Source: Ignatzschineria sp. RMDPL8A (GTDB lineage Bacteria > Pseudomonadota > Gammaproteobacteria > Cardiobacteriales > Wohlfahrtiimonadaceae). Taken from it: 64,000 nt of DNA. The notes below the pieces were generated by a model that saw only the letters and a list, made by a program, of their open reading frames with translations, had not been told where the DNA came from and did no database searches. The stretch lies in NCBI RefSeq assembly GCF_029815055.1, contig NZ_JAPPWA010000002.1, forward strand, positions 806,001-870,000, written 5' to 3'. Made by a program: the position numbers and the translations under genes. Positions 1 to 64,000 of this stretch are shown here, in pieces; position 1 is the stretch's first letter, and every line of letters begins with the position of its first letter.

Positions 1-19
1 CCAGATGAGCTACGAGCGC
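1..19 (-). tRNA. partial tRNA, 5' end only (probably tRNA-Arg)
   Basis: On the minus strand the window edge cuts a tRNA after its first 19 bases. These contain the acceptor 5' strand and the TAGCTC start of the D-arm. They resemble the 5' end of the complete tRNA-Arg(CCG) at 34182, so arginine is the best guess. The anticodon lies outside the window and identity is not proven. It follows tRNA-Pro by about 45 bases in the same direction, so the two are probably co-transcribed. Confidence 0.6.
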
Positions 20-64
20 CTTACAACCCTAAAGGGCCAAGTTGAGTTACTAATCAAATCAAAA

Positions 65-141
<77 letters not shown>

Positions 142-199
142 TTTTTTTGATCTTCCGTTGAAGGAAGGATTAGTATGATATAGCCGAAGCCATCATTCG

Positions 200-1441
200 T
201 CAAGAGGGTGTGTAACTTTTAATCATTTCACTGATTCGTTGTAACCTAAGTCGTTCAATTACCAATGGAATTTCTTTGGGTTCACAAGACTGAATCGCCT
301 CATTGATGGGGAGTGATTGTAGTGCATTAAAAATGGTTTGTAAATAGTTTTTTTGCGGATATTCTCGCGTTTCCAACCCAAGGCGTCCGCGCGCGTCAGC
401 TAAACAAGCATTTATAAAGCGTTCTACATTGATTGGCCGCCTAAATCCATCAAGATTTAAAATCAGTTTTAAGATCGTTTTTGGGCGAACATTGAGCAGT
501 TGATGCATGATGAGATGGTGTTCAGTCACCTTAAGTGCGATATCGCGATACTCATTGGGCACCCGTAACCGCTCCGAAAAGGCTCTCGTAATCGGCACGC
601 CGCGAATTTCGTGCATTTTATGGCTCGGTAATTCATCAGTCGGGGTCACGGCCTTGCCAAAATCGTGGCAGAGCACAGCGTAACGGGTGGGAAGATCGCC
701 CGTAATCTTCGCAACTTGCTCAAGCGCCATCATTACATGGATGCCGGAATCAATTTCAGGGTGATATTTCGCCGTTTGCGGTACGCCAAAAAGAGCATGG
801 ACCTCCGGAAATAGCGTTTCTAGCGCACCGAGCTCTTTTAAACAGTAGAAAAAGGCTTGGGGCTGATCCTCAGATAGCGCTTTCACAAGCTCCTGCCAAA
901 TGCGCTCCGGCACCAGTGCATCGAGCTCACCGGAATCAATCATTATTTTAACTAACGCTTTTGTCTCATCGGCAACGGTAAAGCCATAGGGCTGATAGCG
1001 CGCGTAAAATCGTGCAAGGCGAAGTACTCGCACCGGATCTTCAATGAAGGCATCGCTCACATGGCGTAATATACGATTGTTAAGATCGTCCGCGCCGTGA
1101 TAGGGGTCGAACAAATTCCCCGTTTCATCTTGAGCCATGGCATTAATGGTGAGATCGCGGCGGAGGAGATCCTCTTCTAATGTAGTGTTTGGCGAGGCAT
1201 CAATCTCAAAGCCGTGATAGCCTTTTGCCGTTTTCCGTTCACTGCGAGCAAGGGCATATTCTTCCCCGGTTTTCGGGTGCAAAAAGACCGGGAAATCTTT
1301 CCCCACTTGTTTAAAGCCTTTTTCGAGCATCATCTCAGGCGTCGCGCCCACAACGACCCAATCGTGCTCATGAAACGGGTGTCCAAGCAATGCATCACGC
1401 ACCGCGCCTCCCACTAAATAGACTTTAAATTCCTGCGCCAT
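200..1441 (-). CDS. cca: CCA-adding enzyme (tRNA nucleotidyltransferase, multifunctional type)
   Basis: This protein adds or repairs the 3' CCA of tRNAs using CTP and ATP. The 413 residues match the usual length of the gammaproteobacterial multifunctional form. The N-terminus carries the class II nucleotidyltransferase signature LVGGAVRDALLG followed by the acidic EHDWVVVG motif. The RRDLTINAMA and RVLRLARFYARY motifs follow. An HD phosphohydrolase domain begins at LCHDFGKAVTP, around residue 260, and is absent from shorter CCA enzymes. It is transcribed toward the tRNA-Pro gene, 58 bases away. No upstream partner is close, so it looks monocistronic. Confidence 0.96.
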   Translation of the reverse strand: MAQEFKVYLVGGAVRDALLGHPFHEHDWVVVGATPEMMLEKGFKQVGKDFPVFLHPKTGEEYALARSERKTAKGYHGFEIDASPNTTLEEDLLRRDLTINAMAQDETGNLFDPYHGADDLNNRILRHVSDAFIEDPVRVLRLARFYARYQPYGFTVADETKALVKIMIDSGELDALVPERIWQELVKALSEDQPQAFFYCLKELGALETLFPEVHALFGVPQTAKYHPEIDSGIHVMMALEQVAKITGDLPTRYAVLCHDFGKAVTPTDELPSHKMHEIRGVPITRAFSERLRVPNEYRDIALKVTEHHLIMHQLLNVRPKTILKLILNLDGFRRPINVERFINACLADARGRLGLETREYPQKNYLQTIFNALQSLPINEAIQSCEPKEIPLVIERLRLQRISEMIKSYTPS

Positions 1442-1949
1442 ACTCTGTTTTTATTCCATTAAATTGCTGAAAAACGATGAGAAAAGTATATCAGTTTTTG
1501 AGAATAAACGTTCGATCGGAGTCTTGCTAAAAAGCAGAAAATATCGAGAAAGTGACAAAAAAGCGCCATACATTTGTTTACATAAGTTAATGCCAATCAG
1601 GTGTTGGGTTGAAACTTTTTTTGGATTTCTGGGATGAACACAAAAAAGACCGCGGGAATCTTTGCAGAGATTAATGATTATCAGATGAGTGTCTCGATTT
1701 GTAAATGTATACAATATTATACTTTATTTGATTTTATTCGATATGTGACAAAATCCCGTAATTTATCTGAAAATCCACAACTTAAAACCATTTTAAAAGT
1801 AAGTGATTGATTTTTGTCTTATTTGAAATCATTAAAGCATTGATAATGCTAGGTTTATTTTTTATGGCATATATTCTGCTATGGATATGGGGATAATATT
1901 TTGTCGAATATTTCGGCAGTGTTGATTTCAACAAGACGAGGATATCCAA
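1442..1949. other. AT-rich spacer between cca and the first autotransporter
   Basis: About 500 bases with no convincing gene. A short minus-strand open frame at 1451-1714 has no ribosome binding site, and its composition is unlike a protein. The stretch must hold divergent promoters for cca and the autotransporter. A GATAAT at 1892-1897 could be a -10 element, but I see no good -35 at the right spacing. A GAGGA ribosome binding site lies just before the start at 1950. Confidence 0.5.
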
Positions 1950-4900
1950 ATGAATAAAATTTATAGAGTGGTCTGGAATGAAGCAGTGAATCGCTGGGTC
2001 GTTACCTCAGAATTAGGCAGTAGCCATAAAAAGAGCTCGAAGTTTAAAGATAAAGTGTTGCAGGTTGGGGCGTTAACGTTCGGTATGATGCTGGGCAGTA
2101 GTGCCTATGCAACAAATTATAACTATACAACGGAGCAGCGGATTGATGTGGAAGAAGGCTTCGTACTAAAAAGTGGGGATAGCCTACAAATGGGCAATGG
2201 TTCAAAACCGATTAAGCTGGTAGTCAGCACCAAAGGATCGAATGTTTCGAGTTTTACCATAAAGGATGCAGGCGTTAATTTGACCTTTAACCAAGCGTTG
2301 ATCGCACATAATCGAACCAATACTACATTGTTTGATTTTGATTTTGGCGAAGATGCGGTTCAATTTGCCAAAGATATCTATGAGATTGATGCATCTGGGA
2401 TAACTTTTTTAGGTTCAGATACGGTTGCGAACGACATGCCAGGGGCGGACAATGAACAGGGCGCGGCAGTCATTTTTGATATTAAAACGGCCTACAAGCA
2501 GGATTTTCTTTTAAGTGTTAAAGAAGTGAGAACGGCTGCGGATCCCACACTATTGCATAAATATACCCACGGTTATGGGGCGATTTTTTCAGGGATAGAC
2601 GCGGGAAAAGAGTCAAAGTTAACTGTTAAAGATTCGCTCTTTAGACTCGAGCGGGGCACCGCGATTAAAGGGGTTGATGGGGGGCATATCGATGTCTTAG
2701 ATTCCAATCAAATCCTTTTCTCAAAATATCATTCGTCATCTGCACCAGTTAAAGACCCAAGTGCACATTACTCCATCGGTATTGAGCTCGATGGGGATGT
2801 TACGGCGACCTCACACGCCAATTTTTCCGTTGATAATAAAACTACGGAGCGGATTACACTCTATGACATTAAAAATGGGGCAACGCTTACAAGCTACAGC
2901 CAAACGCCTACATTTGCCGGGCACAGATATGAGTCCTTTATTGGAGCAAATATTGGTGAAAACGCCCATTTCATCAACCATGGCGATTTTAATTTAACAA
3001 ATAAAAAGCAAACCTTCGCAAATCTCTATGGCGAGGGGGCAACGGTGAGTAATCACGGCAATATTGCGGCTTCGAATGGCGTTGTCTTCCATATTGATGA
3101 ATCAAGCGCGCAGATTGAAAACCATGGAGAGATCCGGCTGACTGATGCGGGGCAATGGATTGTCTATAAAGGAACAGATGGTGAGGCTCACGCCATTAAA
3201 GTGATTGGCGGTAAGGTGATTGTCGGGGATAAGGTGACCGGGTTTACGCAAAATGGGCTCGATAATTTCACCTTTACCAATCTTGATATGACGGTTGAAG
3301 GTGGCGGAATTGGTTTTAATTTGGATAACAATATCAATATTTCCGGACAAATCGCACTGGAAGGTGAGGGTAATCAAGGACTTCATCTAACCGGCAGCGA
3401 AACCTTTACCTTTAATGAGGGTGCCGAGAGTGAGGCGCTCTTAATTACGCTCAATCAAGGGGATCAAGTTGCAATCAATGTGGATCGAACGGGTGGCCTT
3501 GCAACCTTAGAAGGGCTCAAAATTACCGGTAATGCGGGAACGGGCATTCAGGTTCTCAATGGCGATCTCCTCTTTAAAGGGTTAATCGAGATGGAAGAGG
3601 GCGGCACAGGCCTCTATCTAGCGAGTAAAACGGGAAGTGAGTTTACCAATGAAGGGGTAATCCATAGCGATATTCGTCTTGGTGATGGGGATAATATCTT
3701 TACCTCAGAAAAAGATGGGGCATCGGTGATGGGTGATATCACCGCGGGAAGTGGCAGTAATACCATCGCTATCCTCGATTTTAAAGGCGGAATGACCTTT
3801 AATAATGATGCCAATGCCGAAAGCCACAATACCGTAACCTTAACGGGCGGGACTGTTTCGGATATCGAAAGTAAGAATGGATCGCTCGATTTAACGCTTA
3901 AAGATGGCGTTGTCGTTAATGGCTCGCTCCATGCCAACGGGGATAAAACAAGTGAACTCACCCTGGATAATAACGACTTTCGTTATGATGAGGTTGGAAA
4001 GGTCACGGGCTTTAATGAGATCAACCTTAAAAATGAATCCACACTCACCGCAACCGAGGCATTTACCGATGTTGAAAAACTTGGCATTGATGCGGAGAGC
4101 CGTTTTGTCGTTAAAGAGGTCAATGGAGATTATCAGTTTGATGCAGCGCTTTGGGGCACAGGCACGGTGGATGTTGATTTAGGGGCAGAAGGGACAGCGC
4201 TTCACCACTTTATCTTCACCAATGAAACAGCGCCCGATCTTCTTTTCTCCGGAACGTTTAATCTAAAGAGTGGCGCATTAACGCTCAATAATGCGATCTA
4301 TAGCGCGAATTTGCAGGATGCCATTTTAAATATTGAGAAAGATGCTTTGTTGCAGATTAATTCCGATAATGTGGGGCAATTTAATGTCACTATCGGCAAA
4401 CTCAATATCAATCAAGGTGCGCTTGAATTTTTGGATGGAGATTTTACCCCGCTCCATGTGAAAGAGTTCTCCATCACGGCGGGTAGTAAAATTGTCGTGG
4501 AAGATATGGATGCTTTAACGGATTTGGGGACATCGGAGTTTAATCCCGCAGAAGAGGATTTCTTTAGTAATTATCTGCACCGCACCTATTTAGAGGCCGA
4601 TCAGTTTACCGGGGTTGGCGTAGAGCTCGATTTTGTCAATCAAGCGGGAGAGATTCTCCCACAGGTCGATATCGATGCGGTGAGAAAACTCAAAACGGGC
4701 GATACGGAAGTGGGCGAGGCTCATTATAGCGAGCTACTCTTTACCGCCGATGGGATTGAAGGAGGCAAAGGCTCCATTAATTTAGGCTATCTCCTCTCTG
4801 AGCTCAATGCATATGAAAACCAAACCATTGGTATTAGCAATCATGAAGGCGGATCTGAATTGGATGCGCTCCTCACTGGGAAAGGCGGATTCACCTTTGA

Positions 4901-7900
4901 TGCGCACTCTGAGCCAATTATTTTAACGCACAGCAATAATTACACCGGCGATACCATTGTCAATCAAGGGAAAGTGATTTTAGGGAATGATCAGGCGCTT
5001 GGCGGGATTGATCTAGAGAAGCAGACGGGCCAGCTCATTTTAAATGGGGGTAGCGTTGATCTAGCAGGATTCACTCAAGATGTCGATAGCGTACAGAGTA
5101 AAGTAGGCACGATTCTCGATCTTGCGGGTGGAACGCTCAATATTGATAATGGGCGACTTCCAAATATGAAATACAGAGAAAGTCATCTCTATGGTGAAAT
5201 CAAAGGGGATGGCGCGATCACGTTGGATAAAGGAGATGTCACGCTCCACAATCAAAATCATGATTTAAATGCCAACATTGAGATATATTACAACTCATCG
5301 CTAACCTTAAAAGATGTTCAGTCAGCGGGTTCAAGTACTATTTATCTTGGAATGCTCGGGAAGCTCAATCTCGAAGGAGAGGGGATTTTTGATAATACGG
5401 TGACAGGTGATGAGGAGACTACTTTAAATGTCAATGGCGGCAGTGAAACCGCTCCGCTCACATTAGCCGGTGATAATAGTGGTTTTAGCGGGACAGTGTC
5501 CATTGCTGATGATGTTTATGCCGTGGCTAAAGGGGAAAACAGTGTTGGAACGGGCACGCTTAATCTCAATAAGAGCGGAACGCTCGGGTTTGATGAATTT
5601 AAAGATGGCGATGAAACGGCGGAATTAGGCAATACAATTACCGGCTCGGGGTCACTCGTTGTTAATGACAATCAAATTAAGATGACAGGCAATCATGACG
5701 ATTTCAAAGGCACACTTGCGCTAAATGAAGCAACGTCTGCGTGGCATCTTGAAGCGTACGATCACTATCAAGTCAATTACGATGTGATCGGTAACGGTGA
5801 ACTTCAATTTAACCTTACAGATTCCACCAGTCAGATTACGCTCAGTGATCAATTTAGCGGTGATTTTGCTGGAGATTTAATTATCCAAACGGGGCATTTG
5901 GATCTCAATGAGGCGCATTTACCAAAACTTGAATCCACCCAATTAACGCTAGGCAGTGGCGCGTATAGTGAACTGAGTGTTGATGGCGATCTGCGCGGTT
6001 TAGTATTAGATGGCGGAACGCTCTATGTGCAGAAAAATGCGACGGGCGATCAGCTCAATACCTTAAGCGCGGGCGAAATTTATCTGAAAGATCAGAGCAA
6101 TATTATGATCAAAGATGAAGACTCGATCGGTCTATCCGGTGAAATGGAGGGCATCGATGAGAAAGGCTCGCTACTCGATCAGCAAACGCTGGCCTATGGA
6201 AATCGCTTTATCGAAGGCGAGGTTAAAGAGGGTGGCACGGCTCAATTAGCCTTAGTCGATGAAGAGGGTAACGCGTTAGAGAGCTCAAAACGGGTTGAAG
6301 TTGTGATTCAGCAAGGCGCAGGAACGGCCGATTATGACTATAAAGGGTTAGCGCTGAGCGACGGCATTGGCTTTGGTTATGGGCTGGTGAGTCTTACTGC
6401 GAATGCGGATAAAACCCTCACCATCGATAGCGTTGGCAGTGACGAGAAAGATCTGCACATTGAGCTTCATGGCGCGGGTGGATTTGATTTCCTCTCCGAT
6501 AAAGAGGGGTTGACGGTCAGTAACGGCAAGAACGATTACACCGGCGATACCACCTTTTCAGGCGGAAAGATTACCGCGGGGGCCAATGAGGTTTTTGGTG
6601 ATAAGGGCGCACTCATTTTAGAGAATGATGCTCACCTCGATATGGATACCTATGTTCAACATGCGGACTCATTAACCACATCAGAAGAAACGGTCGTAGA
6701 CTTAAATGCCGGCGATATTATTTTAAGCGGGACAGATGGGAATGGGAATGATCTCAATAGTGTGATTGATGGCGATTTAAAGGGTGGCCCAGAGAGTCAT
6801 TTAGTGGTTGAAAATGGCAATCTTACGGTCAATACGCACAATCCCGATCTTGAAACCAGCACGACCTTTAAAGATGATGCAACTGCAGATCTTAAATATG
6901 GCGATAGCCTTGGCAAAGGAACGATCGACATGGAAGGCGAGAATAAACTCAATATCCATGGCGGTGGCAATCTTGCCAATACCATTACTGGGGGCGCGGA
7001 TTCTGAGCTCAATATTTTAGGCGGAACGCCTGACGATCAAGTGGTGATTACCGGCGATAACTCCGGTTTTGATGGCAATCTCACCATTGACGATCTGGGT
7101 TATGCATCGACCAACACCATGGATGGACTTGGTAACGGCTATCTACAAAATGATGGTACGCTCGAGTTTAATAACCTTGGCGCGGTGGATTTTGATAATG
7201 CCTTTGGAGGCACCGGCGATTTTATCGTGGGCGATAGCCAAATTACGGTAAATCAGACGCCGAACGACTTCTCCGGCATGGTCGATTTAGATCAAGAGAG
7301 CTCACAATGGATTATCGGCGGCGATCTAACTGGCGATTACACGCTCGATTATGGCGTTCAAGGCAATGGCTCGCTTGTGGTCGATCTTGGCAATAAAGAG
7401 AGTGAATTTACGTTAGGTGACAAGATCAATCCCGATGAATTTACCGGAACGCTCGATCTCAATAGCGGTGAAATGGCGCTCAATGAAGATCATTACGATA
7501 AATTGAGCGGGGCCGATGTGGTCGTACGCGAGGATGGAAAACTGCATGTCGACGAGGATGGCTATCTCAATGAGCTCGATCTCGATGGCGGTACCATTCA
7601 TATTCACGTCAATGAGAATGAATCGGATCGTCACAATCTTCTTCACGTCGGCGAACTCGGTGCTGAGAGCGGTAGTCACATCATTTTAGATGATCTTGAT
7701 CTCTTAGGAAAAGAGGATGCCATCGATAATATCGATACAAGTGGCTCATTCTTTGATCAACAAAGTGGCGGGGCTGGCGGCGAGCAGATTATCCAAGCCG
7801 ATAAGATTAAAGACGGCAGCGAAGGCGCGCAACTCACCTTAGTGGATGAAGATGGCAATGCCATTGAGAGTATTAATCGCGTGGAAAAAGAGCTAGAGGA

Positions 7901-10715
7901 TGGCTCCGGTTCTGCGATTTATGATTACAGCGGTCTTGTGCTTGATAATGGGGTTAATATCGATTATGGCCTCGTTGGACTTAATGCCCATGAAGGTGAA
8001 TCGATCATTATTGAGAAAGGTGAAAATGATTCGACCGACTCGCTCAATGTAGAGTTAACGGGCGATGGCGGTTTTATCATCAATACTAACGATCAAACGA
8101 TTCATTTAGGCAATCAAAACAGCAATTATACGGGAGAAACAGAGGTGAATGGCGGTACGGTAATTGCCGATTCAGACAACGCCTTTGGGAATACCTCCGA
8201 GCTCAATCTTAATGATGATGCCTATTACGATCTCAATGGAAACGATCAAACCGTTGGGGAACTCAATACCGATCTTGATGCAACCGTTGATATTAACGAG
8301 GGCAATTTAACCATCTTAAATGGCGGTGAGGTGAATGGCGATCTGAAAGGATCGGGTAATCTCACGGTCGATAGTCAAGACGGTGGCGAACTCACCATTC
8401 ATGGCCCACAAGAGGAGTATCATGGCGATACTCATGTGCTTGAAGAGGGTGTGGTGAATCTCGATGATTTTGCCGGCTTAGGCGATGGCGGAATTGAAAA
8501 TGATGGCACCATCAATTATCTGGTCGATGGCGATGGCGAGCTCTCCAACCAATTTACGGGTGATCAGACCGGTTTAGTGGATCTCTCGGGCAGTGGCTCG
8601 GTTCATTTAACGGGCGATAATAGTGGTTACGATGGCGAGTTCTATTTCGGTCCGGATCAAGAAGTGATCGTGAACGACAGTAATGCGCTCGGTAATGGTG
8701 GCGATATCGAAATTATCGGCGGAGGCGATGGCGGTCTTGTGATCGCAGATGCGGAGAAACCGAACAGCTCCTTTGATAATAACTTTAAAGGGGATGGATC
8801 GATTACGCTCGATAATAGCGATGTGATCTTTACCGGCGATAATAGCGAACTCACGGGCGATCTGATTATTGAGGATGATTCACATCTTCACACGATCGAC
8901 CACGGCGTTCCCGGTGGTAATATTCATAATCACGGTGGCTGGACCGCGGAAGTGAATCCTGAGATCGATGTGGATTTCAATGGCGAGCTTTCCGGTGAGG
9001 GTGATCTTCATAAAATTGGCGATGGCAATCTCAATTTAAATGGGGATAACTCACACTTTGGCGGGAATACCATTGTGGATGAGGGGGCACTCAACATTGG
9101 CGATAATGCCCAATTTGGTAACGGTTCGGGCGATCTTATTGTCAATAATGATGGGTCGTTTAATCAAGGCAAAGAGTCGGAATCCCATTTTGATGATATC
9201 TACGTCAATGATGATGGACTCCTCAATCTTGGTGAAAATTCAACCATGAATGGCAATCATGTGATCGTTGATGATTACGGCCATTTAGTGCTCGATCAAG
9301 GCGCGGGATTAAATGCCGATGACGTCCTTGTGACTGATCATGGCGAGCTCTCGATGGATCATAATAGCTATATTAATAGCAATGTGACTGTCGATCCGGA
9401 TGCGTCAATCGGGGGATACGGCACCATCCATGGTGATCTTAATCTGAAAGGTCATCTCGATGTGGGCAGCCGTGTCGATCATATTGAGCCCAATACGGAG
9501 ATGGGTGAATTTGTTGTCGATGGTAATTTAATTGCCGAAGAGGGCAGTGTGATTCACTTTGGTAGCGATCAAACCGATGCAGACCGTCTCATTATTAAGG
9601 GCGATGCCACTGGTCAAAGCGGTGTTTGGGTGGATGATATCCATCATTTAGAACTGCATGAGCTGGGTGACGATGTGCTCTATATTCCGTTGGTCGATAT
9701 TGAAGGCAATAATAGTCTATTGCTTGATCATATCGGGCGTACCGTCGGGGGCGTTTATGAGTTTGAACTGGTACAAGATGACAATGGCAACTGGATGCTG
9801 AAAAACATGAAGGGCCATCGTCCTGAAACGGGCATCTATCTTGCCGGTTTAAGTGCCGCCAATAAACTCTTTAGCCATTCGATGGTAGAGCGTAACTACC
9901 TAAGCGAGGAGAGCCGACTTTGGACCTTCACGCACGGCAGTTTCGAGAAGTTTAACGATAATGGCGGCATCAATCGTACCAGTATCGATAGCTTCACTCT
10001 AATGATCGGAGGCGACCTACTTAAAACATCGTTAGCAGATAAACCATTTACCTTCGGGCTGATGGGCGGTTATGGATATAGCAGCAGTAAAACCACCAAC
10101 CGCGATACCGGCTCACGAGCGAAAGGTAGTGGTGATGGTTATTCTCTCGGGCTTTACGCCACCTTTGGCGATCAGCTCCAAGAAGGGCTCTATCTCGATG
10201 GCTCGCTCCAGTACGTCTATTTTAAAAATAGCGTGAAGAGCGATGGCTTACGCGATGAAACCTCAAAATCGAAAGGATTTGTTGGGTCAATCGAGGGGGG
10301 ATACACCTTTGGAATCGCGGAAAATGTCTATCTTCAACCGCAACTGCAACTCACCTGGATGGGTGCCAAAATGGATGATATGACCGATGGATCGGGCACG
10401 AAAATCCGTGGCAGTAAGGATAATATCGAAACTCGCTTTGGTGTGCGTCTCTTTGCGGATAAAGCACTCGCGAATGGCGGATCGGTTCGTCCTTATATGG
10501 ATCTTAACTATATCCATAACTCTAAACCGTTTGCCGCTGAGTTTGATGGCGTTCGCGTTGAGCAAAAGGGCACACGTAACTTAGGTGAAGTGAAAGTGGG
10601 CCTTGAAGCGGATGTGAATGACAACCTCAAAGTATGGGGCGATGTGGGCTTCCGTAAAGGGTCCAACAGCTACCGCGATACTAAAATTTCAGCCGGGATT
10701 CGTTATGAGTTTTAG
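1950..10715 (+). CDS. giant type V (classical) autotransporter, modular passenger (A)
   Basis: A 2921-residue autotransporter. Residues 1-31 form an extended signal peptide region (MNKIYRVVWN...SELGSSHKKSSK), then a hydrophobic stretch with likely cleavage after SSAYA, residue 54. The passenger is a beta-helix-like sequence rich in Gly, Asn and Asp, with many TGDNSGF.G and LDLNGG-type repeats. From about residue 979 it contains modules of about 530 residues. A GGYGTIHGDLNLKGHLDVGSR-like autochaperone segment precedes the barrel. The beta-barrel spans about residues 2624-2921 and ends in the outer-membrane signature IRYEF. No protease or lipase catalytic motif was seen, so adhesion or aggregation is the likely role (inference). 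Its last 127 codons and terminator are almost identical to those of the next gene. Confidence 0.93.
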   Translation: MNKIYRVVWNEAVNRWVVTSELGSSHKKSSKFKDKVLQVGALTFGMMLGSSAYATNYNYTTEQRIDVEEGFVLKSGDSLQMGNGSKPIKLVVSTKGSNVSSFTIKDAGVNLTFNQALIAHNRTNTTLFDFDFGEDAVQFAKDIYEIDASGITFLGSDTVANDMPGADNEQGAAVIFDIKTAYKQDFLLSVKEVRTAADPTLLHKYTHGYGAIFSGIDAGKESKLTVKDSLFRLERGTAIKGVDGGHIDVLDSNQILFSKYHSSSAPVKDPSAHYSIGIELDGDVTATSHANFSVDNKTTERITLYDIKNGATLTSYSQTPTFAGHRYESFIGANIGENAHFINHGDFNLTNKKQTFANLYGEGATVSNHGNIAASNGVVFHIDESSAQIENHGEIRLTDAGQWIVYKGTDGEAHAIKVIGGKVIVGDKVTGFTQNGLDNFTFTNLDMTVEGGGIGFNLDNNINISGQIALEGEGNQGLHLTGSETFTFNEGAESEALLITLNQGDQVAINVDRTGGLATLEGLKITGNAGTGIQVLNGDLLFKGLIEMEEGGTGLYLASKTGSEFTNEGVIHSDIRLGDGDNIFTSEKDGASVMGDITAGSGSNTIAILDFKGGMTFNNDANAESHNTVTLTGGTVSDIESKNGSLDLTLKDGVVVNGSLHANGDKTSELTLDNNDFRYDEVGKVTGFNEINLKNESTLTATEAFTDVEKLGIDAESRFVVKEVNGDYQFDAALWGTGTVDVDLGAEGTALHHFIFTNETAPDLLFSGTFNLKSGALTLNNAIYSANLQDAILNIEKDALLQINSDNVGQFNVTIGKLNINQGALEFLDGDFTPLHVKEFSITAGSKIVVEDMDALTDLGTSEFNPAEEDFFSNYLHRTYLEADQFTGVGVELDFVNQAGEILPQVDIDAVRKLKTGDTEVGEAHYSELLFTADGIEGGKGSINLGYLLSELNAYENQTIGISNHEGGSELDALLTGKGGFTFDAHSEPIILTHSNNYTGDTIVNQGKVILGNDQALGGIDLEKQTGQLILNGGSVDLAGFTQDVDSVQSKVGTILDLAGGTLNIDNGRLPNMKYRESHLYGEIKGDGAITLDKGDVTLHNQNHDLNANIEIYYNSSLTLKDVQSAGSSTIYLGMLGKLNLEGEGIFDNTVTGDEETTLNVNGGSETAPLTLAGDNSGFSGTVSIADDVYAVAKGENSVGTGTLNLNKSGTLGFDEFKDGDETAELGNTITGSGSLVVNDNQIKMTGNHDDFKGTLALNEATSAWHLEAYDHYQVNYDVIGNGELQFNLTDSTSQITLSDQFSGDFAGDLIIQTGHLDLNEAHLPKLESTQLTLGSGAYSELSVDGDLRGLVLDGGTLYVQKNATGDQLNTLSAGEIYLKDQSNIMIKDEDSIGLSGEMEGIDEKGSLLDQQTLAYGNRFIEGEVKEGGTAQLALVDEEGNALESSKRVEVVIQQGAGTADYDYKGLALSDGIGFGYGLVSLTANADKTLTIDSVGSDEKDLHIELHGAGGFDFLSDKEGLTVSNGKNDYTGDTTFSGGKITAGANEVFGDKGALILENDAHLDMDTYVQHADSLTTSEETVVDLNAGDIILSGTDGNGNDLNSVIDGDLKGGPESHLVVENGNLTVNTHNPDLETSTTFKDDATADLKYGDSLGKGTIDMEGENKLNIHGGGNLANTITGGADSELNILGGTPDDQVVITGDNSGFDGNLTIDDLGYASTNTMDGLGNGYLQNDGTLEFNNLGAVDFDNAFGGTGDFIVGDSQITVNQTPNDFSGMVDLDQESSQWIIGGDLTGDYTLDYGVQGNGSLVVDLGNKESEFTLGDKINPDEFTGTLDLNSGEMALNEDHYDKLSGADVVVREDGKLHVDEDGYLNELDLDGGTIHIHVNENESDRHNLLHVGELGAESGSHIILDDLDLLGKEDAIDNIDTSGSFFDQQSGGAGGEQIIQADKIKDGSEGAQLTLVDEDGNAIESINRVEKELEDGSGSAIYDYSGLVLDNGVNIDYGLVGLNAHEGESIIIEKGENDSTDSLNVELTGDGGFIINTNDQTIHLGNQNSNYTGETEVNGGTVIADSDNAFGNTSELNLNDDAYYDLNGNDQTVGELNTDLDATVDINEGNLTILNGGEVNGDLKGSGNLTVDSQDGGELTIHGPQEEYHGDTHVLEEGVVNLDDFAGLGDGGIENDGTINYLVDGDGELSNQFTGDQTGLVDLSGSGSVHLTGDNSGYDGEFYFGPDQEVIVNDSNALGNGGDIEIIGGGDGGLVIADAEKPNSSFDNNFKGDGSITLDNSDVIFTGDNSELTGDLIIEDDSHLHTIDHGVPGGNIHNHGGWTAEVNPEIDVDFNGELSGEGDLHKIGDGNLNLNGDNSHFGGNTIVDEGALNIGDNAQFGNGSGDLIVNNDGSFNQGKESESHFDDIYVNDDGLLNLGENSTMNGNHVIVDDYGHLVLDQGAGLNADDVLVTDHGELSMDHNSYINSNVTVDPDASIGGYGTIHGDLNLKGHLDVGSRVDHIEPNTEMGEFVVDGNLIAEEGSVIHFGSDQTDADRLIIKGDATGQSGVWVDDIHHLELHELGDDVLYIPLVDIEGNNSLLLDHIGRTVGGVYEFELVQDDNGNWMLKNMKGHRPETGIYLAGLSAANKLFSHSMVERNYLSEESRLWTFTHGSFEKFNDNGGINRTSIDSFTLMIGGDLLKTSLADKPFTFGLMGGYGYSSSKTTNRDTGSRAKGSGDGYSLGLYATFGDQLQEGLYLDGSLQYVYFKNSVKSDGLRDETSKSKGFVGSIEGGYTFGIAENVYLQPQLQLTWMGAKMDDMTDGSGTKIRGSKDNIETRFGVRLFADKALANGGSVRPYMDLNYIHNSKPFAAEFDGVRVEQKGTRNLGEVKVGLEADVNDNLKVWGDVGFRKGSNSYRDTKISAGIRYEF
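4884..8066 (+). repeat. two full ~530-residue passenger modules of autotransporter A
   Basis: Within the passenger, the motif GGF recurs at residues 979, 1510 and 2040, that is every 531 and 530 residues. The order of landmarks after each is similar: N.YTG(D/E)T, an FG with a following LNL-type strand, a DNSGF.G strand, a LNE(A/D)H segment, an LDGGT strand, a (L/F)DQQ motif, then (L/V)DE(D/E)GNA, YDY.GL and YGLV. Conservation is at protein level and much diverged at base level. The third module is cut short by the autochaperone and barrel. Confidence 0.8.
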
Positions 10716-10783
10716 GGAGCTCGGTTAGTTAAACGGTCAGCACACCATTAATGATAAAAGGCGATCTTCGGATCGCTTTTTTT
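10332..10783 (+). repeat. 3' homologous tract, copy 1 (barrel end plus terminator)
   Basis: This stretch covers the last 127 codons of autotransporter A, its stop, the 45-base spacer and the terminator. It aligns without gaps to 16141-16591 with about 14 mismatches by hand count, roughly 97% identity. Just upstream, the two barrels fall to a clearly lower similarity. Confidence 0.9.
10761..10783 (+). terminator. rho-independent terminator of autotransporter A
   Basis: A perfect GCGATC stem closed by a TTCG tetraloop (GCGATC-TTCG-GATCGC) is followed by seven T. The C(UUCG)G loop is unusually stable. The same hairpin follows the second autotransporter. Confidence 0.93.
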
Positions 10784-10953
10784 ATGTGTGAACATTGATG
10801 ATGAACCTATATTAAATTTTATTTTCTGGTGAGGTTAGGAAAGAAAGGGATTGTTTTTTAATAATTGACTATTATGCTATTGGGCTAATAGTGTTAAGTA
10901 TTGTAATGTTGGTTACCTTAATCTGATGGATACAATAGGAAGGAAGAGTATAG

Positions 10954-13900
10954 ATGAATAGAGTGTATCGAATTATTTGGAGTGTTAGGCTTTTCGGTTG
11001 GGTAGTGACCTCTGAATTAGGACATGCTCGGAAAAAATCTTCAAAACAGACTCGAATGGTTCGAAGGGGGAGGCGTGCTCTATCCCGTTGTGGCGCGATT
11101 ATGTCGGTAGGTCTTATGGGATTATCAAGCTCATTGTTGAGTTCTCCCGTATATGGGCATTCATTGCCTTCTCTCTCAGTTCTTGGTGAGCATCAGATTG
11201 GTGTTGGAGTGACGGAGTCATATCCTAATGAGGCGCTGCAAGCATTGAGTGGGATCCGTTTAGATGGAACGCTTAATCTTGGTGGAAAGGGTGTTTTTCA
11301 GAATTCGTTATCGGGCAGCGAAAGCGGACGATTAAATATTACGCAGGATGCTCACATCATTTTTGATCGTAGCCACGATGCTTATAAAGGGCAATATCAG
11401 ATCGATACACGTGGGAAATTAACCATTCGTGATTTACAGGCACTGGGATTTGATAATACTGCAGTGGTTGAGGGCGATCTACTGATGGTTCAGCTAACAG
11501 GGCAGATTCATAATAAATTTGAAGGGCAAGGCACTATTCGTTTAGTGGGGAGTGATCTTATTTTAGCGGGTTATACAGGTGGAATGACAAGCTTTAGTGG
11601 GATGCTCGATATTGATCAAAACTCTATCTATCGCTTTAACCGTGATGCGAATACTTTTACGCTGCATCATAATATTCGTGGGGCAGGGATTTTCCAAGTA
11701 GATATTGAGCCGAGTAATCTGTTTAATTTTACCTGGGATATGAAAGGGGATGAGTTTAATGGAACGCTACAGTTAACTAGTGGTACGATCGACTTTAATA
11801 CTGATCATATGACCTACTTAAATAAGCTACCCAATGCAACGTTGGAGGTTGGTGCTTCAGGAACGGTCAACGTTCATAGTGGTTTGACTCAATCAAGTAA
11901 AGGGTTAACGCTTGATGGTGGCACGATCAATTTTACAGCGCAAACAGGCGGCTTTGAAACACTCAAGATCAAAGAGCATATTCACGTGAAAAAGGGGGTG
12001 AGTACGATCAAGGTCAATGGGGCTGATTTTAAGACAGATACGCTTCCTTCTGGGAACTTCTTTGATCAGCAACAAGGCGCTTTAGCCGGCATGATTATTC
12101 AAGGGAAAACAGCATCAAAAGAGACGGGTGCCGAGATCTATCTGGAGGATGAAAAGGGCAATCCTATAAGTGAAAAAGAGGCGACAAAAACCGCGTTAGC
12201 CGATAATGCTGGATTTGCCTATTATAGTGCCGGTCAAGGATTAATTATTACGGATGGTAAAGAGGGGGAGAATGGAATCGGGTATGGTGCGACTTTAACG
12301 TCACTTGAAGCGAATCAAAATCACTCCATCTTAATCAGTAATCATAAAGATAATGAGAATCAGGCAAAAAAGTTTAAGGTGTTACTTACAGGAGAAGGTG
12401 GCTTTACCTTTAAATCAGAAGATCAAATTACGCTATACCGTGATGCCCACGAAAGGCCCAATGATTACCGTGGGGTTACAACACTAACATCCGGCAAGTT
12501 AAATCTACAGAGCGATCAGGTACTTGGACGTACATCCAATATTATTTTAAATCACAATACAGAGCTTGATTTAAACCATATAGCCCAAACGGCGGGAGGA
12601 TTGAATACCGCAACAGGATCGCTTTTAAATTTAAATGAGGGGCATCTCTCTTTAATTGGAGATGGAATAATAGAAGGGTTTTTAACGGGGAGTGATAAGA
12701 GTCATTTAACAATAGCAGATGGAGAGCGCCTCTCTATTAAGCAACTTGATAATCATCCTTTTAAAGGAACGCTTGTTGTTAATCAGGATGCGACATTGGC
12801 ACTTTATGGTGTGGCTTCTATAGGCGGGTTTGGCAAAGTGAATCTTAAACAAGGAACGCTCCTCTTTACCGAAGAAGCTAAAGGGGTATTTGGTAATGAG
12901 ATTATCACCACCAAGGATGATAAAACGGCGCTCATTAAACTTGATAAACAAGCCGATATTCATTTTACAGGAGATCGTTCAACTTATGCTGGTCGTTTTG
13001 CATTAGAAGATGAGAGCCGATTGACGATTACTCACGCCTATGCGCTAGGTAACCATGAGTATAATCAAGTTACCATTGGTAAAGAGGCAACACTTGCCCT
13101 AAATAGATTTTCCCATCAGTTAAATAACGCCATTGTAGGAGAAGGAGCCATTGATTTAAACGATCAGGCGTCAATTGGCATTAAGGGCGATTATAGCGGT
13201 TATACAGGGCGGCTTTCAGTGGATGAGAATTCCGAATTTATCATTGATAAAATGGGGAGTTATACGCTTCATCATGGTTTAGGCGGTGCAGGAACGGTCT
13301 CAGTAACGCTAGATAGTCGCGACCGTCAATTCACACTCGGTCAAGCGGATATGAGTGGATTTTCTGGAAATTTAATACTGAACCAAGGCACCATGGCTTT
13401 AGATCTCGATCATCAGGCTAAATTAAAAGGCGCAGAGCTTACGTTTAAAAAGGGCTCAATTGGGATTGTGCAAACAAGTGATGAGAATGATCGGTGGAAT
13501 GTGCTTAATTTAGCGGGAGGAACGCTTCAATTTAAAGGCAATTCCTTCGATCCGCTCTATGTAGAGTCGCTTCATGTGATGTCTGGTAGTGAACTAATGA
13601 TTGATGATCTTGAGGCAATCAAAGGGCAAGAGAGTTTAGATGACATTGATCGTTCAATCAGCTTTTTTGATCAGCAAAAAGGTGTGATTGGGGCTGAATT
13701 TGTGGAAGCCAATCAGCTGACCGATAAGAGTCACGGCTCCTCTATTACGTTAGTCAATAAAGAAGGTCAATTGATTGAAAGTGGCTTAGAAGCACGGCAT
13801 GAGCTTGAGGGCGGCGTAGCGATTTACGATTATAAAGGAATCGTAGAGTCTAAAGAGGGAGAGGGTGGCTTAATTGCCTTAACCTATGGATTAACGGAAT

Positions 13901-16524
13901 TAGAAGCAAAGAAAGATCACTTTTTAACATTAAAAAATGATGCGGAGGGCAATACAAAATTAGGGGTAATTCTATCAGGTGAAGGTGGATTTACTTTTGA
14001 TATTACCCCATCAAGTAAAGAACATCCTGTTGAGGTTGGTAATGCAAAAAGCAGTTATATGGGTGAAACGCATATTAAAGGAAGCGAAGTGCGGGCTACC
14101 ACAGATAATGCTTTTGGACGAACGAGCCATCTTAATTTAGAAGATGGAAGTCATGTGACATTTGTGGGAGAAAAGCGACAAGAGGTAGGGGTTCTTAGTA
14201 TCTCGAATAGTGCGAAGCTCTCACTGAATGAGAGTAATTTAATAATTCGTAATGGCGGAACAATTGACGGCTCGATTACAAGTGATAAAAACGGGCAATT
14301 GACTGTAGCAGGGGGGGAGTTGACGCTCAGTAATGGTAATGAGGATTACGCAGGCACCACACGCATCGATCAGGGGGCTGGGGTTGTACTTAAAAATCAT
14401 CACGCTCTTGGAAAAAGCTCGGAGGGAAAGAGTGCGGGAGTGATCTGGAATGAGGGACGCTTAACGCTCGCAGGTGAAGGTCGATTTGATAATCGGCTTA
14501 TGGGTAGTAAAACAGCGTCTGTTACCGTTTCTGGGGATGATACGATCTTTACTGCAAATAATAGTGATTATTATGGCACAATTTTAATTGAAAATAATAA
14601 AACGTTAATTGCTGAGCATGAGGCAGCGCTAGGTCGTGGAGATGTGCAGTTAACAGATCATGCCACGTTAACCTATCGTAATGTTTCTGGAGATAACCAG
14701 CAGGACATTGCGGTGATTGGTACTCAGATAAGTGGCACTCAATCAAGTTATCTCAATGTTGAAAATAGCGCTCTCTATCTACAGGGGGATAACAATGGCT
14801 TTAAAGGGGCGTTGGTCATTGATGATTTATCAAGAGTCACAATGGATCAATTTGGGTTAATTTCCGGAAATATTAACAATGAGGGAGCGTTGACTTTCGA
14901 TATTAATGAAGGCGTAAAAACGTATCGTGGACAATTGACGGGGAGAGGTATTTTTACAAAATTGGGCGGTGGAACGTTAGCATTTGAACAAAGCCAGCAT
15001 TATAGTGGGGATATTGAGATTAAGCAGGGCGCATTACGCATCGATTCTGGAATAACTTATCAAACCGATGCGACGCTTTATATCGATCAAGAAGGAATGC
15101 TCACATTTCTGGATCAGTCATTTGTTTCAGCAAATTCAGTTAAGAATAATGGGGTAATTGGTGGATATGGCACGCTTCAGGGGAATTTAAATAATAACGG
15201 AAAACTGCAGATAGGATCGCGAATTAATGCACAAGGTGATAATCAGCCCGACGCAAATCAGTTTACTCCAGGGGTGTTTACGATCAAAGGGGACTATTTC
15301 GGCGGTAAAGGTAGTACGATCCATTTTGGTACGATTTATGGTAATGATCAATCGCCCACTGACCAGTTAGTCATTGAGGGGAAAGCTACCGGAGAGAGCC
15401 AGGTGGTTGTGGATAATATTCATGGATTGGGTGCTCCTACCAATCGAGGCATTGAGCTGATCAGGATTGATGATGGAGATCATTCCGATATTGAACTGAT
15501 TCATAAGGGCCGTACAGTGGGAGGTGCGTATGAATATAGGCTCGTTGAGCTAGAAAAAGGGCATTGGTATCTCACCAATCATATTGAGGACGAAGTGTTG
15601 CCCCCAGATGTGGATCCAACGACGCCTCAATTTAGATCAGAAACAGGTGCCTATATTGGCAATTTAGCTTCAGCTAATAGACTTTTTAATCATGGATTGC
15701 ACGATCGCCAATATATTACGCCAGAAAGCTCATTATGGACACGAACCAATGCAAATTTTGGCACGTTTAGAGATAGTAGCAATCAGGCGAAGATAACGCA
15801 GGATTACTATGCCTTCCAAGTTGGAGGTGACGTGATTAAAGGAGTGTTTGGGGATCAGCCATTCACATTTGGGTTGATGGGCGGTTATGGTTACACTGAA
15901 AGTAAGAGTAGAAATGAAGTCACAGGGTATCAATCAAAGGGCCGTGGTGATGCATATGCAATTGGAATCTATGGGACCTTAGGGGAGGATCATTATCGCT
16001 ATGTCGATGGATGGCTCCAATATATCTATATGGATAGTACGATTAAAAGTGCAGGTATAGATAATGAAAGTTATAAAGTTAAAGGATTCATTGCCTCTAT
16101 TGAAGCTGGCTATGCATTTGAATTAAGTCAAAATCTCCATCTTCAACCGCAACTGCAACTCACCTGGATGGGCGCCAAAATGGATGATATGACCGATGGA
16201 TCGGGCACGAAAATCCGTGGCAGTAAGGATAATATTGAAACCCGTCTCGGTGTGCGTCTCTTTGCGGATAAAGCACTCGCGAATGGCGGATCAATTCGTC
16301 CTTATATGGATCTTAACTATATCCATAACTCTAAACCGTTTGCCGCTGAGTTTGATGGCATTCGCGTTGAGCAGAAGGGCACACGTAACTTAGGTGAGGT
16401 GAAAGTGGGCCTTGAAGCGGATGTGAATGACAACCTCAAAGTGTGGGGCGATGTGGGCTTCCGTAAAGGGTCCAACAGCTACCGCGATACTAAAATTTCA
16501 GCCGGGATTCGTTATGAATTTTAG
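10954..16524 (+). CDS. large type V autotransporter, modular passenger (B)
   Basis: An 1856-residue paralogue of the preceding gene. It starts with the same kind of extended signal peptide region (MNRVYRIIWS...SELGHARKKSSK) and a hydrophobic stretch that probably ends near residue 68 (SSPVYG). The passenger begins in the middle of the module shared with A and shows GGF landmarks at residues 482 and 1011, 529 residues apart. An autochaperone segment (GGYGTLQGNLNNNGKLQIGSR-like) and a barrel from about residue 1561 follow, ending IRYEF. Outside the last 127 codons it is visibly more AT-rich than A. An AGGAAGG ribosome binding site lies about 8 bases before the ATG. It has its own terminator, and the A terminator separates the two genes, so it is probably transcribed separately. 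The function is likely adhesion (inference). Confidence 0.92.
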   Translation: MNRVYRIIWSVRLFGWVVTSELGHARKKSSKQTRMVRRGRRALSRCGAIMSVGLMGLSSSLLSSPVYGHSLPSLSVLGEHQIGVGVTESYPNEALQALSGIRLDGTLNLGGKGVFQNSLSGSESGRLNITQDAHIIFDRSHDAYKGQYQIDTRGKLTIRDLQALGFDNTAVVEGDLLMVQLTGQIHNKFEGQGTIRLVGSDLILAGYTGGMTSFSGMLDIDQNSIYRFNRDANTFTLHHNIRGAGIFQVDIEPSNLFNFTWDMKGDEFNGTLQLTSGTIDFNTDHMTYLNKLPNATLEVGASGTVNVHSGLTQSSKGLTLDGGTINFTAQTGGFETLKIKEHIHVKKGVSTIKVNGADFKTDTLPSGNFFDQQQGALAGMIIQGKTASKETGAEIYLEDEKGNPISEKEATKTALADNAGFAYYSAGQGLIITDGKEGENGIGYGATLTSLEANQNHSILISNHKDNENQAKKFKVLLTGEGGFTFKSEDQITLYRDAHERPNDYRGVTTLTSGKLNLQSDQVLGRTSNIILNHNTELDLNHIAQTAGGLNTATGSLLNLNEGHLSLIGDGIIEGFLTGSDKSHLTIADGERLSIKQLDNHPFKGTLVVNQDATLALYGVASIGGFGKVNLKQGTLLFTEEAKGVFGNEIITTKDDKTALIKLDKQADIHFTGDRSTYAGRFALEDESRLTITHAYALGNHEYNQVTIGKEATLALNRFSHQLNNAIVGEGAIDLNDQASIGIKGDYSGYTGRLSVDENSEFIIDKMGSYTLHHGLGGAGTVSVTLDSRDRQFTLGQADMSGFSGNLILNQGTMALDLDHQAKLKGAELTFKKGSIGIVQTSDENDRWNVLNLAGGTLQFKGNSFDPLYVESLHVMSGSELMIDDLEAIKGQESLDDIDRSISFFDQQKGVIGAEFVEANQLTDKSHGSSITLVNKEGQLIESGLEARHELEGGVAIYDYKGIVESKEGEGGLIALTYGLTELEAKKDHFLTLKNDAEGNTKLGVILSGEGGFTFDITPSSKEHPVEVGNAKSSYMGETHIKGSEVRATTDNAFGRTSHLNLEDGSHVTFVGEKRQEVGVLSISNSAKLSLNESNLIIRNGGTIDGSITSDKNGQLTVAGGELTLSNGNEDYAGTTRIDQGAGVVLKNHHALGKSSEGKSAGVIWNEGRLTLAGEGRFDNRLMGSKTASVTVSGDDTIFTANNSDYYGTILIENNKTLIAEHEAALGRGDVQLTDHATLTYRNVSGDNQQDIAVIGTQISGTQSSYLNVENSALYLQGDNNGFKGALVIDDLSRVTMDQFGLISGNINNEGALTFDINEGVKTYRGQLTGRGIFTKLGGGTLAFEQSQHYSGDIEIKQGALRIDSGITYQTDATLYIDQEGMLTFLDQSFVSANSVKNNGVIGGYGTLQGNLNNNGKLQIGSRINAQGDNQPDANQFTPGVFTIKGDYFGGKGSTIHFGTIYGNDQSPTDQLVIEGKATGESQVVVDNIHGLGAPTNRGIELIRIDDGDHSDIELIHKGRTVGGAYEYRLVELEKGHWYLTNHIEDEVLPPDVDPTTPQFRSETGAYIGNLASANRLFNHGLHDRQYITPESSLWTRTNANFGTFRDSSNQAKITQDYYAFQVGGDVIKGVFGDQPFTFGLMGGYGYTESKSRNEVTGYQSKGRGDAYAIGIYGTLGEDHYRYVDGWLQYIYMDSTIKSAGIDNESYKVKGFIASIEAGYAFELSQNLHLQPQLQLTWMGAKMDDMTDGSGTKIRGSKDNIETRLGVRLFADKALANGGSIRPYMDLNYIHNSKPFAAEFDGIRVEQKGTRNLGEVKVGLEADVNDNLKVWGDVGFRKGSNSYRDTKISAGIRYEF
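12397..13983 (+). repeat. full ~530-residue passenger module of autotransporter B
   Basis: The unit runs from GGF at residue 482 to GGF at residue 1011 (529 residues). It shows the same landmark order as the modules in autotransporter A, including SFFDQQ, LVN(K)EGQ, YDYKG and YGLTELEA. A partial unit lies before it and another after it. Confidence 0.75.
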
Positions 16525-16591
16525 GGAGCTCGGTTAGTTAAACGGTCAGCACACCATTAATAATAAAAGGCGATCTTCGGATCGCTTTTTT
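16141..16591 (+). repeat. 3' homologous tract, copy 2
   Basis: Second copy of the tract at 10332-10783. It covers the end of the autotransporter B barrel, stop codon, spacer and UUCG terminator. The alignment is gap-free with a constant offset of 5809 bases, and similarity ends at the T-run of the terminator. Confidence 0.9.
16570..16591 (+). terminator. rho-independent terminator of autotransporter B
   Basis: GCGATC-TTCG-GATCGC hairpin followed by six T, identical in stem and loop to the one after autotransporter A. Confidence 0.92.
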
Positions 16592-16611
16592 ATTGCAGGT
16601 AATAAAAGAAG

Positions 16612-16660
16612 CAACAAAAAACCCAAGGGCTAACCTTGTGGGGTTAGCAGACCTTGGGTC
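16612..16660 (-). terminator. rho-independent terminator of hslVU
   Basis: On the minus strand an outer stem CCCAAGG/CCTTGGG encloses an inner CTAACC/GGTTAG stem, followed by six T. It lies just past the hslU stop, facing the autotransporter B terminator. Confidence 0.88.
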
Positions 16661-16679
16661 TATATTGAGTCGTGGTTCT

Positions 16680-18023
16680 TTAGAGAATAAAGCGGCTCAG
16701 ATCTTCATCTTCAGAGAGTTCGCCAAGTTCATTACGTACATAGCCTTTAGTAATGGTGACGGTTTCGCCCTCTTTTTCAGAGGCTGAGAAAGAGACCTCT
16801 TCCAAAAGACGTTCTAAAATTGTATGAAGACGGCGCGCGCCGATATTTTCGGTCTTTTCATTGACGCTAAAGGCGATCGTTGCCATCTCTTTAAGGGCTT
16901 CATCTTCAAACTCAAGATTCACTCCTTCCGTTTTTAAAAGCGCCTTATATTGCTTAATAAGCGCTGAGGAAGGCTCGGTCAAAATGCGATAGAAATCATC
17001 GGCATTTAACGATTTTAATTCAACGCGAATCGGGAGACGGCCTTGAAGTTCTGGGATTAGATCCGAAGGTTTAGCAAGATGGAACGCACCGGATGCGATA
17101 AAGAGAATATGGTCGGTTTTGATTGCGCCATATTTAGTGGAGACGGTACAGCCTTCAATTAAAGGAAGGAGGTCGCGCTGAACGCCTTCACGTGAAACAT
17201 CGGCGCCGCTTGTGTTGCCGCGACCACAGACTTTATCGATCTCATCAATAAAGACGATGCCCTGATTTTCCGCCACTTCAATGGCCGTTTGTTTGATCTC
17301 TTCTTCATTAACAAGGCGTGCTGCTTCCTCATTTTGCACCTGTAACAGCGCATCTTTGATCTTCATTTTTTGCGGTTTACGGCGCTCTTGCCCTGATTGT
17401 TGGAAGAGCGATTGCAACTGCTCGGCCATCTCTTCCATGCCGGGAGGCGTCATAATATTCATGCCCAATCCTGCATTGGCAGCGATATCGATCTCAATTT
17501 CACGATCGTCCATCTCACCGCGAATCAGTTTTTCTCTAAATTTTTGGCGCGTTGCGGAGTTTTCTTTTGAAGGAGCTGCCGGTTCATCACCAAATCCAAT
17601 ATGTTTGGGCGGTGGTAAAATTGCATCTAATACACGCTCAATCGCCGCTTCTTCCGCTTTCGGATAGGCTGCTTTAATAGCCTGCTCGCGCACCTGTTTC
17701 ACCGATGCTTCCACAAGGTCACGCACGATGGAATCCACCTCGCGGCCAACATAACCGACTTCGGTAAATTTCGTCGCTTCCACTTTAATAAAGGGGGCAT
17801 TGGCGAGCTTGGCTAAACGGCGGGCAATCTCTGTTTTACCCACACCGGTTGGCCCGATCATTAAGATATTTTTCGGGGTGATTTCCGCACGAATCTCGCT
17901 TTCGACTTGTTGGCGTCTCCAACGATTGCGTAATGCGATGGCAACGGAGCGTTTGGCTTCATGTTGCCCGACAATGTATCGATCGAGTTCTTGAACAATC
18001 TCTCTTGGGGTCATAGCACTCAT
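16680..18023 (-). CDS. hslU: HslU, ATPase subunit of the HslVU protease
   Basis: AAA+ unfoldase that feeds substrates into HslV in the cytoplasm. At 447 residues it has family length. The N-terminus [23 protein letters not shown] is typical, followed by Walker A GPTGVGKT (about residues 53-60), the pore loop GYVGREV, Walker [11 protein letters not shown] and a sensor region in [29 protein letters not shown]. The C-terminus ends DEDLSRFIL, the tail that docks into HslV. It follows hslV by 13 bases in one operon. I start it at MSAMTPRE, but MTPRE three codons later is equally possible. Confidence 0.98.
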
Positions 18024-18036
18024 ATTGGGTTCCTAA

Positions 18037-18576
18037 TTAAAATTCGAGTTTTTCAATCGTTAAATTGGTGTTGGTGTAGATACAGACGCTGCCGGCAATG
18101 TTGAGGCTTTTGCGTACGATCTCTTCGGCAGGAAGCTCGGTATTTTCGATTAATGCAAGCGCTGCACTGTGGGCAAACATTCCCCCTGATCCGATCGCGG
18201 CGATATCGTGTTCCGGTTCGATCACATCGCCCAATCCTGAGATGATAAAGGTTGCGGTCTCATCGGCAACGATTAACAGGGCTTCCAATTTACGCAGCGC
18301 GCGTTCGGTACGCCACTCTTTAGCGAGCTCAACCGCTGAACGGGTGAGATTGCCGCTATATTTTTCAAGTTTTCCTTCAAAGCGCTCAAAGAGGGTGAAG
18401 GCATCGGCGGTACCGCCGGCAAATCCCGCGATCACTTTGCCATTATAGAGGCGACGAACTTTGCGTGCGTTGCCCTTCATAATTGTGTTTCCCATTGAAA
18501 CCTGGCCATCGCCACCGATGACAACTTGATTGCCGCGGCGGACTGCACAGATCGTAGTTCCTCTAAATTGTTCCAC
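18037..18576 (-). CDS. hslV: HslV, peptidase subunit of the HslVU protease
   Basis: Proteasome-like threonine peptidase that forms the double hexamer capped by HslU. At 179 residues it has the expected length. The mature active-site threonine should be Thr7 in [14 protein letters not shown], implying removal of a six-residue propeptide rather than only Met. From memory, this longer propeptide is usual in betaproteobacteria. Other conserved segments are [43 protein letters not shown] and ICIYTN-type C-terminus. GGAG lies before the ATG. It is the first gene of the operon, with a heat-shock-type promoter just upstream. Confidence 0.98.
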
Positions 18577-18610
18577 TAGTATCTCCTTACGATATTTTTA
18601 GTTGTAGTGC

Positions 18611-18640
18611 TATAATGAGGGGAGAATTGAGAATTTCAAG
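18611..18640 (-). promoter_or_regulatory. sigma-32 (heat shock) type promoter for hslVU
   Basis: On the minus strand CTTGAAA (18634-18640) is followed after 11 bases by CCCCTCATTATA (18611-18622). This closely matches the sigma-32 pattern CTTGAAA / CCCCAT.T. It lies about 35 bases upstream of the hslV start, which fits the known heat-shock control of hslVU in other gammaproteobacteria. Confidence 0.7.
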
Positions 18641-18679
18641 TGAGCACAAAATTTTATTAACCTCGAAAGGAGACTCTCT

Positions 18680-19006
18680 GTGAAAAAATTAGCGATGATC
18701 CTCGCTGGATCGGCCGTTTTAGCTGGCTGTGCAACCACGAATACACAAGATGATACGATGCGCGTTTCATACAACTGTCCGATGGATACCAATATCACGG
18801 TAGAATATCTCTATGATGGCGAGATTGCGCGGATGCAAGATGATTCGGGCCGGATTGTGACCATGATTATTACCCCGGCAGCAAGCGGCGCGTATTATAC
18901 CAATCATGATGGTTTCTCAATCCACACCAAAGCCGATTACGCCGTGGTTGAATTTGTGAAAGGTAAGCCCATTTCCTGTGAAATTTGGAAAGGCGATAAA
19001 AAATAG
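18680..19006 (+). CDS. small lipoprotein, MliC-like lysozyme inhibitor
   Basis: A 108-residue lipoprotein starting at GTG with AAAGGAG seven bases upstream. The signal peptide ends in the lipobox LAGC, with lipidated Cys17. The mature part begins VSYNCP and continues with a small beta-barrel pattern (ITVEYLYDGEIARM, SGRIVTMIITPAASGAYYTN, FSIHTKADYAVVEF, then SCEIWKG). This is the MliC/PliC pattern, including the central SGA.Y motif and two Cys that would form a disulfide. That family inhibits c-type lysozyme at the outer membrane. The gene is divergent from hslV and followed by its own terminator. Family assignment is by pattern, moderately sure. Confidence 0.75.
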   Translation: MKKLAMILAGSAVLAGCATTNTQDDTMRVSYNCPMDTNITVEYLYDGEIARMQDDSGRIVTMIITPAASGAYYTNHDGFSIHTKADYAVVEFVKGKPISCEIWKGDKK

Positions 19007-19030
19007 AGATTCAAGCGTAAGCCGAGCAAA

Positions 19031-19056
19031 AGCAGAGAGGGAATCTCTGCTTTTTT
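19031..19056 (+). terminator. rho-independent terminator of the MliC-like gene
   Basis: AGCAGAGA-GGGAA-TCTCTGCT hairpin followed by a run of six T, 24 bases after the stop at 19006. Confidence 0.9.
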
Positions 19057-19075
19057 AGTATATAAGGAGATCATC

Positions 19076-19867
19076 ATGCTAGACGACCACTCATTGTTGC
19101 GATATTCCCGCCATATTTTGCTCGATCAATTTGATATCGAGGGGCAACTCGCGCTTAAAAAAGCACACGTGGTGGTAGTCGGTTGTGGCGGGCTCGGTAT
19201 GGCAGCACTTCCCCTTCTAGCTGGGGCCGGGATCGGCGAGCTCACGATCTTAGATTACGATGAGGTGGATCTTTCCAATCTGCACCGGCAAACCTATTAT
19301 AAAACCGCGGACATTGGGCGTTCGAAAGTGGTGCAAGCAAAACAAAAGCTCACCGAGCTCAATCCCGATGTCATCATTCATACCTATGATGAAAAGACCT
19401 GTTTTAAACGGCTTGAAGAGCTCTGCCAATCGGCAGATGCGATCTTAGATTGCACCGATAACTTTGAGGTACGTAAAGCGATCAATCGTGCGGCCGTTTC
19501 TACAAAAACTCCGCTCATTTCAGGTTCAGCAGTGCGTTATGAAGGGCAGCTCACCGTCTATGATTTTCGCGATGACACCTCTCCATGCTACGCCTGCCTT
19601 TTTGATGGTGATGAGGCCTCAGATGGCAATTGCGCACTTTTTGGCGTATTTTCCCCAGTGGTGCATATTATCGGTGTCACCCAAGCTCAAGAGACGCTCA
19701 AACTCCTGCTTGGCATCGGGAAACTTACCACTCGCCGCCTTCGAATCTATAATGCGCTCGATAATGAGTGGCGTGAATTTAAATATGGCAAAAACCCCCA
19801 CTGCGATGTCTGCGGCGATTACGTAACGGAGACCCACGTTGAATGCCGTGCGAAAAATCGCCTCTAA
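19076..19867 (+). CDS. ThiF/MoeB-family adenylyltransferase (E1-like)
   Basis: This protein should activate the C-terminus of a small sulfur-carrier protein (ThiS or MoaD type) by adenylation. It has 263 residues. The ATP-binding glycine motif VVVGCGGLGMAALP sits at about residues 33-46. It is followed by LDYDEVDLSNLHRQ, D126 in ILDCTDNF, a zinc site of two Cys pairs (Cys171/Cys174 in CYAC and Cys243/Cys246 in CDVC) and a loop Cys186 in NCALFGV. No thiS, thiG, moaD or moaE gene is adjacent, so the sequence does not say whether thiamine or molybdopterin is served. MoeB, ThiF or HesA names are all possible. An AAGGAG site precedes the ATG. Confidence 0.88.
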   Translation: MLDDHSLLRYSRHILLDQFDIEGQLALKKAHVVVVGCGGLGMAALPLLAGAGIGELTILDYDEVDLSNLHRQTYYKTADIGRSKVVQAKQKLTELNPDVIIHTYDEKTCFKRLEELCQSADAILDCTDNFEVRKAINRAAVSTKTPLISGSAVRYEGQLTVYDFRDDTSPCYACLFDGDEASDGNCALFGVFSPVVHIIGVTQAQETLKLLLGIGKLTTRRLRIYNALDNEWREFKYGKNPHCDVCGDYVTETHVECRAKNRL

Positions 19868-19935
19868 CCATCATTTAATGGGATAAACATTATAAAAAAA
19901 GGTAAATATCCGTTAAAATAAAGGGTTTATCAAAT

Positions 19936-19966
19936 GAGACAACGTACCGCCGCGAGCGGGTGTCTC
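19936..19966 (+). other. hairpin in the leader region upstream of wzz
   Basis: GAGACA pairs with TGTCTC, and CCGC with GCGG inside, giving a strong 31-base hairpin. No T-run follows, so it is not a standard terminator. It may be a weak terminator of the ThiF-like gene or a DNA/RNA element related to polysaccharide transcription. Nothing in the sequence decides this. Confidence 0.4.
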
Positions 19967-20004
19967 TATAATCAATCAACTAGGTTAAATTATTGGCCTT
20001 TATC

Positions 20005-20034
20005 TTGACAGGAGCTGTGCTCGGCTCGTAGGAT
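20005..20034 (+). promoter_or_regulatory. sigma-70-like promoter for wzz-manB
   Basis: A perfect TTGACA (-35) at 20005-20010 and TAGGAT (-10) at 20029-20034 are separated by 18 bases. Transcription would start near 20041. That is downstream of the ATG at 20035 and supports the later wzz start at 20068. Confidence 0.5.
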
Positions 20035-20067
20035 ATGCACGCCTTACTTTTAAAAAGAGAGTTTTTT

Positions 20068-21165
20068 ATGAATTCATTGACGGAAAATCGCGAGCCAACA
20101 TCGGCCTCTCCCTATTCAGATGAGATTGATCTTTTTGAGTTAATCGCCGATCTCTGGAAAGATAAGTGGATTATCATCAGCACCACATTGATTGCCAGTA
20201 TCATCGCCGTTGCCTACGCGCTTTTAGCCACGCCGATTTATCAATCCCAAGCGGAAGTTTTACCCCCCTATGTGTCGCAAATTACGGCGTTAAATAAAGG
20301 GGCGATTAATTTAAGCGATAAAGAAGAAGATAGCAATGCGTTAAAACCGATCTCAATTAACGAAGCTTATGCACTCTTTAGAAATACTCTCTATTCCAAA
20401 GAATTAAATCGATATTTCTTTGAACATTATTACCTGTCTTCTTTAGATGAAAAAGAAAGAGCGAACTCATTAGATAGTTTGCGCGCATCTTTTGCTAAGA
20501 CGCTCAGCATTAAACAAGCCAATAGTAAAGAAACGCCCGATCGTTATCAGGTAGTGGTGACTCATCAAAATCCAGAAATAATTGAATTATGGGCCAATGA
20601 ATATGTCGCTTTAGCAGGAAAGTGGGCAAAAGAGCGAATCTTGACTGACCGAAAAGCAGAAGTGAACACTATTTTACAAAATACTGAGCTTGGAATTACT
20701 ACATTAAAGCAAAAATTAGAATTACTGCAAAAAAGTGAATTAGACCGCCTTAAAGAAGGGCTCTACATTGCAGAAAAACTAGGGATTGAGTCGCCAATGA
20801 TGCCAGAAGGAAAAGCGACTAAAGAGGGCGCTGCATATGTTGATCAGAATCTTCTTTACATGCGCGGTAGTAAAGCATTAACCGCTCAAATTGAAGTGCT
20901 AGAAAAGCGCGGTATTGATGTTCTCCTACTTCCTGAATTAAGAGAGCTCACCGTTAAGCATGAGTTTTTTAAAGGCATTAAGTTTGATGAAGATAAAATT
21001 TCCCTCTATAACCTAGATGCACCGGCAGAGCTTCCTGAGAAACCGATTAAACCTAAGAAAAAGCTCGTTGTCTTAATCGGCGGCCTTGTGGGCTTTATGT
21101 TAGGTGGCATGATTGCGCTAGTGCGCATTGCGATGCGTAATCGTAAGCAAACGGGATTAAACTAA
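20068..21165 (+). CDS. wzz: Wzz-type polysaccharide chain-length determinant
   Basis: Inner-membrane polysaccharide co-polymerase that sets the modal length of Wzy-made chains. A TM segment near the N-terminus ([22 protein letters not shown]) is followed by a long periplasmic, partly coiled-coil domain, and a second TM near the C-terminus ([20 protein letters not shown]) preceded by [10 protein letters not shown]. No C-terminal tyrosine kinase domain is present, so it is Wzz class rather than Wzc. I choose the ATG at 20068 (365 residues), preceded by AAAGAGAG, over an in-frame ATG at 20035 that lies upstream of the likely transcription start. It is followed after 26 bases by manB. Confidence 0.9.
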
Positions 21166-21191
21166 GCGCGAGACAAAGAGAGAGGATAGAG

Positions 21192-22574
21192 ATGAAATTA
21201 ACCTGTTTTAAAGCCTATGATGTTCGCGGGCAATTGGGCAGTGAGCTTAATGAAGAGATCGCTTATCGGATTGGGCGCGCGTATGGACAGATCTATCAGC
21301 CAAAACGTGTTGCGGTAGGGTGTGATGTTCGTCTTACGAGTGAAGCGCTTAAAGTAGCGACAATTCGCGGGCTCAATGATGCCGGAGTGGACGTGCTTGA
21401 TCTTGGATTAACGGGCACGGAAGAGGTCTATTTTGCCGCCTTTCATCTCGATGTTGAAGGGGGGATTGAGATTACCGCGAGCCATAATCCTATGGATTAT
21501 AACGGGATGAAATTTGTTCGTGAAGGCGCACGCCCGATTAGTGCCGATACGGGATTAAAAGAGATTCAAGCTTTGGCAGAATCGGGTGAATTTACCGAAA
21601 TCCTTGATACTGATAAAGGGCGCGTTGAATCCTATTCGGTTTTAGCTGAATATATCGAGCATCTTTTAACCTATATTGATCCTCAAAAAATTCGGCCGAT
21701 GAAACTTGTGATGAATGCAGGAAATGGGGCAGCAGGACATGTGGTTGATGCATTAGAACGCGCTTTTTCCGAACATCAAATTCCGATTGAATTTATCAAA
21801 ATCCATAATGAGCCGGATGGTAACTTCCCCAATGGCATTCCTAACCCAATTTTGGTAGAAAACAGAGCCGTGACCGAGCAGGCCGTTCTTGCGCATCAAG
21901 CCGATATGGGCATTGCTTGGGATGGTGACTTTGATCGTTGCTTTCTTTTTGATGAAAAGGGGCAATTTATCGAGGGGTATTATGTGGTTGGACTCCTTGC
22001 ACAGGCCTTTTTATTGAAAGAGAAGGGTGAAAACATCGTCCATGATCCGCGTTTAATCTGGAATACACTTGATATTATCAATCGTTATGATGGCGTTGCG
22101 GTGCAGTCAAAATCGGGGCATGCCTTTATTAAAGATGTGATGCGCGAGCATAACGCTGTCTATGGGGGGGAGATGAGTGCCCATCACTATTTCCGTGATT
22201 TTGCCTATTGCGACAGTGGCATGATTCCGTGGCTTTTGACGGTGATGGTGATGTCAGAAACCGGTGAAACGTTGTCGGCACTTGTGGAGAAAATGATCGA
22301 AAAATTCCCCTGCAGTGGTGAGATCAATTTTAAAGTAAGCGATACCCAAGCGACGATCCAGATAATATTTGATTATTATGCCTCTCAAAATCCACAAATC
22401 GACCAGACCGATGGCGTCAGCCTTGATTTTGGAGCGTGGCGTTTTAACGTCAGAGCATCAAATACCGAGCCATTACTACGCCTCAATATTGAAGCGCGCG
22501 CCGATCAAAATCCCCAGAAAATGCAGGACTATATTGATGAGTTAACGGGATTAATAATGAATCATCAATGTTAA
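21192..22574 (+). CDS. manB: phosphomannomutase / phosphohexomutase
   Basis: Interconverts mannose-6-P and mannose-1-P (or glucose phosphates) for nucleotide-sugar synthesis. The 460 residues closely resemble enterobacterial CpsG/ManB along their length ([16 protein letters not shown]). The phosphoserine loop is [11 protein letters not shown] with Ser97. The metal-binding loop is WDGDFDRCF, the sugar-recognition loop [10 protein letters not shown], and the phosphate-binding loop RASNTEP. It lies in an operon with wzz and converges on galE. In Acinetobacter-type loci a pgm gene sits at this same end, so phosphoglucomutase activity should be considered too. Confidence 0.93.
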
Positions 22575-22590
22575 TGATACATAGAGAATA

Positions 22591-22632
22591 AAAAGCTCGA
22601 TAGATTTAATGGTAGATCTATCGAGCTTTTTT
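22591..22632. terminator. bidirectional terminator between manB and galE
   Basis: A 15-base inverted repeat (AAAAGCTCGATAGAT with its complement) has A before and T after it. It can terminate both manB (+) and the long polysaccharide operon (-). Confidence 0.9.
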
Positions 22633-22663
22633 GTGAGTCGCATATTATTTAATATTCGTTATA

Positions 22664-23683
22664 TTAACGATACCCTTGAGGATTTAGTTTCTGCCAGCGC
22701 CAGCTATCTTTGAGCATATCCTCTAAGGTGTGTTTAGGTGTCCAGTTGAGCTCTTCGGTAGCGCGTTTATTATCGGCATAGGAGATTGCAACATCTCCTG
22801 CACGGCGAGGCGCAAACTCAAAGGGAACGCTGATGTTGTTCACCTTCTCAAAGGTGTTTTTCATCTCTAATACAGAAGTCCCGCTCCCTGTACCGATATT
22901 CCATGCACGGCACCCTTTATGGGCAAGGCGATTTTGGAGGGCTGAGACGTGGGCTGATGCAAGGTCGACAACGTGAATGTAATCACGAATCCCAGTGCCG
23001 TCAGGCGTTTTGTAATCATTGCCAAAAATGGAGAGCTTGTCACGCTTACCCACGGCCACTTGAGTAATATAGGGCATTAAATTATTGGGAATTCCTTGCG
23101 GATCTTCACCAATTTCGCCACTTTTATGAGCGCCCACCGGATTGAAATAACGAAGAAGAGCAATGGACCAACGCGCGTCCGCACGGGAGGCTTTTTCGAG
23201 CATCTGCTCAACGATGAGTTTGGTATAGCCGTAGTTATTCGATGGCATTCCCGTTGGCATCTCTTCATTTAGTGGTGAGGGATTTGCCTCATCATACACC
23301 GTTGCTGATGAGCTAAAGACAAGATTAAAACACTCCGCGCGCTCCATCGCTTGAATCAGGCTCACAGACCCTGCGATATTATTATCAAAGTAGGCTAGGG
23401 GAATCTCTTGGCTCTCACCGACGGCTTTTAACCCCGCAAAATGGATGACCGCATCGATGGCGTGGGTATTAAAAATTTGATCTAATAGCACACCATCACG
23501 AATATCCCCTTCAATAAAGGTGAGCGATTTGCCCGTCAGTTTTTCGACGCGCTTTAGGGATTCTTCAGAGCTATTTGAAAGATTATCGAGCACTAAGATC
23601 TCAAACCCTTCTTCTAAAAGCTCAACGCAGGTATGGGAACCAATATATCCTGCGCCCCCTGTGACTAATATTTTATGGTTCAT
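22664..23683 (-). CDS. galE: UDP-glucose/UDP-GlcNAc 4-epimerase
   Basis: Extended short-chain dehydrogenase that epimerises C4 of UDP-sugars with bound NAD. The 339 residues include the Rossmann motif [10 protein letters not shown] (about residues 8-17), SSSATVY and the catalytic YGYTK. At the gatekeeper position where E. coli GalE has Tyr299, this protein has Ser301 (GDVAISYAD). In the known family a small residue there lets N-acetylated sugars in. UDP-GlcNAc/UDP-GalNAc interconversion (Gne activity) is therefore likely besides glucose/galactose. It overlaps the end of pgi by 11 bases, with GGAG before the ATG. It is the last gene of the polysaccharide operon. Confidence 0.93.
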
Positions 23684-25304
23684 CGTGATCTCCTAATAAA
23701 TGGTGTATAAGGCCAGCAGTTGAGGCATCTAAATGGGCTAATTCGTCGAGATTACCGTTTAAAATTGGCAAAATCTGTTTTGCAATCTCTTTACCTTTCT
23801 CAACGCCCCATTGATCAAAGGGATTAATGCCCCAAAGGACCGATTGTACAAAGACTTTATGTTCATATAACGCAATGAGCATCCCAAGCGTTTGTGGATT
23901 GAGCTCTTTTAATAGCAGAGTACTACTGGGCTGATTCCCACTATATTGTTTGTAATTGGGGATGCCTGTCAATTCTTTTTCAGAGAGCGCACTATTTCCA
24001 AAGGCAAGGAGTCTTGATTGCGCCAAACAGTTGGCTAAGGCTAAATGATGCTGTTCGGTGAGGGTCGCTTCATTTTCTACATAGGTGTAGTGTTTTCCGT
24101 TATAGCGTTTAATGGGCGCGATGAAATCGCAACTAACCGCATGGGTGCCTTGATGCAGGAGCTGGTAAAACGCATGTTGTGCATTAGGGCCCACTTCTCC
24201 CCAGATAATCGGGCAGGTATGATGGGTGACGCGCTCCCCATTTCGTTTGATCGATTTTCCGTTAGACTCCATCTCAAGCTGTTGTAGATAAGAGGCAAAA
24301 TATTTTAAACGGCCATCGTAGGGAAGCACCGCATGGGTCTGCATATTTAAAAAATTGCTATTCCATACCCCTAGAAGGGCCATTAATACGGGAATATTAC
24401 GCTCAAACGATTCAGTTTGAAAGTGTATATCGACTAAATCGGCTCCATTTAGTAGCTCTTTAAATCCATCAACCCCGATGGTGAGAGCAATGGGGAGACC
24501 AATAGTAGACCAGAGTGAATAACGGCCACCGACCCATTCCCATAAACAGAGCTGATGATGAGGAGTGATTCCCCAAGCATCCATTTTTGCACGATCGCTC
24601 GACACGCCGATAAAGTGATTTTGGACAACGCGGGGCTCAGGACCTAAAGCATTCATCAGCCACGTTTTCGCTGTTTCCGCATTGGAGAGGGTATCGATCG
24701 TGGTAAAGGACTTTGAAGAGATAATAAAGAGCGTTGTTTCAGGGCGAAGCTGATAGAGAAGGTCCGATAATTGGCTGCCATCCATGGTGGAAACAAAGTG
24801 GATATTGAGCGGTTTTTCAGTTTGCACTTTGAAATCAGAGAGCGCATAGCTCACCATAAGCGGACCAAGATCTGAGCCTCCCACCCCAACATTGACCACA
24901 TCTTGAATCACCTCTCCCGTGGCGCCGCGATATTGGCCGGTATGAATTTTATTGACGAGGCGATACATCGTCTCCAATTCATGGTGCACTTTTTGAGAAA
25001 TATTTGGGAGTGAGCTATGCTCTTTAGGCTCTCTTAGCGCCCAATGTATCGCAGAACGATCTTCGGTGTAGTTGATTTTTTCCTCTGAAAAGAGCCGTTT
25101 AATCCACTCGGAAAGATTTTTTTCACCTGCGAACGCGACGAGCGAATTGAGAACCGCTTGATCAATGCGCTGTTTGCTAAAATCGTATGTGAGTGCCTCA
25201 AACGATCGTGAAAATTGTTCAAATCGATCCGGTGATTCTTGAAAAAGATCGCTCAGATGCCGGTGTTGAAAGCGTTCTGCTAAATGGTGTAATCGCGCTA
25301 GCAC
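23673..25304 (-). CDS. pgi: glucose-6-phosphate isomerase
   Basis: Interconverts glucose-6-P and fructose-6-P, linking glycolysis to sugar-nucleotide supply. I start it at the GTG at 25304 ([12 protein letters not shown], 543 residues, family length). AAGGAG lies seven bases upstream, and the start overlaps the end of the Ugd-like gene by 7 bases. An in-frame start at 25454 would lie inside that gene and lacks support. Typical segments: [59 protein letters not shown] and [14 protein letters not shown]. Its place between ugd and galE repeats the order of Acinetobacter polysaccharide loci. Confidence 0.96.
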
Positions 25305-26536
25305 CGTCCTACTCCTTGATAGATAAATCCTAAATGTTTCATATGGTCTGGATGGTAAATATTGCGTCCATCTAAGATAAGAGGATGGTTCATCGCCTGC
25401 AATAACCGTTGATAATTTGGGCTGTAGTAACATCTCCACGCAGTCATCACACAAAGCGCATCAGCATTTTCAGCTGCACGATAAGGATCATCCGTGAGTA
25501 TCAAATCTTCGCGGTTTCCGTAGCATTCTAAAATTTCAGGCAGAGCCTCAGGGTCATGAAGCTTTACGATCGCCCCTTGTGCCCAAAGCGCGCTCAACAT
25601 CTTATGAATGGGGGAATTATGAGTATTTCCGCTATTTTCTTTAAAGGATGCACCCCAAATGGCAATGGTTTTCCCTTGGAGATTGGTATTGTAATAATCC
25701 CACAGCTTACGAAATAGAATCTCTTTTTGATCCTCATTAATCTCCCAAACTTGTTCAAGTAGCCGGCTTTTCGCCCCACTTTTAGATACCTCGCTTGAGA
25801 GCATTAAAATATCATGAGAAAAATTCTCCCCGCCAAAGCCAACGCCCGGAGAGAGATAAGAGGCGCCAATTCGAGTATCGGCGGCCATCCCTTGTTTGAC
25901 ATTTAAGATATCGACGCCGAGCGTTTCAGCCACATGAGCCACATCATTCATGTAACTAATGCGCGTTGCCAGCATCCCCGAGATGGAGAGTTTCGCGAGC
26001 TCTGCATCCAAAATAGGCATAAAGAGTTTTTGGTGGGCAAGCGGGAAGAAGGGGCGCAGAAATTCATCCATCCATGTTCTTGATGCCTCCGATTGTAGCC
26101 CTACCATAATCTGTTTTGCCTCTAAAAAACTCTTTAAAGCGCTCCCTTCCTGAATGATATCCGGCAGATAGCTCCACTCGTATTGAGGACTTTTCGCTTG
26201 TAATTGCGCCGTGCCGTGAAGGCCAAAGGTTGAGCCATTAATCATCATGGTTAAATGAGGTGTGGGAATGGCTTTTAATGCATCTAAAAAGAGAAGGGCG
26301 TTCTCCTTTTCAGTCGGACGATAGCAGAGCAGGCACGTTTCAAGATCATGGGGAAGATGCGCCACGTTATGGACGAATGTAATATGCCCCCTCTCATGCA
26401 AGGTATTGATACGCTCAGAAAGCTCACCATCTTGTGGTAAATGGGGGACAAGCCAATGAATTCTATGGGCCACTTCGGCAAGTACGACGGCAAAGACTTT
26501 CGCTTGCAATGTTGCTCCGACAATCGCGATATTCAT
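25298..26536 (-). CDS. ugd: UDP-glucose dehydrogenase-like protein, catalytic Cys absent
   Basis: By position and overall pattern this is the ugd of a galU-ugd-pgi-galE block, 412 residues. The UDP-binding dimer region ([27 protein letters not shown]) and the loop [12 protein letters not shown] are recognisable. Key residues differ from canonical UDP-sugar dehydrogenases. The catalytic Cys of GFGG.CFPKD is Asn238. The Asn usually four residues after the active Lys (Lys182) is Ser186. The Asp and Arg of the FKPNTDD.RESP motif are Asn304 and His306. The N-terminal NAD motif reads GATLQA instead of G.GYVG. NAD-dependent oxidation to UDP-glucuronate is therefore doubtful. It lies one base from galU and overlaps pgi by 7 bases. 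The same ugd variant may exist in Acinetobacter (recollection, not checked). Confidence 0.75.
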
Positions 26537-26537
26537 C

Positions 26538-27410
26538 TTACTTTAACTCATCGATTAATTGTTTAAAATCCTCGCCCAAGGTTGGGTGATCCACGCCGTA
26601 GTGCAAAATGGCTTTGAGATAACCAATTTTACTCCCGCAGTCAAAGGTCTCTCCTTTCATGCGGTACGCCTCAATCTCAGCATCTTCTTGCAATTTTGCA
26701 ATGGCATCCGTGAGCTGAATCTCATTTCCCGCACCTTTTGGGGTCTCTTCAAGGAGCGACATAATCCGAGCGGGGAGAATATATCTGCCAACGACCGAAA
26801 GATTAGAGGGCGCTTTGTGGGCGGGCGGTTTCTCTACAATCCCACGCATCACAATGCTCTCCCCTTCATTAGGACGGGTTTCAACATCCACAATCCCATA
26901 CTGATCCACCAGCGATTCGGGCACCGCTTCCACCATAATTTGAGCACGCTTGGATCGATTAAAGCGCTCAATCATCGTGGTTAAATCATGCTCACTAGCT
27001 CTGTTTTTAACTAAAACATCCGGTAGCAGCACCGCAAAATCGTCATCCCCGACAACGCTTTTAGCACACAATACCGCATGCCCAAGCCCAAGCGGTTCAG
27101 GCTGGCGAACGGCAATAATCGTGACATCGTTAGGAATAATATGAGAGATCTCAGCTAAAAGGTCATATTTCCCTTTTGCTTTTAAGGTGGTTTCGAGCTC
27201 AAAGTTGCGATCAAAATAGTTTTCAATCGATGCTTTTGAACTATGGGTCACCAAAATAATCTCTTTAATCCCAGCATTCACCGCCTCTTTGACAACATAT
27301 TCAATCGCAGGACGATCGACCACCGTCACCATCTCTTTAGGAATTGCCTTACTCGCCGGTAAAAAACGAGTCCCGAGTCCCGCAACGGGAAGAATTGCTT
27401 TTTTGATCAT
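26538..27410 (-). CDS. galU: UTP-glucose-1-phosphate uridylyltransferase
   Basis: Makes UDP-glucose from UTP and glucose-1-P, the entry compound for UDP-galactose and related sugars. From the ATG at 27410 it has 290 residues, family length. The N-terminus MIKKAILPVAGLGTRFLPASKAIPKEM carries the nucleotide-binding signature. VDRPAIEYVVKEAVNAGI, PLGLGHAVL, VLLPDVLV and the C-terminal GETFDCGSKIGYLKA are typical. An upstream in-frame TTG at 27470 would overlap the previous gene and is rejected. No clear ribosome binding site is seen. It is followed by the ugd-like gene with a one-base gap. Confidence 0.96.
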   Translation of the reverse strand: MIKKAILPVAGLGTRFLPASKAIPKEMVTVVDRPAIEYVVKEAVNAGIKEIILVTHSSKASIENYFDRNFELETTLKAKGKYDLLAEISHIIPNDVTIIAVRQPEPLGLGHAVLCAKSVVGDDDFAVLLPDVLVKNRASEHDLTTMIERFNRSKRAQIMVEAVPESLVDQYGIVDVETRPNEGESIVMRGIVEKPPAHKAPSNLSVVGRYILPARIMSLLEETPKGAGNEIQLTDAIAKLQEDAEIEAYRMKGETFDCGSKIGYLKAILHYGVDHPTLGEDFKQLIDELK

Positions 27411-27450
27411 GGTATAAAATACGTATTTAATGAATGTGAAAATAATCTGT

Positions 27451-28596
27451 TTATGATAGCTCGATGCCAATTATATTGCATAGTTTACGATTGACTTTAT
27501 CGGCATCAAAGTGTTCTTTAGCAAGCTTATAGCTCTCTTTTCCCATAATGTTTACTTGTTCAGGATGTTCGATAAAATAGATCATTTTATCGGCGAGAGC
27601 ATTTGCATCCCATTTAGGGACTAAAAAACCATTTTGCCCATCAATTACGGTTTCCCGACAACCAGGAACATCAGTTGTAATAATAGGACGCCCGATTGCC
27701 ATAGCTTCTTGGGTGCTTCGGGGCACGCCTTCACGATAATAAGAGGGTAAAATAAATACGGCACTTTTGGTGATGTAATCAGGTACATTATTTACAAAAC
27801 CAGGATATTCGATAATATTGTCATTAATTAATCTCTCCAATTCTCTTTCAGTTAGTCCGCTTGGATTTTCTTTATCTAATCCACCGATTACTGTACACAC
27901 AACATTAGGGTATTGCTTTTTAACTAACTTAGTTGCTTCTACATATTCAAAAATACCTTTTTCTGCAAGCAAGCGAGCGATGAAGATAAAAGAAAATGTA
28001 TTGTTTTGCCATGGGCTATAAGGATATTGGTCTAGGTTGAGACCTATTGCGCCTAAAACATGTATAGCATTTGTTTTACATTTAATTTTATTTTTTTCAA
28101 TGAGATCTACAGGATCATCAGGATTGAGGAAAATTATTTTATCTAGGAAAGGAAAAGCAAGTCGATATAGAAAAATTTGTGCTTTCTGGATAAAATTTAC
28201 TTTAGTGCTTTGGCCATTTTTAGGGATCGTAAAGGGAGTGCCAAGTCCCTCGAGCATGCCGATAATTTTTGGAGTTTTCGCTAGCTTAGCAGCAATGGTT
28301 CCATAGACGACAGGTTTTGAAAAGTAGGAAAAAACAATATCAGGCTTAATCTTCGTTATTTTCTTTTTTAAATCCCACATAGAAGCGATATCGGCAAACG
28401 GATTGAGTCCGCCACGGCTCATTTTATAAGTAATAGGGGTTGCACCTAATGATTCTAAAGTTTTTAGCTCATCGTCTTTATACTCACAAACAAAGGTATA
28501 AACTTGCCACTTGTTTTGAGCCAATAGCTTAATTAAGTCTTGTCTAAATTGGATAGTTGATGAGGCAACTGTTCCGATGAGGATTATTTTTTTCAT
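27451..28596 (-). CDS. GT4-family glycosyltransferase
   Basis: A 381-residue cytoplasmic glycosyltransferase with two Rossmann-like halves (GT-B). The C-terminal half carries FSFIFIARLLAEKGIFEYVEA (about residues 200-220) and the donor-binding region LPSYYREGVPRSTQEAMAIGRPIITTDVPGCRETV (PF00534 type). The EGVPRSTQEAMA variant is common in PglA/WcaL-like enzymes that extend the lipid-linked oligosaccharide. Donor and acceptor cannot be read from the sequence. It belongs to the AT-rich, serotype-variable core of the locus. Confidence 0.9.
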   Translation of the reverse strand: MKKIILIGTVASSTIQFRQDLIKLLAQNKWQVYTFVCEYKDDELKTLESLGATPITYKMSRGGLNPFADIASMWDLKKKITKIKPDIVFSYFSKPVVYGTIAAKLAKTPKIIGMLEGLGTPFTIPKNGQSTKVNFIQKAQIFLYRLAFPFLDKIIFLNPDDPVDLIEKNKIKCKTNAIHVLGAIGLNLDQYPYSPWQNNTFSFIFIARLLAEKGIFEYVEATKLVKKQYPNVVCTVIGGLDKENPSGLTERELERLINDNIIEYPGFVNNVPDYITKSAVFILPSYYREGVPRSTQEAMAIGRPIITTDVPGCRETVIDGQNGFLVPKWDANALADKMIYFIEHPEQVNIMGKESYKLAKEHFDADKVNRKLCNIIGIELS

Positions 28597-28608
28597 AATA
28601 AATTATAA

Positions 28609-29649
28609 TTACTGAAATATAAAAGAATAGGGAATAAACCCATATGCTTGTCCTGATGAGTCTATAAAATTACGTAAAGTAAATATTGTAGCAATGATAG
28701 ATGTTAGATATAGAGAGTAGAATAATTTTTTATTTAAAATAAACATTCCATAGCGTAGATTGGATATGTAAAGGAATGTATAAGGCAATAAAAGAGTATA
28801 TAGCTGTAGAATACGCAAACCACCATAGCTAAATTTGGCAATTATAAAAGACATTGCTATTAGTAATGTGGCTACACAAGAAAAGCCAATTTTGAAGTGT
28901 CTATTTGTTGGGTATAAGTAAAAGAAGCGCAAAAACAGTATAAATAGGATGACATCAGATAGTCCGGATGAAAGATTGGGAGAAGAGTAATTAGAATATA
29001 AAATTAATTTATTATAAATATGTTCATAGTAAATAGCTCCTCCTGCAAATAGCAGTAGAGTAAGGGAAAAGGCTGTTATAATTTTTTTAGAGTTGTTTTT
29101 TTGAAATAAAAATAAAATAGGAATAATCAAAGAAACTGTAACATGGAAGGAGATAGCAATAAGGAAAACAACTAAAGAGACGTTCCTCTTTTTTTGAAAT
29201 AGGTTTAATGAAATGAGTAAAAGATTGATAGCAATCCCAACTCGTAAAGCATTCATTGAAAATATGTAGATAGTTGCCGGTATAAAAAAAATGGCAATAA
29301 ATTGTCTAATATTTTTTTCAGAGGTTATTAAGAGCGGAATTATTAGGCTAATATATATAGCTGTTAATATTCTCAATGTTATAACACTAGAAAAGCCTAA
29401 TAGATTTAGTAAGGCAACCGAGAGGTTAAACCCTAGTTCGGTAGGTTGTTTTAGCCAATTATCTAAAGAGATATTAGCAATAATACTCTCATAGGTGCCT
29501 GTATCTGTACCAACATTTCCCCTGAAAATCACTATAAATGCAATATAAATAAAACCCAGAAAGTAAATGAGCCTAGTTTTAGGATAAGTTCTTTCCCATA
29601 AAAAAAGACCAATTAGTAAGAAGGCGTAACCAAGTAAATATATTTCCAT
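28609..29649 (-). CDS. wzy: Wzy-type polysaccharide polymerase (EpsG family)
   Basis: A 346-residue, very hydrophobic protein with about ten predicted membrane segments. The N-terminal ERTYPKTRLIYFLGFIYIAF, then FRGNVGTDTGTYESI and ELGFNLSVALLNLLG match the EpsG/Wzy pattern, in which R.....D...Y lies in the first periplasmic loop. Position between flippase and glycosyltransferases and the membrane topology make it the repeat-unit polymerase. Such proteins diverge strongly, so the call rests on topology, the short motif and context. It is very AT-rich. Confidence 0.8.
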   Translation of the reverse strand: MEIYLLGYAFLLIGLFLWERTYPKTRLIYFLGFIYIAFIVIFRGNVGTDTGTYESIIANISLDNWLKQPTELGFNLSVALLNLLGFSSVITLRILTAIYISLIIPLLITSEKNIRQFIAIFFIPATIYIFSMNALRVGIAINLLLISLNLFQKKRNVSLVVFLIAISFHVTVSLIIPILFLFQKNNSKKIITAFSLTLLLFAGGAIYYEHIYNKLILYSNYSSPNLSSGLSDVILFILFLRFFYLYPTNRHFKIGFSCVATLLIAMSFIIAKFSYGGLRILQLYTLLLPYTFLYISNLRYGMFILNKKLFYSLYLTSIIATIFTLRNFIDSSGQAYGFIPYSFIFQ

Positions 29650-29658
29650 AGTTTTTGC

Positions 29659-30414
29659 TTAATCTTTTTTTGAACGGTCGGGTCTAATTAATGCTTTGAA
29701 ACACTGGATAAATATAGCTATAAAATTAGTAAAGCTTTTTTTTAATAAAAACTCTCTCATAGCATATCCTGCACATTCAGCATATCCAAGTAAGCGTCTT
29801 TGTGATGCGTTTGTGTGAATTCTATAATCTAACAAGGGCTCTTGGATATTGTCCCATTTAATCCCTTTTCTTTTTAGTCGTAACCAAAGATCATAATCTT
29901 CGGTATTAAAACCAGAGTTATATCCTCTTGCATTTATGACTGTCTTTTTTTTATATAAAGTCGTGTTATGTGCGAAAGTGTTTTTAAAAGGAAGGAGTCT
30001 ATTAATTTTATGTTGTACGGGATACTTACGATCACCTATTTTTTCATTTGTTTCATTTATTAAATTTAAATTACTACCAACAAGATCAAGAGAATTTTCT
30101 AATAAATACTTTAATTGTTTTTTCAAGCGTTCAGGATGAGCAATATCATCAGCATCCATGCGAGCAATATAATTATATTGACTAGCATCTAATCCTATAT
30201 TTAAAGCATGTGCTAGTTGTCCAATAGAGCTTGTTAGAACTTTAATTCTAGGATCATTAAAGTGAGATTGTATATATTTAGCTACATTAAATGCATCAGA
30301 ACCATTCGCAACAATGATAAATTCAAAATTTGCGAATGTTTGATTTAAAATGCTATTTATAGCATTGTCAACATACTCATCAATGCGATGAATTCCCATT
30401 ATTACTGAAATCAT
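29659..30414 (-). CDS. GT2-family glycosyltransferase
   Basis: A 251-residue GT-A fold enzyme. ISVIMGIHRIDEYVDNAINSILNQTFANFEFIIV opens the domain, and ARMDADDIAHPERLKKQ carries the DAD metal-binding motif. FNTEDYDLWLRLKRKG holds the likely catalytic acidic residue (ED). The tail FLLKKSFTNFIAIFIQCF is hydrophobic. It overlaps the upstream GT2 gene by four bases (ATGA), indicating translational coupling. The sugar added is unknown. Confidence 0.9.
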   Translation of the reverse strand: MISVIMGIHRIDEYVDNAINSILNQTFANFEFIIVANGSDAFNVAKYIQSHFNDPRIKVLTSSIGQLAHALNIGLDASQYNYIARMDADDIAHPERLKKQLKYLLENSLDLVGSNLNLINETNEKIGDRKYPVQHKINRLLPFKNTFAHNTTLYKKKTVINARGYNSGFNTEDYDLWLRLKRKGIKWDNIQEPLLDYRIHTNASQRRLLGYAECAGYAMREFLLKKSFTNFIAIFIQCFKALIRPDRSKKD

Positions 30415-31406
30415 AATGTATTTTTAACTCTCTTATATACAGATTTGAAAATAAATTTAAACAATTTTGGTGAAGTTTTAAATATTAAAATAGCCCATAA
30501 TTCTCTAGACTTTAAAGGTAAAAGGTTCAATATGTTTGAGGATTTTATAATTTTTTTGTTTATAGCATCGTTAAGATCATTATAGTCCTGATTAAAGTTC
30601 GGAGAGTAAATGCTGATATATGTTATCGCTTTAACATAAAAATTTAATAGGTAACCAGTTTCGTAATATTTTTTATAGGCACTAGTAGGGTAATTCTCAC
30701 AGAGAAAACTTTTATGAGAATCAAATAATTTTAAAAAACTAGTGAGGTAGTGAGGATTATATCGTCGCATTGTCGAGTTAGAATGAATTACGTAGAAATA
30801 AAAAATATCATCTATAACATCAATATTTTGATTATATAGAATCGCAGGCAATATTTGCTGGTCTTCATAGATCATACCTTCTATAAACCGTATGTTTTCA
30901 AAGATTTTCTTTTTATAAATTTTGGTGGACATTGATGTATCTAATGCACCATAAAATAAAAGAGGGTCTTTCTCTAGTGAATGTTTATGTAGTTTTGGTA
31001 GCGATAATCCTAGACTTTCCCCATTTTCATCAACATATTGAAGTCCAAAGGTCACAATGTCGGTATCTTTTTTTTGTGAAAAACGATGAATGCAATATTC
31101 AAAAGTTTTAGGTGAGATATAGTCATCACTATCGACAAAAGCAATATAATCGCCTGATACTATATCTAGGCCAAGATTACGAGCACTGGACTGGCCGCCA
31201 TTTTCTTTTTCTAAAAAAATAAACCGAGGGTCATTTCCTACTAGTTTTTTTGCGATAGCAATAGAATTGTCAAGGCTGCCATCATCTACAATAATAGCCT
31301 CAAAATGAGTATATGTTTGGTCGAGTAGGCTTTGGATGCATTTTTCAATGTAGTCTTCTACGCCATAAACAGGAATAATAATAGAAATTGTTGGGTTTTT
31401 ATTCAT
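30411..31406 (-). CDS. GT2-family glycosyltransferase
   Basis: A 331-residue enzyme of the GT-A type. Its opening is TISIIIPVYGVEDYIEKCIQSLLDQTY, followed by VDDGSLDNS, GGQSSARNLGLDIVSGDYIAFVDSDDY with the DSDD metal motif, and EDQQILP as the probable base region. It resembles EpsJ/WcaA-like transferases. The C-terminal part is basic and hydrophobic, suggesting membrane association. Located between wzx and the second GT2. Donor sugar cannot be inferred. Confidence 0.9.
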   Translation of the reverse strand: MNKNPTISIIIPVYGVEDYIEKCIQSLLDQTYTHFEAIIVDDGSLDNSIAIAKKLVGNDPRFIFLEKENGGQSSARNLGLDIVSGDYIAFVDSDDYISPKTFEYCIHRFSQKKDTDIVTFGLQYVDENGESLGLSLPKLHKHSLEKDPLLFYGALDTSMSTKIYKKKIFENIRFIEGMIYEDQQILPAILYNQNIDVIDDIFYFYVIHSNSTMRRYNPHYLTSFLKLFDSHKSFLCENYPTSAYKKYYETGYLLNFYVKAITYISIYSPNFNQDYNDLNDAINKKIIKSSNILNLLPLKSRELWAILIFKTSPKLFKFIFKSVYKRVKNTL

Positions 31407-31434
31407 AGTTTTTAGATAGGATATGGATATGTAG

Positions 31435-32694
31435 TCACTTTTTAATAAAATATTTTTTTAGATCTGTGAGTAAAAGAACGCAAATCCCTAAAACAATAAA
31501 ATTCAGGCTTTCAGTGATTGTGATAGAAATACTGGCTCCAAGAGCTCCAAAATAAGAGCTAAGGATAACTGTATAAAAAACATGTATTAGACCAATGATG
31601 AGAGGTTGAATGTAATAAAGACGTTTATACCCAAGAGGTAAAAGTAAATTATGAGCAAAGACAACGCAGTAAGGAGTAAAAAATAGCATTGGAGTCATAA
31701 CTTTTAATGCTTCAGCAGATTGTTTAAACTCTTTTCCTAATACCCAAGTGGCTAGAATAGGCACAATAAAATAAAAAAGTATAGAAAATATTAGTAAGGT
31801 AGGTAGCATATAAACGAGTAGTTTTTTTATAAATAGGTATGCAGCTTTGGTATCTGTTGCAAAAAGGTGATTAGCTCTAGGGTAGATTACTTGCCCTAAA
31901 ACAGTGAACACTCCTATAGCAGCTACTTGTATTCTAAAACTTGCAGAATAGATTCCTACCTCCTCATAGCTATTGACTAGCCCTAAAATAATAGGGGTGC
32001 TGGTATTATAAAGGCTAATTGCCGCAGCGCCAATAAATAGAGGAAGAGAAGCCATTAATGCTTTGGTGATTTTTAACTGAGAATACTTAATGCACTTTAT
32101 AATTGCTTCTTTTTTTACAAGGTATAAGTTGATTAGCGCAATTAATAAAATAATGAAAGCTTGAATTCCTGCTGCAATAACAACATCGTCAGGGGAGTGC
32201 ACAAACCAAAATAGTAGTGGAATGTTTAAGACTTTAATAGCTGACCCTATAAGTGATACTTTTTCAAGCTTTTCTATTCCTTGGAAAAACCATAATGGAT
32301 CGATAGCTACGGCTATCAACTGTAAAAAAAGAATAAAAATAACCCATCGAATTTCATAGAAACTTTCTATAGTGAGAGTAATGATAGTAAGTACTGTGAA
32401 GGCAATGCCGAGTAGTATAAATTTTGCAGTAATAGTTTCCCAAAAAGCACGGCTAATTAGTAAGGAAGATTCCCTATGTCGTGCTATATATTGTGTTGCA
32501 CTAAGGTTAAATCCGAAAGTAACAAACAGTACTCCATACTGGATTAAACTTATTGCTAAGTTGAGCGCCCCATACTGATCAACTCCTAGAGTTCTGGTTA
32601 AGTATGGTAGTGTGATTAATGGGACAAGATAGTTAATTGCTTGCATTGTAAGAAGCGAAAATGCATTTCTTTTAAGAGACGTAGGTTTAGTCAT
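31435..32694 (-). CDS. wzx: Wzx-type O-unit flippase
   Basis: A 419-residue multi-pass membrane protein (about 12 segments) of the MATE/polysaccharide transport group. It should flip the undecaprenyl-linked repeat unit to the periplasm. The N-terminus LKRNAFSLLTMQAINYLVPLITLPYLTRTLGVDQYGALNLA is typical of Wzx/RfbX. I start at ATG 32694 with AGG before it, rather than the TTG at 32709, which lies inside the preceding gene. This places it directly after the initiating transferase stop. Confidence 0.88.
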   Translation of the reverse strand: MTKPTSLKRNAFSLLTMQAINYLVPLITLPYLTRTLGVDQYGALNLAISLIQYGVLFVTFGFNLSATQYIARHRESSLLISRAFWETITAKFILLGIAFTVLTIITLTIESFYEIRWVIFILFLQLIAVAIDPLWFFQGIEKLEKVSLIGSAIKVLNIPLLFWFVHSPDDVVIAAGIQAFIILLIALINLYLVKKEAIIKCIKYSQLKITKALMASLPLFIGAAAISLYNTSTPIILGLVNSYEEVGIYSASFRIQVAAIGVFTVLGQVIYPRANHLFATDTKAAYLFIKKLLVYMLPTLLIFSILFYFIVPILATWVLGKEFKQSAEALKVMTPMLFFTPYCVVFAHNLLLPLGYKRLYYIQPLIIGLIHVFYTVILSSYFGALGASISITITESLNFIVLGICVLLLTDLKKYFIKK

Positions 32695-32695
32695 G

Positions 32696-33973
32696 TTACC
32701 TAGCCCCAAATCCCGTCAACATGGTTCGAATCGTCTTAAAGACAATTAAAATATCGAGCCAGAGGGAGAAATGTTTGATGTAGTAGAAGTCGTATTGTAG
32801 CTTTATTTTCATGCCGTCAACTTCTGCGGCATAGCCTTGTGTGACTTGTGCCCAGCCGGAGATTCCCGGTCTGACGATATGACGATAATTGAAGAATGGG
32901 ACATCTTTTTCATACCATTTTGACAGTGTTAGAGATTCAGGGCGTGGGCCGATAAAGCTCATATCGCCTTTCAAAACATTAAGAAACTGTGGTAATTCAT
33001 CGATGCGATATTTACGAATAATTTTACCTACTCGCGTAATTCTGGGGTCGTCTTCTCCTTCTGTAAAGCCGCGACCTTCTAAATCGGTCCTCATACTGCG
33101 GAATTTATACATCTTAAATATTTTATTGCGATAACCAATACGCTCTTGATTATAAAAAATGGGACCTTTGCTATCTAGCTTGATTAAAATTGCGGTAATG
33201 AGAAATACAGGGAGCAGTAAAGGCAAAAAGCCAAGGGCAACGAGTGTATCGAATAAGCGTTTTGCGCCGATATAAAAGAGGGAAGGTTGCAGATGCCCAA
33301 AAATATTTTCGGAGAGGTGATCGAGCTGTACTCGGCCAGTTAGGTTTTCAGTCAGTTGTGTGGTATGAAAGACAGGAATATGGGACAGAGTGCATTCGCT
33401 TAAAAAGCGTTGCCACTCATCGGGCATCGTTGAATGAAGATCGGCGACGATGGCATCATAGCGGCGTTTGCCAAGATCGGGGGAATCTAAAATAGTGATG
33501 ACGGCTTGTTTAGTATCGGCTAATTCAAGTGCGCGACCAAAGGGGACGATGGCGAGTTTAGGCTTATAATATTTTCGGCCAATGAAAAACCCTAAAAATG
33601 CCCAGAAATTGGCGAGTAAAAACGATATAAAGAGGACGCTACGGGCATACTCTTCGCGCATAAAAAGCAGTATGGCGATAACGATAAGCCAGCTAGTTGC
33701 GATGGTAGGGAAGAGGTAGCTCATGGAACGAGAGCCTGGGAATTGTTGCATCTTTTTTAATACTAAAAAGGCGATAAAAAAAGCAACGCCATTGGCGATG
33801 AGCGTATTAATCTGGACGGAATTCCACTTTGCTTGATTGAAAAGCAAAGATTCCCAACGAATCGCATGTGGGAGAAGCACGATAAAAAAGGCGCCAACAA
33901 TGAGTTGGAACCAGAAGTTAAACAGAATAACCTCGTACCAACGCGAATGGCGACGATGAAAATGATCCGTCAC
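32696..33973 (-). CDS. initiating sugar-1-phosphate transferase (WbaP/WcaJ type)
   Basis: Polyprenyl-phosphate hexose-1-phosphate transferase that starts repeat-unit synthesis on undecaprenyl phosphate. The N-terminal third has several hydrophobic segments and a middle region typical of large PHPT proteins. The C-terminal catalytic domain is unmistakable: KRLFDTLVALGFLPLLLPVF, the re-entrant-helix region, QERIGYRNKIFKMYKFRSM, RKYRIDELPQFLNVLKGDMSFIGPRPE and RPGISGWAQV. I prefer the GTG at 33973 (425 residues, AGGGG five bases upstream). An ATG at 34060 would add 29 residues without a ribosome site. It is the first gene of the long minus-strand operon. The hexose (Glc, Gal or an N-acetyl sugar) is not certain. 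Confidence 0.92.
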   Translation of the reverse strand: MTDHFHRRHSRWYEVILFNFWFQLIVGAFFIVLLPHAIRWESLLFNQAKWNSVQINTLIANGVAFFIAFLVLKKMQQFPGSRSMSYLFPTIATSWLIVIAILLFMREEYARSVLFISFLLANFWAFLGFFIGRKYYKPKLAIVPFGRALELADTKQAVITILDSPDLGKRRYDAIVADLHSTMPDEWQRFLSECTLSHIPVFHTTQLTENLTGRVQLDHLSENIFGHLQPSLFYIGAKRLFDTLVALGFLPLLLPVFLITAILIKLDSKGPIFYNQERIGYRNKIFKMYKFRSMRTDLEGRGFTEGEDDPRITRVGKIIRKYRIDELPQFLNVLKGDMSFIGPRPESLTLSKWYEKDVPFFNYRHIVRPGISGWAQVTQGYAAEVDGMKIKLQYDFYYIKHFSLWLDILIVFKTIRTMLTGFGAR

Positions 33974-34157
33974 ATTAACCCCTAATAATAAGCTACAACA
34001 ATCTACACACTGCTCTATTATACAAGCAGTCACACTCTCGTAAAGGCGTAATTTTAGCATATTTATGTAATCGAGTGGGGTTAATCAAGTTTTTACCTGT
34101 TGGTAATAAATTTCCACTATAAAATCCGCAATCTTCCCCTTTTTAGTAAAAATCTTG

Positions 34158-34163
34158 TATAAT
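34158..34163 (+). promoter_or_regulatory. -10 element of tRNA-Arg(CCG)
   Basis: A perfect TATAAT lies 18 bases before the tRNA 5' end. No good -35 is visible at 16-18 bases upstream. Confidence 0.5.
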
Positions 34164-34181
34164 ACCTTCCTATTATTAAAA

Positions 34182-34258
34182 GCGCTCATAGCTCAGTTGG
34201 ATAGAGTGTCAGTTTCCGAAACTGAAGGTCAGAGGTTCGATCCCTCTTGGGCGCGCCA
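34182..34258 (+). tRNA. tRNA-Arg(CCG)
   Basis: A complete 77-base tRNA with encoded CCA. Its acceptor GCGCTCA pairs with TGGGCGC, the D-arm has TAGCTCAGTTGGATAGAG, the anticodon loop is TTCCGAA (anticodon CCG) and the T-arm is GGTTCGATCC. It lies between the polysaccharide operon and yicC and is followed by its own terminator. Confidence 0.97.
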
Positions 34259-34266
34259 GATTGAGA

Positions 34267-34315
34267 TGAAAAAGCCTTTAATATCCTTATGTTGAGTGGT
34301 ATTAAAGGCTTTTTT
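34267..34315 (+). terminator. rho-independent terminator of tRNA-Arg
   Basis: AAAAGCCTTTAAT pairs with ATTAAAGGCTTTT and a T-run follows. It starts about ten bases after the tRNA 3' end. Confidence 0.9.
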
Positions 34316-34424
34316 GTGATTGTGTTGTCTATTACTGTTGCTTTGATTGGGAGTAGGTTAAATAAGAAAGGACTCCCATCGGAGCCCTGTATCTCAATCT
34401 TGATTGAATGATCTGATGCCCAAA

Positions 34425-35291
34425 TTACTCAATGTTTTGAATCTGTTCGCGGATCTGTTCGATCAATACTTTAAGATCAACGCCGATCTGGGTGAGCTTC
34501 ACATCTTGGGATTTTGAGCCAAGGGTATTGGCTTCACGATTGAGCTCTTGTGAGAGAAAATCTAAGCGACGACCTACGGGTTCATTGCGGGTAAAGACAT
34601 TGCGCATCTCTTCAATATGAGCGTTTAAACGATCGATCTCCTCATCGACATCGAGGCGCTGAGTCACATAGACGAGCTCTTGCTCAAAACGGTTGGGATC
34701 GTGCTCAATATCGATCTCTTCAAGGCGCGAAAGTAGGCGCTCTTTAATTTTTTCAATGGCGGTCGGGCGCTGGGCTTTCGCATCAATCACAAGGTCTGCC
34801 ATCTTATTAAGGCGCTCGGTGAGCATCTCAAGAATGCGAGTTCCTTCACGTTTACGATTTTCTAAAAGGGCATCAAGCGCGTTATTAAAAAGTGTCATTA
34901 ACACCGGTTTAATCGCTTCAGGATCAGGCGCTGCAGTGGTTACCACATTGGGGAAACGCATCAATTCGGTTGCGGTTAATACGCGCTCATCGCCGAGCAA
35001 ACCTTGTGTTTCTTGATGAATTTCCACAATGCGAGTGGCTAAATCGCGGTTAAAAATGAGCGTCGATGCCGGGTTTTGGTCCATGTCGAGGCGAATCGAA
35101 ATATCCACCTTTCCACGTGAAATCTTCTCAGCGAGCACTTCACGGAGTACCGGCTCAAAATTGCGGAGCAGCTCCGGCATTCGAAACGAAGGGTCGAGAT
35201 AGCGGTGATTGACGCTGCGGATTTCGATGCTAAGCATGCCAAGATCGGTCAGCTGTGATTCGCGAGCAAAGCCCGTCATAGATAACAACAT
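34425..35291 (-). CDS. yicC: YicC-family endoribonuclease
   Basis: A 288-residue protein starting MLLSMTGFARE. This is the hallmark YicC N-terminus, so I choose ATG 35291 over an in-frame start ten codons earlier. IRSVNHRYLDPSFRMPE and GKVDISIRL follow. The C-terminal domain has ERLLSRLEEI..., DRFEQELVYVTQRLDVDEEIDRL and VGRRLDFLSQELNREANTLGSKSQD, the family's most conserved stretch. YicC has been described as an RNase affecting small-RNA turnover. The gene stands alone here, between tRNA-Arg and an M42 peptidase. In many genomes it is near rph or gmk, which are absent. Confidence 0.93.
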   Translation of the reverse strand: MLLSMTGFARESQLTDLGMLSIEIRSVNHRYLDPSFRMPELLRNFEPVLREVLAEKISRGKVDISIRLDMDQNPASTLIFNRDLATRIVEIHQETQGLLGDERVLTATELMRFPNVVTTAAPDPEAIKPVLMTLFNNALDALLENRKREGTRILEMLTERLNKMADLVIDAKAQRPTAIEKIKERLLSRLEEIDIEHDPNRFEQELVYVTQRLDVDEEIDRLNAHIEEMRNVFTRNEPVGRRLDFLSQELNREANTLGSKSQDVKLTQIGVDLKVLIEQIREQIQNIE

Positions 35292-35372
35292 AGTACTGCC
35301 TTTTTGTTTAAAATCGGTCAATGAATCGTATAACCGTTCATTATAAGGGATCGGCGGATTTTCTGAAAAAGA

Positions 35373-36422
35373 TTATTCGCTAATCATCTCACTTTCCACA
35401 TAGCGAACTAAGAGATTAAACGTCGCGTGAAGTGAGTCAATATGGGTGCGCTCCATGCTGTGTGAGGCATCAATTCCCGGGCCAATGAGCGCATGTTTCA
35501 GATCGTATCCTGCACGAATTGCCGCCGAGGCGTCTGAGCCATAATAGGGATAGATATCGACTTTATGAGGAATTTTAAACTCACTACAGAGTGCGCGCAT
35601 CTGTGAGGTGAGTCCGTGATGATAAGGCCCCGATGAATCTTTCGCGCAGATCGAAACGCTAAACTCATCGGAATTTTGCCCATCGCCAATCGCGCCCATA
35701 TCCACCGCAACATATTCCGTTACATTAGCCGGAATTGCGGAGTTCCCCCCAAAGCCCACCTCTTCATTATTGGAGATATAGAGATAGGTGGTGTAGGGCA
35801 GGGTGATCGCATTTGAAGCGATCTGTTCGGCAAGCTCAATTAGAAGTGCAACCGCAGCTTTATCATCTAAATGGCGCGATTTAACAAAGCCATTATCGAG
35901 CGTTTCAAAACGAGGATCGAACGACACATAATCGCCCACCGAAATGCCGAGCGCTTCGGTCTCTTCTTTTGAACGTGTGATCGCATCAATGCGTACCTCG
36001 ATATTCTCATCATTTCGAGGTAGCTCGCCACTCTCTTTATAGACATGCACCGACGCTTGATGCATCAAAATGGTGCCGCGTACCGGAAGCTGATTGTGGC
36101 GATGAATAATGCAATATTCGCCCTCAACGCTATTCCAATTAAAGCCACCGAGTTTAGAGAGTTTAAGGCGACCATCGGCTTTAATCTCTTTGACCATCGC
36201 GCCCAGGGTATCAACGTGAGCGGTTAAAAGACGGGCTTTTGAATCGTCATGACCTTTTAGCGTTACTAAAATCGCGCCCTTTTGCGTAGTCGTAAATTCG
36301 ATGCCCGACGCTGTGAATCGATCTTTCAAATAGTGGATGATTGCACGCGTATCGCCTGACGGACTGGGGCGATTCACCAGATGTTCAAGCGTAATTAACG
36401 TATGCGTTGGGTTGAATTTCAT
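35373..36422 (-). CDS. M42-family metallo-aminopeptidase
   Basis: A 349-residue dinuclear zinc peptidase of the M42 (FrvX/PepA-like) group. Candidate metal and catalytic residues appear in order: His in TAHVDTLGAM, Asp in RHLDDKAA, the Glu pair in NNEEVGFGG, Asp in VDMGAIGD, and His in GIDASHSMERTH. I start at ATG 36422, which has GGAG seven bases upstream. A TTG six codons earlier lacks such a site. Substrates are probably short peptides or N-acylated peptides in the cytoplasm. No partner gene indicates a special pathway. Confidence 0.9.
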   Translation of the reverse strand: MKFNPTHTLITLEHLVNRPSPSGDTRAIIHYLKDRFTASGIEFTTTQKGAILVTLKGHDDSKARLLTAHVDTLGAMVKEIKADGRLKLSKLGGFNWNSVEGEYCIIHRHNQLPVRGTILMHQASVHVYKESGELPRNDENIEVRIDAITRSKEETEALGISVGDYVSFDPRFETLDNGFVKSRHLDDKAAVALLIELAEQIASNAITLPYTTYLYISNNEEVGFGGNSAIPANVTEYVAVDMGAIGDGQNSDEFSVSICAKDSSGPYHHGLTSQMRALCSEFKIPHKVDIYPYYGSDASAAIRAGYDLKHALIGPGIDASHSMERTHIDSLHATFNLLVRYVESEMISE

Positions 36423-36577
36423 AGCGGTCTCCGTAGACAAATCATAAAAATAACGCGTAAGATTGATTTACGTCGATATTATCAACTTTTAATAGTATAA
36501 CTTTTTTCTAACTGTTCTTCGATCCTTCTAATTGTCTATTAAATTGGCAAAAATCGAGTATCTGTGCGCAATCTAGA

Positions 36578-37471
36578 TTATATAAACGGTAGCATCGCAG
36601 GTTTGGTTGGTTCGTCGTGGCTCGCCTCAATAATTTCAATAAAGGCTTCAAGCGAGCGGGTTTGGTAGGCATCTTTTCGGCAGATAAAGACCGTCTGAAT
36701 GCGGCTATATTTTGCCGGTAAAGAGTGGCATCTGATAAGCCCGCGGGCTTCATGATGGGCCACCACCGATTTTGGTAGATAGGTTACGCCAAGCCCTGAA
36801 TAGACGCTGCCTAAGATCGTTTCGAGCGTGCCAAGCTCCATCACTTTTGACGAAACAATCTGCTCATCGCGGAGCCATTCTTTCAGTTTTGCCCGATAGC
36901 CACATCCTGCGCCAAAGACCAAAAAGGGGCGCTCTTTAATCTCTGCTAAAGTTTTCGTTTCAAGGTCGGTCACGAGCACGAGCTCCTCTTCAAAAACGTG
37001 ATATTGCTTTAAATCGGGGTGATTGCTGCGCGCCGTTCCGGTGATAAATGCGCCATCGAGCTTATAGTTTAAGACCCGATCGATCAGCTCCTCGGAAACG
37101 CCGGTGGCAAGGGAGAGATCCACATTTTTATAGGCTTGATTATAGCGCGAGAGAATGAGCGGCAATTTAATCACCGTTTCAACGGCGCCAATGGAGAGAT
37201 TTCCCGCGGGTTGGCCATCATCTTGCATCACTTTTTTCATCTCATCGACGAGGGCGGTAATGCGTTCTGCGTAGGTGATCAGCTTTTTCCCTTCGGGGGT
37301 TAATTCCATCCCGCGATTGTGCCGATGGAAGAGCTGGGTGCCGAGTTCCTCTTCAAGTCCTTTGATCCGCGTTGTCACATTTGATTGCACATAATGGAGC
37401 TGTTTTGCCGCGCGGCTAATGTTACGTTCTTTAGCAACTGTTTGAAAAATATAGAGATCGCGTAAATCCAC
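36578..37471 (-). CDS. LysR-family transcriptional regulator
   Basis: A 297-residue regulator. I start it at GTG 37471, six bases after a perfect AAGGAGG, with VDLRDLYIFQTVAKERNISRAAKQLHYVQSNVTTRIKGLEEELGTQLFHR as the winged-helix domain. An in-frame ATG 22 codons upstream lies before this ribosome site and is unlikely. The effector domain follows from about residue 90. It is transcribed away from the EamA exporter at 37693, the usual sign that it controls that gene. The ligand is unknown. Confidence 0.93.
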   Translation of the reverse strand: MDLRDLYIFQTVAKERNISRAAKQLHYVQSNVTTRIKGLEEELGTQLFHRHNRGMELTPEGKKLITYAERITALVDEMKKVMQDDGQPAGNLSIGAVETVIKLPLILSRYNQAYKNVDLSLATGVSEELIDRVLNYKLDGAFITGTARSNHPDLKQYHVFEEELVLVTDLETKTLAEIKERPFLVFGAGCGYRAKLKEWLRDEQIVSSKVMELGTLETILGSVYSGLGVTYLPKSVVAHHEARGLIRCHSLPAKYSRIQTVFICRKDAYQTRSLEAFIEIIEASHDEPTKPAMLPFI

Positions 37472-37531
37472 CTCAATCCTCCTTAAGGCTCTGTTTTCAA
37501 TGAATTTGATCGATGTAATCGTTATTTTAGA

Positions 37532-37548
37532 TATCAAAATATATGATA
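37532..37548. promoter_or_regulatory. possible LysR operator
   Basis: TATCA-N7-TGATA inverted repeat in the 220-base divergent spacer between the LysR gene and the EamA exporter. It fits the T-N11-A style of LysR boxes only loosely. The spacer is AT-rich, so chance is possible. Confidence 0.35.
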
Positions 37549-37692
37549 ATAATAATCAATTATAATCGTTTCAAATGATAAAGGAAATAGTGTTTAATGT
37601 CATCTAATTCGTTATTAAAACGATTAATAAAAAAATCGATGTAAAAAAATAGAACCGATCAACACAAAACCGATCGAAGGTAAGGAGAGGAT

Positions 37693-38715
37693 ATGTTACA
37701 AGGCAATCGTTTATGGGGTGCGTTTTTAGCACTGGTGGCGAGTGTGTCGTGGGGCGCGATGTTTCCCGTGGCCAGCCACAGTTTCCAATATATTGACACA
37801 TTCTATTTCACGATTTTCCGTTACATCCCGGTAGCGCTTATTTTAGCGGTGATTCTCTATAAAAAAGAGGGAAAAGCGGCGTTTAAAACGGAAGGTCGTG
37901 GCGGGGCGGTGCTCTTTTACGGCGTGATGGCGTTCACCGTTTATAACCTCTTTATCTTCTGGGGGCAGGATCTTTTAGGCGATACCGGAACGCTGTTAGC
38001 CTCCATTATGGAAGCCTTATGTCCGATGATTTCGGTGCTCCTTGTGTGGGGATTAACGCGTAAACGCCCCAACAGTTTTACCTTAGGATTTATCGGACTT
38101 GCCTTCATCGGCGTACTGCTTGTGGTCACGAAAGGGGATCTCAATTTTATGAGCTCCATTCACACTCAAATGATCCCCTTAGTGATCCTCTTTTTCGGCG
38201 TCTTTGGTTGGGTGGTCTACTCAATGGGGGGCGATCGTTTTCCGGAGTGGTCGACGCTGCGTTTCTCCACCTTAACGCTTATTTACGGCATTGGGACGAC
38301 GACGGTGATTGTACTGTTAACCTCGCTTGCGGGCTGGACCGAGGTGCCAACTTTTGAGGGTATCTACGCGATTCGTTACGATCTACTCTTTATGATTGTC
38401 TTTCCCGGTGTGATTGCGCTTGTGGGCTGGAATGAGGCGGTGCGAATCCTAAAACCGATCAATAGCCTGCTTTTTATCACTTTTGTGCCGGTGACAACGC
38501 TCGTGATTGGATCGATCCAAGGCTATGAATTATTGATGATCGATTATGTGGGCACCTTCTTTATTATCGCCGCGCTCCTTTTAAATAACCTTCATCAGCG
38601 CTATCTATTACGCCGTGAAGCTCTTCGCAGTAAACAAGTGTATAGTTGCTACGAGCGCCTAGAGAAACATGAGTCATTAGGCGCAATTCCTGCGATCAAT
38701 ATCAAACGTGGCTAG
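37693..38715 (+). CDS. EamA/DMT-family exporter
   Basis: A 340-residue inner-membrane protein with ten predicted TM segments in two EamA repeats (WGAFLALVASVSWGAMFPVASHSF at the start; a second repeat from about residue 155). An AAGGAGAGG ribosome site precedes ATG 37693. Members export amino acids, metabolites or drugs. The divergent LysR gene is the likely regulator. The cytoplasmic tail after the last TM is longer than usual and basic. The substrate cannot be predicted. Confidence 0.9.
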   Translation: MLQGNRLWGAFLALVASVSWGAMFPVASHSFQYIDTFYFTIFRYIPVALILAVILYKKEGKAAFKTEGRGGAVLFYGVMAFTVYNLFIFWGQDLLGDTGTLLASIMEALCPMISVLLVWGLTRKRPNSFTLGFIGLAFIGVLLVVTKGDLNFMSSIHTQMIPLVILFFGVFGWVVYSMGGDRFPEWSTLRFSTLTLIYGIGTTTVIVLLTSLAGWTEVPTFEGIYAIRYDLLFMIVFPGVIALVGWNEAVRILKPINSLLFITFVPVTTLVIGSIQGYELLMIDYVGTFFIIAALLLNNLHQRYLLRREALRSKQVYSCYERLEKHESLGAIPAINIKRG

Positions 38716-39170
38716 AGGATTCTAAATAATCACCCAGTTCGAATGATCTGCCTGAAAAGTCGGTCATATCGCTAGAATTTACGAAGATACCCCCTATTCT
38801 TCGTAATAACATTCCCTTAAAGTGTCATTTCTTGTCAGAAAGAGATTTTAAGGGAATTTTTTGTGCCACTTTTTCAATAAGCATATAAACCGAATAAAGG
38901 GATTGACGTATATCAGTTAAGTAGAGATACTTTGGGTAAGTGATTGTCTATGAAAATAATAAGGCGTACCCTAATAGATTCATTCTAAAAGTATTTAGTG
39001 GTTTATTAATCATTCTTAACAATTCTTTAGATGAGCGTCTAAAGTGAGTTTGATAAGGTAGCCCCCTAAACTTCTTTTTAGAAGAGAATATTATTTACCT
39101 TAACGTACCAAAATAAGATGTCGAGATTATTACCGATTGCGCTCGAACGACATCAGGTGGAGTAAGAATT
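38716..39170. other. spacer with two hairpins between the EamA gene and a small membrane protein
   Basis: About 455 bases with no plausible gene. It holds an ACGAAGA/TCTTCGT hairpin at 38781-38804 and the terminator at 38811-38862. The AT-rich rest must contain the promoter of the small gene at 39171. No repeats or tRNA were seen. Confidence 0.5.
38811..38862 (+). terminator. rho-independent terminator of the EamA exporter gene
   Basis: ATTCCCTTAAA pairs with TTTAAGGGAAT around a loop of about 25 bases, followed by six T. Confidence 0.8.
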
Positions 39171-39422
39171 ATGTCAGAGCACAGAGCAAAACGCGATGCG
39201 ATCCTTCGCGCGCGTCGTTTAAAAATGATTAATTCGTTGATGATTGGCCTCATTTTCGCAATGATGGCGTATATTATCTTGTTTGATTCGTCCGGAATTG
39301 GCTTTAGCACGCCACTCCTTTATCTATTAGGAGCGGGGCTTTCTGTATTGAGTCTGTTATTACTATTGCGCTCAAAACGGGAAGCAAAGCCGGCATTTGC
39401 ACCGAGACGTCGTCGCGATTAA
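39171..39422 (+). CDS. small two-TM membrane protein, unknown function
   Basis: An 83-residue protein with GGTGGAG before its ATG. A basic N-terminus (HRAKRDAILRARRLK) precedes two hydrophobic segments, roughly residues 19-38 and 47-66, and the tail RRRR ends just before the last residue. Charge distribution suggests both ends are cytoplasmic. I do not recognise a family. The clean ribosome site, own terminator and protein-like composition support a real gene. Confidence 0.65.
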   Translation: MSEHRAKRDAILRARRLKMINSLMIGLIFAMMAYIILFDSSGIGFSTPLLYLLGAGLSVLSLLLLLRSKREAKPAFAPRRRRD

Positions 39423-39448
39423 GCACGCTTTGCACTCAATTGGCTATT

Positions 39449-39503
39449 AAAAACCTCCTGCGAGGATGAGAGATTGACTCTTTCTACATCGCAGGAGGTT
39501 TTT
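39449..39503. terminator. bidirectional terminator
   Basis: AAAAACCTCCTGCGA and TCGCAGGAGGTTTTT form a 15-base stem between the small membrane protein (+) and the amidase gene (-). Confidence 0.9.
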
Positions 39504-39530
39504 GCATTTTAGGCGAGATTTTTTACTTAG

Positions 39531-40436
39531 TTACTCGATAAACCCTTCAATCCCGTACGCCTCTAAAATATAGCGGGGAATCACAAAACGCGCGGTTAAG
39601 AGCGGATCGACAATTTGGCAAATCTCCGCATCGCTGGCGGCGCTCATTAGCATAGTGGCATCGGCAATGGATAAACCGCTACGCTCATGCAAGAAGGTAA
39701 CCGCTAAATCCGTCGCGGTTTTAATCGCTTCATCAAGGGTCTCTTTTGAGGAGAGAAATGCGAGCTTTTCTGGCAGTTCAATCACAGGATCGGTGATCGA
39801 TTTCCCTTTAATCACGGTGAGTTTAACCGTCACTTTCCCCTCAATTTCAAGCCCTGATACACCAATTTCCCCATCGCCCATCGCTGCGTGAAGATCGCCC
39901 AGTGCAAAGAGAGCGCCTTTTTGGAAGATGGGCAGATAGAGTGTCGCGCCTTCTTTAATCAGTTTAGTATCCATGTTGCCACCATGCTGATCGGGCACAC
40001 CGCAATTAATTGAGCCTTCTTTTGGAGCAACGCCAATCACGCCCACCATCTTATTGAGCGGGATTTTTACCTTATCGTCAAATAGCGCAAAACCATCTTT
40101 AATCGGGATCGACTTTTGCGTCATCGTTTCGACTTTATGTCCCATAATGCCAATCCCCGGGCCAGTGACCATCACGCCGGTATCGGCAATATCGATGGCA
40201 ATAATCTCCGCTTGTAAAATATCCCCAGGTTCAGCACCATTAATATAGATGGGGCCCGTTGCCGGATTCACGCGATCCCAATCCATTTTATCAAGGGGCT
40301 GGCTCTCACTGACCTGATTTTCAAAACAGTCATAGGTTTCAATGGCGATGGTGTCGCCGGAATTGATGGTCATTTTGGCGGGATTATCAGGGCTAAAGGC
40401 ATAAATCAGCGCATCACGGCGGGATAAAGTCTTCAT
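39531..40436 (-). CDS. acetamidase/formamidase-family protein
   Basis: A 301-residue member of the FmdA/AmdA fold, whose members release ammonia from formamide or acetamide. I start at ATG 40436 (MKTLSRRDALIYAFSPDN) with AAAGGAG five bases upstream. Family segments include INSGDTIAIETYDCFENQ, NPATGPIYINGAEPGDIL, GVIGVAPKEGSINCGVPDQHGGNMD and FALGDLHAAMGDGEI, with the Asp/His pair typical of the metal site. It is divergent from the PadR-like regulator at 40672, with an intervening 235-base control region. The substrate is not certain. Confidence 0.88.
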   Translation of the reverse strand: MKTLSRRDALIYAFSPDNPAKMTINSGDTIAIETYDCFENQVSESQPLDKMDWDRVNPATGPIYINGAEPGDILQAEIIAIDIADTGVMVTGPGIGIMGHKVETMTQKSIPIKDGFALFDDKVKIPLNKMVGVIGVAPKEGSINCGVPDQHGGNMDTKLIKEGATLYLPIFQKGALFALGDLHAAMGDGEIGVSGLEIEGKVTVKLTVIKGKSITDPVIELPEKLAFLSSKETLDEAIKTATDLAVTFLHERSGLSIADATMLMSAASDAEICQIVDPLLTARFVIPRYILEAYGIEGFIE

Positions 40437-40552
40437 AGAGTCTCCTTTGGTTTTCATATCATAATCATTAAAAAGGATTAAAAACGTCCTGATTTCATCA
40501 TAGGTGAGAATGGGAAGGGAGACAATGTTCGTACCTAAAATGGTAAAAAAAG

Positions 40553-40581
40553 TTGACGAAGAGAGGGATTAAGTATATCGT
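40553..40581 (+). promoter_or_regulatory. promoter of the PadR-like regulator
   Basis: TTGACG at 40553-40558 and TATCGT at 40576-40581 are separated by 17 bases. The predicted start falls near 40588, inside the palindrome at 40587-40600, as expected for autorepression. Confidence 0.5.
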
Positions 40582-40586
40582 AAAAC

Positions 40587-40600
40587 ATATCTTAAGATAT
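40587..40600. promoter_or_regulatory. perfect 14-base palindrome, probable PadR operator
   Basis: ATATCTTAAGATAT is self-complementary and sits at the predicted transcription start of the PadR-like gene, in the space shared with the divergent amidase gene. Confidence 0.6.
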
Positions 40601-40671
40601 AAAACACGTAGTCATCGTATCGAATCGTCGATCTATGTTTGGACTACGTCACAAGATTAGGAGATCAAACA

Positions 40672-41451
40672 ATGAAACGATTATTTGAATACGGATTGGA
40701 ATATGGCCTTGAGATGGAGCGAGGAGCGTGTCGTCATGGCTCAGGCAGGATGCGAAATGTCCATGGAAAATGTGCCGGAATGGGCGGTGGTGGTCGTCAC
40801 GATGGGCAAGGTGGCGGACATGGACGTGGGCATGGATGTGGTGAAGGATCAGGTCATGGACGTGGCAAAGGAGTGGGGCGTGGTAGAGGTCACGGAAAAG
40901 GTCATGGTGGATCCGGTCAATGTGGCGGAAACGGCAGAGGACGACAAGGTCGTGGAGCCGGGCGTTTTAGTGGCGCACGCCGAATTTCAGCGGATGAATT
41001 ACAGAATTTAACGCTGGTATTACTGGCTGAAAAACCGCTGCATGGCTATCAAATCATCAAAGAGCTCGAGGAGCTGTCGCACGGATTTTATAAACCAAGT
41101 CCCGGAATGATCTATCCCGTACTCGCGTTTTTAGAAGAGAGTAATTTAGCATTGCCTGAGGTGGATGGCGCGAAAAAGCTCTACACCATCACCGAGGAAG
41201 GCCAAGAGATTTACGCCCAAAATAGAGCCGATGCTGAGGCACTTTTAGAGTGGCTTAAAGCGCAGGGGCAATTGATTGATGCGATGGAAACCGCCTATGA
41301 AGCAGAAAAACTCTCTCCAGAATTTCCCTTTAGAGATAAAATGCAGACCCTTCGCGGAGTGCTCCGTAATAAACGACAGGTTGATGCCGAAACGCATGAG
41401 GCGATCGTCCAAATATTAGAAGAGACAATTGCTAAGATTGAAACGCTATAA
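40672..41451 (+). CDS. PadR-family regulator with Gly/His/Cys-rich N-terminus (YqjI-like)
   Basis: A 259-residue protein starting at ATG 40672 with AGGAG eight bases upstream. Residues about 20-100 are an unusual Gly/Arg/His run with eight His and four Cys (Cys20, 34, 56, 84), a likely metal-binding segment. The winged-helix PadR domain follows: LVLLAEKPLHGYQIIKELEELSHGFYKPSPGMIYPVLAFLEE, then a helical C-terminus (EALLEWLKAQGQLID). This architecture is that of E. coli YqjI, a nickel/iron-responsive repressor with a His-rich N-terminus. Metal sensing is inferred from that comparison. A perfect palindrome lies upstream. Confidence 0.85.
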   Translation: MKRLFEYGLEYGLEMERGACRHGSGRMRNVHGKCAGMGGGGRHDGQGGGHGRGHGCGEGSGHGRGKGVGRGRGHGKGHGGSGQCGGNGRGRQGRGAGRFSGARRISADELQNLTLVLLAEKPLHGYQIIKELEELSHGFYKPSPGMIYPVLAFLEESNLALPEVDGAKKLYTITEEGQEIYAQNRADAEALLEWLKAQGQLIDAMETAYEAEKLSPEFPFRDKMQTLRGVLRNKRQVDAETHEAIVQILEETIAKIETL

Positions 41452-41498
41452 CCCCCAAAATTCTATAGCACCCGAAAGTTAAAATCTGGCAACTGTGT

Positions 41499-41532
41499 AA
41501 AACCCCTTTCAGAAATGGAAGGGGTTTTTTAT
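41499..41532. terminator. bidirectional terminator between padR-like and ade
   Basis: AAACCCCTT and AAGGGGTTT form the stem around a 10-base loop, with A before and T after. Confidence 0.88.
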
Positions 41533-41547
41533 TGGGATTAATGCAGG

Positions 41548-43287
41548 CTATTCAATACAGAGATCGACGAGCTTGAACTGCTTAACATCAAAAAGGCCAT
41601 TTGAGGTGAGTTTTAGCTCTGGAATGACGGGGAGTGTCATAAAGACTAGGGTCATAAGAGGATGGAAGGTGTCGGGAAGCGCGAGCTTTTCGCGGGCGAC
41701 GCGGATGAGTTCTTCTAAAGCACTCGCCACCTCTTGCGCTGATTGATTGGACATCAGGCCACCAACGGGAAGGGGGAGATGGGCTAAGACTTCGCCGTTT
41801 TGCACGATGGAAAATCCGCCACCGATCGCTTCAACATCTTTTACCGCGGCGAGCATATCACGGTCATTATCGCCGGCGACCACTAAGTTGTGGGAATCGT
41901 GGGCGACGGAAACGGCAATCGCGCCATTTTTAATGCCATAGCCGGATAAAACGCCTAAGCCGATCTTTCCTGTGGCATGATGGCGTTCGATTACAGCGAG
42001 TTTATTAAGATCACCATTGAGTTTTGGGTCAAATTCCCCCGCGTTATTTTTAACCACGTGCGTCTCTTTGAGAGTGGTGACAACACTTTTCGGAATCACT
42101 CCAATCGCGCGGACGGTGTCGCTTGTAAGAGGCAGAGCAAAATCGTTTTCGCTGATGGGCGCAATATTGATCGTATTTAATACGCGTTCATCGATGTAAT
42201 CGTCGATCTCAACGAGGAGTTTTTCATCGCGGGCGATCTCTTGCCCCTTCACAAGTACATGTTTTGCCCTGAAATCGGTAAGGTTATCGATAATGACAAG
42301 ATCGGCATCTTTCCCCGGCGCAATCGCGCCTTTATCATAGAGTCTAAAGCATTCTGCCGCATTTAACGTGCCCATAGTAATTGCCATAATGGGATCAACA
42401 CCGGCCTTTACCGCAAGGCGAAGATGGTTGGTCAGATGGCCATTTTCGAGAATGTCATTGGCTTCACGATCATCGGTGCAGAAGACGCAGCGGCGCATAT
42501 TATGCGGGGTGAGCGCCGGCAGAAGATTGAGGAGATCCTTACAGGTCGAGCCTTCACGCAGCAGAATATATTGCCCCATACGGAGGCGATCGATCATCGC
42601 TTGCGGCGTTGAGCATTCATGGTCGGTCATAATGCCGCTTGCCACATAGCCCATAAGATCGGTGCCGGTGACGCCGGGGCTATGCCCGTCGATTACGCGG
42701 TCGTGCTTTTTCGCCATTAAAATCTTATCGATCATCGGTTTTGCATGACCAATAACGCTCGGATAATCCATCACTTCCGCCAGTCCATGGATGCGCTCTT
42801 CATGAATCAGCGTTTCTAAATCCTCCGCTTCAAGAACTGCGCCTGCGGATTCAAAAGGCGTTGCCGGAACGCAGGAGGGCAGCATTAAACGAACATCAAG
42901 GGGCAAATTTTCAGAGGCGTTTAACATATAGCGAATCCCATCTAAACCGCATACATTGGCGATTTCGTGAGGGTCTGCGATGATGGTTGTGGTGCCAAAC
43001 GGTAAAATGGTGCGCGCAAATTGCGGCGGCGTCAACGAGGAGGACTCGATATGAACGTGGCCATCAATGAGCCCAGGCATCACAATGCCACCTTTTGCAT
43101 CGAGCTCCTCTTTCCCGCGATAATGATCGCCCCAGCCGACAATACGGCCATTACCAATCGCCACAGGTCCATCGACTAAAACTTGGTTATAGACATCGAC
43201 AAATTGGCAGTTGGTGATAAGAAGATCGGCATCCATTTTGGTGGATGCCATATCGATGGTTTTGGCTAAATCATCAAACGTATACAT
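41548..43287 (-). CDS. ade: adenine deaminase
   Basis: Converts adenine to hypoxanthine and ammonia in purine salvage. From ATG 43287 (AAAAGGAG five bases upstream) it has 579 residues, the usual Ade length. The amidohydrolase motifs are complete: HVHIE (His77, His79), DPHEIAN (His107), Glu171 in AEVMDYPSVIG, GHSPG (His202), DHE (222-224) and CTDDREAND. The C-terminal adenine deaminase domain has VAGDNDRDMLAAV and LPLPVGGLMS. It lies downstream of its divergent paralogue in the same direction, and the same purine permease may serve both. Confidence 0.95.
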   Translation of the reverse strand: MYTFDDLAKTIDMASTKMDADLLITNCQFVDVYNQVLVDGPVAIGNGRIVGWGDHYRGKEELDAKGGIVMPGLIDGHVHIESSSLTPPQFARTILPFGTTTIIADPHEIANVCGLDGIRYMLNASENLPLDVRLMLPSCVPATPFESAGAVLEAEDLETLIHEERIHGLAEVMDYPSVIGHAKPMIDKILMAKKHDRVIDGHSPGVTGTDLMGYVASGIMTDHECSTPQAMIDRLRMGQYILLREGSTCKDLLNLLPALTPHNMRRCVFCTDDREANDILENGHLTNHLRLAVKAGVDPIMAITMGTLNAAECFRLYDKGAIAPGKDADLVIIDNLTDFRAKHVLVKGQEIARDEKLLVEIDDYIDERVLNTINIAPISENDFALPLTSDTVRAIGVIPKSVVTTLKETHVVKNNAGEFDPKLNGDLNKLAVIERHHATGKIGLGVLSGYGIKNGAIAVSVAHDSHNLVVAGDNDRDMLAAVKDVEAIGGGFSIVQNGEVLAHLPLPVGGLMSNQSAQEVASALEELIRVAREKLALPDTFHPLMTLVFMTLPVIPELKLTSNGLFDVKQFKLVDLCIE

Positions 43288-43435
43288 GTTGACTCCTTTT
43301 GTAACATTAGGCCGCATTACGAAGGTATCTGCGATCCAAGGTTTTATGTTGTGATCTACCTTTGTAGTGTCATTGCTCTTGCTAAATTTTCAAAGGTAAA
43401 CACTCTATTTGTTAAGTGGTTGATTTGTAGAACGA

Positions 43436-45250
43436 TTAGTGAATCGCGTTAGGATCGAGCTTTCCGTGGCTGCAGCCGCAACGGAAAACCGGCTCAGCTA
43501 TCGCTTGTTTTGCAAAGTCGATGATGCCAAGGTCGGTAATTGCAAAATCGGGAATAGCAGTGATCTGCAGACAACACATATAGAACATGGGATCTGGTAG
43601 GTCAGAGCCAAGTTCACGGGTGATTGCGAGAAGTTTTTCTTCTTCAATCGCCATCAGTTTTGGATCAAGATCGGAGACAATGCCACCGATAGGGAGCGGC
43701 AGTTGCCCTAAAATTTCCCCGTCTTTAACAATAACTTGCCCACCTCCGATTGATCGTAAATGATTGATTGCAACGGCCATATCTTCTGAATTGGTGCCGA
43801 TACAGATCACGTTATTATCATCAGGTGCGCAAGAGCTTGCCATAGCGCCAGCCTTTAATTTCCATCCTGAGCAGAATCCAACAGCAGGTTTACCATGAGT
43901 TTTGCCATAGCGCTCAATGACGGTGGCATATAGAACATCATTCTCCAGATCAGGAAGGACTATGCCATTTTTATTTTTAAGAACGACATTACGTGCGCGG
44001 CGAACAAAGGGGATATCAAAATCAACGTCAAGCGAGAGGGCGTGAACGTGCTCTTTATTAAGATCAGTATGAACGCAGAGATCTTCGGCTCTCACTTTAT
44101 TTAATTTCATTGTATTGAGAAGAATGTCACTACGAAGAGGTGGGGTGAGTTCGATTGCGAGTTCCCCCTGTTCAACGACAAGCTCTCCTTTTGCGATAAC
44201 GGTATCAATCTCAAATTTTACCAAGTCATCAATTAATAAAATATCGGCAAAGCGACCAGGACTGATAGAACCGACAAGGTGATCAATGCGATAGGCTTCC
44301 GCTGAGTTGATCGATCCCATTTGAATAGCCGTAATTGGATCAACGCCATGTGCAATTGCCATACGCACTACTTTATCCATATGCCCATTTTGAGTAATAT
44401 CGGCCGCTGTTACATCATCGGTACAGAAGCTAACACGACGGGCAACGCGTGGATTTAAGTGGGTAACGATCTTCATATTCTCCTCCATAAAGTGAGAAAT
44501 AGAGGATTCGCGAATAAGCACATACATTCCCTTACGCACTTTTTCCATCATCTCGTCATGTTTGTAGCTTTCATGATCAAGCCTAACACCTGCGCAGATA
44601 ACGGAATTTAATTTCTCTCCTTGGGTCATTGGCGCACATCCAAAGACGGGAAGACGATTTTCACGTGCAAGCTCAATGGCGCGGATAACGTCTGGGTGTT
44701 GATTTTCAATAAATTCAGAGACAGTTTCCCAAACGCCAAATACTTCCGGCCATTTTTGCACCTCCTCATGAGTTTTGGCTGTTACATTAAATCCAATATT
44801 GCTTTTTGGTAGAGTGTATGGCGTAAGGAAAGGGAGCCCCCAAAAAACCTTAAGTGGGGTGCCATTAATTTCATCTAAGATTTCACGGATGCCTTCAAGA
44901 CCTGAAGTGACCACATATTGGTCAAGCCCTGAAATAATCGAAGTGGTTCCACGTGGAAGTACGGCTTTAGCAAAGCTTGTCATTGACAATTTACTACATT
45001 CAACGTGGAGATGTCCATCGATAAGGCCAGGGACTAAATATTTCCCTTTAGCATTGATGATTTTAGTATTTTCACCATAATATGCACTTACATCACCAGT
45101 TGCGACAATTTTAGAGCGATAGATTGCTACTTCTGCTGGATAGATTTCGCTTGAGGTGACATTAACTAGCTGACCATTCTTAATAATTAGGTCAGCAGGA
45201 ATTTTTGCGGCGCCAGCCTCGATCATTTCAGTGACGGTTTCTTTAAACAT
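43436..45250 (-). CDS. adenine deaminase-like amidohydrolase, divergent paralogue
   Basis: A 604-residue protein with the two-domain layout of adenine deaminase: HLHVE (80-84), RLDHE (223-227), FCTDDVTAAD, and the C-terminal GTNSEDMAVAI and LPLPIGGIVS. Two histidine motifs of true Ade are missing. DPHE is replaced by SGLDQY (about 107-112) and GHSPG by GCAPM (204-208). The product may act on another purine or related ring compound, or have a changed metal site. It ends RCGCSHGKL, a Cys/His tail absent from the neighbour. GGAG lies before the ATG. It sits 21 bases downstream of the NCS2 permease gene. I do not assign a substrate. Confidence 0.8.
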   Translation of the reverse strand: MFKETVTEMIEAGAAKIPADLIIKNGQLVNVTSSEIYPAEVAIYRSKIVATGDVSAYYGENTKIINAKGKYLVPGLIDGHLHVECSKLSMTSFAKAVLPRGTTSIISGLDQYVVTSGLEGIREILDEINGTPLKVFWGLPFLTPYTLPKSNIGFNVTAKTHEEVQKWPEVFGVWETVSEFIENQHPDVIRAIELARENRLPVFGCAPMTQGEKLNSVICAGVRLDHESYKHDEMMEKVRKGMYVLIRESSISHFMEENMKIVTHLNPRVARRVSFCTDDVTAADITQNGHMDKVVRMAIAHGVDPITAIQMGSINSAEAYRIDHLVGSISPGRFADILLIDDLVKFEIDTVIAKGELVVEQGELAIELTPPLRSDILLNTMKLNKVRAEDLCVHTDLNKEHVHALSLDVDFDIPFVRRARNVVLKNKNGIVLPDLENDVLYATVIERYGKTHGKPAVGFCSGWKLKAGAMASSCAPDDNNVICIGTNSEDMAVAINHLRSIGGGQVIVKDGEILGQLPLPIGGIVSDLDPKLMAIEEEKLLAITRELGSDLPDPMFYMCCLQITAIPDFAITDLGIIDFAKQAIAEPVFRCGCSHGKLDPNAIH

Positions 45251-45270
45251 AATTGAACTCCATTAAGGGA

Positions 45271-46602
45271 TTATAAAAATATATAACGTGCTAAAAAGAG
45301 GATTGCCATTAGCATAGTGCAGAATGAGATCTCTTTAAAACGTCCAGAAAAGAGCTTCATTATGGCGTACGTAATAAAGCCAAGTGCGATCCCTTCAGTA
45401 ATGGTGAAGGTAAAAGGCATCGCAATGGTTGCTACAAAAGAAGGGACTGCTTCGGTTAAATCATCCCATTTAACGCGAGCGAGGTCTGACGCCATCAGAA
45501 CACCGATGTAGATAAGTGCCCCAGTTGTAGCATAAAGAGGAATCATTTTCTCAAGAGGAGAGAAGAAAATTGTACATAAGAAGAGCAGGCCAACGCCGAC
45601 TGACATAAGGCCTGTACGGCCGCCAACGGCAACACCTGAGGCACTCTCAACAAAGGCGGTAACAGCAGATGTTCCCATATAAGTACCAAGAGCGGAAGCA
45701 CCACTGTCAACAAATAGAGATGCTTGTTGATGGGGATAACGCCCCTCTTTATCAGCAAGGCCTGCTTTTTCAGTGACCGCAATAAAGGTACCGGAGGACT
45801 CAAAAAGATTAATCAGCATCACAGAGATAATAATACCGACCATGGAAAATTCGAATACTTCTGAGAAGTCAAATTGACCTACAACGGGGCGAATAGATGG
45901 CGGAAGGCTAACAAGTCCATGGAATTTCACACTGGGATCGAAAATAAGTGCAATTCCAGTGATAATTACAAAGGAGATCATAACTGAAGCATGATTCCCA
46001 CGATAAGCAAGTACAGCAACGATTAAAAAGCTGAGTGATCCTAAGATAAAACCAATCTCTTTAGGATCACCTAGAGTGACCATAGTATCGGGATTAGCTA
46101 CAATAATCCCTGCATTGTGAAGGCCGATGAGTGTAATTAAAAGCCCGCAACCACTACTAATGCCAATGCGTAATGATTGAGGAATATTAGCGACCATCCA
46201 ATAGCGAATACGAAAAAGAGAAAGAAGAAAGAGGGTGGATGCAGAGAGAAATAACAGCGTCATGCCCGTTTGCCATGAGAGCTTCATTGATCCAACTAGG
46301 ACATAGGCAAAGTATGCATTAATCCCCATACCAGGGGCAAGTGCAATGGGAAGCTTTGCAATTAGCCCCATCGAGATGCAGGCGATAGCGGTAATGAGGG
46401 CGGTTGTGACAAAGATTGCTTGAGAGTCCATTCCTGCATCACCCAAAATTTTGGGGTTAACAAAGACAATATAGAGCATGGTGATGAACGTGGTAAAAGC
46501 CACAATCATCTCCTTTTTAAAGTTTGTTTGGTACTCGTTGAATTTAAAATAGTGTGACAGAAAAGAGGAATCAGATGGGGGAAGGGCGCGTTCGTGAGAC
46601 AC
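45271..46602 (-). CDS. NCS2-family purine permease
   Basis: A multi-pass (about 12-13 TM) proton-coupled nucleobase transporter of the AzgA-like group (AdeP/GhxP type). Recognisable parts include KEMIVAFTTFITMLYIVFVNP, IALAPGMGINAYFAY, INLFESSGTFIAVTEKAGL and GTSAVTAFVESASGVAVGGRTGLMSV. I prefer GTG 46602 (443 residues) because GGAG lies six bases before it. The ATG at 46614 overlaps that same GGAG and has no site of its own. It is the first gene of the purine cluster and should import adenine, guanine or hypoxanthine for the downstream deaminases. No purine riboswitch was found upstream. Confidence 0.92.
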   Translation of the reverse strand: MSHERALPPSDSSFLSHYFKFNEYQTNFKKEMIVAFTTFITMLYIVFVNPKILGDAGMDSQAIFVTTALITAIACISMGLIAKLPIALAPGMGINAYFAYVLVGSMKLSWQTGMTLLFLSASTLFLLSLFRIRYWMVANIPQSLRIGISSGCGLLITLIGLHNAGIIVANPDTMVTLGDPKEIGFILGSLSFLIVAVLAYRGNHASVMISFVIITGIALIFDPSVKFHGLVSLPPSIRPVVGQFDFSEVFEFSMVGIIISVMLINLFESSGTFIAVTEKAGLADKEGRYPHQQASLFVDSGASALGTYMGTSAVTAFVESASGVAVGGRTGLMSVGVGLLFLCTIFFSPLEKMIPLYATTGALIYIGVLMASDLARVKWDDLTEAVPSFVATIAMPFTFTITEGIALGFITYAIMKLFSGRFKEISFCTMLMAILFLARYIFL

Positions 46603-46817
46603 GATTAACTCCATTTAAAGATGCGCAAATACTATCGGAAGAGCAGTGAACTTGCCGTTTCTCTGTTCTGTTGACGAAGGACTCGCCATAGATAAGATCT
46701 AATTCAAGTGTTAATGCTAGCAAGATTTTTTTTAGAAGAAAAGTAGAAAATTGTTAGTGTTAAGAGACTTTACATTCGCATAAAGTTGTTGTACATGTAA
46801 ATATCTTGAAAGATAAG

Positions 46818-46847
46818 ACAAAAAAAGCCCTGTATAGATACAGGGCA
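46818..46847 (-). terminator. rho-independent terminator of gshB
   Basis: On the minus strand GCCCTGTA-TCTA-TACAGGGC is followed by seven T. It lies 30 bases past the gshB stop. Confidence 0.92.
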
Positions 46848-46876
46848 TGCAGTAGATTTTTTTTGCAACAGTGAAG

Positions 46877-47842
46877 TTAACCGCGCGCCTTCCAGTTTTC
46901 AACAAGCGCATCAATCAGATCACGGCCGATAAAGGTACCTTTTTCTTGATCGATTTGACGGATGCCGGTTGGGCTGGTGACATTAATTTCAGTGAGATAA
47001 TCGCCGATAATATCGAGGCCAACAAAGTAGAGTCCGCGTTTTTTAAGCTCTGGCGCTAAGCCTCGGCAGATCTCATAGTCACGCTCAGATAGCTCTTGCA
47101 CGACGCCTTTTGCCCCTACCGCTAAGTTCCCGCGCGTCTCATTTTCAGCGGGAATGCGAGCTAATAGATAGGGCACCGGTTCGCCATTAATTAAGATGAC
47201 GCGTTTATCGCCTTTGTTAATTTCAGGCACGTAGCGCTGAATCATAATGGAGGTCTGCTCGTGTTCGGTGAGCGTTTCCAAAATTACATTGAGGTTCGGA
47301 TCGGTTTCTGTAACGCGGAAAATCGAAGCGCCGCCCATGCCATCAAGGGGTTTAACGATGGTATCGTGATGCTCTTTGATAAAGGCTTTAATGTGTTTGG
47401 CTTGGCTTGAAACGAGCGTTGGCGGGGTGAATTCCGGGAACCATGCGGTAAACATCTTTTCGTTACAATCGCGTAGCGAGCGGGGATTGTTGCACACAAA
47501 TGCCCCTTGCGCTTCCATCAATTCAAGCAGGTAAGTAGTGTGAATATAGTGCATATTAAAGGGCGGATCTTTACGCTGAAGCACGATATCACTCGGCCCA
47601 AACTCGATCGTTTGAGGCTCGCCGAGCGTGTACCAACTCTCTGATTGAGTCAGATCGATGGTGATGGTTTGCCCTTCGGTTAAAACACGCTGATTTTTCA
47701 GATAGAGGGATTCCGGTAGGGTATAGATCACCTCTAAGCCGCGATCCATCGCCCCTGCAATCATACCGAGCGTGGTATCTTTCACAGGATTAACGGTGTG
47801 GATCGGATCCATAATGATAATAATGCGAGGTTGGTTACTCAT
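46877..47842 (-). CDS. gshB: glutathione synthetase
   Basis: Joins gamma-glutamylcysteine and glycine with ATP to make glutathione in the cytoplasm. The 321 residues are family length. MDPIHTVNPVKDTTLGMI, VLQRKDPPFNMHYI, NNPRSLRDCNEKMF, the ATP-grasp VKPLDGMGGASIFRV, QRYVPEINKGDKRVILINGEP and INVTSPTGIRQID are characteristic. It is downstream of rsmE with a 74-base gap and has its own terminator, so it may be the last gene of the run from the ABC transporter. Confidence 0.97.
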   Translation of the reverse strand: MSNQPRIIIIMDPIHTVNPVKDTTLGMIAGAMDRGLEVIYTLPESLYLKNQRVLTEGQTITIDLTQSESWYTLGEPQTIEFGPSDIVLQRKDPPFNMHYIHTTYLLELMEAQGAFVCNNPRSLRDCNEKMFTAWFPEFTPPTLVSSQAKHIKAFIKEHHDTIVKPLDGMGGASIFRVTETDPNLNVILETLTEHEQTSIMIQRYVPEINKGDKRVILINGEPVPYLLARIPAENETRGNLAVGAKGVVQELSERDYEICRGLAPELKKRGLYFVGLDIIGDYLTEINVTSPTGIRQIDQEKGTFIGRDLIDALVENWKARG

Positions 47843-47916
47843 AATTGTCTCTATATTTACGATTAAATGATTCTATTATTGTAGGCTATGGGGGGAAATA
47901 AGGGCAACAATTTCCG

Positions 47917-48687
47917 CTATTCGGCCCAATCGCCGATGAGTGCATGAAGCGATGAGATCACGCTAAGGGCCGCCGTTTCCGTGCGTAAAATTCGGCTTCC
48001 CATGCGCGTACTGTGTGCGCCTTTTTCGGTTAATGCGTCAATCTCATCAGCGCTTAATCCGCCTTCGGGGCCGATGATGATGGAAAATTCTCGTATCTTG
48101 GAAAGCTCGGTATTGATCAGCTCGCCAAAAGATTTCTCCCCTGTGGGCGCGAGCGTGAGATAGGCGTGGTTTTCGTTAGCGCTTTTTGTAGAACAATCCG
48201 CAGATAAACGCTCAAGAAGCGCATTAAACGGGATCGGCTCGTTGAGAGTCGGGACAATATTAAGCCCGCACTGCTCACAGCTCGATTCAATAATCGCATT
48301 CCAGCGCTCCATCTTTTTCGGCAGTTGCGCCGCTTTTAACGTGGCGACGGAACGCTCGGTGATAATGGGGGTAATGGAGGTCACGCCGAGCTCGGTTGCT
48401 TTTTGGAAGACGAGCTCCATCTTCTCCCCTTTGGCCATCGCTTGGTAGAGATGAATGGTGAGGGGGGAGGTGCGATTCTCAAGATTGAAATCGCCCACTA
48501 AAAGGGTTAAATCCCGCTTTGCAATCGATTCAATGGTGGCGGAATATTCGCCGCCTTGGCCATTAAAAAGCGTAATCGATTCCCCTTCGCGCATGCGTAG
48601 AACGCGGGCGATATAATTATAATGCGGGCCGGCTAATGTTAAAAGAGCCCCTGATTTTAGGGGCTCATTGATGTAAAAACGGCTCAT
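47917..48687 (-). CDS. rsmE: 16S rRNA m3U1498 methyltransferase
   Basis: SPOUT methyltransferase that modifies U1498 of 16S rRNA with S-adenosylmethionine. 256 residues. The N-terminal PUA-like part (RVLRMREGESITLFNGQGGEYSATI) and the knot motifs IIGPEGGLSADEID and MGSRILRTETAA are diagnostic, along with ELVFQKATELGVTSITPI and SSCEQCGLN.IVP. It overlaps the mlaA stop by one base (TAATG), so the two are translationally coupled. Confidence 0.96.
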   Translation of the reverse strand: MSRFYINEPLKSGALLTLAGPHYNYIARVLRMREGESITLFNGQGGEYSATIESIAKRDLTLLVGDFNLENRTSPLTIHLYQAMAKGEKMELVFQKATELGVTSITPIITERSVATLKAAQLPKKMERWNAIIESSCEQCGLNIVPTLNEPIPFNALLERLSADCSTKSANENHAYLTLAPTGEKSFGELINTELSKIREFSIIIGPEGGLSADEIDALTEKGAHSTRMGSRILRTETAALSVISSLHALIGDWAE

Positions 48688-49529
48688 TATTGGTTCTTCA
48701 TCCGGGCAAGGTCACTTAAAGAGAGATTGTCGTAATCGTCCTCATCATCATTGCTCGCTTGATTGCGTTTTCGCGCGAGATCAGAGATCGACATCTCATC
48801 ATCGTCATCGCCGTAATCGACATATTGATCGTGATCGGGCATGGTAACGCCGCGTTTACGCAAGGTTTCGGTACGATATTGCATAAAGGCTTCTCGTTGG
48901 AAAACATACGGGTCGAGCGCTGCTTTTTTCGTCACAGAATCCACATCAAGCAGTTCGCTTCGTAGGTGAACAAGTCCCGCAACGGTGAGTCCTGCACTTG
49001 CGTATTTATTAAGCATATAGTTGTGCGGTGTTGCAAAGAGATCGCCGACGACGCCCCAGCCATCACGAGGGGTTGAAGGGCCTAAGAAGGGAATCACGAA
49101 ATAGTTACTGTTTTTCCAGCCCATTTTTGCAAGGGTTGTCCCAAAATCGTTGGTATGTTTTGCCGGAAGGTTAAAGCTTTCCGTTAAATCAATCAGGCCT
49201 AAGATCCCGAAAGTTGAGTTAAAGACAAAACGGTGAACGCTCTCAAGCGCGCCCACAAATTGCCCTTGGGTCAGATCAATCACGGCAGTGCGCGTATCGC
49301 CTAAGTTGCTAAACGCGTTACCAAATCCAGTACGAACGGTTTGCGGTACGACAAATTTATACCCTTCTGCCACCGGTTTACTAATCGCTTTATCAAACGC
49401 GGTATTAAAGGCGTAGACATTGCGGTTATACCCTTCGTACGGGTCGTGAGGATTATGCGGAGTGCCCGCACAGGCCGCGAGCACGATGCCGGCGACCAAT
49501 AAAGAGGTGAGTTTAATCAATGATTTCAT
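48687..49529 (-). CDS. mlaA: MlaA-type outer-membrane phospholipid-trafficking lipoprotein
   Basis: Outer-membrane lipoprotein of the Mla system, which removes mislocalised phospholipids from the outer leaflet. I start at ATG 49529 (MKSLIKLTSL...) because the lipobox LAAC then places the lipidated Cys at residue 20. The VacJ/MlaA core is clear: DPYEGYNRNVYAFN, VRTGFGNAFSNLGD, SVHRFVFNSTFGILGLIDL, GTTLAKMGW, NYFVIPFLGPSTPRDGWG. The roughly 50-residue C-terminal tail is acidic and contains the near-repeat (M/L)S(I/L)SDLAR..NQ twice. The mlaFEDCB genes are not next to it; an ABC-2 exporter is. Confidence 0.92.
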   Translation of the reverse strand: MKSLIKLTSLLVAGIVLAACAGTPHNPHDPYEGYNRNVYAFNTAFDKAISKPVAEGYKFVVPQTVRTGFGNAFSNLGDTRTAVIDLTQGQFVGALESVHRFVFNSTFGILGLIDLTESFNLPAKHTNDFGTTLAKMGWKNSNYFVIPFLGPSTPRDGWGVVGDLFATPHNYMLNKYASAGLTVAGLVHLRSELLDVDSVTKKAALDPYVFQREAFMQYRTETLRKRGVTMPDHDQYVDYGDDDDEMSISDLARKRNQASNDDEDDYDNLSLSDLARMKNQ

Positions 49530-49561
49530 AGTACCAACTGCCGTTTGTATGAACAATTAAG

Positions 49562-50338
49562 TTAAGATTTAAGGCCAATCCCACGATTTAAGAGGGTCAG
49601 TGCGAGGCTAAAGAGCGCGACAAAAAACACCCCTAAGAGCACAAGTGCTGTGGTGATATTGATGTCGGAAACGCTTAAAATGCTGTAGCGGAACGCATTA
49701 ACCATGTAGAGAATGGGGTTAAAATATGAGATCGACTGCCATGGCTCAGGTAAGAGCGCGACCGAATAGAACACCCCACCAAGATAGGTAAGCGGCGTTA
49801 AAATAAAGGTCGGAATGATGGAGATATCATCAAAATGGCGCGCAAAAATCGCATTAATCAACCCCGCAAGTGAAAAGACGAGCGAGGTGAGAATAAAGAT
49901 CGATAACATAAGCGGAATACTGTGAATGTTAAGATCCACAAAAAAGAGCGTCACTGCAGTCACAATCAATCCCACGGAAAACCCGCGGGCTACTCCGCCG
50001 CCAACATAGCCTGCAATAATGACTAAATTGGGAATCGGCGAGATGAGCAATTCCTCGATATGCCGGCTATATTTCGCACTAAAAAAGGAGGAGACGACGT
50101 TGGCGTAGCTGTTACTAATCACCGTCATCATAATGAGTCCCGGTGCGATATATTGCGCGTAGCCGATCCCTTCCGCCATATCACCGACGCGATCGCCAAT
50201 GATCTTTCCGAAAATCAGAAAGTAGAGAATGGTGGTGATCACCGGAGGAAGAAGCGTTTGAGGCCAGATGCGAATGAAGCGGTAAAACTCCTTCGTCAAA
50301 ATGGTGTAAAACGCGGTCCAATAATTTCTATTCATCAT
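49562..50338 (-). CDS. ABC-2 type transporter permease (YadH-like)
   Basis: A 258-residue inner-membrane permease with six predicted TM segments and the ABC-2 signature region (FILTPLTYLGGVFYSVALLPEPWQSISYFNPILYMVNAFRY). Its N-terminus FYRFIRIWPQTLLPPVITTILYFLIFG is typical of YadH. It follows the ATPase gene by 18 bases and precedes mlaA by 32. The exported substrate is unknown. The operon with mlaA suggests an envelope role (inference). Confidence 0.9.
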   Translation of the reverse strand: MMNRNYWTAFYTILTKEFYRFIRIWPQTLLPPVITTILYFLIFGKIIGDRVGDMAEGIGYAQYIAPGLIMMTVISNSYANVVSSFFSAKYSRHIEELLISPIPNLVIIAGYVGGGVARGFSVGLIVTAVTLFFVDLNIHSIPLMLSIFILTSLVFSLAGLINAIFARHFDDISIIPTFILTPLTYLGGVFYSVALLPEPWQSISYFNPILYMVNAFRYSILSVSDINITTALVLLGVFFVALFSLALTLLNRGIGLKS

Positions 50339-50356
50339 AATCCCTATTTGAAACGA

Positions 50357-51280
50357 TTAATTATCTTTCTGCGTCATCCGCAAGAAGAGTTCCTCTAAAC
50401 GATTAGCTTTATTGCGCATCGACTCAACGTGAATATTTTTACTCACAAGTCCGGCAAAAAGATCGCTAATGGTATGCGGTTTATGCACCTCCGCTTCGAG
50501 CGTCAGATCATTGAGCGCTTTGAGCGTAATGCCTGCCATTTCCGGCAGTTCAGTAGGCGTTTCACGCAGATTGAGGATAAAACTTTCCGACTGAAGTTGG
50601 CGTAACAGCGCATCCATACTGCTTTTGTGAATAATCTCACCATGATTGATGATGGCGATGTTATTACACATCTGTTCCGCTTCTTCAAGGTAGTGCGTCG
50701 TTAGGATAATGGTGGTGCCATCATCGTTCACACGGCGCATCAATTCCCACGTTTGACGACGAATTTCAATATCAACGCCGGCAGTGGGTTCGTCTAAAAT
50801 TAAGAGTTTTGGGTCGTGAACGAGCGCACGAGCAATCATCAAACGGCGTTTCATTCCGCCTGAAAGCTCGCGAGCCATCACTTTACGTTTATCACTCAGA
50901 TCGAGGAGATCAAGCAGACGATGCGCTTTTCGGCGCGCCTCGGTGCGTGAAATACCGTAGTATCCCCCTTGGTTAATAATGATCTCTTCAACCGGCTCAA
51001 ACTGGTTAAAGTTAAATTCTTGTGGAACGAGACCAATCAAGGCTTTTGCCGCATGTTTATCGGTGCGAATGCTGTGGCCAAATACCTCAACATCGCCCGC
51101 GGTGGGCTCGACAAGATCGGTAATAATTCCGATGGTGGTGGATTTCCCGGCGCCATTAGGGCCTAAGAGCGCGTAGAAATCCCCTTCCTCCACTTCTAGA
51201 TCAATTCCTTTGAGGGCAACTTTCCCATTACTATACTCTTTGCGTAACTGACTAATTTTTAGTGCAGGTGTGGATGCCAT
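50357..51280 (-). CDS. ABC transporter ATP-binding protein (YadG-like)
   Basis: A 307-residue ATPase partner of the ABC-2 permease downstream. Walker A GPNGAGKST, the Q-loop VPQEFNFN, the signature LSGGMKRR, Walker B LLILDEPTAG and the H-loop THYLEEAEQM are all intact. The C-terminal part (ITLKALNDLTLEAEVHKPHTISDLFAG) is the usual DUF4162-like region. It lies 43 bases downstream of rluB. Confidence 0.95.
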   Translation of the reverse strand: MASTPALKISQLRKEYSNGKVALKGIDLEVEEGDFYALLGPNGAGKSTTIGIITDLVEPTAGDVEVFGHSIRTDKHAAKALIGLVPQEFNFNQFEPVEEIIINQGGYYGISRTEARRKAHRLLDLLDLSDKRKVMARELSGGMKRRLMIARALVHDPKLLILDEPTAGVDIEIRRQTWELMRRVNDDGTTIILTTHYLEEAEQMCNNIAIINHGEIIHKSSMDALLRQLQSESFILNLRETPTELPEMAGITLKALNDLTLEAEVHKPHTISDLFAGLVSKNIHVESMRNKANRLEELFLRMTQKDN

Positions 51281-51323
51281 ATTAATTCCTTTAAATAGAA
51301 CCTTTAAATAGAAGAGTCAACGA

Positions 51324-52445
51324 TTATGAACGGCGACGCGGTTTACCTGAGTTGCCTGAGTTCCGATCACGGCTGGGACGCTCAGAGCGGTTTTGGCTAC
51401 GATTATCACGGTCATCGCGCTGTGAACGGTTTGAACGATCATCACGACTTGGGCGATCTGAACGGTTCGGGCGTTCATTGCGATCATTTCTGTCACTGCG
51501 TTCATTTCTGTCATTTCGATCCGAACGATTTGGACGGGCTTGACGATCTCCACGGGGGCGGTCGCTACGGTCAAAGCGATCATTTCGCTCGCCGCGCTCT
51601 CCACGTTCTGGTCGATCTCCGCGACGACGTTCTTGTTGCTGACGGCCTACGCGACGAGGTTTTGAACGCACGCGCTCATCTTTCTCGGAACGTTTTTTGG
51701 TCGGTACATGCTCAAGCTCCACCGATTCAACCAGCTCTTTTAACACATCATCATCGATATCGACAAATTGACCCGCTTTAAGATGGCGCGGTAATTCCAC
51801 ATTGCCATAACGAATTCGAATAAGGCGAGAGACCATGAGGCCTTGCGATTCCCAAAGACGACGAACTTCACGGTTTTTCCCACCTTTAACGGTGACGTGA
51901 TACCAGAAGTTTGCGCCCGTACCGCCGGACCATAAGATCTCCTCAAATTTTGAGAGACCATCTTCAAATTCCACCCCGTTTTTCATGTTTTCCGCCATCT
52001 CATCAGTGAATTCACCAATGACGCGGACCGCATATTCACGCTCGATTTCGTGAGAAGGGTGCATTAAACGGTGCGCAAGTTCGCCGTCGTTGGTGACGAG
52101 CAATAATCCTTGCGTATTGATATCGAGACGACCGACGGAGATCCAGCGGCCGTTATTGATTTTTGGGAGGCTCTCAAAAATGGTGCGACGACCTTCAGGA
52201 TCGTGGCGCGTTGAGATTTCACCTTCAGGTTTATAGTAGAGAAGCACACGGCGCTCAAGGGAGTCGAGTGGTTTTAGAGTCACTAGACGGTCATTAATAT
52301 GAATGGTTTCGGTGCCATCCACTTGGCAACCGAGCTTCGCCACTTCACCATTAACTTTGATCTTGCCTTCTTCAATCCAGCCTTCAATTTCACGGCGAGA
52401 ACCAAAGCCTTGGTTAGCAAGAACTTTCTGTAGACGTTCAGTCAT
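51324..52445 (-). CDS. rluB: 23S rRNA pseudouridine synthase with long charged tail
   Basis: RsuA/RluB-family pseudouridine synthase, 373 residues, probably forming Psi2605 in 23S rRNA. The S4 RNA-binding domain (RLQKVLANQGFGSRREIEGWIEEGKIKVNG) is followed by the catalytic domain with GRLDINTQGLLLVTNDG, where the Asp is catalytic, and GKNREVRRLWESQG. From about residue 250 there is a 120-residue low-complexity tail of Arg, Asp, Asn, Ser and Glu in RSDRNDRNER-like repeats. Such tails occur in RluB proteins, but this one is long and regular. RluB is preferred over RluE because of the S4 domain and tail. Confidence 0.93.
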   Translation of the reverse strand: MTERLQKVLANQGFGSRREIEGWIEEGKIKVNGEVAKLGCQVDGTETIHINDRLVTLKPLDSLERRVLLYYKPEGEISTRHDPEGRRTIFESLPKINNGRWISVGRLDINTQGLLLVTNDGELAHRLMHPSHEIEREYAVRVIGEFTDEMAENMKNGVEFEDGLSKFEEILWSGGTGANFWYHVTVKGGKNREVRRLWESQGLMVSRLIRIRYGNVELPRHLKAGQFVDIDDDVLKELVESVELEHVPTKKRSEKDERVRSKPRRVGRQQQERRRGDRPERGERGERNDRFDRSDRPRGDRQARPNRSDRNDRNERSDRNDRNERPNRSDRPSRDDRSNRSQRDDRDNRSQNRSERPSRDRNSGNSGKPRRRS

Positions 52446-52586
52446 AATTTCCTTAAATAAAGAATTAGCGATAAACTTTTAATTATACAATAATTCAGAT
52501 CAACTTTATAGCAAAAGAATGGGGACGAGCACCGCAGTGCCCGTGCTAGTAAAAAGGGGTGAGCTAAAACGAAAAAGGAGGACTCA

Positions 52587-53966
52587 TTACGGCGTCTCTG
52601 TCTCTGTTTTAGGCTCGGGGTCCGCAGAGCTAACGCCTTCTTGTAAAAGAGGTAACTTAATGGTGACTTGAAGCCCCTTATGTTCATGGTTTTTAAATTC
52701 GATTGAGCCATGATGGCACTCGATAATCTCTTGGGTGATGGCAAGCCCAAGCCCGTAGCCCCCTTGGCGCTGATTGCGCGCTTCATCGGTACGATAAAAG
52801 GGTTTGGTGATAAAGGGAATGTGTTCCGCCGGCACGCCATCGCCGTCGTCAATCACATCGATCACGGCATAATGGCGGATAATCTGTAGCGACACAAAGA
52901 CACGGGTATTTTCATGGGTGTAGAAAAGGGCGTTGCGGATGATATTCTCAATGGCACGCTCTAAGCGAATGTAATCGCCTTTGATAAAAATATTGCTCGG
53001 CAGATAGGCCTCGATGGAGCGGTTTTCTTGTGAAAATTCAAAGTTCGCATCCTCGATAATCGACTCGAGCATGGAGGTGAGCGAGAGCTTTTCGAGCGTA
53101 ATTACCTCTTGACTATTGCGCCCTTCACGGAGATAAACCATCACTTCGTTAATGAGTTCATTGAGGCGATCGGCTTCCATTTCGGCACGATCGATATATT
53201 GATAAAACGCATCAGAATCGTTTTGCACTTTCGGATCTTGCAGAAGTGTGAGCGCCAATTTTTGTCGCGATAGTGGGGATCTTAATTCGTGAGCAATGTC
53301 CGATAGAAGCCTTTTCTGATTCTCTTGCAACTCGGCAATGTTATCGATCATGTAGTTAAAGTGCACCGCAAGGTCCCCAACTTCGTTGGCCTGATGGGTG
53401 AGGCGCTCGGGAATCCGTACATTCATCTCGCCATCGCTGATGCGCTTAACATAACTTGAAAATTCTTCTAACGGTTGGCTAAAGCGACGTACCCAGAAAA
53501 AGGTGAGGATAAAACTTAATAAAATAAGCGGAATCGTTCGCAGGACAAAGCCCCCTATGGTGGAGCTAAAAAATTGTGAAATGCGCTGATCGTTACGAAT
53601 CTCAAGGAGAATAGGGTTTCGATTCTCATCCATAAAGTAGAAAAAGATGACCGCTTGGTGATTACTTAATCGTACCGATTCATCACGGCGTTCAGGGCGA
53701 TTGACATCGACATTGGTGAGAATGAAGTTTTTTTCACGATTGATCGATTTAATATAATCGCGACCGGCCTTGATGCCGTGATCTTCAGTAATTTGTACAA
53801 TTTCGATCGTTGGTTGAAGAAGTTCTGAGCGAAAGAGTTTACTCCAGTCCCGCTCAACTTTGTCTAGGGAGAGAATGTAGGCGCCTTGACCGATGACCAT
53901 CAAAATGATGAGCAAAAAGGCGGTGGAAAACCAGACTTTATGGAAGTATGAACGAAAAAAGATCAT
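52587..53966 (-). CDS. cpxA: CpxA-like sensor histidine kinase
   Basis: A 459-residue membrane kinase from ATG 53966 (AGGA eight bases upstream); longer starts lack support. TM1 is about residues 11-33, followed by a periplasmic domain to about 137, TM2 about 138-160 and a HAMP domain. The H-box LLSDIAHELRSPLSR carries phospho-accepting His226. The N-box ENIIRNALFYTHE and G-boxes IDDGDGVP and GGYGLGLAITQEII follow. Length and H-box resemble CpxA, which senses envelope stress. The C-terminus ends in a Glu/Thr-rich tail. It lies 208 bases downstream of the response regulator, an unusually large gap. Confidence 0.88.
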   Translation of the reverse strand: MIFFRSYFHKVWFSTAFLLIILMVIGQGAYILSLDKVERDWSKLFRSELLQPTIEIVQITEDHGIKAGRDYIKSINREKNFILTNVDVNRPERRDESVRLSNHQAVIFFYFMDENRNPILLEIRNDQRISQFFSSTIGGFVLRTIPLILLSFILTFFWVRRFSQPLEEFSSYVKRISDGEMNVRIPERLTHQANEVGDLAVHFNYMIDNIAELQENQKRLLSDIAHELRSPLSRQKLALTLLQDPKVQNDSDAFYQYIDRAEMEADRLNELINEVMVYLREGRNSQEVITLEKLSLTSMLESIIEDANFEFSQENRSIEAYLPSNIFIKGDYIRLERAIENIIRNALFYTHENTRVFVSLQIIRHYAVIDVIDDGDGVPAEHIPFITKPFYRTDEARNQRQGGYGLGLAITQEIIECHHGSIEFKNHEHKGLQVTIKLPLLQEGVSSADPEPKTETETP

Positions 53967-54053
53967 AGTACACATCCTATCAACAGGAAAAAGGCTAATA
54001 TCCTCACAGCATACGTCAAAAGTCAGGTTTGAGCCATGGTAATGCAACTATTT

Positions 54054-54068
54054 GTAAGCATTTGTAAG
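54054..54068 (+). promoter_or_regulatory. CpxR-type box between cpxR and cpxA
   Basis: GTAAG-CATTT-GTAAG at 54054-54068 lies in a doubled TTTGTAAGCA repeat (54051-54070). It fits the CpxR consensus GTAAA-N5-GTAAA with the right 10-base period. It sits in the 208-base gap between the regulator and kinase genes. Confidence 0.55.
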
Positions 54069-54174
54069 CATTTTAAATCGACCCATTATATCCTCGATGG
54101 AATATCATCGAATAATATATAGAGGTTAATGGGCGATTTATAATGTTAATTTTGTTAAGAATTGTGTAGACAAT

Positions 54175-54858
54175 TTAAAGGATCAATTGGTACCCGCGTC
54201 CACGGACACTTTTAATGGTGATGCCGAGTTCGCTAATTTTTTTACGAATGTTAGAAATATGCACATCTAGGCTACGATCAAAGGGTTTAAGGGTTCGTTG
54301 CAGTGCAATTTCAGAGATCTCCTCTTTTGAGACCACCTCGCCTAAGTTCGTGGCAAGGACTTTTAAAACTTCATATTCGATGCCGGTGAGTAACACTTCT
54401 TCACCGTGAATGTAAAAAAGTCGTTTATTATCGTCCCAATCGATCTTATCATTCTGCGATTCTTCATCATCGTCAAAGGTTTTATAAGTACGGCGTAACA
54501 CCGCTTTAATGCGGGCGCTTAGCTCATGGGGTTCAGCGGGTTTTGAGACGTAGTCATCCGCACCAAGCTCAAGACCGACCACCCGATCGATCGGCTCTGA
54601 TTTTGCGGTAAGCATAATGACCGGCATCGCAGGATATTTTTGATGGATCACTTTAAGTGTCTCAATTCCATTAAGGCGGGGCATCATCACATCTAAAATA
54701 CAGAGGTGATAGTCGTCTTCATCGATTAATACCAGTGCTTCTTTCCCATCGTGGGCCACGGAAACATTGAATCCATCGCGAGATAAATGCTCACCTAGTA
54801 GGGCGGTAAATTCTTTATCGTCGTCAACGAGAAGTATTTTATTATTTTTCTGTAACAT
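54175..54858 (-). CDS. cpxR: CpxR-like response regulator (OmpR family)
   Basis: A 227-residue two-domain regulator. The receiver domain has the acidic pocket LLVDDD, phospho-acceptor Asp56 in LCILDVMMPRLNG, and LTAKSEPIDRVVGLELGADDYVSKP. The winged-helix output domain has LLTGIEYEVLKVLATNLGEVVSKEEISE, FDRSLDVHISNIRKKI and VRGRGYQL. Similarity to CpxR runs along the whole sequence (VAHDGKEAL, TLKPFDRSLDVHISN). It likely controls envelope-stress genes and its own operon. It is transcribed divergently from rpoN across a 416-base spacer. Confidence 0.9.
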   Translation of the reverse strand: MLQKNNKILLVDDDKEFTALLGEHLSRDGFNVSVAHDGKEALVLIDEDDYHLCILDVMMPRLNGIETLKVIHQKYPAMPVIMLTAKSEPIDRVVGLELGADDYVSKPAEPHELSARIKAVLRRTYKTFDDDEESQNDKIDWDDNKRLFYIHGEEVLLTGIEYEVLKVLATNLGEVVSKEEISEIALQRTLKPFDRSLDVHISNIRKKISELGITIKSVRGRGYQLIL

Positions 54859-55274
54859 GGTTTGATTAACCTTCCTTAATAATCCATCAAATAAACTAAC
54901 TTGTATACAATCCTATAGAGCATTGTATAAGTCAAATTATAAAAAACAAGTGTAATTTTCCACTAAACGCATAAGCCTAATCATTTTAATCCCCTTTCAA
55001 TATGAACTAGATGACTCAGAGTAAGTTTAGTAAAGAATCGATCGCTATTGAAAGTTATAGTAAATTAAATTTGATAAAAAACAATAACTATTAATAATTA
55101 ATTTTAATATCTAATTGTATACAAACTTAAATTTTTGTCGATGAATGCGGTCAAAAGGTAAGCATAGATTAAAGATAAAGTGACCAAAGGCGAATCATTC
55201 CCTGTATAATAAAGAGTTAGGTCAAGGACGAAAGCCTTTATTGTAATCATAGAAGATGCATTTATTAGGAGAAT
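54859..55274. other. divergent control region between cpxR and rpoN
   Basis: A 416-base, very AT-rich spacer without a gene. It must contain promoters for cpxR (-) and rpoN (+). GTAAG-TTTA-GTAAAG at 55021-55035 resembles a CpxR box, but with a 9-base period instead of 10, so it is weak. No hairpin terminator was seen. Confidence 0.5.
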
Positions 55275-56738
55275 ATGAAGTTACAGACACGGTTAGCGAT
55301 AAAGCAGCGCCTTGCAATGACCCAAGGGTTGCAGCAAGCGATTCGCATTTTACAGCTCAATCAGCAAGATCTTCAGCTAGAGATTAATGAGTTTCTCGAC
55401 TCTAATATCATGCTTGAGTATGACTACGAGCGCGACCAAGAGCCTCTTGAGTCGCTTGAAGAACATTTTGAAGAAAAAAGTGGTGATGAGAGCCTTGATT
55501 TTGATGAAGAGGGCAGCGTCACTGTCGAGACCGATTGGGATTATTATTCCGGCGGTGAGACGAGCTATAGCACAGGGCCTGATGAGGAGAATGATCCGCT
55601 CAATCAATTGACGGAAGCCCATCGGACTACGGTGCACGAGGATCTTTTGTGGCAACTCGAAGTGAGTCAATTTACCGAGCGTGAACGTACGATTGGTAAG
55701 TGCATTATTAGTGAAATTAATCACGAGGGCTACTTTTTAACCTCGCTCTATGAGATTAAAGAGTGGCTCGAGACAGTCTATGCGGATATCACCATTGCTG
55801 AGATGGAAGCGGTGTTAAAACGGATTCAAGCCTTTGAACCTTCCGGCATTGCCGCACGTTCGGTGGAAGAGAGTTTGGTCAATCAGATTAATGATCTCAC
55901 CCCGCGCCCTTATTGGGCCGATCATGCCGTGACGCTCCTTGAAAAAGGTAAAAAAGATCTTGAACGCCTCAATATTCCAAAATTACGCCGTCTTTTAGGG
56001 ATTGATGAAGAGCTGCTCCGCGTGATTTTAGGAGAGTTGCAACGCCTTGATCCCAAACCGGGTTATAAAATTGGCGGATCAAACGTTGGTGGGATTCGCC
56101 CTGAAATTATTGTCACCCTCGATGGACGCTTGATTAATGTGGCGCTCAACGATGAGGTAGTGCCGAAACTTCGCATCAATAAAGAGTATGCCACCATTGC
56201 GAAATTTGCCAATGAAGATGGCTCGATGCTCCGCACCCATTTAAGCGATGCGCAGGGCTTTATCCGCAGTATTCATAGCCGCTTTGATACGATGCTGATG
56301 GTAGCCGAAGAGATTGTGCGTTTTCAGCGGGCATTTTTCTTTGAAGGGGCGAGTGCAATTCGTCCGCTGCAACTCAAAGACATTGCCGATCGTTTGGATT
56401 TTAGTGAATCGACCATTTCGCGCGCGGTAAACGGTAAATATATGCTCTGCCCGACGGGGACTTATGAGCTTAAATTCTTTTTTTCCAATCAAGTGGCGCT
56501 CTCAAGTGCTGACGGGGATGAAGATGCCTCAGCGGTGGCGATTCGTGCAGAATTGCAGAAAATTATCGATCAAGAAAACCCTGAAAAGCCCTATAGCGAC
56601 GCGAAACTGGTGACACTCTTAGAAGAGCATGGTTATAAAATTGCGCGCCGTACCGTGGCAAAATATCGCGATGTGTTAGGAATTCCAAGTTCCACCGATC
56701 GTAAAAGCTTTGCAAAGCGTGATGAGATTATTGAGTGA
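55275..56738 (+). CDS. rpoN: RNA polymerase sigma-54 factor
   Basis: Sigma-54, which directs RNA polymerase to -24/-12 promoters and needs enhancer-binding activators. 487 residues. Region I is Gln/Leu-rich (QRLAMTQGLQQAIRILQLNQQDLQLEI). An acidic region II follows (EEHFEEKSGDESLDFDEEGS). The core-binding domain precedes the helix-turn-helix LKDIADRLDFSESTISRAVNGKYM, and the RpoN box ARRTVAKYRD is at about 457-466. AGGAG lies before the ATG. The common downstream genes (hpf, ptsN) are absent: a terminator follows and plsY converges. Confidence 0.97.
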   Translation: MKLQTRLAIKQRLAMTQGLQQAIRILQLNQQDLQLEINEFLDSNIMLEYDYERDQEPLESLEEHFEEKSGDESLDFDEEGSVTVETDWDYYSGGETSYSTGPDEENDPLNQLTEAHRTTVHEDLLWQLEVSQFTERERTIGKCIISEINHEGYFLTSLYEIKEWLETVYADITIAEMEAVLKRIQAFEPSGIAARSVEESLVNQINDLTPRPYWADHAVTLLEKGKKDLERLNIPKLRRLLGIDEELLRVILGELQRLDPKPGYKIGGSNVGGIRPEIIVTLDGRLINVALNDEVVPKLRINKEYATIAKFANEDGSMLRTHLSDAQGFIRSIHSRFDTMLMVAEEIVRFQRAFFFEGASAIRPLQLKDIADRLDFSESTISRAVNGKYMLCPTGTYELKFFFSNQVALSSADGDEDASAVAIRAELQKIIDQENPEKPYSDAKLVTLLEEHGYKIARRTVAKYRDVLGIPSSTDRKSFAKRDEIIE

Positions 56739-56773
56739 TCCTCTAGGAACGTAATCGATATAACAGCCGATAC

Positions 56774-56812
56774 AAAAAACGCGATGCGCCTTTTAAAGCC
56801 ATCGCGTTTTTT
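56774..56812. terminator. bidirectional terminator between rpoN and plsY
   Basis: AAAAAACGCGATG and CATCGCGTTTTTT form a stem with a 13-base loop, with A and T runs at the flanks. Confidence 0.9.
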
Positions 56813-56851
56813 GATCCGTGTTTCGGTCGATCAGCATTTTGATCGATCTGC

Positions 56852-57457
56852 CTATTTTTTCAAATTCATTTTTCCCTCTTCCCCTTTGAGAAGGCGCGAG
56901 ATATTGGCTTTATGGCGATAGATGAGGAGAAGATCCATCATAATCACCACAATAACGATTTCAAAGGGGGCTTTAAAGAGATAGAGAAAAAGGGGCGCTA
57001 ACACAGCCGCGGTAAGGGCGGAGAGCGATGAGATTTTTGTGGTCAGAAATACGAGAATCCACGTTCCAAAAGCGCAAAGCGCCACAAGAGGACTTAAACC
57101 TAAAATCGCCCCAAATGCGGTTGCTACGCCTTTTCCGCCTTTAAATCCAAAAAAGATCGGGAAGAGGTGGCCTAAAAATGCCCCAAGTGCCGAGAGCGCG
57201 AGCGCAAGCGGTGATAGCGCTAAGAGATTGACGATCGCAACGGGAATAAGTCCTTTGAGAAGGTCGCCAACGAGAGTAATAATCGCTGCTTTTTTCCCGC
57301 CAAGACGCATAACATTGGTGGCGCCTGGGTTATTTGATCCGGTTGTACGGGGATCGGGCAGTCCAAAGGCGCGGCAGACAATAATCGCCGAAGAGATGGA
57401 GCCAGCAAGATAGCTAATCAAAAAGATCAGCGCGGGAAGCAGTAAATTCATGTTCAT
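56852..57457 (-). CDS. plsY: glycerol-3-phosphate acyltransferase PlsY
   Basis: Inner-membrane acyltransferase that makes lysophosphatidate from acyl-phosphate. 201 residues with five or six TM segments. The three cytosolic family motifs are present: SYLAGSISSAIIVCR, DPRTTGSNNPGATNVMRLGGKKAA, and FPIFFGFKGGKGVATAFG. The C-terminus is basic (RHKANISRLLKGEEGKMNLKK), as usual. It lies 24 bases after yoaA in the same direction, probably in one operon. Confidence 0.96.
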   Translation of the reverse strand: MNMNLLLPALIFLISYLAGSISSAIIVCRAFGLPDPRTTGSNNPGATNVMRLGGKKAAIITLVGDLLKGLIPVAIVNLLALSPLALALSALGAFLGHLFPIFFGFKGGKGVATAFGAILGLSPLVALCAFGTWILVFLTTKISSLSALTAAVLAPLFLYLFKAPFEIVIVVIMMDLLLIYRHKANISRLLKGEEGKMNLKK

Positions 57458-57481
57458 TGGAACTCGTTGGAAAGTGAAAAA

Positions 57482-59431
57482 TTAGTCGCTAGTTTGACGC
57501 TTTTTTTCCATATAGTCAAAAAAACGATAGACCCGTTCCTCTTTAAGGGTTTTGGTCATCGGCGGCAGACTATTGAGAAATTGAACGCCATATCGTTTTG
57601 TGGAAAGACGCGGATCGGCTATCACAAGCACACCATAATCGCTCGGGTCACGAATCAATCGTCCGACCCCTTGTTTGAGCGAAATAATCGCGCGCGGCAG
57701 TTGATAGAGCATAAAAGGGTTTTTATCCTGACTGCGAAGCAGATCAATTTTCGCTTGCTCAATCGGGTCGCCAGGTGAGGCAAAGGGGAATTTCTCGATA
57801 ATCACGCAAGCAAGGGCATCGCCTTTAACGTCCACCCCTTCCCAAAAGCTCATGGTGCCAAGCAAAATCCCATTGCCCGCTTCACGAAAGGCCTCGATGA
57901 GTGCCATCTTCGGCATCTCTCCTTGGACAAAGAGCGGGTATTCGGTGCGATCTTTTAAGAGTGTATGCGCCTCATTGAGCGCGCGATAACTGGTAAAGAG
58001 AATAAAGGTGCGCCCTTTAGCGGCATCGATCACCGGGAGCGAGGCTTCAATCATCTCCGGTAGGAAATTGGCATCGCTTGGATTGGGAAGTCCCGGCGGA
58101 TGATAGAGGAGCGAAATGCGCGGATAATCAAAGGGACTATCGAGCTTTAAGGTATTCTCGGTGGAAAGCCCGAGCGGGCGACAAAAATAGTTAAAATCAT
58201 CGCGAACGGCAAGGGTCGCAGAGGTGAAAATCCAGCTTGCTTGCAGTTTTTGGCTATTTTGGCGGAAATGATCGGAGATATCGAGCGGGGTTGAATTAAA
58301 GCCCACATGAAAGGTATAAGTTTCAAGCCAATTGATGGCATTTTTATTCTCTTCAGTTGCAAGAAGAAGACGCTTCCAGCGGAGCGTTAACTCCTCAATC
58401 CGATCGATCATTTTGGTAAACACCGTATGGCGTGAGGCAAGGGGCTTTGTGATCGTGACCAGTGTTTCAAGCACTGAATGAATGTCGCTATAGAGCGTTG
58501 TGATGATGGGGTTCGCTTCAAATTCTGCGAGAGCAAAACGTTGGTTCACTTGCGGAAGCGCACGGCGTAGATCGGTAATCTTTTTAAACAGCGCATCGCA
58601 CGCGGTATCGTGTCCGCTAAAATCCGGTGCTTCCACGGCAATGGCGCGATTAAGATCATCTACCCAATCTTGAAATTGTTTGGTGGAGAGTTGCGTACTA
58701 AAGAAGAGGCTCGCGGTTTCCGCTAATTGATGGGCCTCGTCGATAATAATTACATCAACATCCGGTAAGATTTCGCCAAATCCCTCGTTTTTAAGAGAAA
58801 AGTCGGCGCAGAGTAAGTGATGGTTAATCACCACGATATCCGATTCCATCGCCTTTTTACGCGCTTTAAAGACAAAACAATCCTCAAAGTTTGGGCACTC
58901 ATTATGGAGGCAATTTTCCGTCGTTGAGGTCACCTGTGGCCAGAGCCCGTGCTCGGTAATGCCGGAAAGCTGGGTAAGATCGCCATGAATGTCTTGATTG
59001 GCAAAGCGCTCAATCTTATAAAATTGCTCCACCTGTTTTTTATTTTCAAAGCGCCCACGACTGCGCACCGATTGAATGCGATAGAGGCAAGCATAGTTGG
59101 CGCGTCCCTTTAGAAGGCTTGTGCTAATCGGTTTTTTAATCAGCGAGCGAATGAGGGGAATATCTTTCTCAAAGAGCTGGTCTTGCAGATGCTTAGTTCC
59201 CGTTGAGACGAGGACTTTTGCATCGGAGAGAAGGGCGGGGACGAGATAGGCGAAGGTTTTTCCGGTTCCGGTTCCCGCTTCAACAACGAGTGTCTCGCTC
59301 GAATTGATCGCTTGATAGACGCGTTCCGCCATTTCGATCTGTTGCTCGCGCGGCTCATAGCCGGAAATAACTTGGCTCAATTCGCCGTCGGGGCCGAAAA
59401 AGGAGGTGATCGCGTTTGGGTGTTTGCTCAT
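57482..59431 (-). CDS. yoaA: DinG/YoaA-family ATP-dependent DNA helicase
   Basis: A 649-residue XPD-like 5'-3' helicase implicated in DNA repair. Walker A is in VVEAGTGTGKTFAYLVPALL. An iron-sulfur cluster is suggested by Cys in YACLYR and the set C..NECPNFEDC. Walker B is IIDEAHQLAETAS, and SAT-like TSATLA, FILFTSYRAL, GTMSFWEGVDVKGDAL and KQGVGRLIRDPSDYGV follow. Length favours YoaA over the longer DinG. A DnaA-box-rich spacer lies just upstream. Confidence 0.93.
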   Translation of the reverse strand: MSKHPNAITSFFGPDGELSQVISGYEPREQQIEMAERVYQAINSSETLVVEAGTGTGKTFAYLVPALLSDAKVLVSTGTKHLQDQLFEKDIPLIRSLIKKPISTSLLKGRANYACLYRIQSVRSRGRFENKKQVEQFYKIERFANQDIHGDLTQLSGITEHGLWPQVTSTTENCLHNECPNFEDCFVFKARKKAMESDIVVINHHLLCADFSLKNEGFGEILPDVDVIIIDEAHQLAETASLFFSTQLSTKQFQDWVDDLNRAIAVEAPDFSGHDTACDALFKKITDLRRALPQVNQRFALAEFEANPIITTLYSDIHSVLETLVTITKPLASRHTVFTKMIDRIEELTLRWKRLLLATEENKNAINWLETYTFHVGFNSTPLDISDHFRQNSQKLQASWIFTSATLAVRDDFNYFCRPLGLSTENTLKLDSPFDYPRISLLYHPPGLPNPSDANFLPEMIEASLPVIDAAKGRTFILFTSYRALNEAHTLLKDRTEYPLFVQGEMPKMALIEAFREAGNGILLGTMSFWEGVDVKGDALACVIIEKFPFASPGDPIEQAKIDLLRSQDKNPFMLYQLPRAIISLKQGVGRLIRDPSDYGVLVIADPRLSTKRYGVQFLNSLPPMTKTLKEERVYRFFDYMEKKRQTSD

Positions 59432-59526
59432 GATTAAATATTGCGCAATGACTGCTTGACTTTGAGTGAAAAGAATAAAAACTTAAATTTGTCTATTTTT
59501 CGCGCAAAACTGAATAGGCGCATCAG

Positions 59527-59586
59527 ATCAATGGATTAACTACTTGCTCGAGAGCTATCCCAAACCTTATCCACAGGCATTGTGGA
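59527..59586 (+). repeat. DnaA-box repeat, copy 1
   Basis: Sixty bases aligning without gaps to 59705-59764 with 44 matches by hand count. The conserved blocks are ATCAATGGATT, CTATCCCAAA, CTTATCCACAG and TGTGGA; the 15 or so bases in between differ. Confidence 0.8.
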
Positions 59587-59704
59587 GAGTTGTGGAGAAG
59601 GGCTCTGGGTGAAATTTCACCATCAATTCGCTTGACATTTTTAATTATAAAACAGAAAGGGATTTTAGTGTCTGATTTTTGATCATCTCTGAAACCCCTC
59701 TCAT

Positions 59705-59764
59705 ATCAATGGATTTGACCGCTATTATAAACCTATCCCAAAACTTATCCACAGACAATGTGGA
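59705..59764 (+). repeat. DnaA-box repeat, copy 2
   Basis: Second copy of the element, 178 bases from the first. It is followed by TTGGGATA, which pairs back to TATCCCAA and makes a nested inverted repeat around TTATCCACA...TGTGGA. Confidence 0.8.
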
Positions 59765-59791
59765 AAGCTTGGGATAAGTCAGTTGTGTCGA

Positions 59792-61111
59792 TTAGGGCGT
59801 TTCTTGATAGCCGCCGACAATGACGGTGCTCAATTTTTCCACATCCACATGCTTTTTAAACGCCGCTTGGATCATCTCGCGAGTCACATTATTGACGTTA
59901 TCGGCATATTGCTCGAAGTAATCGAGCGGTAATTGATAGGTGGCAATGGAGAGAAGTGCGCTGGCCATCTTCATGTTGCTATCGAGATCGAGGGCCATGC
60001 TCCCGGTGAGATTATTTTTCGCGCGGGTCAACGCCTCTTCGCTCGGGCCTTCCTCAATAAAGCGCTTAACGAGCTTTTTCGTCTCAGAAATGGCATGATC
60101 GACATCTTGATTGGTGGTCGAGAGCGAAATGGTAAACGGCCCCTTTAAAAACGAGGGCGCAAAATAGCTATAGATGCCGTAGGTGAGCCCTTGCTTTTCG
60201 CGGATATCCATCATGAGTTCTGAGGTTAATCCACTGCCGCCTAAGACGTGATTGCCTACAAAGAGCGCGAAATAATCGGGATCAAAGCGATCGATCGCAG
60301 GGTGGCCCATCATAATGCGCGATTGCGGACTATCAAAGGCGATCACTTTCGTTTCACCTTTGCTAGGAAGGGGCGTTTCATCAATGGCCGGTTGAGCCTC
60401 GCCGGTGCCAAGGGTCTCGCTAATACGATTGGCCAGTGTTTTCGCCTCGGCGAGAGATAGATCGCCGACGATAATAATCTTTGCATTATTGCTGTGATAA
60501 TAACGTTCTTTAAAGGCGTTTAGATCATCGGTAGTGAGCTTTTTGAGCGATTCCACGAGCATCTCGGAGGTCGATCCAAGATGTTGCCCGGGGTAGAGCA
60601 TCGCGTAGTAGGCTTCACTTGCAAGGCTATTTTGATTATCAAGGCGCGCTTTTTGAGCATCGATAATTTGCGCAACTTCTCGATTGAATGTCTCTTCATC
60701 AAAGCGGGGCGATTTTAAAATCTCTAACAGCAGATCAACGGACGGCGTTAATACTTCCTCATCGGTGAGCGAGCGGTAACGGATCGTCGTTTGCGTCATA
60801 TTACTGCCGGCGGTAATGGAGGTCGCTAAGCCTTCCATCGTCTCAATGAGCGTCTCTTCATCTTGATTTTTTGTTCCTTTCACAAGGAGTGATGCGGTCA
60901 AAGAGGCGAGCCCATGTTGATCCCCTGCACGGAAATTCCCCGCATCGAGCGCAATAATCAGATCGAGAATGGGGAGCTCTGGCAGATTGAGATAATAGAC
61001 GCTTGCGCCTTCTTCGGTGGTCCAGGTGGTGGGTTTATCCATAGCGTTGGCACTCAGTAGCAGACCCAGCGTTAATGCGATGGTCGCGAGTGATTTCAAT
61101 AATCGTTTCAT
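59792..61111 (-). CDS. M16-family peptidase, non-catalytic partner (zinc motif lost)
   Basis: A 439-residue M16-fold protein with a signal peptide (LLKSLATIALTLGLLLSANA), so periplasmic. The position of the HxxEH zinc motif reads SLTAS (residues 70-74), lacking all ligands, so it should not cut peptides itself. The C-terminal half retains the substrate-binding R/Y region (GGSGLTSELMMDIREKQGLTYGIYSYF). It lies two bases after the catalytic M16 gene, the typical heterodimeric M16 arrangement in which one subunit supplies zinc and the other the R/Y pair. Confidence 0.9.
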   Translation of the reverse strand: MKRLLKSLATIALTLGLLLSANAMDKPTTWTTEEGASVYYLNLPELPILDLIIALDAGNFRAGDQHGLASLTASLLVKGTKNQDEETLIETMEGLATSITAGSNMTQTTIRYRSLTDEEVLTPSVDLLLEILKSPRFDEETFNREVAQIIDAQKARLDNQNSLASEAYYAMLYPGQHLGSTSEMLVESLKKLTTDDLNAFKERYYHSNNAKIIIVGDLSLAEAKTLANRISETLGTGEAQPAIDETPLPSKGETKVIAFDSPQSRIMMGHPAIDRFDPDYFALFVGNHVLGGSGLTSELMMDIREKQGLTYGIYSYFAPSFLKGPFTISLSTTNQDVDHAISETKKLVKRFIEEGPSEEALTRAKNNLTGSMALDLDSNMKMASALLSIATYQLPLDYFEQYADNVNNVTREMIQAAFKKHVDVEKLSTVIVGGYQETP

Positions 61112-61113
61112 CG

Positions 61114-62592
61114 TTAAGCTCCTTGGGATTCATCGGTGGACTCTTTCGTATCGGTGGATTCCGTCACGGGTTCGATTGCAGATTCCATTGCAGGATCAGA
61201 TTCAGATTCAGGCTCAGATTCTGGCAGTGCCTTTGGTTCAAGCAGGCCGACGGTGAGACGCTGATCGATAAAGTATCGTTGCGCCACCTCTTGGATCATT
61301 TCGGGCGTTACTTTTTCAAGCTCATCGAGCAGTTTTTCCCGATTTTGCCAACCTTCGCCGGTGGTCGTGGTACTGCCGAGCATCATCGCTTGTTGATAGA
61401 TGGAATCTTGGCCATAAATTTCCGACGCGCGGTAGAGATTGATAATGCGTTTCAGTTCTGCCTTGCTCACTTTTTCCGTTTGCAGGCGCGCGATCTCCGC
61501 TTTAATCTCCGCTTCAATGGCACTCAGTGAAACGCCGGCAGTGGGTACAGCGCTAAAGAGTACCGTGGTGTCGTAACGGCGATCAAAACTGTAATAATTG
61601 CCGGTGCTAAGCGCGATCTGCTCTTGGCGGACAAGGCGTTTGGTGATGCGTGATGAATCGAGCCCATCTAAAATCGTACTCGCTAGAAGAAGTGCGTAGA
61701 CATCATTTTTATCTTCTGCGGTATTGATGCTCGGGACTTTATAGGCCATCAATAAAAACGGCATATTGGCAGGAATATTGAGATGAATGCGCTTTTCGCC
61801 AAGTTGCTCCGTCTCAAATTCATTGGGGTGAACGATCCCCTCACTTTTCGGAATGGCGCCAAAATAGTGTTCGGCAAGCGCAAAGGTTTTTTCCGCATCC
61901 ACATCGCCAACCACAACGAGCGTTGCATTATTGGGCGCGTAGTAGCGTGCGTACCAATCTTTAAGATCATCAAGCGTCCACGCCTCAATTTCCGGCATCC
62001 AGCCAATAATCGGATTGCGATAGGCGCTGGTATTCCAGACGGTCGCGTTAAAAGCTTCAAAGAATTTCGCTTGTGGACTGCTGTCGGTGCGTTGACGGCG
62101 CTCATTGGCCACCACTAATCGCTCCGGCGTAAAATCGTCCTCCGTCAGCACGAGATTTTGCATGCGATCCGCTTCTAGTTTAAGAGCGGTTTCAAGCTCC
62201 CAACTGGGAAGATTTTCAAAGTAAGCGGTGTAATCGTAGGAGGTAAAGGCGTTATCTCGACCGCCTAAATTCGCGATGATGGTGGAATGTTCATTCGGGC
62301 CCAAGGTATCGGTCCCTTTAAACATCATATGCTCGAGCATGTGGGAGATGCCGCCAAGCCCGCGAGGTTCGTCCACCGAGCCGACTTTATACCACACCAT
62401 GGTGGTGACAACTGGCGCGCGATGATTTTCGCGTACGATAATTTTTAAGCCATTGTCGAGCTGATGCTCAAACGTGTTTTCGGCAAAGCTCGAGGGAGCA
62501 GTAGGGCTTGCGCCCGCAAAATTAACCATGCTAGAAACAAAAACGGCGCCACACAAGGTAAGCGCTGTTTTAGTGAATTTTTTTAATCTCAT
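61114..62592 (-). CDS. M16-family zinc peptidase, catalytic subunit
   Basis: A 492-residue periplasmic peptidase starting at ATG 62592 with AGGAGG five bases before it. A longer in-frame start would overlap the SDR gene and is rejected. A signal peptide (about residues 1-28, ending FAGAS) is followed by the N-terminal M16 domain with inverted zinc motif HMLEH (84-88). A distal Glu is probably in VVANERRQ. The C-terminal domain is followed by a Ser/Glu/Thr-rich acidic tail of about 40 residues. It is upstream of and probably co-expressed with the motif-less partner. Substrates are unknown. Confidence 0.92.
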   Translation of the reverse strand: MRLKKFTKTALTLCGAVFVSSMVNFAGASPTAPSSFAENTFEHQLDNGLKIIVRENHRAPVVTTMVWYKVGSVDEPRGLGGISHMLEHMMFKGTDTLGPNEHSTIIANLGGRDNAFTSYDYTAYFENLPSWELETALKLEADRMQNLVLTEDDFTPERLVVANERRQRTDSSPQAKFFEAFNATVWNTSAYRNPIIGWMPEIEAWTLDDLKDWYARYYAPNNATLVVVGDVDAEKTFALAEHYFGAIPKSEGIVHPNEFETEQLGEKRIHLNIPANMPFLLMAYKVPSINTAEDKNDVYALLLASTILDGLDSSRITKRLVRQEQIALSTGNYYSFDRRYDTTVLFSAVPTAGVSLSAIEAEIKAEIARLQTEKVSKAELKRIINLYRASEIYGQDSIYQQAMMLGSTTTTGEGWQNREKLLDELEKVTPEMIQEVAQRYFIDQRLTVGLLEPKALPESEPESESDPAMESAIEPVTESTDTKESTDESQGA

Positions 62593-62635
62593 AAAACCTC
62601 CTATAGATGATAGTCGGGTTTGACGAACGGATGAA

Positions 62636-63361
62636 TTAGAGCGTGAAGGTCTCTCCGTTAATGTACTCACGCTCGGTATCGCACAGTTTTTCAACGAGAT
62701 TGCAGACATCGCGAAGGCTCTTCGGATTCTCTGCGCCCGTAGGCGATACACTAAATTGTAGTGCAGAATTGATACGAACGGGGTCGATGCTGTTAAATTG
62801 GATCGCTTGGCTCGCTTCATACTCCTCGGCAAAGAGGTGTTTTAAGGTGGCAATGCCCGCTTTGGCTACGGCGTAACTGCCCCAATAGGCTTTACCGCTT
62901 GCCACTTCATTGTGTTCAAAGAAGATCACCGACGCACGAGGCTCTGCCTTATGAAGAAGGGGAAGCATCGCTTGGGTGAGATAGAAGGGCGCATTGAGCG
63001 CTAAATTGATGCTTAAATCCCATTTTGCGGGCTCGGTATGCGCAAGGGGCGCGAGATTTCCAAGGTTGACCGCAGTGTGGATAATGCCATCGATTTTCGG
63101 GAATTCTTGGGCAATATTGTGCGCAAGCCCGTAATAATCTTCCGAGGTCACTTTATTGAAATCCATGCTGACAATTACCGGCTCTGGGTTACCACGGGCG
63201 ACGATAATGTCGTAAATTTGATTGAGTTTTTCCTCTTTACGCCCCATTAAAATCACGGTTGCGCCTAAATTGGCAAGGCGAAACGCCGACTCTTTCCCGA
63301 TTGCGCCCGATGCGCCGGTCACAATAAATACTTTTCCAGTAAACTTTTTCGTATCGCTCAT
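62636..63361 (-). CDS. yciK: short-chain dehydrogenase, YciK-like
   Basis: A 241-residue NAD(P)-dependent SDR. The nucleotide motif is TGASGAIG (about residues 15-22), and the active site has YWGSYAVAKAG with the YxxxK pair. Similarity in length and pattern to YciK is good, though the substrate of that family is not established. It overlaps ubiG by four bases (ATGA). The ubiG-yciK pairing is familiar from pseudomonads (recollection). Confidence 0.85.
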   Translation of the reverse strand: MSDTKKFTGKVFIVTGASGAIGKESAFRLANLGATVILMGRKEEKLNQIYDIIVARGNPEPVIVSMDFNKVTSEDYYGLAHNIAQEFPKIDGIIHTAVNLGNLAPLAHTEPAKWDLSINLALNAPFYLTQAMLPLLHKAEPRASVIFFEHNEVASGKAYWGSYAVAKAGIATLKHLFAEEYEASQAIQFNSIDPVRINSALQFSVSPTGAENPKSLRDVCNLVEKLCDTEREYINGETFTL

Positions 63362-64000
63362 GATTGCTCCTTCACAGCGCAGAGTAGGTAATTAATGCTC
63401 ACATCATCTTTTAAATAGGCGACGCGGGTAAAGGGATTGTAGTGCATGCCTTTGATACTTTTCACTTTAAGCCCGGCCATTTCGCACATCTCATAGAGTT
63501 CAAGCGGGGTGATAAATGAATCGGGGTTATGGGTGCCTTTCGGAACGATGCGAAGGAGGTGTTCCGCCGCAAAAACCGCGAGCATTTTTGATTTCATGTT
63601 GCGGTTAAGCGTGGATAAAAAGAGCATTCCGCCCGGTTTTAAGGTCTCCGCGCACGCTTTAACAATGGAGCCCGGCATCGGCACATGTTCGAGCATTTCA
63701 AGACAGGTCACCACATCAAATTTCTCAGGGTTCTCTTTTGCAAACTCTTCCACAGTAGTGACGCGATAATCGATAGTAAGATCGTTCACTAACGCATGCG
63801 CTTTAGCAGTTTCAATGGCATTTGGCGCCATATCAATAGCGGTCACTTTCGCACCGCGAGCGGCTAATCCTTCAGAAATAATGCCGCCGCCGCAACCGAC
63901 ATCCAGTGCGGTTTTGCCATGGAGATCGATCTCGGAAGTGATATATTCAAAGCGGGTCGGATTGATGTCGTGAAGGGTTTTAAGATCACCATCTTCATTC
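63358..64000 (-). CDS. ubiG: ubiquinone O-methyltransferase, 5' end outside the window
   Basis: S-adenosylmethionine-dependent O-methyltransferase of ubiquinone synthesis, acting twice in the pathway. The frame is open to the window edge, so the first residues are missing. The visible part starts NEDGDLKTLHDINPTRF and continues with motif I LDVGCGGGIISEGLAARGAKVTAID, CLEMLEHVP, LKPGGMLFLSTLNRN and HNPDSFITPLELYEM, all typical of UbiG. A GTG at 63846 within the ORF is an internal codon, not a start. It is the upstream partner of yciK. Confidence 0.94.
   Translation of the reverse strand, partial: NEDGDLKTLHDINPTRFEYITSEIDLHGKTALDVGCGGGIISEGLAARGAKVTAIDMAPNAIETAKAHALVNDLTIDYRVTTVEEFAKENPEKFDVVTCLEMLEHVPMPGSIVKACAETLKPGGMLFLSTLNRNMKSKMLAVFAAEHLLRIVPKGTHNPDSFITPLELYEMCEMAGLKVKSIKGMHYNPFTRVAYLKDDVSINYLLCAVKEQS

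Follow-up and report, generated by a model that had tools for sequence, protein, structure and literature searches.

A 360-bp intergenic region in the window (the whole 64,000-nucleotide stretch analyzed, C2:806001-870000 of a 2.18-Mb genome, with Ignatzschineria as the closest named relatives at this locus) holds two DnaA-box clusters, 178 bp apart, each made up of box III, 3 bp, box II, 5 bp, an inverted box I, 1 bp, and an inverted box IV. On balance, we favor reading this element as a pair of DnaA assembly sites of the DARS-core type, possibly doubling as a DnaA-controlled promoter of the downstream gene, yoaA. From their sequence, both clusters very likely bind DnaA; that they would also promote ADP release and DnaA reactivation we infer from the geometry alone. 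An earlier note on this DNA had offered several functions for the element. The DARS-like option is well supported, as the core geometry is the same as in Escherichia coli DARS1 and DARS2 and is missing from datA and oriC; the datA-like option is not, as datA lacks the triple of boxes carried by the window copies.

Two four-box clusters upstream of yoaA

Both clusters lie between a gene for an M16-family peptidase and a gene for a YoaA/DinG-type helicase (Table 1), and the flanks are, as stated previously, not dnaA, dnaN, or mnmG. Copy 1 reads CTATCCCAA-acc-TTATCCACA-ggcat-TGTGGAGAG-t-TGTGGAGAA and copy 2 reads CTATCCCAA-aac-TTATCCACA-gacaa-TGTGGAAAG-c-TTGGGATAA. The perfect TTATCCACA boxes claimed for the two copies are present, as are the additional near-boxes around them and the perfect 14-base palindrome. 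The element had also been described as two 60-base copies; direct repeats of 46 nt (83% identity) and 15 nt (93%) were indeed found, both spaced 178 bp, but similarity is not uniform over 60 bases, and two conserved blocks surround a diverged stretch. The nested inverted repeats described at the same time result from the arrangement of the DnaA boxes; their outer arm, TATCCCAA...TTGGGATA, is complete in copy 2, whereas copy 1 has TTGTGGAGAA instead. Both copies score 22/27 for the III-3-II-5-I core, the same as DARS2, and in each an IHF-like ATCAATGGATT lies at position -41 relative to box II. Box III of both copies matches the DnaA consensus at just six of nine positions, which counts against the DARS reading.

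Table 1. Features of the yoaA upstream region, in window coordinates
Feature	Position	Strand	Sequence	Match or remark
yoaA, DNA repair helicase YoaA (DinG/XPD-like), downstream gene	57482-59431	-		NCBIfam NF053712, 802 bits (cut-off 680)
Copy 1 IHF-like site	59526-59538	+	GATCAATGGATTA	8/9 informative consensus positions; away from DARS2 distance
Copy 1 DnaA box III	59555-59563	+	CTATCCCAA	6/9; invariant among yoaA-locus relatives
Copy 1 DnaA box II	59567-59575	+	TTATCCACA	9/9, perfect match
Copy 1 DnaA box I, inverted, 5 bp from box II	59581-59589	-	CTCTCCACA	7/9
Copy 1 fourth box, 1 bp from box I	59591-59599	-	TTCTCCACA	8/9; matches gap-15 peak of genome-wide box spacing
Perfect 14-bp palindrome, between copies	59608-59621		GGTGAAATTTCACC	
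Copy 2 IHF-like site	59704-59716	+	TATCAATGGATTT	8/9
Sigma70-like promoter towards yoaA	59724-59751	-	TGGATA-16-TATAAT	Overlaps copy 2 boxes II and III; -10 hexamer at least 4/6 in 8/8 relatives
Copy 2 DnaA box III	59733-59741	+	CTATCCCAA	6/9
Copy 2 DnaA box II	59745-59753	+	TTATCCACA	9/9, perfect match
Copy 2 DnaA box I, inverted	59759-59767	-	CTTTCCACA	7/9
Copy 2 fourth box	59769-59777	-	TTATCCCAA	7/9
M16-family peptidase-like protein, upstream gene	59792-61111	-		Pfam PF05193 and PF00675

Core geometry in E. coli and in the window genome

We compared the window copies with 10 E. coli DnaA-bound regions, namely, those named in PMC11317965 except rne. Among these, the III-3-II-5-I triple occurs in DARS1 and DARS2 only; direct reading of datA, oriC/mioC, dnaA, polA, purH, nrdA, nrdD, and rpoH showed it to be absent from each of these regions. 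In geometry, the window copies are identical to DARS1, whose core is TAATACACA tgg TTATCCACA ggaat AGTGGATAA, and to DARS2, whose core is TTCTTCACA act CTATCCACA gaaaa GGTGAATAA. Box I is known to oppose boxes II and III at both E. coli DARS, with identical spacing (PMC5742627), and in vivo, E. coli DnaA favors tandem boxes 2 to 3 bp apart (PMC11317965).

DARS1 (bioD-uvrB) arranges boxes III, II, and I as the window copies do in order, orientation, and spacing (3 bp and 5 bp); it likewise has an intergenic position upstream of a DNA-repair gene, and it requires no IHF site. It differs in being single copy, in lacking a fourth box at 1 bp, and in its neighbor genes, and its box III is TAATACACA rather than CTATCCCAA. 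DARS2 (rppH-mutH) also has the III-3-II-5-I core, and its second cluster, with 2-bp and 5-bp gaps, contains a fourth inverted box at 1 bp as in the window copies. DARS2 needs the IHF sites IBS1-2 and Fis sites; we located its IHF-like sites at positions -99 and -83 relative to box II, 3 bp apart, as described for IBS1-2. Searching both window copies for an IHF-like site at the DARS2 distance gave a best match of 7/9 near that position, the copies' own sites being those at -41. Because they have no IHF-like site at about -110, unlike the kdsB locus of the same genome (C2:1085312; DARS2-like, with an 8/9 IHF-like site at -110), the window copies were not classed as DARS2 and come closer to the DARS core or DARS1 than to a full DARS2. 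The lack of this site, which is present at the kdsB locus and at most class-wide loci, also counts against the DARS reading.

E. coli datA is, like the window element, a noncoding DnaA-box cluster away from oriC, and it contains a tandem pair, but the inverted box 5 bp downstream is missing. The same holds for the promoter double boxes of polA, purH, nrdA, and mioC, which share with the window element tandem boxes 2 to 3 bp apart and possible promoter control but lack the inverted third box. In E. coli, III-3-II-5-I is a sequence rule separating DARS from datA, oriC, and promoter boxes.

The genome-wide clustering of TTATCCACA, a check proposed in the earlier note, was assessed at all 56 perfect DnaA boxes of the genome. 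A tandem upstream box at 2 to 3 bp and an inverted downstream box at 5 bp are far commoner than boxes at other distances, and a further inverted-box peak at 15 bp corresponds to the fourth box; on a 16-by-16 spacer grid, (3,5) and (3,15) are the sole strong peaks, the latter again reflecting the fourth box. III-3-II-5-I, with each partner box required to match at six or more of nine positions, was found at 7/56 perfect boxes versus 0.0085 expected, and at most 1 was seen in 2000 resamplings. Six of these seven clusters are intergenic, and one lies within a large ORF. With six or more intergenic clusters of DARS-core geometry here, versus two or three in E. coli, not all of them need be active DARS.

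Conservation in relatives and across Gammaproteobacteria

As for conservation of the spacer, likewise proposed as a check, eight Ignatzschineria-group genomes each keep one DARS-core cluster upstream of yoaA, in the corresponding position, with the M16 gene on one side and the yoaA region on the other; in one of them, a short ORF call intervenes. Boxes III and II are invariant in the alignment of this locus, whose mean column identity is 39% and whose flanks are poorly alignable. In these relatives, a WATCAATATAGA block is also strongly conserved, at position -108 or -118 relative to box II (a 10-bp shift in two genomes), and is a 7/9 IHF match in most; it might represent an IHF site that has degenerated or an element regulating yoaA, although this is only suggestive.

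Further orthologous cluster groups are located at kdsB-mazG (the window genome and Ignatzschineria), at kdsB-eda in a second genus of the family, and at typA-nagZ in relatives, where there are often two copies, 227 to 476 bp apart. One relative in the order has a cluster directly upstream of uvrB, i.e., in the E. coli DARS1 neighborhood. At the kdsB loci of the family, the core is accompanied by an IHF-like site at about -109, matching at 9/9 in several genomes. The pattern TTATCCACA-N5-TGTG was found in 28/40 relatives, and a reversed control pattern gave 0 matches. Since the clusters occupy orthologous positions in relatives, they are neither a dispersed repeat nor a product of chance. An ordinary intergenic repeat scattered through the genome, which the earlier note had named as one observation that would overturn a DnaA-related function, is not what we found: related elements elsewhere share the box geometry and not the flanks.

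Across the class, CACA-N3-TTATCCACA-N5-TGTG is present in 97/143 gammaproteobacterial genomes, nearly all from different families, compared with 3/143 for an altered control with a 5-bp upstream spacer. In 18/27 class-wide loci, versus 1.1% of control windows, the minus strand carries the IHF consensus (8 to 9 of 9 positions) between -113 and -107 relative to box II. In a phylum-level sample, the core is also present in a minority of genomes outside Gammaproteobacteria. Several of the class-wide clusters adjoin similar PriA-like genes.

Alternative explanations and the DnaA cycle

GC skew, sampled along the genome, is negative before C2:50-68 kb and positive beyond it, and it switches again at 1.4 to 1.5 Mb; 12 perfect boxes cluster at C2:50-68 kb, adjoining an 82% AT stretch. 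The window element is situated mid-replichore, about 0.81 Mb from this GC-skew origin, and hence away from a classical origin, as the earlier note had it; such a place between oriC and ter fits a DARS. The putative oriC region (C2:54400-63250) contains three DnaA-box subclusters over 9 kb, with the 82% AT stretch at C2:62760-62830; dnaA is on another contig, at C1:23.5 kb. The suggestion that the element is a secondary replication origin, or a misplaced oriC, draws on its DnaA-box clusters and a moderately AT-rich stretch, but the skew flips at C2:50-68 kb and not at 865 kb, and E. coli oriC does not have the III-3-II-5-I geometry; we give this explanation almost no credence and discarded it on the GC skew. 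It is also highly improbable that the element serves the M16 gene as a hairpin or terminator, or that it is a dispersed repeat of the REP type, with TTATCCACA present in it by chance. Copy 2 RNA folds well (z = -6.4), there is one terminator-like prediction on the minus strand, and related elements exist elsewhere in the genome; copy 1 and a relative, however, fold weakly (z about -2), and a proper U tract is absent, so a terminator was judged a weak candidate. Sequence outside the boxes is not shared between loci, and this, together with the orthologous placement, ruled out a mobile or REP-like repeat; the geometry, moreover, matches that of the E. coli DARS and is fixed across the class, as the survey with its altered-spacing control indicates.

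Passive titration, in which high-affinity clusters would soak up DnaA and leave its nucleotide state unchanged, fits the presence of several DnaA-box clusters per genome, and titration of DnaA by the chromosome is documented in E. coli (PMC12371093). Titration could do without the fixed 3/5 spacing and without orthologous placement, though, and one box per site would be enough; we consider it improbable. Control of the yoaA promoter is the strongest rival, and one that may coexist with DARS activity, given the sigma70-like promoter that overlaps copy 2 and the conservation of its -10. DnaA on boxes II and III would cover the -35 region and the spacer and would make expression of the repair helicase follow the DnaA cycle, while nucleotide exchange would be incidental or absent. 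The overlap of this yoaA-directed promoter with box II of copy 2 is a point against a pure DARS reading and keeps alive the promoter option of the earlier note. Its -10 hexamer matches at 4 to 6 of 6 positions in all eight relatives with the same spacing, spacings of 15 or 17 bp scoring lower, and E. coli DARS1 and DARS2 likewise lie upstream of repair genes (uvrB and mutH). Against this, copy 1 has no comparable -10, the -35 matches at only 4/6 positions, and the same cluster geometry is found at loci without a yoaA gene; promoter occlusion, moreover, requires neither the inverted box I nor an exact 5-bp gap. As a full explanation, promoter control seems to us rather unlikely.

If the window copies are DARS-core sites, DnaA would bind the tandem pair II/III cooperatively, and DnaA on the inverted box I would meet the box II protomer head to head. 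In E. coli, such a head-to-head arrangement loosens ADP from DnaA, and the apo-DnaA is freed to rebind ATP. The window copies would act in a DARS1-like manner, IHF independent or differently activated, and the DARS2-like site adjoining kdsB, with its IHF-like site at the canonical distance, would work alongside them; the yoaA promoter, too, could be under the control of the DnaA complex on the window copies.

The genome encodes a DnaA 45% identical to that of E. coli and has a Fis-family gene and three HU/IHF-family genes. Neither the genome nor 30 relatives yielded an Hda above the model cut-off, and a candidate at C2:552457 was rejected, as it lies within a 385-aa ORF that is not among the Hda-model matches; the RIDA inactivator Hda may be missing or strongly diverged in the order. 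We tentatively propose that Cardiobacteriales, apparently without Hda, might control DnaA via an expanded repertoire of four-box DARS-type sites, with the doubled yoaA site as an IHF-independent variant that would also tie a repair helicase to the DnaA cycle, and that the DARS core with an IHF site at about -110 might be an ancestral class-wide module of Gammaproteobacteria. The DARS literature that we found concerns sites in E. coli and close relatives. If most of the sampled gammaproteobacterial families share an invariant core of three boxes and, at a set distance from it, an IHF-like site, DnaA recharging would be general, and testably so, and a lineage with doubled yoaA sites and no detectable Hda would provide a natural test of a differently run DnaA cycle.

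Elsewhere in the window (1950-16524), two neighboring autotransporter-like genes are very large (2921 and 1856 aa), and their C-terminal parts are nearly identical.
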